A program made the position numbers and the translations under genes. Positions 1 to 64,000 of a DNA stretch of 64,000 bases are shown in pieces. Position 1 is the stretch's first letter. Every line of letters begins with the position of its first letter. Source of the DNA: Halichondria panicea. Lineage: Eukaryota; Porifera; Demospongiae; Suberitida; Halichondriidae. The DNA is taken from assembly GCF_963675165.1 (NCBI RefSeq), contig NC_087377.1:14256198-14320197 (forward strand), in the 5' to 3' direction. The notes beneath the pieces are model-generated. The model saw only the letters and a program-made list of their open reading frames with translations, made no database searches and was not told where the DNA came from.

Positions 1-1551
1 CCTATCATAAATCCTGTTGGCACAATACCTGTCTTACTTTCACGTATCACACCTGGTGCTATGTACTACTTTGAGTTCTCAGTGTTGGTGAATGATACCT
101 TACTGATCACAGAGAGAATTGAGTACATTACAGAATCAGGAGGTACGGGAATGAAATTTTCTTGAGATAATGCCACTTTAATCAGCAAGATCTTGTCTCA
201 TAGACGTGTGCATGCTCATTTTATACTGCACACATGCACCTACAGAATTGTTTCAGTTGGGTGCAAGAGAAGGCGTCATAATTGCCATTGCATCAGTTTT
301 CTTAGGATGCTTTACTGTGCACACTATAATCATATTGTGCTTAAATAGTAAGTATATATATATATACGTTAATTTTTGTCACTCATCAGTATTGGCATAA
401 TAATAATAGTATTATAATAATTATTGCAGAGGGTCATCCTACAGTTTCCAGGTTCATTTCTAACAAACACATTCAATTCTTGATGACACTGATCCTCTTC
501 ATGTTCTTTATTGCGTGTGGAACTCTGTTGACAACCTTTGCGATTAATTCAAATGGTGCGTATTGGACTTGTGCCAACTCTCGTTTGCAATACTTTGTGT
601 GACATTGTTTTTAATACAGATGTGTGTTTATTGAATGAAGAAGTTCCCAACAAATTGCTTGATGCAATGTTAGTACTTTCATGTGTTGGGATAGGAATTC
701 TTCTCCTCTATTGGGTCTTTAGACGATATAAAATATATAGACAGCATACTAAAGGTAACTTAGAGAGAGTAATTAATATTGTATACATCTTTTCATGCAT
801 CTTATTTTGTGTATAGGAACCAAAAACAAGCTTGAAAACACGACGTATGTTCTTCCTATGTAGTACAGTTCATTATATTTTAATATAGGTCTCATTGCGA
901 CTATGCTCTTCATCCGAACACCTCTTCACAAAGAGCTCAATATAACGCTCAAGAGTCACCTGAGGTAATTAAATTGTGTTTCAAATTAAGACAATTTATT
1001 TTGCTATTCAGAAGACACCTGATTCTCAAGAGTGCCAACAATTGCATCCCGAAGGCGTTAATGAAATGGTTCCAATGCCTAAGAAGCCTTCGAATGGCAG
1101 CCAGCTAATGACGACACCTAGTAGGAAATGTCCACCCTCTACACTTCCCAAACAAAGAAAGTTAGGTCAGCATTCCAACACTGTTTTGTACGATGAGGTT
1201 GGTTTAGCGAAAATCAAAGGCAATGTCTCGGATATGACAGAAGTTGAGTTGAAAGCTAACGAGTCTTACGGGCACATAGACAAAAGGTTTTCAACTGCCA
1301 AGAACAACGTGACTGCTTGTCCATTATGTTCAACACCAGCCAGCAAAATCCAGCAAGATTTGTCATTAAGTCATCAGTACAGTGAGATTAAAGCGAAACC
1401 GAAGGGTGAGCATCCTGAGCTGAATGCTATTGAGCAGGAGCAGATAGAGTTGAAGTGTAATCAGTCGTATTGTCAGCTAACAAGTGCTGTGGGTCAGATA
1501 GGAGGATGTGAACCACTGCACGAGTACGACTATATATACGTGGACTCCTAA
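1..1551 (+). CDS. Gene A: three-pass receptor-like protein, 3' part
   Basis: The 5' end lies outside the window. Exons read as join(<1..142, 246..347, 430..555, 620..754, 817..844, 889..964, 1012..1551); all joins are GT-AG and keep frame, giving 382 residues to a TAA. The first exon is the end of an extracellular beta-rich domain. The next three exons each carry one hydrophobic helix (GVIIAIASVFLGCF, FLMTLILFMFFIACG, AMLVLSCVGIGILLLYWVF), so three membrane passes are expected, with the tail inside the cell. The 540-nt last exon encodes a soluble tail with repeated tyrosine motifs: LKANESYGHI, LKCNQSYCQL, QYSEIKAK and YDYIYVDS. Exon sizes of 135 and 76 nt are identical to those of gene C, so the two are close paralogues. 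Tail phosphorylation and SH2 binding are inferred from motif form only. The family is not one I can name. Confidence 0.8.
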
Positions 1552-2993
1552 TAACGAGGGATAAGAACCACTGCACAAGCATATCATAAATGGCTATATA
1601 TACATAATTATAAACGAACGGCACCTATATATAGTAACTATATAGTTCATCACACACAATTTCATAAAGGATTGCAATTAATGTATAGCAAACTGAGTAT
1701 AATTCTGTCATCGTAACATCTGAGTGTATTGCATGTGTGTTATCATAATTATATTTGTTGGGAATAATTAAGCTGCTTAAAATAGTCCCTAGAATTCTTT
1801 AGATGTACAGTACAGTACTATGTTTAGCCAGCATTGTTTGTCCATTGCAGACACTCTCACACATGTACACACACCCTCACACCTTGTCATACGTTCACCA
1901 CACATGAACACGATAACATGTCTAATTGGGTTGGACGCAAGGAAACTGAGGCACCAACGTCCTGCAAAACAAAGATCAAACACATTATGCCCAAGAGAAA
2001 TGTCATGACTCACCATTTCTAGTAGGACTAAATATACTTTTTCAAACGAGCACTATGTGCTGGACTTTGTGCATGCATGGGTTTTTTCAGAGAAGGCTTT
2101 ACCCACTTCCCTGAGTGAAGTGCGGCCTGGGATCGAGGCTAATCACATTATGGCTATAATGCCATTGACCCACTGTGTATTAGTAAAACCAGTAGGCTTT
2201 ACATAGGATTGGCAGTGGGTTTGCCTGTGTTTAGCAATATTTCAATTATTTTGACTCATGTTCAAACTGTTCTATCTCTGCAGGGAAAGGCCACATCAAG
2301 AAACTGAATGGACAGATAGTTTATTTAGCCTTTTCTCTCTTTGTATCTCTCATTTCATAATCCATGAACGTTTTAAATGTATGAATATTGTCATTTTTAA
2401 AATTGCACTATTTCGACGTTTCACCGCTCTCTGTCTGACTGACTAAGTAAGTAAGTGAGTGAGTAAGTAAGTTTCTTGCCCAGCATTTACTCCAAGTACA
2501 GCCATCTCCAGGACATTCTGCACAGGGTTTCCAAACGACTACAACCTGGATTACAAAGCGCTTCTTCAGATTTGCGATTGCTTCCACAAGGCAGATGACC
2601 TCTCAGTCTCTATTTCTCTTACCTAGACAATTCCGCCATCTTTAATGACTCAGCAATTGCGTTGTGGCCAAATAATAGATAGGCGTGGCTAAGAAACCCT
2701 GTGTCTAAAATCAGTGCTGCTTTTCCAGAGCCTGGAGGTGTTGCTTTTCTTCACACTGTTCAGCTCTAGCTCCCTTTCTCTGACAAGCATGCTATATGCA
2801 CTTGCTATATATATCATGCTCTTAAAATGGCTGTCATTTAATACTGATTCACAAATTCAACATAATTATCAAGCAATATTACTATAATTATTAGTCCAGA
2901 GATCATTCGAGAAGATATCTGATTAGTCCTGTCTTCTCTTCTTGAACTTCTGTACTGCCTCTTGACGTTCCACTTGTATTGAAAAAGAAGGGA
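1552..2993. other. Intergenic stretch after gene A
   Basis: No coding exon with convincing splice sites or domain-like composition was found. The region includes short tetranucleotide-like runs (gtaagtaagtgagtgag near 2445-2470). A phrase near 2105 (cttccctgagtgaagtgcgg) recurs in inverted sense near 10595, so some of this is old repeat DNA. Confidence 0.4.
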
Positions 2994-3527
2994 ATCCGAC
3001 TAGAAAAACATTTGCAATGTGAAAAATTGCTAGGATTGGCCAGGGGAACCACAAAAAAGCGTGGAAACAAGAAATCCGACGAGAGCATAACTCCAATCCG
3101 TTACAACGTCATGAACATGTACAATACATAGTATATAGACTGTGTTCCAGATCCATCTCTACCAGCTTCCATCCACCACATCATTCCATGCAAGTCACCA
3201 GTACGGTCCGTGCATGTTACTACGCATGGATGGACTGTGTGTACCTGTGCTCAATACTGCATGTATTAGGAACATCAATTCATCACAAATCATCATGATT
3301 ATATGCGCACATTCCAAAATGGATGTATAATAAAAGGATTGGTCATCACCCCACCAGTAAAAATTGCGTATTTATATTATAATTAGGAAAACAACCAGTA
3401 CATGTGATTGACGTTGTAACGGATTGGAGTTAGCTCTCGTCGGATTTCTTGTTTCCACGCTTTTTTGTGGTTCCCCTGGCCAATCCTATAGCAATTTTTC
3501 ACATTGCAAATGTTTTTCTAGTCGGAT
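2994..3527. repeat. Fold-back element with about 118-bp inverted arms
   Basis: Left arm 2994-3111 and right arm 3409-3527 are near-perfect reverse complements. The outer ends read atccgactagaaaaacattt and the complement of it. About 300 bp of unrelated sequence lies between them. This is the layout of a non-autonomous DNA transposon (MITE) or fold-back element. No protein is encoded. Confidence 0.8.
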
Positions 3528-3984
3528 ATAATATAGCATTAGGCCTTGGTTAAATATCTGTAGAGTTGGACTCTCAGTACTATATACATAAATAAGAGAG
3601 ATATTCAAGCGCAAGTTGAGACCTTTCATAAGTATATCAGTCAGTCCACTCACACAATGCATGTGTATAGCTAGGGTCCTGCTATTTTCATTCTGCTGAG
3701 GTCACTTCTGCCCTTAGGTATGCACACGTACTAGGACACATGAGCTTGCATGCTTGAGACCATTCATATTGCAAGAACGTTCGGAATAGACTCAGGAACT
3801 GGTGATGTTGAAAACATCGAAGTGCACCAGTTTTTTAGTTTATCACCTGCAATGACTCAATTGCATGTTATATATAAGAGCCTCCCTCATTCAACTGCCT
3901 GGTAAAGATTCCCTCCATTACAGAGAGATTGACTCGGATCTCATCGGCAAGGCTATTTCACACCCCTTCCCTTTGAAATATGAG
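3528..3984. other. Intergenic stretch between fold-back and pseudogene
   Basis: AT-rich sequence without a supported exon or repeat structure that I could identify. Confidence 0.3.
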
Positions 3985-4390
3985 ACAGTGGGCATTCAAA
4001 TCTCAATCATCACACTGATTCTCCTGCATGGTCGGCATCCTGTTTATTTGATGTGGCACTCTGTTGACAACCTTTGTGTATAATGGTATATTGAATTGGT
4101 ATACCAACTTACATGTTTTCTTTTCATATAGATGTGTGTTTCACAAACTAACAAGTTCCCAACAGCTTGATGCACTGTGTTATTAACTTCGTATAGCATC
4201 TTAATGGGTCTCAGTGGGATACAAAGTTTATAAAAACAGCTAGAGTAAACAAAAGGTAAGTAAACCATTTACATTGGAAGGTTGTTTATCTGTTGATTGT
4301 GTGACATGCAATAGGTCTGGTTGCGATATAACAATCGTCAGAACAGCAAATCACAGAAATGTAATATCCAAGAATCGTCAGAGGTTTTTG
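3985..4390 (+). pseudogene. Decayed copy of gene A membrane exons
   Basis: Three blocks align with gene A in order and spacing. The block at 3990-4085 matches 470-545 (shared ctctgttgacaacctttg). The block at 4119-4260 matches 605-760 (shared agatgtgtgttt, aagttcccaaca and a donor at the end). The block at 4310-4390 matches 885-965 (shared aataggtct and ttgcgatat/ttgcgacta). Stops and indels break every reading frame, so this is a duplicated relic of the three-pass receptor family and not a working gene. It shows that a tandem duplicate once lay directly downstream of gene A. Confidence 0.75.
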
Positions 4391-5824
4391 CCTTAGCCAT
4401 GAAGATTGTGTTTACAGTGTCGAGGATACAAAGAAATGCATTAATGTGTACCAGGCCATGAATTTTTATAATTTAATTATAGCCTCCGACTTTAACCATT
4501 AATTTTACCAGCTGAATGATTGTGAAAAAACTTCAATCTCTGCATACTACCTCGTCCGATTCATGTGCAGATTTCTACAACAAGCAGCCCCTGATAAAAT
4601 TAATTATGCTATCTTCTCCCATTATTCTATTCTTGAAAAATGTGCCTATTATTCTCGGAATAAAAAATCTGCATAAAAAATATGTGTGACATAATAATTA
4701 TAGACAAAATTAAGACCAAGACATAAACACAGCACACAACTGACACATGCACGACATAATTTTCTCTAATTATCTTTGCTGACTTGTAATTCACCTTTTT
4801 GCAATGAAAACGTCGTTATACATGCAATGATCTTTACCAAAAGTGGACATTGATGCCTTTATATACACATAATTATTCCGATCATAATTTGTCAGGGCCT
4901 AGCTGTCACCCACTGACCTCAATTTTCAGGTCCCTTTTTCCTATTGGTAACCCAATCCCACCACATGTCATCCAACACCCTAGTAAAATCCCTCCCCTTT
5001 TCATAATGACCGGAATGTGCAGGGATTCTTGATATTTTCGGCAGCCTCAGAGTATTCTTGAAGCAGCTGCATGATGACACGTATATATCAGGACATGGGA
5101 GATCGAACCCCAGTTAAGGAGGGCTTTTGCGCCCTCTTAAAATTCCTCCATACACGTTTGGGCAAGAGGACGCGCCAAAACGCGGGAGAATAATTACACT
5201 TCACTACACGTGGTGATTTTAGCAATTAACTTTGTGCACTCTCTGCATGTGCCACATCAGATGGACGCAGTGCAGACCACGCATGTTTGACTATCGAGTC
5301 AATGGGGTTAATTAAGGCCATCAAACAGACGTGGCACACAGGATGACTTTATGGGAAACTTGAAGAGGTAATACTATAATTATATCACGTACACACCAGA
5401 ACTCCGTCAATTTCCATTCAAGAGTATATAAAGCTGGATAATGTTGAGTTGTATAATTATGTATTCGCATTGATAGAAACATTGCAGCTATAAGGGTGTA
5501 CTGATTGTAAATTCAGTATACTTGTGACACAATGTACTGTGTGCATGTACGTGATACCACTTCACTATTATTAGTGCATGTTTGTCATAATAATAATATC
5601 TCAACTTATCTACACTTTGCTATTGAGACTAGTGATCAATTTAAAAGTACGCAGTAATTATGATAATCAATTACGTTACATTGATTGTATGCATGAGTGC
5701 AAGAAGGGTTGTATAATTGGAAGTGTGATATACACATACTGTTACAAAATATCCGATAAGGTTCAACGTTGTGATACTGCACTAAACTGACATGCTTGCA
5801 TGTGCTAGATCTAAATGGGAGACT
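4391..5824. other. Intergenic stretch before gene B
   Basis: No supported gene. Around 4600-4670 there are fragments of the 'cctattattc' repeat family that is intact at 30465-30868. Small open frames at 4850 and 5578 lack splice context or protein-like features. Confidence 0.4.
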
Positions 5825-7360
5825 CTATTTGCAAGATTGAAGCAGTTCATTGTCAATGTAATCGTACTCCACTTTATCCTCTGGGTCAGTGGATACTCTT
5901 GCCAAACCATACGACTGATTCGCTTCCATGTTCATCTTGCCTCTTCTAGCTCCACTTCTTTTCAAAATTCCCACTTTATCGTAAGATAGGTTAGCTTTTA
6001 ATCTCATTTCTTCATCTGGTCGGGAACGTTCTTTCTTTGGCTTTCCATAAGACTCGTTAGGAATTGGTTCCTTTGAACTTACACTCGACTTTGTATAAAC
6101 ACTACTGCCTATTATTGGATCATCGGCTTCACAATAAGAGTGAGTCAGGTCTTCATTTTGCTGTGCTGTTTCTGGATTCGAATAGATAACCTCCCGATAA
6201 ATTTCCCTTGATTCTTGTATTCGTATCTCCGGTGCATCCTCTCTCGGTTGCACTCCAGACTCAGTTTCGCTTTTCAATTTTATGATGAGTAATTTTTTCA
6301 GCACAATATAGTATGTACCAACTCCCGTGACGAAACCGAGTACCAAAGAGAATATGAATACAACAACAGTAGTTGCTACGGTCACTCCGATAGATATACC
6401 ATTGGAACTGCTGTGTGTCACTGAAATTACAGCTGATGTAAAGGCTCATGCATTAATAGAACTCACCTATAAAAATATTATGTAGGACAGGATCACTTCT
6501 CCCCACGTCGTTGATAGCTTGGAGCTCCAACACGTAGTTACCATCTCTGGAAAGCGGGACAGTGAATGTGACGCTGCACACCATTGTACAGGTACCACTA
6601 TTAGTAGTTGAGATGTGATGATAATCATTCCCAGTTAGGGTGGCCTCATAGCGTATTTGTCGTCTAGAAGCAGGGCATGCCACAACCTGTGATTGACAAT
6701 CATGCATGGATCAGATAAGGTATAAATGTATAGCCCCTGGCCCAGTATTGCATGGTAAAAATGGTATGGCTTACTGGTGGTTCCCATGAAACTGTCAGCA
6801 TAACAGAAGCAGAAGATTTAAAGGATTTGACAATATTGATTTATTGAGGGTCTTCTGATAATGCCTGTTGCCTTACCTGAACATCAATTGTGATTGTCTG
6901 GTGCGTTACCGGATTGCCGCATCTGATTTCATTAATATGCTGCTCCTCAAGCTCTGAGATGTTGAGGGTAAGAGTTGAAGAAAAGTTTCCGAAATTCCGT
7001 TGATCACTCTGCAAAACTGAGCTCAACTCAACAGAAATAAAGGCTGGATTTGATACAGTTTGAGTAGAAATCATACTGTCAGGATAGAATGAATGAATTT
7101 CTTCTTTAGTGACATTGTAACTCCAACGCAAACTAGTGAGATCCACTCCCTCACAAAACAGTCTGACAGTTCCAGGACAGTGTTCACCAACCAGATTCAC
7201 TCCTCCCTCTACAGTCAGAGAAACACCTGCAACATGACTACATGCACTCAATGTTGCATAGCAAATCATGAAAACATGCAGGGATCTTACTAATTGCTCC
7301 GCTTTGTCCAACAGTGAAACACAGTAAGACAACACTCATTACCAAGTGAAATACTGCCAT
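5825..7360 (-). CDS. Gene B: single-pass Ig/FN3 receptor-like protein, in-frame stop
   Basis: Exons complement(5825..6420, 6467..6686, 6775..7226, 7291..7360) splice in frame. The start at 7360 was chosen because the 23 residues before the first intron form a signal peptide (MAVFHLVMSVVLLCFTVG). Next comes an Ig-like domain (VSLTVEGGVNLVGEHCPGT, FCEGVDLTSLRWSYN, later IRCGNP). An FN3 domain follows, split by a phase-0 intron after SWEPP. Then comes one membrane helix (VATTVVVFIFSLVLGFV) and a tail with IYREVIYSN, NESYGKP, LKANLSYDKV, MEANQSYGLA and VEYDYIDNE. A TAA at 6841-6843 interrupts exon 2 between SEDPQ and INIVKSF. An alternative donor at 6877/6876 (CAG|GTAAGG) would skip the stop and 34 codons in frame. 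The product may therefore be a truncated secreted form, an alternatively spliced receptor or a young pseudogene. Confidence 0.8.
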
Positions 7361-8052
7361 CCTATTAATATAATAGCTACTTGCAATTGAGGCAGAACAA
7401 TAATGGCTATTACTATGATTCTCCCAAATTATTTTACTAAAAACAAATATACATCACTATAGTGCAGTCTCTCATACTTCAATTCACATGTTGATGTGGA
7501 CTAGATCTATTTGAATACAATGTTATCAGTTGCACAACATTGCTTTCTATGTACCTGGTTATAGTGTTCAGTTAACTTTATATTTCATAATCAGGATCAC
7601 CTGGAGAGTAGGTCTTACGTTAGCTTGCCCTTCAGATTCCAGTAGATAAAGTATAAGCCCTGATAAATAATGCTCGGAATAATCTGGAATGTAATAGCAT
7701 GAATAGTATAAATTTGTCCTCTTTCTTCCTACAGTGGATTGCAACCTTTCTCTTGTGAGATTTGATGCTTGAGGCAAGGCTTGCATATGAGCATGAGGAG
7801 CTTTGAAGACTTCAAATTAGATGATCTTGCTGTTATAGTATTTAGAGCATTCTGCACATGCGCAATAGTGTTTTGCGGTTAATTTTGCCTATTATTCAAG
7901 ATGCTGCCTATTATTCAAAATATTATTCAAGTGTATAATTAGCTCAGGCCTAGCATTGAGCGTGAACAAAAACTTAGCCAACAAGTTCGCTTGAATGAAA
8001 TCCATCGCTAAACGAAAAGGCACCCAAAAAACCTGATAATCGAGTAGTAATC
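7361..8052. other. Upstream region of gene B with repeat fragments
   Basis: This should contain the gene B promoter, but I see no clear element. Fragments of the 'cctattattcaa' repeat family lie at 7885-7930. Confidence 0.35.
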
Positions 8053-8467
8053 TATGAGGTGCCGTTTGTGTCAAAACTATGTAAAAGTGAGACATATATA
8101 TATGTCCATGGGTATTTATAAATGTCCATGGATATTTATATATATCCACAGGTATTTATAAATACCCATGGACATATAATAAATACCCATGGACATTTAT
8201 AAATACCCATGGACATTTATATATACCCATGGACATTTATATATACCCATGGACATTTATATATACCCATTGGACATATATAAATACCCATGGACATATA
8301 TAAATGTCTATGGGTATTTATAAATACCTGTGGACATTTATAAATGTCTACGGGTATTTATAAATACCCGTGGATATATATAAATACCCATGGACATTTA
8401 TAAATACCCATGGACATATTATATATGTCTCACTTTTACATAGTTTTGACACAAACGGCACCTCATA
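8053..8467. repeat. Fold-back element with internal 'cccatggacat' repeats
   Basis: Terminal inverted repeats of roughly 55 bp start tatgaggtgccgtttgtgtc at 8053 and end with the exact complement at 8467. The interior (about 8100-8420) is many tandem copies, in both orientations, of a roughly 22-26-bp unit made of taaatacccatggacat and an AT spacer. Because ccatgg is itself palindromic, the whole element could fold into many alternative cruciforms. Confidence 0.9.
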
Positions 8468-9049
8468 CCTTTGAAGTATTACTCAATAAACATTATGATA
8501 ACAGTAATAAGTATAACACACACCATTTCCTCTACATCCTTGGATGAGTCCATGCCATATGAACCTCTCATTGATACGATGCAGGTTCTTTTGATTCCCA
8601 TGTGACCAACTGTTGGTTCGATACGTGATGCTTGAAGAATTCTTAGTTGTTCACTCCGATCTCTTATATATCTCACCTCAACTGTACTCTGTGCATAAAG
8701 TAGATACACGTGCATTGAAACATTCTAATTTACCTTCTTTACTTTCTTCAATTAGAATAGGTCTCCATTCTCTACAGCAAATTTCTTGGCCTTTCTTCTA
8801 ACTGATCTCTTCTTGTCTGCACTTGCTTCCACTGGATACCTGACTTCATTTATGTAATTATATACTGCATCAAGCAGGTTGTCTTCAGCACTCATACTCT
8901 GTGCTTCTGATTCTGAACACTCTGCAGCTGCAATATCTTCCATCTTGGTCCAATGGGCTTCAGCAATCTTACTCTGTCAATCTGTGCTTCTTATTCTGAC
9001 TGTATATACCTAGCACTCTGCAGCTGCATTATCTTCATCTCTTTGGCTA
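8468..9049. other. Short intergenic stretch
   Basis: Contains small open frames on the minus strand (8752-8943, acidic N-terminus) without a splice partner or known motif. Nothing further can be supported. Confidence 0.3.
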
Positions 9050-10390
9050 CACAGATCAAGTGTGGCGGACCATTTTTGGCGCATGCGGACAAACTTTGTG
9101 AATGAAAAAGCGAAGGTATGGTGTGAAGAAATTGTGAAGCTTTTAGAAATTGCCGATAGTCAACTACATGCTGTCTACGCCTCAATGACACATGGATTCA
9201 CCAGCAAATGGGCGTACCTCACTAGAACAAGTCCAAACATATCATGCTTTTAAACCCCCTAGAGCAAACCATTAGGTGTCGCCTAATCCCAAAACTCACT
9301 GGAAGAGAAGCCCCCAACGACACAGAAAGACAATTGTTCGCATTACCAACAAGACTTGGTGGGTTAAACCTCCCTGACCCTGCCGCAACAGCCGGAGAAC
9401 AGTTTATTATGTCTAAGTCAATTACAAAACTCCTTGTGGATCTTATAGTAGCAAAGAACATCACGTACCCGTACGACACTCTTGTGGAACAAATGGAGGA
9501 AAAAATAAGTGTCAGAGAGAAAAGAGGTGAACATGCAAAACAATCTGCAATTATGGTTAGAGATTCCCTGCCTTAACCTCAACAACTAGCGATGGACCTT
9601 GGGAGCGAGAAAGGTGCCTCAAGCTGGCTATCTGCTTTACCATTGGAAGAGCACAAATTTACCCTACACAAAACTGCCTTTCGTGACGCAATAGCCCTGA
9701 GGTATGGTTGGCCCCCAGCAAACACACCATCCCACTGTGTTTGTGGACAGACGTTCTCCATTCAACACGCTCTCTCATGCCCCAGAGGAGGCTACCCCAG
9801 TATAAGGCACAATGAACTGAGAGACATCACTGCCTCTCTGCTGAAAGAAACCTGCCACTGTGTCGCAACAGAACCTACCCTACAACCAGTGACAAGTGAA
9901 ACCTTTGAAGGCGCCTCAACAAATAAACAGGATGGTGCCCGCCTTGACGTGGTGGTGGACGGATTCTGGGGAAGTACCTTTGAAACTTGAGAACGTACCT
10001 AGATGTGAGGGTATATTCAACCCCCTGGCCCCCTCTAACCAAAAGCGCTCCATGTCCGCCACATACAGGAGCCACGAAAAAGAAAAGAAAAGGCAATACG
10101 AACAAAGAGTCCGTGAGATAGAACACTCCTCATTCTCCCCCCTCGTGTTTTCGTTGACCGGAGGACTGGCCCCAATCGCAACCACTTTCTATAAAAGACT
10201 TGCCTCCCAATTATCAGAAAAGTGGAAACAACCCTATGGCCCCACGATGCGCTGGCTGAGATGCCGTATCTCCTTCTCCCTATTGAGATCATGCATCATG
10301 TGAGCAAGGTCATCCGCAAACAGCTTCAACGACCAGCTCGCAGCAACGATAGACCTGACAATTGCTGACACCAACCTTAACTAACTCCTC
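9050..10390 (+). mobile_element. Decayed retroelement: post-RT region, zinc finger, nuclease-like domain
   Basis: Frames at 9062-9253, 9244-9576, 9592-9990 and 9896-10303 together give the C-terminal half of the same retroelement that is better preserved at 26550-28620. Shared blocks are KLTGREAPNDTER and LGGLNLPDPAA, then KGASSWLSALPLEEHKFTLH. A finger C-x-C-x7-H-x3-C at about 9737-9779 (CVCGQTFSIQHALSC) is followed by SIRHNELRD. Next comes GARLDVVVDGFWG with DVRVFNPLAPSN. A finger followed by an RH-x-D and a D...DVRV pattern resembles the zinc finger plus restriction-like endonuclease order of R2/NeSL-type non-LTR elements; that is inference. The reverse transcriptase core is absent, and frameshifts and a stop near 9574 make it inactive. 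Confidence 0.75.
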
Positions 10391-11159
10391 AAATCATTAT
10401 CAACTAATCAAGGTGGCAAGGTTAATATGGGAATGAACTGGAGCCAAGTACTGAGCTGCAAATCGCCCAAATGTAGAAGTACACAATGGGTTGTTACTGT
10501 GACTGTCTGTGGGCTTTATTCAGCAACAGAACAGTGGCAGCAACAGCTGTAGTTTATTTGCTATTGCCGCTGCATACCTAGCCTCGATCCCGCACTTCAC
10601 TCAGGGAAGTGGAATGAAGGCCAGTGAAGGAGGCTACTGCATACCACGAATTGCAAGGAGACAATTATTTGGATCACATCATCCCAAAATGAGGCACCAC
10701 CTTGTACGTTGTTTTGATGAAGAAGATTTTTGAAGTGAGTAGCCATGCACAAGAGATTTTCCAGCATTGTAATTACTATAATTATACTGCCCTTGTCTCC
10801 ACCCTGACTCTTACGATGAAATGATACAGTGTGATACGTGCAACTTGTGGTATCATTATACGTATTAAAGTATCTCCACTTGCAGAATATAATAGCTATA
10901 GCTAGTTGTAGATCTAAATAGAATTAATTTTAGGCTGCTTTCGTTATCTTCCACTGCTGTTTTTGTTTTTCATAATAATTATTTGCACTGTATTGTTTTT
11001 GTTTTTCGTGCACTGTAAAAAAAAATTATCACTTGTAACAGGTCTCTCACAGATATATAACAGTCTTGAACTTGATTGTGTGTATATAGTGCAGTCTTTT
11101 GAGGTCTGGATGTACTTAGTAGCCCTCGACCTCCGCTGAAATCTCTCAAAGTTAAATTT
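10391..11159. other. Intergenic stretch
   Basis: No supported coding exon. At 10570-10620 there is a short segment (agcctcgatcccgcacttca) that recurs inverted near 2100, a small dispersed repeat. T-rich tracts lie at 10955-11025. Confidence 0.35.
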
Positions 11160-11325
11160 AAGGGGGAGTCATTTTTTCCAGGGGGAAGTCATTCGTGACT
11201 AGGAGTCAATGACTGCCGGGGGAGTCATTTATTCCTAGGCATGAGTGACCGGGGGTCAGTGCACTGGTAACTATAGGTATATAGGACTGAGTGACCGGGA
11301 GTCATTATTTGGGGGAGTCACTCGC
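11160..11325. repeat. Minisatellite-like 'gggggagtcatt' repeats
   Basis: At least six diverged copies of a G-run followed by agtcatt/agtgac occur in about 165 bp, in a sequence far richer in G than its surroundings. No reading frame is implied. Confidence 0.6.
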
Positions 11326-11369
11326 GCCTATGACAACGGTATATACCATTGCTGTATTCTAGAAGAGAA

Positions 11370-11439
11370 AATTGGAGGAACAAAGAAAGAAAGAAGGAAA
11401 CTTTGTCTCTTCCTTCTTTCTTTCTTTGTTCCTCCAATT
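11370..11439. repeat. 29-bp arm hairpin (purine/pyrimidine)
   Basis: Arms 11370-11398 (aattggaggaacaaagaaag and on) and 11411-11439 are perfect complements around a 12-nt loop. The arms are almost pure purine and pure pyrimidine. No element ends or target duplications are obvious. Confidence 0.8.
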
Positions 11440-12202
11440 AGTCCCGTATTTGAACTATGCCAAAGAACAGAAAAGGAGAGGCTGCGAAGGAGGCTAGCAG
11501 CTGTATTCACAACTATATGTTGATAATATCTCAGCAAGTTTAGACTAGATATCTAGTGTGAACAGCTTGCGTAAAAATTCAAAGATAGCTCATTCTGAAT
11601 AGTCTCTGTGGTTGGTGGAACTCATGGCTGCATATCTCCAGATGTGAAAGGAACCAGTGACTCAGTGCCTAAACCGGTATCAACTGACTAGTGCATCTGA
11701 TGCATGTGCATGCTTAGCAGCAAGCTAGAAGGCTTGAAGTCATTCATAATGTGTTCTATGCTATTGCCAAGTTGTGTATTTATGTTAAAGTTTGTGTATA
11801 TTAAACTGCTTTGCAAATACCATTCTGGCATTCATTTGTATGGCATTTACCTTGACTCGATATGTTGTTATTCAGTTAATTGTTCACCAATTTTTAGCTT
11901 GCTACGTCGATGGTGAACAGCTTTCTCAAAAATTCGCAATCATTTAACACAACTTTATGCTTGTTTGACCCAAATTTAAAGTGTTTATCGTATATTAAAC
12001 TGTCTTCTTATTACACATTTCAACTTAGATATATATAGCTCTATTTTTATCAGAAACAAAGTAAAACTGTTAAAATTCTCATTAATATATTCATGAGGCA
12101 ACTTGTAGCACTTCCTGTCTTACAACATTTGGGGTCTTAGGGCAGACTGTTTAATTTTTACCAATCAAGGAAGAAAGGAGGACTGAGTCTGAGAAGAACA
12201 TT
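11440..12202. other. Upstream region of gene C
   Basis: No coding exon supported. It should hold the gene C promoter, but no defined motif can be assigned. Confidence 0.3.
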
Positions 12203-15200
12203 ATGCCCATTGCATCCAAAATATTTATGCTTGCTGCTCTGCTCTGTTGCGCAGGTATGATAACTAAATGTGTATGCCTGCATTTGTAGATTGGCTTTAA
12301 TTTGTTCTCAGGCTCATCCACTGATGAAACTTTCAGGCCTATATTGACTAGTCGCTTAAACAACTCATCTCGCACGTTGAATTGTTTAGTGAACTGCACT
12401 TACACAAAGATTATTTGGAATATAGGAAATTCTAGATCTAATCGTAACAATATCTACAATATCAATGGAATTCAAAATTTTATTCAAACAAATACTACTA
12501 ATCGGCGTTGCACCATGGATAATACAACACCACAAATATTTGAGCTAATAATTGACAATTCGATTCCAAACATAAGTTCAATTTTGCCAAGTATCACTTG
12601 TGTAGGTGTGCTAGGAATGGACGACAATTTTGTCTTCAGTGCAAATACTGTTAATCTAGCGATATTACTCACTGAAAAAACAAGTACTGAGTGGTCAATT
12701 GTAAATTAATACTTGATGTATAATTGTTATGCATATTGTGCATAATGTCACATTTTAGTAAGTGGTGTATATTAATTATGCATAACGTCAAGTTTTATAT
12801 TTGATGTATAATTGAGCTGCATAATGTGCATAATGTCAAATAATTATTTTAATTGTGTATAATATGCATAATGTCAAATTTGTGAGATACAAGTTGGGAT
12901 GTGTTGGTGTTACGGATATAGCTACAGGTACACTTAATTGTGTATGTATATTACGCATATAATGTGCATAATGTCGGGATTATGGGCGGTTATAAGGGTA
13001 TATAAGAGGTTAGGTACCGGTATGGGTATAAGGGCTAGGGATAGGGTTATAGGGCATAAGGTTAGGGTTAGGGTAACAGGCTAGGGGGTCAGGGTAAAGG
13101 GTTAGGGTAAGAGATTAGAGTTAGGGTAAAGGGGTTAGAGTTAGGGTAAAGGGTTAGAGTTAGGGTAAAGGGGTGTTATATCCTTGATAGCCTAGCGATG
13201 CTCTAGATCAGCCTTATAGATATATTGTTACTCTGCACTATGTCTAGGGACAGGGGTTCACCTATAGCATCTGAATGTGATAATGACAACTGAACACTGT
13301 GCACAAACACTGACTTAAATACACACAGAAACAAAACCAGTTTAACTAGAACTAAACAGGTCAGACAGGAAACCATACCTAATAATAATATGCATACAGA
13401 GACTACCACTAAAACCCACAAATATGTACTACTAATAATAAGGTTAAGTCTAAAGAGTTAGTCAGAGTTACCACAAACATGAACTGAACTATTCTTATAT
13501 ATAGCTAGCTGCGTCTACCTGCCATCGATCACACGTATACATGCAGTCGTAATTATGTAAAAACTCATATTATACCAGTGGTGGATCCAGGGGAGTTTCA
13601 GTGGTTTCAAATGAAATCCCCTTATCAGCAACTTATGCAGATGGAATTCTTTTTGGTTTAAGGTCAACTGCTATTCTTAGCACAACTTCACTGTACCTTC
13701 TCTTTACGGTCATTCACTTCTTACTACTACTTATAGGAGGTAAGATACCGTCAACTCAAAATAATGACCAATTCCTCTCTGATATAATGGAAATACAGCT
13801 TTTTGTAAGGTGAAGGTGTTGGTCTATAGAAAGAAATCTCTTGTTGTTTCTATGGTGATTCTACTCGTACTGCTTGTCATTTGCATTTCTTCATTATTTG
13901 CCTTTGGGATCATTTCGTATGGTAAACAGATCAGATAATTTATTCTTTTCATAGTAAAGTTATTCTTACAAACTTCTTTATTTAGGTACACAATGCAGTC
14001 AGGTTAGGATGACACTTCACGACAATATGCTTGATACAATGTTGGTCATTTCATGTTTGGGAATAACCATTTTGATTACTATTTGGAGCTTTATCGTATA
14101 TGGAGTGTATAAAAATCGCAGTAAGTTTCCCTTTTATTATAGCCTTGGAAAATGTTTATTATCCCGAACATACATGCACACCTTGTATTATTTGATTCCT
14201 TCAGAATTCACATTGCGATCAGAAAATAGGTAAGTCCTGAGATATGCATTCTGCTAGCCTCCTTCACACATGCCTCTAATGAAGAAATGCATGCAGCCTG
14301 AGATCGAGGCTAGCATTCTGCATGCATGCATTCTTTAATAATGCAACTTTTGTACGTACCTATATACCGTAATACTACAGTGGAACCTCTGTTAATAACC
14401 ATCTCCGAATAAAGGCCAGCTGCTATATAACGGCCAGGGCACCCAGGTCCCAAATAAACAGGCTGTGTACACCCTCAACAAAGGCCACCTCTGTATAAAG
14501 GCCAAAACATTGTTCCCCAAAGGTGACCGTTATAGAGGGGTTCCACTGTATAATGTTTTTGCAAGCTAGCGAGTGGTATAATGGCTTTGCAAAATACGAT
14601 TGAAAAGACCTATACCATGCAGTACTTGTATGGCATCACGATCCTTTGCCTGATCGCAAAGTTAAATCACCAAGTGTCAAAATTAATTTTCTACTGATTT
14701 GGCTTGATTTGCAAATGTTTTCTCTTGCATTAATGTGGTAGTTAATTTTGCCATCCTTTGTATAGGAACACTGAGCCCAATCACGATCTTAAAAGGGACG
14801 CCTATTGCGAAACACAACACAAGAATGTGCATCTCCGTCAGGTTAAATTTCATATTATCATTGATATACATGCCTGCATGTGATTTTACAGGTGGCAGCC
14901 AACTCTTCAAGTGAAGTCCCTGGGGTGAATATGAGATCTAGAGATGGTCGAAAGGTATAATAATTATCATTGAAACAAAGTACAGTACTATATACTATTG
15001 GTGACTCTATATATACCATTTCTATATTCCTTTAATTTGTGTTGTAGAAAAGTCAGTATAATATGCTGGAGCGCCCATTGACAACTAGATTTTCACATAG
15101 TTGCGATGTACGGAATGATTGTTACTCGACTGTTAATGAGGTAATTTTATTGTTATGCTTGCACGCATTTGTGCTGGTAATGATATTATCGCTACCTTAA

Positions 15201-15762
15201 TTCATGCTGTATAAAAATTATATAGGAAACATTAATTGAGCTGAAGTTAAGAGATGCCTACGAACACGAATCAAGATCCGTGCCAAACCTGACAGATCCC
15301 AGTTACACTCATATTGCAAAGAGAAATTCACAGTCAATTTCAACTGTACCTGATGTTGTTTTCAGAAGTAAAAGTGAAAACACGACGGTAAATATAGGCT
15401 TTGTCTTGTTGTACCATTGGGTTTTGTGTTCTTTTATATAGGATGATTATGATGTTCTTAGTCAGCAGAGCATTAACTTTCAAGATACAACCAACAGCAG
15501 CAGGTTTCACTCCTGTTATGAAGACATCAGTGAGGTATAGTAATAACACTGCGTTGCATCATCGCGCAGTAGCTAACAATTTTTACAGGCATCCATTGAG
15601 CCTCTTGGAGCTGGACTCTACCTACATCTGCACCATGGTGAGAAGTCAACGCCAGTGCCCAATGTGGACGATCCTACCTACTCACACGTGAATATCGAAC
15701 CTAAAGTAGAAGAGCCGCAAGTGAAACCTAAGAAGTTTTACTTGAAAAAGACTGGACAATGA
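12203..15762 (+). CDS. Gene C: three-pass Ig-type receptor with ITIM-like tail
   Basis: Exons 12203..12254, 12312..12683 (3' end uncertain), 13602..13739, 13799..13921, 13986..14120, 14205..14229, 14766..14841, 14892..14954, 15048..15140, 15226..15387, 15442..15534 and 15589..15762 total 1506 nt, an exact 502 codons with stop. The first exon is a signal peptide (MPIASKIFMLAALLCCA). The second is an Ig-like fold (LNCLVNCTYTKIIWN, later SITCVGV). Three exons follow with one membrane helix each (SLYLLFTVIHFLLLLIG, VVSMVILLVLLVICISS, MLVISCLGITILITIWSF). The tail carries DPSYTHIAK, DDYDVLSQQ, CYEDISE and DPTYSHVNI, a series of Y-x-x-I/L/V motifs like ITIM/ITAM signals. Exons 13986..14120 and 14766..14841 match gene A in length. 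The weak donor at 12684 and an 860-bp repeat-filled intron make the exon 2-3 join the least certain part. Confidence 0.8.
12710..12990. repeat. Diverged 'tgtataatatgcataatgtc' repeats in gene C intron
   Basis: At least five imperfect copies of a roughly 25-50-bp unit containing gcataatgtcaa lie directly after the Ig exon. The first copy begins within 20 nt of the presumed end of coding sequence, so this expansion may have damaged the original splice donor. Confidence 0.65.
13020..13178. repeat. Interstitial telomere-like TTAGGG repeats
   Basis: About 160 bp of degenerate gggttagggt units is interrupted by gggtaaagg and ttagagttaggg variants. TTAGGG is the usual metazoan telomere unit. The copies here are diverged and internal to a gene C intron, so this is an interstitial relic and not a chromosome end. 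Confidence 0.8.
14376..14550. mobile_element. MITE with TA-flanked 'cagtggaacc' ends
   Basis: A 175-bp element bounded by ta, with imperfect terminal inverted repeats cagtggaacctct at the left and the complement of cagtggaacccct at the right. It sits in the intron between the 25-nt and 76-nt exons of gene C. The ends resemble those of pogo/Tc1-type elements that target TA. The interior is a string of diverged 'aaaggcca' repeats. No transposase is present. Confidence 0.8.
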
Positions 15763-16484
15763 ACATATAGTACAGCTATAGTGTGTGTGTATTGGTATTA
15801 AAATTTTAGTTTCTTATAAAAAATTATTGAGTGTGACTATAGCTAGCTGAGACCAGTTTCTGGAGTGATGTATATGTGGTGAATACCCTTATGATGAACC
15901 CCACCCTCTCCAGGAAGGCCAAGTTTCGTTCCACAGTGACTTGTGTTTATATACTTCGTTTGAATCTTTAATGATGATGCTGCATGTACCGTATTGCTGG
16001 CTTTTCAAGGCACGGAATTTTCGAGGTTTTCGAGGATTGACCCAGAAACAAAAAGTTAGTACTTCAAATATTGGTTTACATCCGGTATTGAAACTTCTCT
16101 ATTGTAAAATAAAATCCTCGAAATGTTTAGTTTGGGCAATCAGCGAAATTTTAGTGCCTCGAAATAACCCGCTATACGGTATAATTATTATACTACCAAT
16201 AGGTATATACAGGTGATTTCCAACCACTATCCCATAACAATATTGAAACTATGAAAGCAACATGCATGTATTAATTTTGCAACAGAATACTGAAGCGAAC
16301 CATAGCACGTTATACAGTTTTATAATGCGCTATATTAATTTACCTGCAGTTGTTAAGGGAATTATCTTGATCTATATAATTATACTAACTTAAAAAGTAA
16401 TAGTTTATGACCCTCAATACCATACGACTGGTTAGAATTTATTTTATTTTAACAATCTAGATCTAGCATAACCGCATAGAATAA
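15763..16484. other. Gene C 3' flank with MITE-like inverted segments
   Basis: At 16010-16160 the motif ttttcgaggttttcgagga pairs imperfectly with tcctcgaaatgtttag, a small hairpin element ending near ccgctatacggtat. No coding exon was found. Confidence 0.4.
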
Positions 16485-17690
16485 TTAGCTATAGAGTAGA
16501 TATAAAGTGCATCCTAAAGAATGTGTACAGAAATATTTATACACACTGACAGTAACAATATTTTCTATATTGTGTGTACTAACAAGTTTGTTCCATAAAG
16601 TTACAGCGTGTGGGAAGAATGAGTATTGGTACATTTGATGTTTGAAATCTAATTGGTACCAGGGAGAGCCCATTAACTGAACGGCTATTGTAGACAATCG
16701 CTCTTCTTTTAACCATGGGTTGGGAAAGTCTATAAACATCGACACATTCTTGCAATTAATCTTCTTGTCTCTAGAGTTGTAAGGCCAAATGCTGACAGTA
16801 GTTCTTCCTGCTTTAGATCCCACTGTTGCAGACACATGCACTCTCATGGCAAATCTCTGTACTTTTTCCAGGTTGTCTATATCATCTATAGTTGGGGGCT
16901 CCATATACTTTTGAAGCATATTCTATATGTGGCCTCACAAAGCTCTTATATATAATTTTCAGAGAGTGGATGGAAATCGATGCATTGGTTGAGAATCTCT
17001 GATAAAGTATAGACCAATTAGTTTTCTTGTTTTATTACAAATGGTAGTAGCATGTGGGTGAGTCCCAGATATACGTATTTGTAATTTGGAACCTGTTGCA
17101 AGCAAGGCTCCATTTGAGCAGGAGGCAATAATGAGCGTGAGATTTTTTTGGAGACGAATATAAACTTGCATTTTGTCCCATTGAATTTAGAGTTCATGAA
17201 GGTTAAAACAGCATTTACATCGTTCTGAAGTAGCATGTAGTCATGCACTATTAGACTTGATGACTCTATACAGGGCCATATCATCAGCAAACATGTTGAG
17301 ATTGCTGTCATGTGAAATATATTTGGTTGATATATAGTAGGGGTCCGGGGCCTAAGACCGAGCTCTGAGGAACTCTAGTTGAAGTACATAGTCTATTCCA
17401 ACAATTGCTGTCTGCTCAGTAGATACTTTACAATGTACTTATTGACGTGCAGATACTGAAGGTGCTTCCGGCAATAGAGCAACATGTGGGACAGAGTCAA
17501 AAGCTTTTTTGACATAGAAAATACAATACATGACCTCATATCCCCCGTCGACAGCCCTGCTCCAGTCATCAATCACTTGAATGAGAGCTGACACAGTTGA
17601 ACGTGGTGACATAAAGCCCCATTTCCTTAGGGAAATTGGTGAATGTAACTTCATGTGCTCCTCCAGAAGTGTTTTCACATGTTTTTCTAG
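16485..17690 (-). mobile_element. LINE-type reverse transcriptase remnant
   Basis: Read on the minus strand from 17690, broken frames give a typical order for a CR1/jockey-type LINE. First is an RT segment with GFMSPRSTVSALIQVIDDW and KKAFDSVPHVALL. Next is a segment around 17311-17020 with LLQNDVNAV and FMNSKFNGTKCKFIFVSKK, then PNYKYVYLGLTH and TTICNKTRKLIGLYF. The C-terminal part at 16919-16485 has DNLEKVQRFAMRV and FFPHAVTLWNKLV. The catalytic F/YADD box is broken: the sequence near 17290 reads as a decayed version. Multiple frameshifts and stops mean it is dead. The endonuclease and 5' part are missing. Confidence 0.8.
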
Positions 17691-18494
17691 GGTATCTTGC
17701 TTACAACTGCATGGTATAGTATTGATACTGGCTGGTAGTTGTTGACAAGTGATGTATCACCACTCTTGGGTATATGAGAAAACAACTTGTGCCTTTTTCC
17801 ATGCTGTGCTGATTGACAACATTGCAAGTGGAGAGGCACTATTTTCTGCAGTATTTTTTAGCATTTTAGGAGATATGCCATCACATGCACATGCTGCTAC
17901 CCTTCAAACTCCAATCTTGGAGGATACTCTACCTAACTGCTGTGTTTGGTACTTACATATATTAAGTTTACATTGTACATATGCATGACTAAAACTACAT
18001 GCACCTTAAAAGCTAACTTTGATGCACATCCAAAGTTAGCTTTCAAGCTCCACCGCCCACACATCAAGAACCACCCTCACACTACTCACACCCCCCACAC
18101 AGGGACGACTATCGACCTCCACACGAACCCAGTCGAGATCAATAATATTATGCTTATCCTGAAGAAGACCATAATCGCCGTTACTATGACAATTATGACA
18201 GAGGAGGAGGGTGCAGCCCATAGATTTTCCAGTTTCTGCAAGATAATCATACTTCTTCTATAGACTTTTGTACACAGCCAATCTTTTGGACAATCAGAAG
18301 GGTCTAGGTGAGCAAGTTGGTCAGCGAAGTCATTTATTTCAAGTGGAGGACACTTGAGATGGACAAAATGTTTAGTGCAGTGGCTTTTTTAAATAGATTT
18401 GTCAAGCGTCCTGCATGCCATTCTATTGTAAAAGTATAGGGTCTCTCTTCAAACACCTTGATCACTAATTAACCTCTGCCACCCACAAATGGCC
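17691..18494. other. Stretch between LINE and pseudogene
   Basis: Continues the decayed LINE for perhaps 200 bp. A short inverted pair (aaagctaactttgatgca / tgcacatccaaagttagctt) lies at about 18008-18045. No gene supported. Confidence 0.35.
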
Positions 18495-18898
18495 ATTTTG
18501 ATACTTTTTCAGATCATTATGACAGCATTACTATTCAGCAGCCATCTGATTCTCAAGAATGTCAGTGTTTAGAAGAAAACTCACTCTGAAAGAATTGAAG
18601 AAAACTCTCTATAGTACAAAATGCAATGAAAAACCTATCCCATGGTAACCATCTAGTGACAACGAGCAGAAAAGGTTCACCCTCCACACTCCACAAACGA
18701 AGTAAATCAAGTCAGCATTCCAACAGTGTTTTGTACGATGAAGTTGAAGTCAAGTCAAAGGCAATTAATGTCTCAGATATGACAGAAGTTGAGTTGAAAG
18801 CTAATGAGTCTTACAGGCACACAGACAAGAGGTTTTCAACTGCCAAGAGTATTGTGATGAGTCATCACTACAGCAATTATAGTATCAGAAAGTGAATG
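18495..18898 (+). pseudogene. Decayed copy of the gene A tail exon
   Basis: From 18535 the sequence follows gene A from 1005 on: ctgattctcaaga(g/a)tgtca, then cagcattccaacagtgtttt, then the tail motif LKANESYRHTDKRFSTAK, ending in a new TGA at 18893-18895. No membrane or ectodomain exons of the same copy are found upstream; the preceding DNA is LINE and gypsy debris. It is an orphan 3' exon, about 75-80% similar by eye. It could still be spliced as a terminal exon to something, but nothing in the window suggests a partner. Confidence 0.75.
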
Positions 18899-19229
18899 AG
18901 TGATCATCCTGAGCTAATAAATTGATCATAGAGCAGATATTGTATATTGTGAATTAAAAGATGGCTAATATATAAATATTCAACTGCGGCATTAAAAGAA
19001 TCACAAGAATTCTTTTAATGTTCTGGTTGTACTCTGAGAGATCAGCAGTGAGAATTGTTGAAGCATTAATCCCGCCACTGTTTTTGTGTGCATTGACCTG
19101 TGTTAGCTGGAAAAGTGAAAATGCCTTAAATCATCGGATCAAATCGAAATGTACATGCACAGGTCGGCACAGTCCATCACGAAAAAGAAAGACTTTTGTA
19201 ACATTGCAGATTAGTTTAACAGTATAGGA

Positions 19230-21000
19230 CAGTACGGACCAGAAATTGTGTCTTTTCCATCATCTGTACTCGCACTTACAGACATTCCTATAATTGTCAG
19301 TTGGAACTGTGGAAAGACAGGCCATGTGTCTAGAGTATGTTGTGCCCCCCAAAAGACGGCTCAGGAAAATTTCTACCCCCTGCGTGATGGGTCGCACACA
19401 GGAGAGTAGTTGTACTGAAAATACGACTCACATAAATGTGAGTTGTAAATTTACAAAACACTCAATTATTGATAAACCTATATAATAATATAGTAACACC
19501 TACAGGCGGGTTTCGTGTCGGAGGCAAGGTGAAGGAAAAAGCACTATTCTTTCTTATCAACACAGGTACAACAGTCACCCTGATTCACGGGACGCCTGAG
19601 ATGATATGCAATACGGACAATTGGAGCCATGGGCTGAAGTACGACTGGTAGGAGTCAATGGGAGTCCGTTGACAGTGCATGGGAAAGCAAGAGTAAACGT
19701 TTTGCTGCACAGGCACAGTTATCCAATAAGACTTGTTTTGGTAAGTCCACTAACACACAGAAGCTATTTTTGGGTCTCAAGAACGTAAGGCAAGCGTCGA
19801 CTTTGAGACGGTGTCTGTCAACAGCCCCAATTCCTTTGGAAAACCACAAGCAATAGGAAAGCCATGCGACATTAATGACGAGAACGGTTACACTACTACA
19901 TCTCGAGCCACTCTTGTTATTGATGTAAGCCAAAAGTAGGGCTTAGCAAATTATGCTAGCATAATTAATTTTGGAATAATAGGGAGACTATCTAGCTACA
20001 AGCATAATTGAGAATAATAGGGCATATAATTATAATGTAGCTAGATAGACATCTATTACTGTACTGTAAGCACTAGCCACTATAGGCAGGCATGGAGAAT
20101 TGAGTATTTTCTCTTTCGGCACTAGAGGATTATATTTCACTTTCTGTAATGCTACCTCAGGTATAGCCTTGGTCCCGGGTCGATTTTTTTTAATAGAACG
20201 AAGTTGAAAAATACTGCTCCTTTGAGCTCGTTTGCTATAGCTGGAATGACTAGGTGAACATTTACAATCCAAGGTATCTTTTAGATACTGTTGCATCCAT
20301 ATCTAAAAAAGAAGTCTTGTCGATTTGCTCAGTGACTTAATTTGATTTTCAGTTGATTTCTTGTTTAGCCCGTAATATACAGGTTTGGCCAATAATGGGG
20401 TACTGAAGCTGCTCTTGGCTAGGGCTTGGCAACTTATGCTTTTTAATTTGCCTATTATTCTTTTTAACTATTCTCAAAACGTCAGCCTATTATTCCAGTT
20501 TGGTGTACACATTATAATTATTCCATGTGTAAGTTGTATTGATAGCACTACATGAGGTAGTCTCATTCCCAGCCTAGTTGTCTCTAGCTACATGCAGGTG
20601 CACAAAGTAGACACCTGGGGAGAAGATGTTCTCAAGAGTATGTGATCGTTTCTACTAGCCTGGCTATCAAAACGATGTTTGCAAATGGTGCAAGACGTGT
20701 CTGGATTGTGCAACTACAGAAGCTAAATCACAATCAAACCTCCAAGACAGACTCTACAAAGAGAAAGCACATGGAAAACCCTATGCCCAGGACGATTTTG
20801 TCTGGGTACAGTCCAAGGTAATTCCTCATGGTGTCAGTAGAAAACTCCATGGACCATGGACAAGACCAAGACCGTACAGTATCCTCCGAAACAGCTTTCT
20901 GACTCAGTTCTCATCAATTACAGAATCCACGTTTATCTCGTTAATGTCTAATCATTCACTTTGATCGACTTAAACGATGTCCCCCAATCATTTGACTTGT
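19230..21000 (+). mobile_element. Ty3/gypsy-type retroelement remnant
   Basis: Three diagnostic pieces occur in the expected order. At 19300-19345 there is a gag-type zinc knuckle (NCGKTGHVSRVC) in which the first Cys is missing. At 19500-19770 there is an aspartic protease segment with FLINTGTTVTLI, the usual D-T-G having become N-T-G. At 20690-20880 there is an integrase C-terminal segment with YAQDDFVWVQSKV and KLHGPWTRP, the GPF/Y module. Reverse transcriptase, RNase H and most of integrase are deleted. The active-site change and stops mean it is dead. Confidence 0.7.
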
Positions 21001-21735
21001 AAAAGTAGATCGACCAGCCAATCCTCCCAGCAATACACCTGCCGGCACTCACTTATACAGTTGCTTGAGGACGATATGATGCTACAGCCCAGCCAATAGC
21101 TCATCATCGACGTTACCCTCACTGATCACGACGGCCCCCTGATCGATTCATGGGATATATATACCACTTGAGAATTGTTGATATAATCTGGGACGAATTT
21201 CATTTTTCGGAGGGGAACGATGTATATACAATTGTCACATGCCTGCATTATACAGGCATGTGAGCATACAGTATTAGTTCACTATTATTCACTAGTGCAG
21301 ACTTCTCGGCTTAACTCTCAAAGCATAATTTTTTTAAATGTGTTTTATTATTAGCGCAGACATAATTTAGCGTTAAACAAATTCCCTAATATACGCTAAA
21401 TTAATTAGATCTGTTGTACCCGTTTATAATAGTGTATATACTCATAATACTGTAACGTATTTTGTATTTTATTCTGACTGACCACAGTAAAAGCTATGTC
21501 TCTTGGATTGTATAATAATTCAGTTTGTCTCGTTGTGTGAGATAAGTTGTATATACAATGCATGGTGTTGAACGCAGCTGTTTGTGGAAATAATCAGAGG
21601 GCTATAGCCAGATAATTTGGGACTAAATAATGTTGTGTAAACTGGATCCACACAGTCAATATAACTAGCATCGAAAGTTAGTGAGAGTGATCAGTTGATT
21701 AAACTATTGTTTACTGTTACTATATACCAATTAAA
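21001..21735. other. 3' flank of gene D
   Basis: No coding sequence supported. A short palindrome (cacatgcctgcattatacag / gcatgtg) lies at about 21236-21262. Otherwise AT-rich. Confidence 0.35.
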
Positions 21736-24129
21736 TTAAGAGCGAGTGTTGTAGTACACAGCCTCTTGAGTATAGCGTGCATATGCTTCATTTCTATTCA
21801 CTTCGATTTGTTTGAAACGCAACTCGTCAATCTCTTCATACACAGGGCTCGGAGTCCTCTCTAAATTATTGATCACCATGGACACACCAGTATTGTTGCT
21901 GGTGGTCTTGTTTCCACTTATCTTCTGTCGCTTGAGTACCACAGCAATAACCACAATTATGAGTGTCGACAGAAGACAGACCAAGCTTGTTAACCCAATT
22001 GAAATACCAATAATTATTTCATTACTAAAGGCAATTCCACTGGTAGTTGAAACATCAGATTCGTCCATTCCTAAAAAGTATAAAGCAATTCACTATAATT
22101 GTTTATTCTAGAATATAATTATATATACTTATACCTTGTGAGCATGTATGACGGGTGATGTACACGAATTCTTCTTGCAACTGCAGTGTGTCACTAATGT
22201 TCCATTTCAGAAGGAAATAGTGTGATGTGGTGGTCTCTTGCAATGTTAAAACATTATTAGAAATGAGGTCCTGAGTTGACTGAATTTGCTGGTAAAATGG
22301 ATCTCCTCCGTAATAGTTATTTAAACATTATGTATTATTTTGTACACTTACTGAGCTAAAGCAGTTAATTTGCAAGGCTGTACAGTTTAGAAACATAATA
22401 CTGGGTCGATAGTACAGTGAACTGGATTGATCTGAGTGTGTATATACAATTGACTCCATAAATCTTTTCAATGCTATAATACAAATTATTATGAACTTAC
22501 GAATAGGACTGATGAATTCATGTGTACTTGTGCCTCCACTGTTACTTGCTGTTAGGAAAATCCTGAGACTGGAAGTTAAGAACTTTGTAGCAATAACAAT
22601 CTTCGCTGTGCATGTTGCTGGCATGCACTCGTTTGATTGGACTTCAGCTGTCGAGAGTGCTACTGCTTCCATATCATTGTATCTGATACTCAGCTGATAT
22701 TGTATCGGGCTGTAACCACACACTGAGGCAACGTTAACCTGCATTGTGTCATAATTATAACTATACTGCAATAAATTATGCTGGCTAAGGTACGTTCTTA
22801 CCCAATCAACCTGAATTATTTTCAACTCTCCCCTGTTTGAGTACAGAACAATTACCATCATAATCTCGGGATAACTAGGTTCTAATTGTATTTACATGTT
22901 AATACAGAATATACATAAATATTATTGGCTTACCAATAGTGAAATTTCTCCTATTAGTAACTTGATCGACTTCTGAATCATTGATTCCTACCCAGGCTTC
23001 GTAAAAATTGATATTTGATGGTGTTAAGGTGTATTGCTCATCAAGACTAGTGTTTATCTGTACTAAAATTTGGTGTAAATTGTTTAGATAAACAACGGAA
23101 CAAAAGGCAACCGTTGATGCTTTCAGTGGTGACATACAAACTCCTCTCAATTTGCAGCCATCGTATGCATGCATTATAGAGAAGTAGTAGTCACTGCTAT
23201 GAGCTGCATGCAGTGTGTGCATTGACGAAAATATACTTTCATTATCCATTTAAAATTTGAAAACTCACCTATAAATTTTACTGTTTCGTATGAATCTGAG
23301 TCACCTGATGAATGCGTGTCTGTAAGCACAATCGTTAAGTTGTGTTCACGATCCTCCGCAGTACGTGCAATGTTTTCAAAGATTCTTGTACAAAACATTC
23401 TACCACATGTGTTGTAATTGACTTGAATGGATTGAGAGCCTGTTAGGCCAATTATATATGCTATTGAATCTAGCATGTGTTCAGGGTAAGCAGGTTGCTG
23501 TGGGGCATGCACAAGTTGTGAATGCATTATAATGATGAGTGATAACTTGAATTACCAGTTTAATCCATGATATTTGCAAGCTGTTCAGTAGGCCAGAATG
23601 GTAGCGAGCACTGATCGAAGATACTTTCGGGCTGTCTGGAGTTGTTTCATGGATGATAATGGGATCCACTTGTATAGTCCTAATGGTTGCAACATCTCCG
23701 CATGAGATGCTAGTAACCCCCTGTAGCTGTAGTTGCTCCACATCTACTGTTAGAACGGAGGACAATAAGGACTGAGAAACTGCTCTGAGCTGCACAGACA
23801 GAAATTCAGGGCGCAATAATGGAATAGGATCAGAAGATGTCTCTGAATCAGTTTGAAAGTCATAGATTAAATTGTTTTCGTTGTGTGTCCATCGAAGATG
23901 GACAAGGTCCACTCCCTCACAGAACAGTCTGACAGTTCCAGGACAATGTTCACCAACCAGACTCACTCCTCCTTCGACCATCAGAGAGACTGATGAATTA
24001 TCTAACGCCAGAGTGTTGCAGCCACCTGGAGGATTTCCATATAAATCACTGTATGAGCTAGTATGAGCTAAATCAAGACAATTTACATTTAATAATGAAG
24101 AGAAAGATGTACTGTAGCAGATTTTTCAT
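21736..24129 (-). CDS. Gene D: single-pass receptor, Ig-like plus FN3 modules
   Basis: Exons complement(21736..22070, 22135..22288, 22352..22431, 22501..22738, 22802..22881, 22934..23203, 23269..23497, 23556..24025, 24087..24129) total 1899 nt, 632 residues plus stop, with no frame breaks. The start at 24129 opens a short signal peptide (MKNLLQYIFLFIIK). The Ig-like domain follows (VSLMVEGGVSLVGEHCPGT, LRWTHNEN, SISCGD). Several FN3-like modules come next, with split pairs ISWIKL|QPAYPEHM and IIQVDW|VNVASVCGY, each broken by a phase-0 intron and joined by phase-1 introns. One membrane helix follows (SLVCLLSTLIIVVIAVVL). The tail of about 60 residues has SPVYEEIDEL and AVYYNTRS. Y-Y-N fits a Grb2-type SH2 site; that role is inferred. 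It shares the EHCPGTVRLFCEGVDL core with gene B. Confidence 0.88.
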
Positions 24130-24189
24130 TCCTATATATATTTAAAATACCAGTAAATAATTTTTATGGCAACATGCATCGATATATAC

Positions 24190-24258
24190 CGTATAGAGCG
24201 GTTGCATCGCGCGTCATCCACCCACGCACAACAGTTTTTGGAGGACAACCTCCAAAAA
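24190..24258. repeat. Left terminal repeat paired with 29995-30081
   Basis: The sequence tatagagcggttgcatcg followed by tttttggaggacaacctcc is matched in inverted order near 30025-30080 (ggaggttgtcctccaaaaa and cgatgcaaccgctctata). The pair encloses 5.8 kb that includes the RT element. Confidence 0.6.
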
Positions 24259-26359
24259 CACAGGTGTAAACAATGTAAAAGTACACGAAGAACTGGACAC
24301 CATTTGGCACAGTAGAACTATGATCCAGGATACAGAGTGCTCTAGTAATTGTAACTGTCAGTCTACCTTAGCTTACAGAGAAGGTTGAGGTGAGAAACTT
24401 GCATGCATCATGATGTACAAGCTAAGGAAATCCATTGAAATTCACTAGCTTTATTCTACACACATTTATATCTCAGTACAAAATTGTCAGGTTTTTTTTT
24501 GCTTGGTTCTCGACAGTGTACTAGCTGAACAAGCTGAGCTCTGTGTGAAGATGGTTACCATAATTATGTTCAAGTGAAGAGGGTGTAGGAGTGCCCGATC
24601 ATGTCACGTCAGGCATTGATCATTGCTGGCTGGGAGGATTGTGTGGGACACGATCACCACAATATTAAGTACTCTTCGTGTACTATGCTGTAATTACAGC
24701 GCCAACTCTGACTGAGTGCCATTATTTAAGTCCTCCAACGGTTGCTGTAATTAAAAGATGTGATGTTAGATCCAAGGCAGTAGGCTTTTCTTTTATTATG
24801 CACATGCATTTGATTCGTACCGTAGAGCTGCTGTAAAATACAGAGACAAAAAATCAAACCGTACAGTAGATCCACTGCATACTACTATAGCTATAATAGC
24901 TGTGCGCTTAAGCGCCACCATAATATTTTTGGGAAGTGTTGGCTAGAGTAATCAGCACGGCACACACAGTTGGACATAGACAAAAGACAAAGCACATGGA
25001 CGGACTGACACACAGCTATAAATAGACAAGCTATAAATAGAAGAGACACGCAGGGCCTCCTTACAATAGAACAATAGAACAAAAGCACACATACAGGAAA
25101 CAATTAAGGGCTAATCATACATTCCTAACAAACACCATAGTAACTAACTAATAAGAATAAGTACAAGTGTTAAGTTTTTACAATAGGAAGTTTGTGTAAA
25201 AATGATTTGGAAGCTGTAAACTACGCTCACTGCACACTCAGTTTAAGGTGGTAAATTTCCAAAAATAAGTGTAACAGTTTCCTTTGAGGATAGAGTGGTG
25301 CGGGGGCCATTGTTTACCTTACGTTACACTTAGCTATACCATAGATAGTAAAGGAAAGGGATTGGAAACGCATTACGTGCACCAATGTTTTCAACAAAAG
25401 TTGGATGGTACAATCCTACTTACGATTTTTAATGTTATTCATTGTTAGTCAAAAGGTCATTTGTTGTTTTTTGAGCTATATTTTTGGACTTCAAGATCAT
25501 TCTTTCAGCGTTCAAGCCAATCAAGTAAGCTGTTTGGGTACATAAAAACATAAGCTTTCCAATGGTAGTGGTCCCATAAAGTTTGGATGGTGTATTGCAC
25601 CCCAAAAAGTGTTTTTAAACCTTGAAAGTTAGGGTGAGTTGTTTGCAGAAGCTCTATTACTCAATGTAAGGTATTATGGATTGTTTAAGTAAAAAATGTT
25701 GTACTATATAGTGACAATTTTGTGGAAGCTATTTCTCAAATAGACTTTTGCAGATTAGCTGTATTGTTTTATATTATTGTAGTACTCATGCTAGAATGTA
25801 GTATACAACTGATTTTGGAGTGATCAGGGCATCTATTCGTGATTTACAACAACTTTTATATCATGTTTTTTAATTAATTGTCTTTTTAGGATGTGAAGCA
25901 AAAAGCTCGTAAGAAAAGGTGCAAGTCCTCCTCAACCATTAACCAGATCCCACTCTCTCTCAACAAAACAAAAGCATCTAGGAAGACATGAATTCAACAA
26001 TGTCATCCATAAGACACGTAGTAACCTCACCTCATACTAAGTATACATGTACGTGTTTATTTTTGCTTGTGTGTGTATACACTGTTTTTGTTTTTATTCT
26101 CTCTGCAACCACTTTAATATTATAATTATAACATTCTTAGAGTACAATACACTTATCATGCTTATGATTAGTGTCAAGACTCTAGTTTAGTAAGATAATA
26201 AACACATTTTTGTCGTGAATAAAATAAATCTAGCTTTTTTGCTGATATGGATGCCATCATGAAGCCTTTATCCTTTAACCATAGATTGATGCTTCAACTA
26301 CACTGTCCACAGTATGAGCTTCTTGAGGTACTCCACAGCCTGAGCTTGAGCTTGTGGCA
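24259..26359. other. Long non-coding stretch
   Basis: About 2.1 kb with no exon that I can support. The minus-strand open frame at 24891-25103 is low-complexity hydrophobic and has no homologue that I recognise. This may be the body of a transposon whose ends are at 24190 and 30081. Confidence 0.35.
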
Positions 26360-26423
26360 CACTAGCCTCGAATCCACGCCGATTAAAATACGTATTTTAA
26401 TCGGCGTGGATTCGAGGCTAGTG
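26360..26423. repeat. 64-bp perfect palindrome with flanking direct repeat
   Basis: The two 32-nt arms meet at 26391/26392 with no loop (..gattaaaatac|gtattttaatc..). A 10-nt direct repeat gtggcacact occurs at 26354-26363 and 26421-26430, overlapping the ends. Related termini (cctcaaatccaggtcaatta near 50325 and gccgtattttaatcggcc near 50824) bound a longer element. The palindrome therefore looks like two terminal repeats joined with no interior. Confidence 0.9.
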
Positions 26424-26549
26424 GCACACTCATGCATGTATAAGGTAGTGTATACAGGGGAATGTGCTTCTATGTAGACACAATGAAAGGTGGAGGGTAC
26501 AGAAAATAAAGAAAATAAAGAGGATTAAGGGTACATACAAAGGTTCAGT

Positions 26550-28620
26550 TTATTGGTGGAGGTGGGTCTCCGAGATCACCAGGTCGATGGCCCCAGATCT
26601 AAAGGGGTGTCCACTTGACGATCTGGACCCTCTGATGGCTTGGATCGATGAGCGAAGGAGGGAAAAGGTTAGTCGGCAACGGAGCCAGCATAGTGTACTG
26701 CTATATGATTGGTCCCATTTAGATGCTAACATCAAAGCGAGTCTCTTGTAGAAGGTGGTTGCTTCACGAGCTAAGCCTCCTGTTGCAGAGAGGACTAATG
26801 GGGAAAAGGATGCCTGTTCGATGTCTAGAATTCTTTGTTCATAGGCCCTTTTCTTTATTTGCTCGTGCTTGCGGTAGACTGTTTGAGGGTCGGTGTGTCT
26901 GTTGGATGCAGCGTGTGGGTTAAATACCCTGACATCAAAATAAGTTCTTTCAAAGGAGCCACCCCATACTCCATTGGCTGCAATGTCTAGGCGTGCACCC
27001 GGTTGTATATTGGCACTTGCTCCTGCTAGGTTCTCCCCTGTAACCGGTAACAGTTCTGGTTCTGTGCACACGTTGTTGCAGACCTCACTAAGAAGATCTG
27101 CAGTCAAGTCTCTGATCTCATTATGCCGAATGGACGGAAAGCCGCCCTTCGCACAAGAGAGAGCGTGTTCTACTGTGAAGGAAGAACCACAGGCACATTT
27201 CGAGGGTAGCTTGTTTGGAGTCCAACCATATAACGCAGGGATAGGGCGTCTCTAAAGGCTTGTTTGTGGAGGGTGAAACCATGGGTTTTGAGCGGTAGGG
27301 TGGTTAGCCATGACGATGCACCCTTCTCTTTAGATAGATTGACAGATCTTTGCATGTTTGTAGAGAGTAGTGGCGTCAGTGTGTTGATGTCGTTCTTGGT
27401 TCTCTCTCTGTTTTGTTGGTCTACGGTAGATTTGGCCATTAGTGACTCCGAGATGATCTCCTGCCCATAGTGTGTGTCTTGTTTGATGATGTGATTACAG
27501 AGGGCAGATGTGACGAATAGGGAGGCATTGTATTCATGAGTAGCCTGTTTGGATGGTATACGGATACCTAGTCCACCTTCCCTTGCTGGAAGGGCAAAGA
27601 GTGTACATTCAGTGTCGTTTGGTGGAGGAGTACCTGTGAGGGAAGGAATTAGTTTCTTACGCAGAGCTTCGTCCAGCGGTGCCATTCTTTGACTCATGAT
27701 CCTGCTTGGTGTTGTGCGACACATATAGGTCCATTTGCTTGATAATCCATGGTTTAATGCAGAGTAGGCGGCGTGTGGCTGGGTGGTGGCAATATCTGCA
27801 AGGTTAGTCACGAGTGCAGACCCAGCTGGCAACTTTAGACTCAGCAAAGGACTCCATGTACCCTGGGGAGCCAATGGGTGATCCTAGGTAGGGTCTTCCA
27901 TCCGGAGTGACGTTCACACCAGTCTGGTGGAAGGTAGTGGACCCATGCAATGGTGTGGAATCCCTCCTTAGTAACCAACCATGTCTTTAGGGGGTTCGGG
28001 TAGTATCCAAAGGCTGGGCCTTCTTTGGTTAAGGTGTCCCACCACTCGCGTAGGTCAGATATCTTCCCCGCAGCTGCAGCATCGTCCGCATACCAAATTT
28101 GGGTGATGTTAGTGTTAGAGAGTTTTGTGATGAGGGGGATGCTGGCCAGAGCATACATGGGCATGGCAAGGGGGTCACCTTGTGTGGTGCCTTCTTGGGA
28201 GAGTAGGCGGTCTCCATCAACGTAAAGATCTGTGGGCTCTCTGTAGGTGTTGATGAGGATGGTGGCCAGTGCCGGGCAGAGTCTGCGTATGTTGTGGAGG
28301 GCAACTTTGCGGTTCAGTGAGTTAAATGCATTGGTAGCATCTGCTAGGAGAATGGCTTCATTGTTATCTGAATCAAGGCACCTTCTAGCTGCGTGTACAG
28401 CGGCTTCTATGCCCGACAACTGGCCTCCACAGAGTTGGATGCAGCCTGACGCTTCTTGGATGTCGTGTTTAATTAAGGACAGGGTAGCTTTGGCAATTAT
28501 TCTTCGTGCTGTGTCTCCTATGCCAATAGGGCGAACCCCAGGGTTTTTGTCGAGTGCAATGAGTCGACATGCCAGGAAAGGAAAGGGGCAATCAGGGGGG
28601 GGGGCTACATAGGAGGTGCA
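26550..28620 (-). mobile_element. Retroelement with reverse transcriptase, finger and nuclease-like domain
   Basis: Read from 28620 leftward: LIALDKNPGVRPIGIGDTAR, then RT motif A (LLADATNAFNSLN), motif B (QEGTTQGDPLAMPMYAL) and an intact catalytic box (IWYADDAAAAG near 28080). The thumb and linker follow (KLIPSLTGTPPPNDTE), then KGASSWLTTLPLKTHGFTLH. A frameshift near 27190-27230 falls within the finger region. The next pieces are SIRHNEIRDLTADLL, GARLDIAANGVWGG, YFDVRVFNPHAASN and WLRCRLTFSLLRSSI, ending at 26550. Frameshifts also occur near 27850 and at the G-run around 28597. The order suggests a non-LTR type with a restriction-like endonuclease, but a DIRS-type origin cannot be excluded without a search. 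Confidence 0.8.
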
Positions 28621-29994
28621 GAGTCTTCTCGCAACTATGGCAAGTTGGTGACAGAGTTCGTCTGACGCTCTCTTGAAAGAGGTACATAACCTCCGCCATT
28701 GGTATGCGTCCAGGCCGGAGGGTCCTGCAGAGCCAGAGGTGTGAAGTGCAGCTGAGCGAATGGAGGATTATAATAATAAGCAAATTGTATAATATTGTCA
28801 TTTCTTTAGCCAGATTGCGTTAGAATCAATCTCAGAGCATGTAATAACAAACATTTCTGGGGGAGTGCCCCAGACCCCCCATTGGGGCGCACCTATGGTG
28901 GCTGCCAGTGCGCAGTGCGCAGAGCGCACTGGTAATTCGTAACATCCATTCATTCAGCACCCCCCTCTCCCAAATCCTGGCTACGCCCCTGTGTGTCTCA
29001 AGTATTTTTCTATCTCAAGTACTTTTTTGTCAAGTATATACACAGTTGAGTTCAGTAGATGTGACCTTTACTTGTTCACATTCGTTCGTGGTTAATTCTA
29101 AAGCATTATTATGTCTGGCTAAATTATGTGTGTTGTGCAAGGCACTGACTATGCATATGGTATTCAATAGAGGAGATAGAACATGCACATGCAGGGCCGT
29201 AGATAGCTTAGGTTTGCAGGGGTGGCAAAATTACAGCTGAACATTTTTGCTAAAAAAAAGGTCATTCATATCCGTGATCTCGTATATTATACAGTACCTC
29301 CTTTGAGTGCTCATGATTACATGATTTCTCCCACACAGGGAGACAAGAGTCAAGATAAAATTGACATTGATGTATTATTATCATGTGTCAGTACATGTAT
29401 TGATTATGTGCTCAGTGTACATACCTTTACCGACATCGTCTCTGGTCTCTGAAACATTAATAGTAATTTTAAATAATTATGGGTCAAGCAATTAATGAAT
29501 GTTGGTTGACTCAAGATTGACAAAGAAAAAGAGTAAATAACAACAAAAAACACTGCATCTCTTATTAATTATTGAGCTTAGAAGATGACAGAAGCAAGCG
29601 TCCAAATCTTTGTACCATGCATATCATTGAGAGGAGGAGCACACCCTGTATATGTGTTGTGTGTGCATACATCAGAAGGTAATCCGAGTACAAAAGTAGA
29701 CGCTATATGCTCCCCTGCCATTATGATCATTTAGATGTACTGTGTATGTACTTCATATAAAGCTGCGCTGCTGACTAGATCTAAAAGGCAGCTAGCAGAT
29801 ATAGACTAGACATATAGATCTATTCATGCACTCCGGATCCATAATTTTAATATGATAATTTATAAGCATGAGAGCTTACATCAAACTCATTTCCTCTGCA
29901 GCAGTTCAGGTAGGGGTCCTTTGATCGTCTATAGCTATTAACGTTGCTTAATTCGCTTTCTCTGCTAAGAGAGCAAAGCTAAAATGAGAGTTTT
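28621..29994. other. Stretch with short repeats
   Basis: The remains of the retroelement 5' region run to about 28750. The segment at 28850-28990 has phrases common in MITE ends (gggggagtgccccagacccc, tggctacgcccctgtg). No gene supported up to 29994. Confidence 0.35.
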
Positions 29995-30081
29995 GTGTAG
30001 CCGCCATGTAAATTTTCGGGAGGTTGTCCTCCAAAAACTTTTTATGACGTAATGCGATGACGTCGATGCAACCGCTCTATA
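29995..30081. repeat. Right terminal repeat paired with 24190-24258
   Basis: Contains ggaggttgtcctccaaaaac followed by cgatgcaaccgctctatag, the inverse of the left copy, with about 20 bp of diverged sequence between the two blocks. Confidence 0.6.
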
Positions 30082-30464
30082 GCGAGAAATTTTCAAGGCA
30101 CTTATATTTCGTGGATTGGCCTCTAAAAGCATTTCGTTGCACAATGTTTTTCAATCCTTGATCTGATTGGTCAGGTCGGAAGGCCAAAAAAGTTCAGACT
30201 AAAGTGCTCAGACGGACTCTCCAAGGCTGGATGATTCATGAGACTACCCTTCTCCAAGTGAAAGCAGATCATCTGCATTGTATTATTATACACATTCATG
30301 CAGTTCTGTAATTTACTAGAGTCATAATTACTTACATCAATTAAAGTCTTCATCTTCTTCTGCAAGGGTCAGCAAAATCATCAGGGACAGCAGCATTAAA
30401 GCTATCAGTAGAACCATCATTGGCAGTGGTTGGATCATCAGGAATGGCAGGATCACACCAGGAG

Positions 30465-30868
30465 TAGGCCTGTGCCAAATATTCACATTATTTCACCTAT
30501 TATTCAAATTTTTTATTCGCACTTGATCATGCAGCCTATTATTCAACTTCAACAGCCCTATTATTCAAATTATTTAACATACACAGCAGTAAAATAAAGC
30601 ACCTATAAATTATATAGCACCAAAAAATGGGATTAAGTCATTATTTTTAGCAGCGAAATAACAAACTTTAGCACAAAAAATGTGGTTTCAACATTGATTG
30701 GACTAACAATAGATTTACTGCCATGTAAAATGTGGGCGTGTTTTGAGTTACTGCGTATGTGCAGCTCAATGAATATCATTAAACTATTTTCACAGTGCCT
30801 ATTATTCAAATTGTAAAAAGACCGCCCATTATTCAAAAAATTATTCCAGAATATTTGGCACAGGCCTA
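30465..30868. mobile_element. hAT-like MITE with 8-bp target duplication
   Basis: A 404-bp element with inverted ends taggcctgtgccaaatatt and its complement. It is flanked on both sides by accaggag (30457-30464 and 30869-30876), an 8-bp target duplication as made by hAT elements. The interior has repeated cctattattcaa blocks and no transposase. Fragments of the same family lie near 4620, 7890 and 20450. Confidence 0.88.
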
Positions 30869-31069
30869 ACCAGGAGGGACAGCAGCATTAGAGCCATATT
30901 AGGGTTGGTAATATAACGACTGCAGGTGACGGTGGTTTGACCATCAGGAGTAAACTCAGTAGCATGGTCTGTATGATTATACATGATTGTCATTCATACC
31001 TTCACTTGGTGGATTGTAGTAGTCTAGAGCTTTAATTATAGCCTAGACAAGTTACAGTCCCACTTGCAT

Positions 31070-32020
31070 TATTCAGCTTGAATATAGCATCTTTTGTCTA
31101 GCCTCTCAGCAATCTCATACGGACCAGTCCGATTTGGATCAAGTTTTCCTCCTTTCCTAGTTGTTTTTTGAAATTTCTCAACAACACTTTGTCTCTAAAG
31201 GAAGGAAGAACATGCTTGGCATCATAGATCCTCTTCTGCTTATTCTGAGCAACTTGACTTCAATGTTGGCTTTAGCTGCTGAGCGGATGTCTCTACAAAG
31301 TTCTACAACATGCAGTGTCATCGAAGGCGTCATTGGAAGAACTCACTTTGAGTTGTTTCATTTCAGTTGTGAGGACACAGCCTCACAGGACATTGTTTAC
31401 TAATTAATCATGTAGTAAACCACAAGTACTATACATGTAGTCTATAGACAATTTTAGTTAGGTTGAAGTAGAACATCCTAGATAATGCGTTTTGTTAGTA
31501 GAACGTTCTTAGAAACAGGTGTTTAGTATTTAAGTATTGAGTTTTGTTTGTTGAGATCCATCGAATTGACTGTGAAACTGTTATCTCAAATACTCTAAAT
31601 CCCCGATCCCTCACACACTTTGAGCTGTGTGGGTGCTGTTTCCAGCTCAATTGGAAGACATGGTTTGCGACCATATACAGAAGCTCAAAGGGAGTGTATT
31701 TCTTTGAGGCCTGTTTGGAAGTTCTGTAAGCAAACAGAACAGTTGATACACAAGTTTCATTCTTCTTCTGTCTCAACCACCTTCTGCAGTGACCGAATCA
31801 ATGTCTGGTTAAACCTCTCGTCTATAGACCGTTCGTTTGAGGGTGGTAAGCAGAAGATATTCGCTGATCAATATCAAGCTTCTCGCATGTTCGATATGAC
31901 CTTGTTGATAAATTCTCTTCCTTGATCAGACATGATGATTGAGGGGCAATTATAAATAATAAAAAGGTCATACAGAAATGCTTGAATTGTGACTGGTTTG
32001 TTGCTCTGCTGACTCTGCAT
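31070..32020 (-). mobile_element. Ty3/gypsy integrase remnant
   Basis: On the minus strand the order is: an integrase core end (KLDIDQRISSAYHPQTNGL near 31825-31880), then FAYRTSKQASKKYTPFELLY (near 31650-31730), and near 31090-31160 a GPF/Y-type module reading GKLDPNRTGPYEIAERLDK. Stops and indels separate the pieces. This is only the 3' end of pol. No LTR could be identified by eye. Confidence 0.8.
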
Positions 32021-32429
32021 GGGATACTCCAGGAGCCTATACTTCTCTGAGACTCCAGGCTTCTTTGTTGTGATCTTAGACTAGGACCTATAATATAGTA
32101 CGTACACTGTGCATGTCTCATGTACCACCTGTTCTCAAAATTAATGTTTCAGCATGCTTCCATGCAGTCTGGTATATAGTTTTATTGTTCCTGAGTTGCT
32201 GTGCTAGACAGCTCAGTCATACCCATCACTACATGCACTGCATTGTATCACTCTTCTGGATAATCATGTCACCAGCTGATGGTTTGCACTTTAGTGCTCT
32301 AGTTATTGTTGATAATTATAGTCATCGATCAACCCATGAAACTGATTGGGCTTTAAAAGAACAGTTAACTAGTAAACATTTTTCTTTCAATTGTCCCCCC
32401 CCCCTTTTCATGGATCCGCCCCTGTCTTC

Positions 32430-32755
32430 TCACTCTTGCAGCTACCAATAGGTAGCGTTCTAGTGCAGAGCTAACTACTAAGTAGGGTAGCAACACTCGA
32501 TCGGTGAACAAGTTTTGCTACGCACTCTTCTGCAATGGCATTCCAAGTAAGCAAAACTAGGCATAACTGAGAACGAAGCATTATTTTGCAAATCCACGAA
32601 TAAAAATCCAGAAGCCTATAGAATTTCTTCCTTGCACTTCATTGATCCTTGAGCAGCTGTAGCAGTCTACACAGACAGACAGACACACAAACACACTACC
32701 GTATTACCTCGCTTGCGCATGCGCACCAAAGCATAACTATTGCACAACAAAATTG
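32430..32755 (+). repeat. Dispersed exon-bearing repeat, copy 1
   Basis: Shares a fixed order with copies at 49040, 49625, 51690, 55310 (inverted) and 56840. The order is a 'ctcttgcagctaccaatag' block, then aatggcattccaagtaagca (a donor-like junction), then aatccacgaataaaaatcca, then a run of cacagacacacaaacacac, ending cctcgcttgcgcatgcgcac. Confidence 0.75.
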
Positions 32756-32808
32756 ATAATGGGTGTGGTGTCATCTGCAACACATTGAAGACCAGAGGAG
32801 GTACGACC

Positions 32809-33439
32809 AAGGGCGTATGAAGAGAAGAGGGCATGCAACTACTATCTATCAGAAAACAAATGGGCGGGGTCTTATATCTAAAGAATGCATTGCACGTGCA
32901 CCGTTTTTGTGCGTGCACGGTGAAGATATACGGAAACTTACAGAGAAAGTAGCTAAGCTAGCTAGCTAACATACTGCAGATGATTGTAGCTCTCTATATT
33001 AGTAGTAAATGATGCTAACAATGCTCAGTGACACTAGAAAGTGAGTAGCATAAGTCATACTAGAAGCAACAAGCCAGAAACCACAAACTTTGAGTTGTTG
33101 CCTCAAATCCTTGGTTTCTTTGACTCCTGTCTTGATGTAGCAGGTATAGCAATCATAGTGTTAAACTATTACGACTCATAAACTAACAGGACCTGTTATA
33201 CAAGAGAGATAAACAAGCTAATGGAAGAAAGTAGATAAAATGTGCCGACTCAGCAGCTTGGATGAGTTTAGAGTTTTTACATAGAAAACATAAGCTCACG
33301 TGAATCTTAATTAATCGTGACCAACCTCCTCTAGTTGGGCGGTTGACTAAATATAGCATATCCTGCTGACTCATCAGTTTTTTGACGCATACGCAGTTTA
33401 CATTGTGAGTTGCATGCCCTCTTCTCTTCATACGCCCTT
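32809..33439. mobile_element. Mutator-like MITE with 9-bp target duplication
   Basis: A 631-bp element with 31-bp perfect inverted ends (aagggcgtatgaagagaaga and complement). It is flanked by a direct repeat ggtacgacc at 32800-32808 and 33440-33448. Nine base pairs is the duplication size of Mutator-type elements. It is inserted in the left terminal repeat of the 10.9-kb element. Confidence 0.88.
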
Positions 33440-33657
33440 GGTACGACCTTTTGCTAATGAGTTACTCCCGTATTGCATTCCTGCAGCATGACAGGATGTC
33501 ACGCCCATATGATATTGGTATTTGTGGTTTCTCTAATCGCTCTCCGTATGCTCGCGTTATGCTCGCGCTCATGTATGGTTTCTCGTTCCAAGACTAATTG
33601 CACTTTAATACTTGTACACTGTACTGAGTACTGCTCTCTACTATTGCACTACCTGTC

Positions 33658-36614
33658 ATGGCTACAAAGAGACCAAGAGGCCCTCCTACAGGGCAAACTC
33701 CAAAGAAGCCTCCTAAAATCCCAAAGAATCCCAGTGGCAAACGCAATCGAAAACTAGTGTTTGACCATGAAGCCTCGGACATCTCAAAGAATGAAGGTGC
33801 TAGCTCTCAGGCAACAACCTATGAATCAGATTTTCAAATGGATATATATGTCAAACAAGTGATAACAGCCAACAAATTAATGTGCTTAGTACTCATGAGG
33901 TGGTAAAGTATGTAATTCCCTCCTTCTCAATACTAAATGTGAAGCTGCGACATGCCATAGTTACATTTGGATCAAGCAGTGAACAAATTGATGTTTTCTT
34001 TAATGAAAGTACTTGCCAAGTGGTATCCGACAGTTTCTCATTCTCAATTCAAGTGGAAAAGATGTGCACAGTAGAGGTACGCCAGTTATTAGCATAATTA
34101 TGATAACACCTTATTTTGTCAATGCAGCTGACTGAATTCAATAAAGCGGTTGAGGGTACTGAAGGATTGAACCTTGTTGACGACGATAATGTGATAATAA
34201 TTGGAGAGTGGACTATGCTGTATTCTGAGGATAATTGGCATGTGTCACAAGACTCCATTGACAACTTATCATCCTCTTCGTGTGAAAATTCTGAACCTGA
34301 AGGAGATACTACTCTACCCGTGCCTTCCATGCACACACACACAGTTGTGTTCAAAGTGATTGGTTGCACTAAGGAACCGCAGTACCAGTATATCCTTGAA
34401 AAGTGTCGAGATTTGTTGGAAGATGGACACTCCGTTTGTGTGAAACTTTCCCCAGAACCAGATAATATATTTGATCGCAAAGAAATTGCTTTCCTTTGTG
34501 AGGTGGAAAATAAATTTCAAAGAATCGGTTATGTAGTGAAGGAGGTGCAAGATGCAGTTCATGCAGCTTTAATTTCAAACGATATCACAAGAGTATCATT
34601 TAAAGGGAAGGTACCATGAAAAAATAAAGTTTTATTTTTTTGCCTTAAAATGTTCTTTGTGGGGTATAAAATAGCCCTGAGACAAAAAAATATTTTTCTG
34701 AAAATTAACTTTTCAGAGAAACAGGACTGTAGAAACACAATTTCTGGCTTAAAATGTTGCTTCCTGTTGTGGTCAAATGTGGGCGCGGTCAAACGTGACG
34801 TCAGAGTAGGCATTTGTGCTGCATGTAAAATGTATTCTGTGTGTGTTGAGTGTGTTGCAGCTGGTTGCTCCTTTACATCTAGCAGTCATACAGTTCTCTC
34901 AGTTGAAATATGAGTGGGAAAAACAAGTCCTATGTACCAGAGCTCACTGAAAAGCAACAGAATCCTGTTTTTGTGTACAGTGAAAACTCACAGATATGAC
35001 CTCCCTTGCTGCTCAGTTTGGGATCCAAAAGAGGAAGAAGCTGAGATCTGAGGTCTGGAGCCATTCTAACTGTTTTCTATAAGGCAGTTATTCAGAAATA
35101 AACTGCCATATCGTCCTGTAAAAAGAGAGGCCCTGAGATCAGAGTCATGGAATGGAGAGATAGCCCTATAGAGAAGTGCCCGGTCGGCCGCTGTATACGG
35201 AAAAGCGAGAACGGAGACAGGTTAATAGCTTCTGTTTTTGTTCAATCATGTATAATTATAATACCTCGCTGCAGTTGATACTTGATGCTTTACAAGAGAC
35301 AACCTCTCTATACCGTGACTCCTGCATGTAGACCCGGCATGCAACTGAGACTCCTGATCAGACTACATATGCATGCAGTACCTCTCTTCCTATTTTCATG
35401 TTGGAAACAACTTCAGCAAGGGTCTCATTGTCATGCAAAGACAAGTGAAACCAAAACTTGACGTGTTAATAATGTAAAGATTACCGATAGTAACTCAAAC
35501 CCCATCTAAATTATAAATTATAACTACCAAGGATGTCGATATTTAGTGTGAAGTGCTTGGACTCATGCATGGTGACTCTCCCCCTGTTGTTAAATCCCAT
35601 ACAACCTAATTTTGAGCCCAGCATCTTCTTCTCCTAAACGTTTGTCGCGACATTGACAAAAACGTAACTTTTAAATTGTCTCAAGAGTAATACACGTAAT
35701 ACAGGTTGAGTCAATAATCCTGCATGTGAAGAAGAAGGAAATTTGTTACGAATCGCAGCTATACTGCATGCACAGCTTGATAGAACAACTCGTATAATTA
35801 TATGTCTTCCAAGCCAGCCCCAGCACAACCGACTAGTTAAGAAAGTTATACCTTTCGCACTGATAAACTTACTGGTGTATACTTCATTCTCATCTGCCTC
35901 ACCATATCTGTGTTTGTGGGCAGTGTACGCCATCTGTAGCACCCACATATCAAGGATCAAATCCATCACACTGATTCTCTATTGGTATATACATTTCTAC
36001 ACAACGTACTACCGCATGCATTCACACCTGACACACTCAATTGCATGACTGTATACTTATACATATAGACCTAGTCTATATACTAATTAGTCAATTAATA
36101 TTTCCTATCCTGCCTTCATTGTCACCATCATCATCACCACTCGAACTAGCATGGGAAGGCTTTCTCGCTCATACAGATATGGCTCCACAGCGCTTGTTTT
36201 ATCTTCACTGCAGCTTTTTTCATGCTCAACAGATGAGAAGGAGTAGGAAAAACTCAACTGGCTTGAAAATCATAGCTAAAATCACATGTGTCTGTCAGTC
36301 AGACTCATGCAGCCACCAGTATGCATCAATTCAATGTTTACTAGTACCTACTCTGACGTCACGTTTGACCGCGCCCACATTTGACCTCAACAGGAAGTAA
36401 AATTTTAAGCCTTTCTTAACAATCCTGTTCCTCAGAAACTTTAATTTTAAAAAAAATTTTTTTGCATCAAGGTTATTTTATATCTCACAAAGAACATTTT
36501 AAGGCAAAAAAATAATATTTTATTTTTTCATGGTACCTTCCCTTTAAATGGATTAAATACGTGACCGATTGGTACAGATGTGGGCCCGGATTCTTCGCAG
36601 GTGTATATATGTAA
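33658..36614 (+). pseudogene. HIRAN-domain-like gene of the large transposon, interrupted
   Basis: The start at 33658 (MATKRPRGPPTGQTPKKPPK, basic and proline-rich) lies inside the left inverted repeat. Exon 1 runs to 34076 with an apparent 1-bp deletion in a T-run near 33831, after which the frame continues as INVLSTHEVVKYVIPSF. Exon 2 starts at 34128 (LTEFNKAVEGTEG). It includes VVFKVIGCTKEPQYQYILEK and VCVKLSPEPDNIFDRKEIAF ... RIGYVVKEV; the pattern EPDN-x-x-D...AI/EI...IGYV is that of HIRAN domains. The exon is split by a 1.94-kb insertion at 34604-36543 and resumes as WIKYVTDWYRCGPGFFAGVY with a stop at 36612-36614. HIRAN domains bind DNA ends in known proteins; the role here is inferred. 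Confidence 0.7.
34604..36543. mobile_element. TTAA-target transposon with about 210-bp inverted ends
   Basis: Long inverted ends (34604-34815 and about 36340-36543) start agggaaggtaccatgaaaaa and end with the complement. TTAA is duplicated at 34600-34603 and 36544-36547. The ends enclose about 1.5 kb without a recognisable transposase. TTAA duplication is typical of piggyBac and Kolobok elements. Without the element, the host exon reads straight through from SF to KWIKYV in frame, which confirms the borders. Confidence 0.88.
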
Positions 36615-37039
36615 CTAAGAGAGGTGCATGGCCTTCTATTGTCATTCGTGCAAAAAGTACTAGGTGAGGACCTCTATAGTTATACTGAACTCTATGAACT
36701 CTAATAACAACCCACGCTATTCTGTTTCATTGTATAGGCTGTTCTCCTCTAGCTGCTATTGTTGTTAATTTGTGATGTGTAATGACAGTATAATTATCGT
36801 GTTTATGAAAACGACAGTACATTGATGCGCAAACTAAGGTGATATATAGTTATGAAAGTTAGTTTTATAGTGTTGCATAGTTGTGCTCACTGAGAGGATT
36901 AACTCCTGAAGGTGGTGGAGGCTGATCAACAGGTTTGTTGTGGTATGTGCTCCTAATTGACTGGTGCAGGAAGCGTTACACGACCTTGCATTTGCACTAA
37001 CTTTTCTACTGCACGTAAACGTTGTGCTCTCGGATTTCC
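36615..37039. other. Gap between the two convergent genes
   Basis: About 425 bp between the stop codons of the HIRAN-like (+) and transposase-like (-) genes. AT-rich; presumably the shared 3' flank. No exon supported. Confidence 0.4.
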
Positions 37040-40000
37040 TTACGATGTACCACGTTTCTCATCAAATGATGGCCGATCTCCCTCGTAGAATCTATCGTGA
37101 GTACTTGTGTGGTAGTAAAAAGGAAGTGAAGGGTCCAGTCGCTTCATAAACTCATTGCACACTTTCCGCCAATTGTACTTTACACACTGTAGGGTGAAAT
37201 GATTTCCAACCATATCTCTCATTATACTGAAGATACATTCTACGTCATCTGTAGTTGATGCCCTCGGATGCTCTGGGTCTCGATTCTCTCGTCTTCGCCA
37301 TTCTCGACTTTCAATATTTGTAGTCAAAGCGATGACAGTCTCTCGAGTCAGTCCAAGCACTCCCTTAGTTGGTCTAAATAATGAAATTATGTATGAAATA
37401 ATAATTTAATACTATACACAAATTAACTTGCACAATATTCATGCAGCCAAGCAAAATATGATATTTCACTGATGCACCTGGTTACTTCCAATGTAGAGAA
37501 ATCGTAGATGTCTTTGTACCAGGGCATGAGGTCACTTAACAGTAAACAAAGAAGTTCGTAGTTGTAGTGACAGCGCTGTAGTTGGGTGAGTCCTCTCTGG
37601 TCACAGGCAAGTCTCCACCGTCTAATGGCTCTAATATATTCTTCCTCAACTTTGTAACCCTTTCGCTTCATGAAGTCCTCAACCCCTTTGGAAAATAACG
37701 CCTCTACATCTCTGATCGACTGCTTTCTTTGACCAGTAAGAGCCGGGTACGTCAGATTGGTTGAAGGGTCATAAAGAGCCTCAGTGTAGCGTTCAGTTTT
37801 CATTTTGTCAGGACCTCCCTTTCGAGTGGATTCCCCCATTCTCTGCACAGGCACAATCAATGTATTTAGCACACAAAAAATTAATATGTAAGGTCTACAC
37901 TACTCTGGTGTATATATTATACAGTACCTTGTAAACATGACCTTCATCTTCCCTCTCATGGAACACAGTCTTCAGTATGGGATGCACTTCTGGTACATAG
38001 AGGTAAGTTGAGAATGGAACCCCTTTTGCATCCCAGGACTTGATCGTTTTGGCAAACTCGTATTGAGCAAGTATGGATCGTAGTTTGTCAGGCAGTTCCT
38101 CGTCTTCATCTATATATAATAGGTAGAAGCAGTTGAATGCAACTTACTGGATCCACTGCTTCAGTTATATATACATTAGGTATGTATATGTAATAGTGAT
38201 AACATCTACACTGTACCTGCTCTCCATGGATGAATAGGATACCCCGTTGGAACTGTCCTACATCTGAGCCTTGAGACGATATCTTCCAATGATAGACCAC
38301 TCTTTTGTAGGCTGGCAACTTCACAAATCACCTCTTGTGGTACTGGACTCGTGGGTTCTTGAGCAATTGGAGCCGGATCACAGTTGTCTGAAACAGTAAT
38401 ATGCATGAGTATATAATTATTATTACGCTTACATAATTATAATTATGTAACATATACCATCTGGAGTAATCATCATGAGGAGTTTCTTGACACTCATCCT
38501 AGAATACTTGTCCTTCACAGTTGATTTTATCCTAAGGACAGATACCGGACGAGTATAACCCATTGCTCTCAATGTGTTGTGTTCACCGTTGGAGACGAAA
38601 CCTATATATATGAAACAATTACGTGTAATTCATGTACCGGCATGCATGCATGATGTAATTAACTGTAACATTGTATATACAAGTTATAGTTAAACAATGG
38701 CCTCGAGTGGTATATTTGATTTACACGCGAGAGTAATCTGATAAACCACGAGGCGCAGCCGAGTTGGTTTATCTGATTACTCGAGCGTGTAAAGCAAATA
38801 TACCACGAGAGGCCATAGTTTAACTGGCTTGTACTAATGTTTAGCTACTTCCTGTCATGCTTCTTCAATGAATATGCTTATAACTACTGTTTGACGTCAC
38901 TGTTGCTATACCTATGCAATGAATTTGCTATTTTTTTAAAAAAAGCGATGGCTGATTCAAGCAAGCGTCTATGATTCAAGCAAGCAATTGTGAAGGCTGT
39001 GTTTCTGCATCTTTATAGAAGGCACTTCAAGAAAGTACACTGGTGCTACTTGTCTACAAAGAGTGCAAATGTACCCCAAAATATCATTCCACAAGCCTAC
39101 TGTACTGGCCCAGTGCAGTGCAGTCTCTTTAGTCTGAGAAACACTTGGCAGTCTGGACCCTTCTTACTGCTCCTGGTCCCATGCAGCAATGTAATAAGCA
39201 GGTTGTGACAACCAATGTTGAAAGTTGAAAAAAAGCAACACAAACAAACCAGTATCGTTCGATTCACGATCACGGAGTTCTTCCAAATTTGCCTCCTTTT
39301 TGGAACTATTCATCGCTTGAACTTGGCTCTTTTTATGTTGACTAAAATCATTAGTATAGTAGTCTGTTTTGTATTGAATTCTCTCTAACTCTAATATTGC
39401 TAATAATTATTGATTGAATTGAGTAGTGTGTCATTGTTTTAAACGAGCATGCTGACTATAAAAGGGCGTGCCGTGGGCAGCTCCGACCGGAAGCAACCAA
39501 AAAATGACAAAATGGCAACAATGAATATTCTTGAGTCTTGCAAAAAGACGCCCTTGACAGTTATAATGCACATTCTTTACATTTTTACATTCTTCTTTTG
39601 ATACGCCTTCTTCCGCTCTCTCACGAGATAGTAGACACAACAAAAATGGCTGTCAAAAGTTTATTTCAAGAAGCATGAAGAAGTCTGTTCTCAACCTCCT
39701 ACTGGGGGTTCCACAGGAGCTAAAGTTCGAGACTGAAGATACCAAGCAAGTCTTTGTAGGTATAATTGACAGTGCTGAGCGTTATCTCTGGCAAGAGATG
39801 CATTGGCCCAACATAAGGACCTGACAAACTGATGCTGTTGTTGAAGATGTGGACATAAATAACTCAAGTAAGTAGTCCATAGGTCTATAGTAAAAGTACT
39901 AGTCTAGTATAAAGTAATGTGACTTCATCAACCTGCGAACGCTTTTTCGCTTCTTAGCTTGTTGTTCATTTTTCATGGATAAAGTAACGAAGAGGAGAGT

Positions 40001-43000
40001 TGAAAGTCTGTAGGGAAAGACCTTTGTATAATATCTATTTGCAGTTTGTTCGTTCATATATACAGTCATGCCTCAGTTGGGCATGCGCAAGGTATACGGT
40101 AGTGTGTCTGTGTGTGTGTAGATCGACTGTTACAGCTGCTCGATGATAAATGAAGCTCGAAGAGTTTCTGTATAATTATTGTAGGCTGCTAATCATAATT
40201 ATTTCTTGAATTGCAATTAGTTGGGTTTGCAAAATAATACTTACGGTTATGTTTGCTTACTTTGAAAGCTAGTACAACTTGTGTGTAGCAAAATAGGGGA
40301 ATAACGAGAAATAAAAAGAATTAAGCATTATCCACCAGGGCCGATGAATCCATCTAAAATGTTGTAAATTATATGTGCAGTGTATTCATTAATAATGGTA
40401 CTGCATGCTTCATTGCCTACACTGAGGCATCATCACCCTTTCAGTAACATTCATTTTTTTCTCAGGTCGCGTTGAAGGACGCTTTGAAGGACTGCGACTG
40501 CCTTTGCTTGTTGACAGTCTCCCTGGATACATCATCAACCTATGTATAAAATGTAAGTATTACTTCTGTATCAAGCATATATCCCTAGCTCTTTGCTGGG
40601 GGGAGGAGAGCCTCACTATCTGGTGGCATGCACTCCACTTGCCCTATTAAAATGGTAGTAAAGAATTTGTTTGATATAGATGTACTGATATTCATATAAA
40701 TCCTTTTCAGAATCAAACTTTCGGTGAATTTCCACAATGGCACAGTTTCAATGCCGTCTATTATGCAAGAAAGCAAGCTTCCTAACTCTTCCACAACGTG
40801 CCCTGGAGTATGCTCACTGTAGCTGACTTGGAGCTGAAAAGATTCCTTTATTGTGCATTGCCTTTTGCTGTATATACATAAAGTATTTGTCAGCCATTTA
40901 TTTTATTTTTTTGTTTTTTGTTTCTGCTTCTGGTAAAAAAGAAAAACTACCAAGAATGTATTTCCCTTCCCTTTGTGTATATTTTTTAGTGTTCACAGTG
41001 TGTAGTGAGTGGGTTCTGAGCGATTTTGCGCAAGAGAAAAAAACAGCTCGTTACTAAGGCTTGAATGAAAATTTAGGGGTCAAAGGTTGCGCCCACGGCA
41101 GCTCTTTTTATACTCAAAACTCGCTCCGAGTTCCGGAAGTTGCTAATCCGGTAATTAAAGCCAACATGCTCGTTTAATTGAAACAGTGTGTCAATTTTGT
41201 TGCAAAGGTGGGATACTGTATTCAATTCTAGCTGTACATGTAGTTTGACCACAGCCATGGTATATGGCAGTTATACACTAGGGTATAACTGCCATATACC
41301 ATGGCTGTGGTCAGACAGGTTGTATAAGTAGTATATAAACTACAACTGAAGCCTTTGATCTTTGGTGCAACCATAGTACAAGCATATATACATACCTGCT
41401 ACACGCATACCCATTTCTTTCATCTTCAAGATGAGGTTGTTGAGAACTCTCCGTATATGTTCTCTTGTCCCATTCCAACATAAGGAATCAGTTGTACTGA
41501 AAGTGCGTATGGTTTTCGCTTTCTATCTTCAGGACTGATTAGAACAGCATATACGTGAGTAGCTGCATGCTGTACGTCGGTGTTTGAAGTAGCCTGCAAT
41601 CAGTTATATAGATTAATTGACGGGCAATTAAAAAACAGTGACCTACCCTTAAGGAACAACGCCAGATCAATCCCTATCTTGTACAGTTTGTGTGCCTTAT
41701 GAACCCTCTCATCACTTTGCATCGATTGCATAATCACTTTCAGCTCGACAACAATGCGGCGACCCTCTTCATTCAATGTGGACAGCTCTTCCACCTTCCA
41801 TCCAGCATTGTAAGTAGCTTTTCCAGATTTCTCAGACTGCAGTTGACTCTCATATTGCTTGTTGGCTGTGTCCAGCACTAAAAATATACACACATACTCA
41901 TTTTCTCTGAACTAGTTTTAACTTACATTTGTATATATTATTGAGGTCCTGTTCAATATCCTTAACCAGTTTTTGGATACGAGCAAAAGATACAAGCTCT
42001 TGCAGTTTTGGAACTTCTTCCAGTCTCTTGGTGTACTCGGATCGGAGTAGCTGCAACTTCCCATTTCCCAAGTCCACATCACCATTCCATTCACCAGCAA
42101 CCGACTCTTGGAGACTACATGTCAAATCCACCCCATCACCTTTAATCCACCAACGAGCATTGGGGAGAATACGGTGTGCTTCATCTAAAACTGATTGCTA
42201 TAATGAAAATATTATACCTGTGTGATAGATACGTATACACTGTATGTGCATATGTGTTTATATACCTGGATTTCGGCAGTGACCGTGACATCAGAATTAG
42301 CAATCATTCTCTGTATGCTTCTGTCACTTGGTGCAGGAACGTTTACTCGAGCCTATATAGATCGAGAAATTAGAAACATAAATTGTCACGCTATACACCA
42401 TGCAACACTGCAATCTTACAACGAGTGGGCTTAAACCCATATGTGATTGCCTTGCTCCCTGTTCAGTATAGCTTCATACGACTAAGCAGGACCACGATGC
42501 AGCTTGCACCATTTCGTTCCAAACAGAGTGTACATACTCTGTAGCCATTCGGAATAATCGGTGGGGCATTTGACCTGAGAAATTATGGGGTTGATTATAG
42601 GGGTTTACACAGAATGATGCGAAATAACAATAACAGTACTTACTTTGTTGCCATGTTCAGTGATAAAAAAATTCACCATGTACTCGAGTAACCCCATTGG
42701 CATTCGTGATGTAGGAAAATAACTTTCATTCTCGTTTTCTGGCCGAGAACGTCCAAATCCATTGCATAGACCATAGATGACATTACTCTTTCCATCGGAC
42801 AGTAACTTCTGCATGCCTTTCAACGACATTTCAACGAAGTCATCTGGTGCATTGAGGCTGTACTGATTTGATGCGATGTGCTTAAACATATCAGATACTA
42901 ACACCAACTGTTCGTCAGACGATAATAGAAGAAAAGAATTCATCAATAATTCTTCTTTGATTATAGGAATTGAACTCAATGAAGATGCAGGAGTTGATTG

Positions 43001-43447
43001 CACATTCGTTTGCTCAGTCATTGATGTGATTGCATCTTTGGGAGAAGCAAACTTCTTAGCCAGCACCAATACAACTCGAGCACGACAGCTTCCATCTATA
43101 GAAGTTACACTTGTAATTATCAAGCTACATGCAGCACAGACTAAACATGCATGCATGGACAGTGAATACAAGCTCGGAAAGCCACATACTTGTTCGCCGT
43201 GTCCTATGAATAGGTGAAATCAAGGAGCTTGAAGCCCTTTCCCATACACTATGACCAGCTCTTGCTTTGGGCCAACTATTCATAAACCCCTCGTTACAAG
43301 CTATGAATTGAACTAGAGATGAATCTTCGAGGTAGTCCAGCCACTTCCTTTTGCATTTTCCTTGAATTTGCTTGCCTTCCTTGGGACTTTAGGAGGCTTC
43401 TTTGGAGTTTGCCCTGTAGGAGGGCCTCTTGGTCTCTTTGTAGCCAT
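37040..43447 (-). pseudogene. Multi-exon transposase-like gene of the large transposon
   Basis: The start at 43447 shares MATKRPRGPPTGQTPKKPPK with the opposite end. Exons include 43190..43447 (one frame change, then KRKWLDYLEDSSLVQF), 42644..43095, about 42425..42580 (two in-frame stops), 42266..42352, about 41926..42199, about 41648..41880, about 41395..41596 (frameshift before LILKMKEMGMRVA), about 38460..38601, about 38217..38390, about 37927..38110, about 37431..37844 and 37040..about 37373. The last exon has STTDDVECIFSIMRDMVGNH. This resembles the D-x-x-E-x-x-F-x-x-(I/L)-R helix that holds the final catalytic Glu in P, hAT and KDZ transposases (inference). It ends in SLPFYYHTSTHDRFYEGDRP. 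Several frame breaks make it inactive. Confidence 0.62.
38690..41390. mobile_element. Composite repeat, copy 1, with nested insertion
   Basis: It begins with a 140-bp hairpin (38690-38831: gttaaacaatggcctcgagt and near complement). It ends near 41240-41310 with a second hairpin (cacagccatggtatatggca and complement). The outer parts 38690-39440 and 41165-41390 match 47615-48363 in inverted orientation. The middle (about 39445-41165) is absent there and has inverted ends cgagcatg...catgctcg with gccgtgggc blocks, so it is a younger insertion of about 1.7 kb. All of it lies inside an intron of the transposase-like gene. Confidence 0.75.
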
Positions 43448-43692
43448 GACAGGTAGTGCAATAGTAGAGAGCAGTACTCGGTACAAGTGATTCAGTGTAC
43501 AAGTGCAATTAGAGAAACCATACATGAGCGCGAGCATAACGGATAGCGATTAGAGAAACCACAAAGACCAATATCATATGGGCGTGACATCCTGTCATGC
43601 TGCAGGAATGCAATACGGGAGTAACTCATTAGCAAAAGGTCAACCTTATGTCGTAGCTCCTCTGATTGAAGACCACACGTACGTATTGATAA

Positions 43693-43974
43693 ACTTCTAC
43701 TGATTCCAAGAGTTCAAGCCTTTAGTGCAGTGGGGCTGTAAAAAAGCTACGAGATTTTCACTTGTTGCACCTCGAGCCCCACCCTAACTTTTCGTCTTGT
43801 GGAGATCTATACGTGTTACTTTGAGTTAAGTTTACACTGGTCCACGATCTCTACTGGCCTGTGCACCAGGATAATACTGAGTAAAATGAAGGTAAGGATA
43901 ATACTGAGTAAAATGAAGGTAAGCTGAGAAGGGTTGCTCCAGTATATATATAAATTAAGTGCCAGGATCGTATC
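43693..43974. other. Right flank of the large transposon
   Basis: Non-coding, AT-rich. A short tandem duplication of 'gataatactgagtaaaatga' lies at about 43870-43920. Confidence 0.4.
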
Positions 43975-44925
43975 AGTGGACCAAAGTGGACAACTTGAAT
44001 ATGCTCGAAATTTAGCACTGTGAGACCACAGAATCTGAATTAGCTTTTGGTTATCAACTATCATCAGCGCTGCACATGCAGTGGACCGAAGTGGCCAAGT
44101 TGAATTTAGGACTGTTACCACAGAAACTGGTGTATTATTCTGGACCAACTAAAAGTGAAGTGAGCACTGACACTCACAGTAGTCTATGAGGTTCTATTCA
44201 GCTTTTAGGCGATCATGCAGCTATAATAAACAAGCTAACAGACTACTATACCCGTGGCTGCCCACGCGCGCCTTAGGTAATTATTATACCAAGAGCAGGT
44301 TTAATTTGCATACTTTTTGATCGTGTACATGTATACATTTTAATAGAAAATAGAATCTATATTAACTAGATAGAAACCAATTATTATTAATAAACTGGAT
44401 GCTGAAAGCTTCCTCGGCAGGCTATTATAATAGATCTTAATAACAATCTACCATATCAAAGCCAAATGCTAATTTTAGAATCACAGCTCTAAATTCAACT
44501 TGCCATGGCGACTTTATGTGCATGTACTGACCAAAACTGTTAGCCAAAAGCTAATTTCATATGACTGTATACCTGTATACCGAGTTGGCCATGCACTCTG
44601 CTCCTGCATGGTATAGCTGCATGATCACCTAAAAAGCTACTGAATAGAACCTCACAGACTGTAGTGCCAAGGGCATATAGAGAGTAAAAACTAAAGGGGA
44701 TGGAAAAGCACAGTATCTATTAATATATTTTGTGTACAGTATATCCGGTCTCATGAAGGGTAGCATGCCCTCACTACAGTCCTAACTTCAAGTGATCCAT
44801 TTGGTCCACTGAACTGATAGCTGAAAGCTGAGCTTATAACCAAAAGCTAATTTCATGTGCACTAGGCACCAGATTCTGTCACATGCAGTGTAAATCCAAG
44901 TTGGCCACTTTGGTCCACTGTGCCT
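43975..44925. repeat. Fold-back element with 'agtggaccaaagtgg' ends
   Basis: The left end cagtggaccaaagtggacaa pairs with ttggccactttggtccactg at 44903-44922. Inner blocks also pair, e.g. aggttctattcagcttttag (44189) with ctactgaatagaacct (44640). Subterminal copies of the motif repeat at 44082-44105. No coding capacity. Confidence 0.7.
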
Positions 44926-45319
44926 GCAGTAATCTAGCATGTACCACAAACATTTTTACACCCTAATATCGCATGCATGCATGCTGCAAAAAAGCTGCTT
45001 TTCTGCGAAAACTTTTTAACGCTTATTCCCTGAAAGTATATACCCGCTATACGGTAGTTAACTTTATATATTATAGCTGGCGCTATTTGGCTGGTGCTAT
45101 AATTAGTTGCTTTTCATAGCTTTCACATCATGTTTTACAAAAATAAACTGATTAGTAGCGAAATTCATGATTAGAAAGTATGTGATCGTCATAGGCAGGT
45201 GTTAGTAATGCTATTCATTCATGCATGTGTACCTCATATCAGGGTTAACCCATATCAGTGAGGTGGTGTGTTATGTATAAATACGTAGTGGGGTTTTCCC
45301 AGGGAAATTCCACAGCCAT
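44926..45319. other. Upstream region of gene E
   Basis: About 400 bp preceding the gene E start. It should hold the promoter, but no defined element can be assigned. Confidence 0.35.
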
Positions 45320-48300
45320 ATGTATATAACCACATTAATTGTGTTCAATTGTACCACCATACAGAAACATCTGATCCAAGGCTACATTGTCTTCATTGTA
45401 ACTGCATACTTGACAGCTCAGTCTAAAGGTGGGAAATTAAAACACCTGCACTATTGTATGCATGTAGTTGATTCTGTTGCTTCCTTTTAAAGGTACAATG
45501 CCATCAGTCTCTCTGACTGTTGAAGGAGGAGGCAGTCTGGTTGGTCAGCTCTGTCCTGGGACAATGAAAATGTTTTGCTATGGAATAGACTTGTCAATTT
45601 TACGATGGAGATACAATGGGAACATAGATATAGTAACCGTTTTTTCAGATGCCTCAGCTCCTTTTTCATTTGAGATCAATAATCCAGCATTCTTAAGTGT
45701 TGAGCTGCTATCAGTAGCACAAGATCCAGTGGATCCGAATTTCGGTAACTTTTCGTCAGAACTTGTTGTAAATGTGTCACAGTTGCAGGCAGTGAGTGTA
45801 ATGAGCATTACATGCGGAGATCCGGATACTTTCAAAATGATTCCAGTGGATGTTGAGATTATACAACAAACTGAACCTGAGAGTCCCAATGGAACTAATG
45901 TAACAGCTCTCTATGAATTTGGATCCTTGACGGATGTCATTGTTTCTTGGGAACAATTGGTGAGTTATATACCGGGAGCACATGAGGAGATGGAGCGGGT
46001 TATTATGCATAGTAGTCTATAACTACATTTGTAATGTGCTAAGTTCTCTGTACATGTGTGGCTAATAACGCGTTTGATGTAATAGTGAGTATTATTAAGG
46101 TGTATTATTAAGGTGTACGATGCAGTGTTCGCCCACGCAGTAATTATCTATAGTAGTAAATCATGCAAGCTGTCTTGACTGTATACACTAGTCGTCACTT
46201 TATATGATAGATATTGCATGCTCTTTGCCAGCAACGAGGAAAGGGGTAGGGCGACTCTCGAAACAATTTCTTGAAAACAATGAACATGCAGTCATCAAGA
46301 ACTCTTCGAGCCGTCCTCAGGAATATCATGAACTGCTGGTAGGTAACTGTTTAGTTCTGGTTAGAGTCCTGATATTTGACGACTAAAATCGGCTATGACC
46401 ACAATATGTGTTCGGTAAAGTTGCAGGGGGGTGCTAGGGGTACTCGAGCACCCCCGTATACAGCCTGTGTCAAGTACAAAACACAAAGAAATGTATCTGA
46501 TTATCCAACTGCACCCTTTCTCTTCCATATCTTGCTGCAGTTAGCTAGCTAGTAGGCAAGAAAAACGATTCAGTCTCTATAAACTGTGAGCTATTCTGGC
46601 TTAAATGTGTGAACTAGTTCTCTTTCGTAGCTTCTGTATGCAAATATAGTGCATCCAGCTTAGAGAGTAGATTACGACAAATTTGTGAGTAGCTGTACTT
46701 AAATGTAAAATATCTTTCGATTGGAACATTTCTAAGAAATGGTGTTGATACCAATTAATGTGTAGGTGAATAACCAAGCTACAAAAACGTTTCCATGGAA
46801 ACATAAGGTGGTGGGTTTGTGGTGATTAATAGAACAACAGCAAATTGTTATAGTGGGTATTAATCGGTTAGAGTAATAAAACAGTAATCTTGTACAGCTA
46901 AGGTCCTAGACTTATCACATAATTGTTCAATGGTTTAGGTATCCTGACCATCCCTTTTATGGGTCTTACATATGTTCACAGTGTCTATGATTTACTAGTT
47001 TTCAGGTACACTTTTGGTTAGAGTAATAACTTCTGAAAAATTAATAGCTTAGCTTTCAAATTTCTGTAGAGTAAGTTTACAGATATATGGGCTACATTTT
47101 GATACCAAGAACATCTTATTCCATTGCTGATATAACACTGAAAAGCTACATAATTTACTATTTTCTACTGTTTTGATGACATCAGCAGCTGCAAACCACA
47201 AACCAATGTCGCTTTAATCAACCACAAACTTAATTAAGAGTGACTGTACGCCCACTTACGTAGTTAATTAAAGTGTCATCGATTTGTGGTTAGCAGCTTG
47301 TGATGTCATCAAAACGGTAGAAAATAGTAGAATATGTAGTTTTTCAGTGATATCTCAACAATGGAATAAGCATAGAGGATGTTCTTGGTATCAAAATGTA
47401 GCCCATTTATTTGTAAACTTACCAGAGAACTTTTAAACCTAAGCTATAAAATTTTCAGAAGATATTACTCTAACCAAAAGTGTACCTAAAAACTAGTAAA
47501 TCATGAATTATACTGTGAACATAATTATGTAAGACCCATAAAGGGATGGTCAGGATACCTAAACCATTGAACAATTATGACAAAGTCTAGGACCTTAGCT
47601 GTACAAGATTACTGACTTTGTACTACGGTTGCACCAAAGATCAAAGGCTTCAGTTGTAGTTTATACTACTTATACAACCTGTCTGACCACAGCCATGGTA
47701 TATGGCATTATACCCTAGTGTATAACTGCCATATACCATGGCTTGTGGTCAAACTACATGTACAGCTAGAACTGAATACAGTATCCCACCTTTGCAACAA
47801 AATTGACACACTGTTTCAATTAAAACAATGACACACTACTCAATTCGATCGATATTAGAGCTAGAGAGAATTCAATACAAAACAGACTACTAGTCAACAT
47901 AAGAAGAGCCAAGCTCGAGCGATGAATAGTTCCAAAAAGGGAGGCAAATTTGGAAGAACTCTGTGAACGATACTGGTTTGTTTGTGTTGCTTTCTTTCAA
48001 CATTGGTTGTCACAACCTGCTTATTACATTGCTGCATGGGACCAGGAGCAGTAAGAAGGGTCCAGACTGCCAAGTGTTTATCTGGTTCCTTCACAATTCT
48101 TCAGGCAAATTCATTGCATAGCTATAGCAACAGTGACAGTAAACAGTAGTTATAAGCATATTCATTGAAGAAGCATGACAGGAAGTAGCTCTAAACATAG
48201 TAGTACAGTTCTAAACATAGTACAAGCCAGTTAAACTATGGCCTCTCGTGCTTTACACGCTCGAGTAATCAGATAAACCAACTCGACTGCGCCTCGTGGT

Positions 48301-51300
48301 TTATCAGATTACTCTCGCGTGTAAATCAAATATACCACTCGAGGCCATTGTTTAACTATAACATAACCGATTACCCACTATAACAATTTGTTTATTAATC
48401 ACCACAAACCCACCACCTTATGTTTCCATGGAAACATTTTTGAGTATGTTGTAGCTTGGTCATTCACCTACACATTAGTATCAGCACAATTTCTTAGAAA
48501 TGTTCCAATCGAAAGATATTTACATTTAAGTACAGCTACTCAGAAATTTGTGGTAATCTACTCTCTAAGCTGGATGCACTGTAGAAGATTGGGGCAAGCC
48601 CAACTAGCCAGATAAGTTAATTTGACGTCACTAATAAGAGGTGTGGCTTCCGGTCAATCAAATTTCGGCGCTGCGCGGCTAAAAATCAAAAGCGCCCTCT
48701 TTTATCTATGATAGCACCCCCTTCTTCAAAATCCTGCCTACACCCCTGCATGAAGTTGTGCTGTCTAGTTAGCGTACTGATAGCTAGCATGCACTGTATA
48801 TAATAGTTACTTATATATGCATGAGCAGTGCAACAGTAGTTAATGCACGGTTGCAAGTGCTCTATTGCCCAAGCGGAAGTTCGAGAAGCTCATGTAGCTC
48901 GAGGCAAAGCCGAGTGCTACATGATGCTTCGAGAACTTCCGCGAGGCCAATAATATCCATAGAGCATGAGCGTAAAACAGTGCATTAACTGGTTTGTAGT
49001 TTTTAGCTTCTCGCAGCTATATACCAATAGCTATCGGCTCTAGTATAGAACTAACTACTAAGTAGAATAGCAACCTTATACGAAAAGATTTAAAATTTGC
49101 TATTCCTGATTCTGGAGAGACTGCAATGGCTTTCAACGTACTGGTAAGCAAAACTAGCCTTTACTCAAGAATAAAGCATTTGTTAGCAAGATAGCATTGC
49201 TAGAAGCTTATTTTAAGAATCACTTTGCTGCATGTATACTCGCATTGCAACCATGGAGCAGTTGTAGCTATTCTATTCTAAAATTCTATGGCTTAAAAAT
49301 CAAAAATCAATTATTTTGACCACCAACCGTGCTCTAACTACCCCGGCCCAGCCATGCTCTAATGAAAACACCGCGGGTGCTGATGCCTCGGTGGAGGTGC
49401 CAAAGCTACATAACATAAAGCTACTAATAGCTAGCTTCTATACACACATTGATTATAATTATCATGATGAATATTTTTAATTTTGCTGCATGCAGAATCC
49501 AGAATCACAGGGAAACACAAAGAGTGGGTAATGATCGACGATGATTGTTGTTAATAACGATCGATGCCAAAAGTTCAAGTCTAAAATTAATGGCTGCAAG
49601 TAGCAGAGCCTTGCAGCTCTCTTCTCACTCTTGCAGCTACCAATAGCTAGCGTTCTAGTGCAGAGCTAACTACTAAGTATAGAGTAGCAACACTCGGTGA
49701 ACAAGTTTTGCTACGGACTCTTTTGAAAAGGCTGCAATGGCATTCCAAGTAAGCAAAACTAGACATAACTCGAGAACGAAACTTTATTTTGCAAATCCAC
49801 AAATACCAAGCCAAGAAAACATGACTAGAAGCCTATAGAAACTCTTACTTGCACTTCATTGATCCTTGAGCAGCTGAAACAGTCTACACAGACACACAGA
49901 CACACAAACACACTACCGTATACCTCGCTTGCGCATGCGCACCGAGGCATAACTACCAAACTGTTCCAAAAATGCCAACCACAGAATAATAGAGCACGGT
50001 CTGTGGTTACTACAGTTGTAGATCCTAGTCTATGGATTTGTTAGCATAGTTTTTCCTTTGATCTTTGTACAAAAAACTACAAAGACACATAAAGTAATAG
50101 AAACAATGTCTTTCTTTCTCAAAAAACAAAAATTCATGATAATTTATGAGCAAACACTGCATCGTAACCTTAAGTATACAATGAATAATGTAAGCAGTAC
50201 TTATTGCGCTTTAACATAATTATAATTTAGCAATGTTTGTGCATATATAGCAGGACGATATCAGAATCCGCGTAGTAAGACGCGACATCTCCTCATGTGC
50301 TCCTGGTTATGCTTAGCCTCAAATCCAGGTCAATTAAAATACGGCTTGTATCTATTGCATGGGTGATAGTACATAGCTATGTGCAAACTGAGTTCCCCAA
50401 AATCTGAAGAATTCGTTCTACGAGTAAAACCGTGGTAAAAAATTATATTGTATTTTGTCTCCTGTGAAGCTGTGGCTTATGTCCTCTAATCCATTTTCGA
50501 GAAGGCTATAGTCTGAAGCCAAAAGAGGCTCTCATCTATACCTCTATGATGGTCGTATGGTTGCAGTTGGAAGCACAAAGTCAAACACTTGCCATGCATA
50601 ATTATAGTCTGTACAGAAACCAAGTTCAAACATCCCGACCATACGACCATTCTTGAGGTAGATGAGAGCCTCTTCTGGCTTCAGACTAGTGCAAGCTTTC
50701 GCAACAACACAATAGAGGGCCACAGCTATAGCTATAGCTAAGCTTTACCCATAAGACATATGCAATGTATAGATAGTGCATGCATGCATGGCCTATGATT
50801 AATTACACATGCAATAGATACCAGGCCGTATTTTAATCGGCCGGCTATAGGTTATACTAAATCAATAAATGCTCATGTAAATGATGAATTGTAAATACTT
50901 GATATAGGAAATACGATGTCCAGACTTTCAGACCTCCTTGATCTATCAAGTCACACTGTTAGGCTCCGGTGTTGTCGCAGTAAATCCCACAAGCTGTGGA
51001 AAAGTGTGTATGACCAGCTTTCAGAATTTTTCTGGTGCTTCTGTGGAGTATAGGGTATTGCTGTATGCTGTAAATTCTATTGGGACAAGTGAAGTTGTGG
51101 AATATCCAACCACTATCGGTATGTCTGAATTACATGTACCGTATATGCTTGATCAGAGGCCGCTCTCAAATAGTATATAGCCTCCTTTGCTAGCAAAACG
51201 AGTGTTGCAAGTGTGCGCTTGCTAATGCCTCTCGCCATGTTTTTGCTTTCGCTCAAAAGTATTAGAGTGTTATAGAAGAGGTAGATAATTTGCAATGTGC

Positions 51301-54300
51301 TTGATTGTTTCACAAGAAAGGGGGGTCCACAGTTAATAGTGCATACTGATTGTTTAAATGGCCTGTAGCCAAACAGTGGGAGTAAGCCTTTGTCAAAGGC
51401 ATAGTTAGTAGTCTGTGAGATAAGCATTAAAGACAGAATTCAATCACAGAAAGTAGACTATAGTATCTATAACAAGCAGTCTAAAAAGAGTTTAAACACA
51501 GAATTCAACCACAGAAAGTAGACTCTATAACAAGCAATCTAAAAAGAGTTATATTTATCAGAAAAGGTTAGTTTGTGGCTTACCAGGACCTCAACAAAGA
51601 AGAAAATCCAGGATCTGATTCTCTTACACGTGGTATTGAGTGCGCATGCGCATTACATCCAGGAATAAGTGCAAGTTCACAAATGGCTACTAAAATAGCT
51701 AGCTTCTTTAGCAGCTCTTTCTGACTGTTGTAGCTAGCAAAAAGCTAGCGCTTTAATGCAAGGCTAACTCATAAGTTGAATAGAACGTTTGTGCGAACAG
51801 ACGATGCTATGAAAGATTCTGAAGAGACTGCAACAGCCTTCAATGTGAGTCAAACTAGCCATAACTCAAGAAAGTTTGCTAATCCACGAATCAAAATCCA
51901 AGAGAACGGCTAGAAGCCTATATAGAAGCTGTTAGTTTTCCTCGCATTGCAACCGTTGAGCAGTTACAGTTGGAACAGACACACAGACACACACACAGTC
52001 AGCTTTACCGTGTCCCTCGTGCGGCTACGCCTATAGTTCAAGGCATAATGAAACGTTTACCTTAAAGTGACATATTTCACAGGTAGATTTGTTTGTGTTT
52101 TCACTGTTTTAGCTAATTTTGCTGCTGCTCAAGTTGTGAAATTAATATTATTCATAGCGTTTCTAATTACTCACAAGTGGTTTTAATGAGATTCATTGCA
52201 TTTTCCAATTATCTGCGAGTACACATTTTTCGATTTTACTCTCATTCACAGAAATTAATACTCGCGAAAGTAGGTCACCTTAAGGTAGTATATAGCCGCT
52301 CTCAAATATAGTACAGTAAAGTTTGACTCTAGCGCATTTCTGCACGTAGAAGCCATATTAATACTAGCAGCTAGCTACATGTACATGTAGGTAGGTAACA
52401 GTTTGTTAGTGCTTCAATTCACAAAGACTTTTTCATGGCAGAGTTCGAGTTTATGCAGGTGAAAATAACTTTTGATGACGCCTCTCTTGAACAGTGGCCT
52501 CTCTCGAATTGTAGCCTCCTCTGCCAGCAAAATGAAATATTTAGCCTCTGATTGGTACATGAATATAATTATAGTTTTGCCATCGCGTGACAGGACATAA
52601 TATTGTTTTTAATGGTACAGTAGAACCTCGATTATCCGGACACCTTTTTTCCATAGCCATGCAGGCCAGATAACCAGATAATTGACTATATTATTAACTA
52701 CACCCACAAATGCAGCTTACTCAGCAATATCTTAGTGTTGCACATGCGCTGTAATAGTCCTATAGAGCCTGGAGTTTTGATTGCTCTTCGAATGCCCATG
52801 CATTAATTACTTCCAGTATAACTTCCGCAGTAAAATTGTGCTGATCGAGTTAGCACACTCTTTTACATTCTGCAATACATGTGCTATTTGAATTGAAAAT
52901 AAGAGCTACACAATGGTTTTTGTCCCAGAGAGTTTTATCAACTCTAGACTTGAAGATACCTACTATATATACACAGTAAGTGCAGTATAGTACTAGATCT
53001 AAGAGGCAAACTAATGCTCAAGGATGGTGGAACATCTCATCTACAATGTGCTCACTAACAGGTGGTTAATGTGTGGGTGGGCAGAACTGTTGGGATTGCT
53101 CGGGGCTCTAAACCAAGCTTGATCAGTTCTTGACGAACGTAAGGAACAAATGCCTCGTGAAACCAATCTGGAAATATACTGCACCAGTCTCATCTCATCG
53201 CAATTAAATATTTGGTCAGGGCATATATATAGCTTCTTTATTGAAATTGCTTTAACAAATGATAAGACAAACTCATCAGCAGTAGAATCATCGGCTGACA
53301 ACTTTGTAATGACAGATTCCTAATTGGGGTGCCCGCACATAGTAACAAATTGACATAATTTAACCACAAAAATGCAACGTTTAAATCCTGAGACTTGCAC
53401 ACGCAGTATTTAATTTCAATGCATGCGCTAGTATAGTAGTAACCACAAGTAACAACATAGTGGTTTTGTGAGGATGTCTTCAATTAAATTAACTACAAGG
53501 GGGGTGCTCAAGCCCCCAAAGCGCCCCACTGGATCCGCCACTGGATACAGTTGTACATGGCTGTAGCTTAATAGTATAAGCTATACACTATATATACACA
53601 GATTACCAGTGTGCGCACATGCGCTTCATACATTAGTACACGTGCGCATACGCACAATGAACGTACTCCTTTTCATCAACATAGTGTGAACTTTGACCTA
53701 CACAAGCTATTATCTGAACTGTAATTGATAATTATTTCAGTGAAAAAAAGCAGCTTCTACTTTACACCTACTTTCCTCTCGAACGACTGTCGGTTTGCTT
53801 GTGAGTGCTTCTCAAATGGAAGTCTGGATACAGACAGTTGCAATGTGCTGTACACAACTGACTCGATGTACATGGATCCATCAGCAATTGTTTCTCCGCT
53901 CAATACACAATTTGAAATAACTGGAATAATTTCCAATACCATCTACTATTTTGATTTTTTTTTATCTGTGAACAAAACTCTACTTGTTAGGAACAAAATT
54001 ACAAAACAATCGATATCAAGTAAGCTTTATTATGTAATAGTGTTATAATTATTGTTATGGTCACACGTTGTTATTGCTCTAGGTCCGAGGCTCAGTTTAT
54101 TGGTCATTGTGTTCCTAACTCTGACTATTTTGGCTCTCATTCTTGTAGCAGCATTTATTATAGGTTAGTTACTTATCACCAAAGCATTCACTTATAATTA
54201 TTACACTTTTGCAGTTGACTGTGTTTTAAAGCAATTACAAAAGTTTGTAACAAGACTTTTTTTTTGTGTGGCAAGTTTCTTGGGATTATTGAGCTTGGTG

Positions 54301-57300
54301 TTTCTTATTGTTTTCTTAATTATCACTGGTGTCCAGCAAGGCAAGTTTTTTTAAAACAAATTGTACTTATTCTATTAAACTGTGTATTATTTCTAGACAC
54401 ATGCAGTTTGGACTGGAGGAGAACACGCAACGCATTGATCATTTCTGCCTTTCTTTTAGCTTGCTTTGGCAACATGTTTCTGGTCTGCATCCTGCTTGTC
54501 TCTTGTGTAAAGAAAAGTAAGGCAGCATCAATTCATAACAATCGATTCCATGTTTATTTTCAGATTCAAACATGATGGATGTGCATATAGATCTATTAGA
54601 ACACAGTCCAGTACTTTTCCATGCTGACCCACATAGAAAGTAATGGAACCCTAATTATAGTTGTACTATTCTCATGCATCATCATATATACAGTGATCCT
54701 GCTGACAAACAGACTGGCTATCAAAAAGAAAAATCTAAACATTGGTGGAGTAGTAGACCAGCCAATAGACAAGAAACAAATGAACTTATTGATATGCGGG
54801 ACGAGTCAAAGGTTGGTACAGCAAATAGTGAATCATCGGCTTTTCTAATCAATAAAGGAGGTCACGAGTCCACAACTCAATCCAAGTGCACAGACTCTTC
54901 TGGCCGCCTCAAATTTAAAAGGATCAAAAACTCTAATCCTGCAGTTGTTGTTCCCGGTGTCCTACCTGCTACCACACTATCTAGGGTAAAAATATAACCA
55001 TTCATGTCCTTAAGTTGTACTATGTTCGTAACTGTATGTTTGCTTGCAGGCCGACCAACACTTGTCCAATGATGCAAAGCCACAAACTGACGAAGCAACG
55101 TACAACAGTTCTGAAACCAGCAATGCACCACTCTCCAAGGCAGTGCAAGATAAAGACGCAAAGCAGGGACGCAAGTACAGATTCTCTTTGGGGCCTCTCA
55201 AGTTTGGAAGGAGCGAAGATACTACTGGTGCTCCTGTGACCTCACCGGTAGTTCCCCCTGGACAAACGGACCTGCCAGATGAGGTAAATCGCAGCCACTT
55301 AATTATGCCTCGAGGCGTAGCCGCACGAGGGATACAGTAAAGCTGGCTGTGTGTTGTGTGTGTATTCCAGCTGTAACTACTCAACGGTTGCAATGCGACG
55401 AAAACTCACAGCTTCTATAGGCTTCTATAGCCACGTTCTCGTGGATTTTGATTCGTGGATTAGCAAACTAAAGCTTCTTTATTGAGTTATTGCTAGTTTG
55501 ACTCACATTGATTGCTGTTGCAGTCTCTTCAGACTCTTTCATAGCATCATTTGTTCGCACAAAATTTCTAAACTAAACTTAACCGCTAGCTTTTTAGCTA
55601 CAAGAGCTGCTAAATCAGCTCGCTATTTTAAATTATTAGCCAATAATTTTGTGAACTTGACCTCTTGCAGACACACCCCTTATTCCAGTGGATCTACTGC
55701 GCATGCACGCTCATCCCCACGTATGAGACAATCCATTTTGAACCCCAGTCCTTGGCAGCTAAGCCACAAAACACTATTATAAATGCATGTACACAAGTCT
55801 TTTCTTCTCAGTTATAACGAGTGTTGCAAGCGTGCGCTTGCTAATGCCTCTCGCCATGTTTTTGCTTTCGCTCAAAAGTATTAGAGTGTTATAGAAGAGG
55901 TAAATAATTTGCAATGTGCTTTGATTGTTTCACAAGAAAGGGGCATCCACAGTTAATATATATAGTGTATACTGATCGTCTTAAATGCAGGGGCGGAGGA
56001 AGTGGTCCGGCAGGTCCGGCAACTGCCTGACCAATATTGAATCAAACCTAGCTATAATTATAGACTCTAGCTAACTTATAGTCAACTACCAGCTAGAGGC
56101 CGAGGATAAGCTAGCTAGCTAGCTAGCTACGATCGAACTCTATTCCAGTTCAATGTTACATGTTTAATGTTCTATTCTAATTATACGTAGATCTAATAGT
56201 GGGAGGACCTAGATCCAATAATAATTATTGGGCGGAGTCCAGCCTAACCAGGTATGATACAGAGGTATGATAATGCAAGTTCAAAGGTCAAATTTAGTAT
56301 ACATTTTTTCGCAGCTAGTAGGGCCCTATTTTTGCCTAACCAATGCCATTAAACTTCCTCCACCCCTGAAATGGCCTGTAGCCAAACAGTGGGAGCAAAT
56401 CTTTGTCAAAGGCATATAGTCATGCAGTAATCTGTGAGATAAGTACAATTCAATCACAGAATTAAATCAACGACACTGAAGCAACTGCATGTTATTTAAA
56501 TGGCCTGTAGCCAAACAATGCAAAGGCACAGAGTAAGAGAGAATTTAAGCACAGACAGTAGTATATCACAGACAGTATAGTATATATAAACAAGCAGAAC
56601 GTGTGTATCTATCTATATTAGTACTGAGAAGAAAAGACTTGTGTAAATGTATCTATTGTTATCAGACTTGTGTACATGAATATTGTTATCTAGTCTATAC
56701 GGTATCTTTTGTTTTGTGGCTTACCGGTATACCAGGACCTCAAGAAAAAGAAGTATGTTGATTCTGCTACTGGATTCTCTAACATGTGGGGATGAGCGCG
56801 CATGCGCATTGCATCCACAGGAATAATTAAAGGGTGTGTCCAAAGAGATCAAGTTCACAATGGCTACTAGAGCTAGCAGTTTTAACAGATCTTTTCTGAC
56901 TCTTGTAGCTAACAAAAAGCTAACGCTTTATAGTGCAAGGCTAACTCATGTGTTGAATAGAAAGTTTTTGCGAACAGATGATGATTCTGAAGAGACTGCA
57001 ACAGCCTTCAATGTGAGTCAAACTAGCCATAACTCGAGAAAGAACGTTTAGTTTGCTAATCCACGAATCAAAATCCAAGAGAATGCCTTGAGGCAGAATT
57101 ATAGATAAGATATTATACTTTCTTTGTATGAAATTCAAATGCAAATTGTTAACGTAAAATTCATTTTAGAAAATACTTGTCAAATATGGTGCAATCTAAT
57201 TGGTTACGTGGAGGTCTTTTATTTCTCATAGATACCTCTCAGACATTCAGAGGTACAATAATACTGAATTGACTAATTTTTAAGCATGCATGTACCGTAT

Positions 57301-60300
57301 ATATATATATATATAGAGGGTAATTTTCGTGGGGGAAAATATTCGTGGTTTTCGTGGTTGAAGGTATGACCACTTACCCACGAATGAAGCGACCTTGCCC
57401 ACCTTTACCTGCAGTGCAAGCAGCAACACGGTATATCGACAGAATAATGATAATGACGTTCAGAGTTCACATGCAGTTAGTTGGAATGATTATATGTTGA
57501 AGATGAGCATGAACTTATGTAGCCATCACTTATGAGGTGCGAGGTGCGCTGATGTTGTTTGTCAACACTTGTAAGCAAGAAAATATGGTGGTGGCCATTG
57601 GAGGAGGCAGAGATGGCAGACAAGACTTGATGAATTGGCTTCTGGCTACAAGCACAATGTCCATACTAGGCTTTTTATCGTGCGTATATAGGATGTCTGA
57701 AATGTTTTCTTTCTGCTCTAAGGAGGTTCGCTTGTAGCTTCTGATCCCTTCGATACTGCGATGTATGGCCTGTACGCTCCATTACAAGTTGTTCATTAAC
57801 ACCACTGGAGTACTTGGTTGCATTTGTGGCTCAGAGCAAAGGGTTTGTTTTGAATCCTTGTATTCACACGTTCTTCACCATATTCTTCAAGGTGTTATGT
57901 CCCAAAGGTGCTCAGGAAAACCAGCAATCTTTTTAGGTTTTGTCAGAGGAGAGGTATGACGCATTGCTCGGCCAATCATGCATGAGGACACAAGCTGTTG
58001 TATCTCTTAAACAGCTCAACAAAGTATCTCTGAGGATTTTCGGGATTTGATTAGTGAACCACTACTTTGGGCTTGAACTTGCGTCCTTTCATTACTCCAG
58101 GACGATTTTTCTATTATGTCTTCTCTGTATCTGAGGAATGATCGTTCATTTCGAGGCTCACGAAGTTCAATCTGGCAAGAATTATAGCGAAGTTGTCTGT
58201 GCTCACCTCCACTGCGCAATGCAAAATAGAGTCCATTAATGAACACCGATAATATATGTTCAAAAGAGTGTCCGCACTGTGGTCTCCTAAGATTTTTTTT
58301 TTATCCCACAGCAACTCTTCTTCTTCAAGGCAAAGTAGTTCAGCCTGCTTATATACAGAGCCAACACCAGCAGATTGAAGCTGCTTCATTTCAACTTGGC
58401 TGCGTAGGGGCAGTTTCAGGTTTATGGTCTTGTTTGTGGCCACTCGTACTCAGTAGGGCTTCAACTGCATTTTCTAAACTCCACCTTGGATCAAAAGGGT
58501 CAGTTTTACAGTCAGTCTATATAATTATAGTAGAGCTAGAATTTCTAGTAGAAAGCGTAGCACTGGAACAGCATCCCCAGCGGTACTGAAGTTGTGTCTT
58601 CACGCTATCCATAGCTAGCTAGCAGTTTATTTTGTGGTTGCTACACTATTCTAAATCAGTTACATAGGCCTCGTCCAACAGTCACTATAAAGTTTTGAGA
58701 ATATCGGGCCTTCGGTTATCAAAACCCCATAGAGACCATGGACTCAGCCTATAACTATAAAAGCTTATTCCCTCTACTATATAACACTCTAATACTGTTT
58801 GAACAAAAGCACACAACATGGCGAGAGGCTTTGTAATTTCTTGCAATTATTCTGGGTCATTATAATGGGCATAATAAGATTAAAATTGCGACCCCTGGTC
58901 AGTTTGGTACAATTCTCTGCTGCTTTTTTGTCTCTTTTATGCCGCGGGCCACGAGCGTAGCCCGCTGCGGTAGCTAATTACTAAAATCTGTTGAAAATAC
59001 TTAACTTGCTGCATGCTGAGTGACATCATTCTGTATAGCTAAGGCATTACTGCAAGACTAGCAAAAAACTCACCATATATAATATGTGACAGGCTCTGGG
59101 AAAACCAGACTATTGGAGCAGAATTTAGTATTGAGCTACAGCTAAATTTATGCCTACAGTATAAAATCTCAAATAAAATGTTATTGATGTATAAGTATCT
59201 ACAGTCCTTCTACTACCTCTCTGTAAAATCTGATGCTCTAAATCCAACTCTTTCCATCGAAACGCTTCGTCCAAACTTTCGCTATTACCTTATTTTTCCT
59301 AATTAAGCAATCTTTGAGAGCCGTTTTTCTCGATACTACATTTTACGGCTTCGAGTTTCCAACGCGCATAACTCGGGTATGAAACTAGGTATGTGAACAC
59401 TAAGCATATCATTGTGTAGGCAATGCTCTGCTCTATCACTTGGTACATTAATCACCAAAATTTTAGTCTGCTCCAATAGTCTGGTTTTCCTAGAGCCTGT
59501 CACATATAGACTAAAATCACGTGCAGTTTAATCTTACTTGACCCTTGTGAGCTCTCTTTTGATAATACAGTGTAGCAATTAAGTGTATATAGCTATAGAT
59601 AACAAGTCTTCAGGAAACATCTTGAAGCTCTGGATGGCTGTGAAGACTAGATATTGATGAGAATCACTCTAAGTAAGAAAACATAGACACACACACTGCG
59701 AAACTAGAGCACTGAAGTGCTAACCCCCAACTGTTGACATGATCTACAAGCATATAGCAACCCAAAGAGTAATTGCTGGCTATAAAGCAGCAAGTGACAG
59801 GATGAGATTGGAGTTTTAGTATAGTAATTATAGTACATGCATTATTTGCCTGTTTGTGACATCTGAGTCTTATACCTCAGTGGCGTAGGAGCAGGGGGGG
59901 CAGCCCAGGAAAATGCCTGACCAATATTTCTAGCTTGTCTTTATAGATGTAGTCTACCAGTAGTCTCTTGTCTACGTTTAGCTAAATTCTATGATTCTGC
60001 TTTAGTAGCTGCTACAAAAACTAGAATCTGATGACATCACAATCTATGATTGAGTTCAAAGTTCATAGTAATAACAAGGGCGTCTTCGCCCCCCCTTTTT
60101 TGCCTGACCAATGCAAAATTGCTTCCTACACCTCTGTACCTCCTCTCGGTATTCTGTGTACTAGACAGGCAAATACCTGGAGTCTTAGTTATGGATTCTG
60201 GGGTATGCATGGTATGCTCTGGGGCTAGGAAACAATAAACAACCACAATCATAATTCTAGTTTTCTACTTTAGTGACCCTGTTCATTGTTCCTGGTACAA

Positions 60301-63300
60301 GATCACTTGAGCTGTAAATGTGTAGGCTATCTCGAATAAAGGCCGCGTGTAGTTAGCTAGCTGGCAACGTGCAAGTTTCTTAGCTTTTACTCGCTTTCAT
60401 TCGACAACAAAGCTTTAACATCGAAATCTACCACAGTAAAACTAATAACTTGTTGTGTGAAGGCTATCCATGCTGTAAACGCAGTGCTGTGGCATCCAGG
60501 TGAGTAGATTCACATATTATTACAAACAGACAAACAAACAAACCAAACGACTACTATACCGTGGCCGCCCATGCGCACCTCGGGTAATAGCATTAGTGTA
60601 TTTACTGTTCATAGGTACTCTAGTACATGGATCAATGCTTGCATGCTTTAATTCTTTTGTTGAGGCTTGCTGAGGCTGCTGAGGAAGATATTCCATGTGT
60701 CGTACTTGAATTCTTCATCACTTGTAGCAATACTCTGACTTGACCACACCGACTATTATCTTTTATACATGAAAGGTAATGTAGACACTACTAGATATAT
60801 TGAAGTGTAAATGGCTCCTTCCATAGCTACTTCTTGTCTGGAATCTCCTCGCCCGGCTTTAGAGATATCTCTTCAATTCAATTTAGGTTGCTAGGCAACC
60901 AAAACACATTCAATATGAATAATGGACAAATATTTTCTGGCTTTAATTTTCACAACACTATATCTAACATTTTTAGGGGATTTCTTAGTACATGAGGCAT
61001 ACAGTGAAAATTAATCCGACAAATGGGCTTCCTCTTATTATACATTTAGAACAGTATATTGAATGTATACAGTTCTTAAAATGATGGCATAATGGGTTAA
61101 TTCTTTTGACAAGTGCATCAGGGTTTCATCTATTGGATAAAAAGTTTAGGGTTATGCGTACTGCAAAATGCTAAACCTACTTTTGTTGAGCACACCCCCT
61201 GTTACAAGCTAATGCATCACAGTAGATTTATAATTTATAATACCGTTAGCTGGAAATTTTCGTGAGGTGCAAAATTTCGCGTTTTTTGAGAGCAGAGCAG
61301 TTTACGCGAAAATTAAAACCGGTATAAACTCTCATGCATCGGTATTTCACATGCAAAGCTATTGGTGGGTGTGGTTTCCTGGCATTGAAACGTGAATATT
61401 AGAACCTAAAGCTGAGCATTTTGGGGAAGGGTCACCCCTGCCCCCCCCCCCCCCCCCCGATGCATTAGATATGAAACCATTATAATTATGCTGAATTTGC
61501 GGCAGTATACTCAAACCAATTGTATTGTTAACATTATAGAGTTCTATTAACCGACCTAAAGAGGAGACAGAACTTGTTAAGCCACAAACTAATGAAGCAA
61601 CCTACAACGGTACTGAAACCAGCAATGCACCACCACTCTCCAAGGCAGTGCAGGATAAAGACGGAAAGCAGGAACCCAAGTATAGGTTCTCTTTGGGGCC
61701 TCTCAAGTTTGGAAAGAGTGGAGATACTACTCCAATTGGTGGTGCTCCACCGGTAGTTCCCCCTGGACAGACATACCTACCAGCTGGGGTAAGTGGCCAA
61801 TATACTGCGATTGGTAGGCCCTCATTATGCTGGTAAGTCGGTTTGATACAATTCTCTCCTTAACTTCCTCCCTTACATTTAGAATGACAATACAACAAGA
61901 AAACTATAAAATATTAATGTCCAATGCCTTGGGTTAATTTTTTGACCAGCATAATAATCGACTGAATTTGAGGCAGTATACTCAAAAGCATAATTGGAAG
62001 AAAAAAGAACATAATGTAGTTTTCCAGGGTCGATTGTTCAATATTATTTTATCGTTTTAGAGTAACCGACCTGACGAGGAGAATGGTCAAACAGAACTTG
62101 TGAAGCCACAAACTGACGAAGCAACCTACAACAGTTCTGAAACCAGCAATGCACCACCATTCTCCGAGGCAATGCAAGATAAAGACGCAAAGCAGGAACC
62201 CAAGTACAGATTCTCTTTGGGGCCTCTCAAGTTTGGAAGGAGTGAAGATACTACTCCTATTAATTGTGCTCCTGTGACCTCACCGGTAGTTACCCTTGGA
62301 CAGACGGACCTGCCAGCTGGGGTAAGTAACCAATATTTTGCGATTGGTAAATTATTATTGTTTCAGAATTCTATTAACCGACCTGACGAGAAGAATGGTC
62401 AAACAGAAGTTGTGAAGCCACAAACTGACGAAACAACCTACAACAGTTCTGAAACCGGCAATGCACCACCATTCTCCGAGGCAGTGCAAGATAAAGACGC
62501 AAAGCAGGAACCCAAGTACAGATTCTCTTTGGGGCCTCTCAAGTTTGGAAGGAGTGAAGATACTACTCCTATTGGTTGTGCTCCTGTGACCTCACCGGTA
62601 GTTACCCCTGGACAGACGGACCTGCCAGCTGGGGTAAGTAACCAATATTTTGCGATTGGTAAATTATTATTGTTTCAGAATTCTATTAACCGACCTGACG
62701 AGAAGAATGGTCAAACAGAAGTTGTGAAGCCACAAACTGACGAAGCAACCTACAACAGTTCTGAAACCAGCAATGCACCACCATTCTCCGAGGCAGTGCA
62801 AGATAAAGACTCAAAGCAGGAACCCAAGTACAGATTCTCTTTGGGGCCTCTCAAGTTTGGAAGGAGTGAAGATACTACTCCTATTGGTTGTGCTCCTGTG
62901 ACCTCACCGGTAGTTACCCCTGGACAGACGGACCTGCCAGCTGGGGTAAGTAACCAATATTTTGCGATTGGTAAATTATTATTGTTTCAGAATTCTATTA
63001 ACCGACCTGACGAGAAGAATGGTCAAACAGAAGTTGTGAAGCCACAAACTGACGAAGCAACCTACAACAGTTCTGAAACCAGCAATGCACCACCATTCTC
63101 CGAGGCAGTGCAAGATAAAGACTCAAAGCAGGAACCCAAGTACAGATTCTCTTTGGGGCCTCTCAAGTTTGGAAGGAGTGAAGATACTACTCCTATTGAT
63201 TGTGCTCCTGTGACCTCACCGGTAGTTACCCTTGGACAGACGGACCTGCCAGCTGGGGTAAGTAACCAATATTTTGCGATTGGTAAATTATTATTGTTTC

Positions 63301-64000
63301 AGAATTCTATTAACCGACCTGACGAGAAGAATGGTCAAACAGAAGTTGTGAAGCCACAAACTGACGAAGCAACCTACAACAGTTCTGAAACCGGCAATGC
63401 ACCACCATTCTCCGAGGCAGTGCAAGATAAAGATGCAAAGCAGGAACCCAAGTACAGATTCTCTTTGGGGCCTCTCAAGTTTGGAAGGAGTGAAGATACT
63501 ACTCCTATTGGTTGTGCTCCTGTGACCTCACCGGTAGTTACCCCTGGACAGACGGACCTGCCAGCTGGGGTAAGTAACCAATATTTTGCGATTGGTAAAT
63601 TATTATTGTTTCAGAATTCTATTAACCGACCTGACGAGAAGAATCGTCAAACAGAAGTTGTGAAGCCACAAACTGACGAAGCAACCTACAGCAGTTCTGA
63701 AACCGGCAATGCACCACCATTCTCCGAGGCAATGCAAGATAAAGACGCAAAGCAGGAACCCAAGTACAGATTCTCTTTGGGGCCTCTCAAGTTTGGAAGG
63801 AGTGAAGATACTACTCCTATTGATTGTGCTCCTGTGACCTCACCGGTAGTTACCCTTGGACAGACGGACCTGCCAGCTGGGGTAAGTAACCAATATTTTG
63901 CGATTGGTAAATTATTATTGTTTCAGAATTCTATTAACCGACCTGACGAGAAGAATGGTCAAACAGAAGTTGTGAAGCCACAAACTGACGAAGCAACCTA
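45320..64000 (+). CDS. Gene E: three-pass receptor with tandem-exon tail, 3' end outside
   Basis: Exons: 45320..45428, 45493..45959, 50908..51118, 53741..54019, 54083..54163, 54215..54340, 54397..54516, 54564..54639, 54694..54985, 55050..55283, 61540..61788, 62061..62321, 62367..62633, 62679..62945, 62991..63257, 63303..63569, 63615..63881, 63927..>64000. All are in phase, giving at least 1300 residues. The start has a signal-like helix (GYIVFIVTAYLTAQS). An Ig-like domain (SVSLTVEGGGSLVGQLCPGT, LRWRYNGN, SITCGDP) is followed by an FN3 module (VSWEQL|EIRCPDF) and a second beta domain (SSFYFTPTFLSND). Three membrane helices follow (LTLTILALILVAAFII, VASFLGLLSLVFLIVFLII, LIISAFLLACFGNMFLVCIL). 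The tail is a repeated unit (DEATYNSSET, KYRFSLGPLKFG). One intron is GC-AG (54341-54396). Introns of 4.9, 2.6 and 6.3 kb are filled with transposons. Confidence 0.82.
45960..46619. other. Gene E intron 2, first part
   Basis: Intronic, with gtgagt donor at 45960. No extra exon is supported. Contains a MITE-end-like phrase (gggggtgctaggggtactcg) near 46425. Confidence 0.4.
46620..48600. repeat. Large inverted repeat (arms about 600 bp) split by an insertion
   Basis: The outer arms 46620-46880 and 48364-48600 are complements (shared ccaccttatgtttccatgga). The inner arms 46882-47225 and about 47270-47614 are complements (shared aggtcctagac, gatggtcaggatacctaaac). On the left the two arms are contiguous; on the right they are separated by 47615-48363. 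The original structure was thus one fold-back of about 1.2 kb, later broken by another element. Confidence 0.85.
47615..48363. mobile_element. Composite repeat, copy 2 (inverted relative to 38690-41390)
   Basis: Matches the outer parts of 38690-41390 in opposite orientation, including both hairpins (ccatggtatatggcat... at 47693-47745 and aactatggcctctcgtgctt at 48233). It lacks the 1.7-kb middle, so it represents the intact, shorter state of the element. It is inserted in the right arm of the larger fold-back. Confidence 0.8.
48838..48992. repeat. Hairpin repeat
   Basis: gttaatgcacggttgcaagt at the left pairs with aacagtgcattaac at the right, and gcggaagttcgagaagc pairs with gcttcgagaacttccgc around a short centre. 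It resembles the hairpin of the 38690 family in layout but not in sequence. Confidence 0.75.
49040..49300 (+). repeat. Dispersed exon-bearing repeat, copy 2
   Basis: Diverged copy with ctagtatagaactaactact, gattctggagagactgcaat, a gtaagcaaaactagcc junction and cgcattgcaaccatggagca. The terminal cacaga run is missing. Confidence 0.65.
49620..49965 (+). repeat. Dispersed exon-bearing repeat, copy 3
   Basis: Close match to 32430-32755: ctcttgcagctaccaatagc, aatggcattccaagtaagca, aatccacaaataccaag, a cacagacacacaaacacact run and cctcgcttgcgcatgcgcac. Confidence 0.75.
50315..50845. repeat. Element with 'aattaaaatacgg' ends and inner inverted pair
   Basis: The ends cctcaaatccaggtcaatta (50325) and gccgtattttaatcggcc (50824) are inverted and related to the arms of the palindrome at 26360-26423. 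Inside, gtctgaagccaaaagaggct (50511) pairs with agcctcttctggcttcagac (50668-50687), a second nested hairpin element. Confidence 0.6.
51180..51560. repeat. Intronic repeat shared with 55815-56580
   Basis: gcgcttgctaatgcctctcg, then tgctttcgctcaaaagtatt, then aggtcctgtagcc-like blocks occur in the same order at 55830 and on. This piece lies directly upstream of exon-bearing repeat copies at both places, so the two together form one larger family. Confidence 0.65.
51590..52050 (+). repeat. Dispersed exon-bearing repeat, copy 4
   Basis: Starts with an ATG block (atggctactaaaatagctag at 51683) whose frame is broken here. Then gaagagactgcaacagcctt leads into gtgagtcaaactagcc, aatccacgaatcaaaatcca, and a cacagacacacacacagtca run. 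Lies in gene E intron 3. Confidence 0.75.
52616..53340 (-). mobile_element. Pogo/Tigger-like DNA transposon fragment
   Basis: At 52616 the sequence tacagtagaacctcgattat is a TA-flanked end typical of pogo-type elements. On the minus strand, 53301-53160 encodes SADDSTADEF and CPDQIFNCDEM. The block PDQIFN-x-DE is the region of the first catalytic Asp in DDE_1 transposases. The rest of the catalytic domain and the other end are missing. Confidence 0.65.
55310..55765 (-). repeat. Dispersed exon-bearing repeat, copy 5 (inverted)
   Basis: Inverse order of the family: gcctcgaggcg... ctttactgtatccctcg, gtgtgtgttgtgtgt, ttcgtggattagcaaac, gactcacattgattgctgttgcag, then a broken version of the ATG block. 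Begins about 25 bp after gene E exon 10 (55283). Confidence 0.7.
55988..56368. mobile_element. MITE with 5-bp target duplication
   Basis: A 381-bp element with ends caggggcggaggaagt and acttcctccacccctg. It is flanked by aaatg at 55983-55987 and 56369-56373. It is inserted inside the repeat shared with 51180-51560, so it is younger than that repeat. A relative is at 59878-60145. Confidence 0.85.
56720..57090 (+). repeat. Dispersed exon-bearing repeat, copy 6 (best open frame)
   Basis: From the ATG at 56860 this copy has an unbroken frame of 51 codons (MATRASSFNRSFLTLVANKK, then FLRTDDDSEETATAFN) up to a gtgagt donor at about 57013. It looks like a first exon carried by the repeat. Downstream it keeps aatccacgaatcaaaatcca but not the cacaga run. 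Whether it is transcribed cannot be told. Confidence 0.65.
58000..58600 (-). mobile_element. Crypton-type tyrosine recombinase fragment
   Basis: On the minus strand, DPRWSLENAVEALLSTSG-type sequence near 58470 is followed by SAGVGSVYKQAELLCLEEEE and LLWDKKKILGDHSADTLLN. After a frame change come NGLYFALRSGGEHRQLR and NERSFLRYREDI. The ALRSGGEHR block corresponds to the first catalytic Arg region in the Crypton-derived recombinase-like family (DUF3504/KIAA1958-type) as I recall it. Only part of the catalytic domain is present. Lies in the 6.3-kb intron of gene E. Confidence 0.65.
59083..59506. mobile_element. MITE with about 40-bp inverted ends
   Basis: tatgtgacaggctctgggaa...gactattggagcaga at 59083 pairs with its near-complement ending cacata at 59506. 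The interior is non-coding. Intronic to gene E. Confidence 0.85.
59878..60145. mobile_element. MITE related to 55988-56368
   Basis: The left end cagtggcgtaggagcagggg and internal tgcctgaccaatattt match the family at 55988. The right part tgcctgaccaatgcaaaatt followed by gcttcctacacctctg closes it. No target duplication is certain. Confidence 0.65.
60146..61539. other. Gene E intron, 3' part before the exon array
   Basis: Non-coding. A small inverted element with ends accgttagctggaaattttc and aaaattaaaaccggta lies at 61241-61324. A run of about 19 C residues lies at 61440-61459, a probable assembly risk. Confidence 0.45.
61540..64000 (+). repeat. Tandem exon array of gene E (8 units here, plus 55050)
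   Basis: Units start at 61540, 62061, 62367, 62679, 62991, 63303, 63615 and 63927, the last cut by the window end. From 62367 on the spacing is exactly 312 bp: a 267-nt exon (89 codons) plus a 45-nt intron gtaagtaacc...ttgtttcag. Copies differ by only a few bases each. The older units at 55050, 61540 and 62061 are shorter (234, 249, 261 nt), more diverged and separated by longer introns. All unit exons are phase 0-0, so any number can be spliced without breaking the frame. Confidence 0.95.

Follow-up and report, generated by a model that had tools for sequence, protein, structure and literature searches.

The window, that is, the whole stretch of 64,000 nt analysed here (C1:14256198-14320197 in a genome of 131.5 Mb and 39 contigs), carries a receptor gene whose tail contains repeated copies of one exon module and continues beyond the right window edge. 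The exons of this gene and the tandem array in its tail were placed as follows:

45501 to 45860, + strand: core of the first ectodomain exon, Ig-like, belonging to a family of 81 matches, with conserved C/W/L/C and a beta-rich model
50908 to 51150, + strand: second ectodomain exon (ends approximate), 70.7% identical over 75 aa to the counterpart exon of receptor L011
53740 to 54019, + strand: third ectodomain exon (ends approximate), 68.9% identical over 103 aa to the counterpart exon of L011
54400 to 54516, + strand: transmembrane exon (start approximate), ALIISAFLLACFGNMFLVCILLVSCVKKS, 68% identical over 47 aa to L011, donor GTAAGG
54564 to 54639, + strand: proposed juxtamembrane exon 1, from splice sites and frame as read
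54694 to 54985, + strand: juxtamembrane exon 2, with one match in the genome search, here only
55050 to 55283, + strand: module unit 0, diverged, 78 codons
61540 to 61788, + strand: module unit A, diverged, 83 codons
62061 to 62321, + strand: array exon 1, 87 codons, with a B-like 5′ end and an array-like 3′ part
62322 to 62366, + strand: 45-nt intron, first of six identical ones, beginning with GTAAGT and ending with TTTCAG
62367 to 62633, + strand: array exon 2, 89 codons
62679 to 62945, + strand: array exon 3, 89 codons
62991 to 63257, + strand: array exon 4, 89 codons
63303 to 63569, + strand: array exon 5, 89 codons
63615 to 63881, + strand: array exon 6, 89 codons
63927 to 64000, + strand: array exon 7, cut by the window edge, running to C1:14320390 and followed by a B-type donor (GTAAATCGCAG)

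Tandem Repeats Finder detected a head-to-tail array at 62063-64000 with a period of 312, 6.2 copies, 98% matches and a score of 3736. The array spans approximately 2.1 kb and consists of seven near-identical exons, which start at the positions listed above, from 62061 to 63927. The first exon is 261 nt long (87 codons), the next five are complete and 267 nt long (89 codons each), and the seventh, also of 89 codons, ends 193 bases beyond the window edge (L005:290, that is, C1:14320390). They are separated by six letter-identical introns of 45 nt, located at 62322, 62634, 62946, 63258, 63570, and 63882. Units 1-6 differ pairwise at 2-9 of 306 positions (0.7-2.9%), and the seven exons at 2-13 of 261 positions, so that all seven are distinct. 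A previous sequence-only reading of the window had described five complete units and one cut unit, regularly spaced by 312 bp with 45-nt introns and differing by about 1-3%. The spacing and the divergence agree with the measured values, and the count is right for the 89-codon exons, but the 87-codon exon at 62061 raises the number to seven. The module exons were also found to be symmetric (phase 0-0), as that reading had claimed, with the splice sites placed by reading the sequence. Thus, the existence and the tandem anatomy of the array are confirmed. Diverged units flank it on both sides: unit 0 and unit A lie 5′ of the array, while unit C (C1:14320724-14320975) and a partial unit (14321837-14321983) lie 3′ of it.

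The introns proposed after the transmembrane exon and the two juxtamembrane exons are 47, 54, and 64 nt long, and a putative intron of 6256 nt, across which the array would be joined to the receptor, separates unit 0 (ending at 55283) from unit A (starting at 61540). Spliced as proposed, the tail is open for 1012 codons from 54694 through every unit, including the complete and partial ones 3′ of the array. Since a transmembrane exon followed by module exons was found at both loci that carry the module (see below), the assignment of the array to a receptor tail, made in the earlier reading, is supported. A candidate last exon of the gene lies at L005:2816-2956 (C1:14322916-14323056). Similar fragments occur at 13 other places on C1, C2, C3, C7, C8, C11, and C15, several of them with stops, therefore this candidate may be a dispersed fragment. 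A suspected likeness of this exon to the SEFIR domain was dropped, as the SEFIR search matched two places, on C4 and C9, and not this exon.

The constraint acting on the module was estimated from nine older units (W2-W6 of the array and the partial unit were left out) as a descriptive comparison, in which dependent pairs were pooled without a significance test. In each of the four segments of the module, pS was 0.17-0.19, while pN was lowest, at 0.053, in a core of 22 codons (KQEPKYRFSLGPLKFGRSEDTT). It amounted to 0.079 for the C-terminal part, 0.119 for the segment around YNSSE, and 0.186 for the remainder, and the resulting pN/pS is 0.29 for the core versus 1.06 for the remainder. The fewest amino-acid changes of the module fall in the core KYRFSLGPLKFG. 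The comparison of pN with pS by segment thus indicates that the module is coding and that the core is its most protected part. The module is predicted to be disordered (pLDDT 63.1 and pTM 0.13 of the model). The PDB sequence search with the module returned 0 matches, no usable Pfam match was obtained for the ectodomain exons, the module, or the candidate last exon, and none of the 14 complete module units of the two loci contains the Yxx[LIV] motif. The signalling role given to the modules in the earlier reading thus finds no support in known motifs or domains. The module would most likely act as a linear docking module, the number of which scales the response.

The newest units do not speak for function in the young array. 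Among units 2-6, pN (0.020) exceeds pS (0.006), thus the young array shows no evidence of being constrained, although these values come from few changes, namely nine variable sites, which are too few to separate relaxed from positive selection. The array may therefore be seen as a neutral by-product, in which exchange alters the number of units and this number has no effect on the receptor, the more so as the other locus manages with four units. Nevertheless, none of the 14 complete units at the two loci contains a stop or a frameshift, and the core has been kept among the older units at the low pN/pS given above. We regard neutrality as a real possibility, though a somewhat doubtful one, and the docking function as the preferred reading.

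The ectodomain of the window gene belongs to a large family. The genome search with the ectodomain exon gave 81 matches, 80 of which are on C1, and 71 of them, on both strands, are crowded into 0.65 Mb (C1:13.88-14.54 Mb) that includes the window. Counting fragments, these 71 matches represent 67 places more than 1.5 kb apart, and some of them contain stops and are likely broken copies; one of the segments examined, L008, holds 200 N. Two near-identical family members, L041 (C1:11667639) and L042 (C1:12127829), lie outside the main cluster, approximately 460 kb from each other. The alignment (A1) and the tree were made from 48 of the 81 matches, after removal of stop-containing rows, short fragments, and a number of near-duplicates. 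In the 48 aligned rows C26, W36, L69, L88, and C105 are invariant. The model of the Ig-like exon is mostly beta (pLDDT 78.9), and its best structural matches come mostly from Ig domains, although with a Z of about 6 they are weak; the Foldseek search with this exon gave 0 matches at E <= 0.001. Transmembrane exons were read in the window gene, L006, L007, and L011. A clustered family of this kind fits a recognition-type setting, although allorecognition is not proven thereby.

The search of the genome with the module, in which the tool scores the best candidates only, returned 15 matches, all at two loci. The second locus is the receptor L006, located 190 kb upstream of the window gene, in which the ectodomain exons are followed by a transmembrane exon, the donor of which is in phase 0, and then by the module exons A, B, C, and D. 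It contains one 45-nt intron, compared with the seven array exons and six such introns of the window gene. The similarity of the two tails, which falls into blocks between L006:6031 and 13244 (counted from C1:14120001) and 61244-69862 in extended window coordinates, covers introns and the 3′ flank and is not limited to exons.

The heads of the two receptors are distant from each other. In the tree of 48 rows, the window receptor falls into a clade of six rows (100/100), while L006 is the sister of L007 (100/99) within a five-row clade (100/96). Between the window gene and L006, dS is saturated in the ectodomain (2.66, ranging from 1.18 to unbounded) but only 0.118 (0.08-0.17) in the tail. For comparison, the ectodomain dS is 0.109 (0.05-0.19) between L006 and L007 and 0.589 (0.36-0.93) between the window gene and L011. 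L007 (C1:14534801-14542800), the Ig-like exon of which is 96% identical to that of L006, matches L006 at 86% through the transmembrane exon, where the similarity ends, so that no match exists in the tail, and the genome search found no module in L007. The low tail dS, set against saturated ectodomains in separate clades, indicates that the tail most likely moved between receptors and suggests that it is young relative to the heads. The simplest and most likely account would be that a tail segment was transferred or exchanged between old receptors and the array then grew in one of them.

A tail ancestral to both clades, lost elsewhere and kept young-looking by gene conversion between its two remaining copies, would give a similar picture. 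Conversion inside the array is indeed likely, and the 45-nt intron is identical between the loci together with its neighbouring letters. However, the tail would have to have been lost from L007, L011, and the remaining members of both clades, and the likeness of the two tails also includes their introns and 3′ flank. Ancestry with losses therefore seems unlikely to us, and transfer of the tail is the reading retained in the following.

The 45-nt intron is identical in seven copies across both loci. Of its first 28 letters, 24 agree with the 5′ end of the intron that follows unit A at the second locus, and its 3′ end agrees with that of the intron preceding unit C. Both of these introns are longer (291 and 359 nt, respectively), and both carry CGATTG, the hexamer found at the join of the two halves. 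The 45-nt intron thus looks like a shrunken form of longer tail introns, as left by deletion or by exchange between two introns, and this match supports splicing. Short introns are ordinary in this genome, since three introns read in two CCT genes are 54, 55, and 56 nt long. On C6, two equally scoring matches to the TCP-1 family (G000:C6:3184448-3185173 and C6:3215587-3216312) lie 31 kb apart, both within open frames of 1021 codons, and probably represent a recent duplication. Selection on the 45-nt intron, which its identity had first suggested, was dropped as an idea, because the identity continues into the neighbouring exon letters and conversion explains it.

As the 45-nt intron consists of 15 stop-free codons, the seven units can also be read as a single frame of 722 codons. 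If left unspliced, the 45 nt would contribute the sequence YFAI and with it the type of Yxx[LIV] motif absent from the spliced modules. Hence, units 1-7 might form one long exon with a repeat of 104 residues, in which case the tail would contain an ordinary coding minisatellite and the 45-nt stretches would not be introns. The frame running through all six stretches, their length divisible by three, and their identity in seven copies at two loci are consistent with this view. Both of their ends, however, match longer introns of the same tail and are canonical (GTAAGT and TTTCAG), introns of comparable size are proposed elsewhere in the gene and were read in the CCT genes, and the identity, which reaches the adjacent exon letters, may reflect conversion alone. 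A single long exon is accordingly quite improbable, and the 45-nt stretches are treated here as introns.

The position and the internal variation of the array are informative about its growth. When units B and D from the second locus are taken as the reference, array unit 1 is preceded by a B-type intron and shows B letters near its 5′ end followed by array letters, while unit 7 has an array-like beginning and is followed by a B-type intron, thus the array stands in place of exon B. At two-state sites, where each state is shared by at least two units, all four combinations were observed in 5 of 10 pairs, although the test rests on five sites and recurrent mutation could be the source of some of these pairs. 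The homogeneous centre, the diverged flanks on both sides, and the shuffled variants are the pattern expected from repeated unequal exchange or conversion, and this mode of growth is thereby supported. The recent homogenisation or expansion proposed in the earlier reading is in line with the shuffling of variants inside a near-identical array, as unequal exchange predicts. The old-to-new gradient seen there was correct in contrasting the near-identical centre with the diverged units at 55050 and 61540, but diverged units lie on both sides, so the gradient is not one-way. Short repeats as similar as these can easily be collapsed or falsely expanded in an assembly, but an artefact that hides a different unit number, or just one or two units, is highly improbable, given that each of the seven exons differs from the others, that the array spans about 2.1 kb, and that the 131-Mb assembly is made of 39 contigs with no N in L001-L007 or the window.

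Considering these results, we propose that non-allelic recombination, acting behind the transmembrane exon, most likely carried the tail from one receptor to another. An intron of this tail would then have shrunk to 45 nt, combining the start of one ancestral intron with the end of another and leaving CGATTG at the join. In the window gene, the exon and its 45-nt intron would have become a unit of 312 bp, from which the seven array exons arose, unequal exchange or conversion keeping them homogeneous. These three steps are supported by the sequence. With the introns removed and all units used, a single tail would contain ten complete modules and one partial module. If each module is a docking site centred on KYRFSLGPLKFG, the length of the array would set the number of sites, and changes in length by whole units would keep the frame with or without removal of the 45 nt. 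We consider this account probable as a whole, that is, the tail of a single-pass receptor from a clustered family, containing a repeated symmetric-exon module with docking sites, that moved, underwent intron shrinkage, and expanded into an array.

Studies of receptor diversity usually concentrate on the recognition head. In this family, the heads are many and their clades old, while one tail is young, seems to have passed from one head to another, and grew through the repetition of an exon. The origin of the array may lie in the shrinking of an intron to near-minimal size, by which a compact exon-intron unit repeatable in frame would have been formed. The number of units could differ between individuals, and since the 312-bp units are easy to count, they could serve as a marker in studies of whether signalling capacity at a recognition-type cluster varies from one individual to another. 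A far more speculative and on the whole improbable extension is that the length of the tail varies heritably within a cluster of recognition genes, where a mobile tail is placed on different heads and the exon count, changed by unequal exchange, sets the number of docking sites; the 45-nt intron may also be a frame-neutral switch, if its retention inserted VSNQYFAIGKLLLFQ with YFAI between modules.

Several features of the locus have counterparts in known systems. In Tetrahymena LRR genes, exon arrays were attributed by the authors to unequal crossing over (PMC6564038). As in the window array, exons of equal length stand there head to tail with a single intron phase, and the homogenised, shuffled variants in equal-length in-phase exons, which mark arrays formed by unequal exchange, were found here too. 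The Tetrahymena arrays, however, are in ciliate LRR genes with phase-2 introns of about 257 bp (T. thermophila; PMC6564038), whereas the present one lies in an animal receptor tail, has phase-0 introns of 45 nt, and comprises seven units at one locus.

The allorecognition complex of Hydractinia contains 40 Alr and Alr-like genes (PMC11876637), and, like the 71 ectodomain matches in 0.65 Mb described here, it unites many related membrane receptors on one chromosome; a cluster of related single-pass receptors is thus common to both. ITIM/ITAM-type motifs were reported for the Hydractinia candidate genes (PMC12065747), in contrast to the absence of Yxx[LIV] from all 14 complete module units. Unlike in the window gene, an exon array in the tail was not seen in the available text on Hydractinia Alr genes (PMC11876637, PMC12065747). 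Likewise, the accessible open-licence literature of PubMed Central yielded no tail-exon array like that of the window gene, which is weak evidence of absence, and no case in which a tail that is young and apparently mobile also carries compact symmetric exons in a growing array, although such a case may have been reported.

The vertebrate paired receptors of the FcR/KIR type combine similar ectodomains with different tails, from which the authors inferred domain shuffling (PMC2413239). The same relation of close ectodomains and different tails was found here between L006 and L007, which share 96% identity in the Ig-like exon, the module being present in L006 only. As differences from the FcR/KIR families, no pair of activating and inhibitory motifs was identified here, and the tail described here is shared by receptors with distant ectodomains and carries an exon array.
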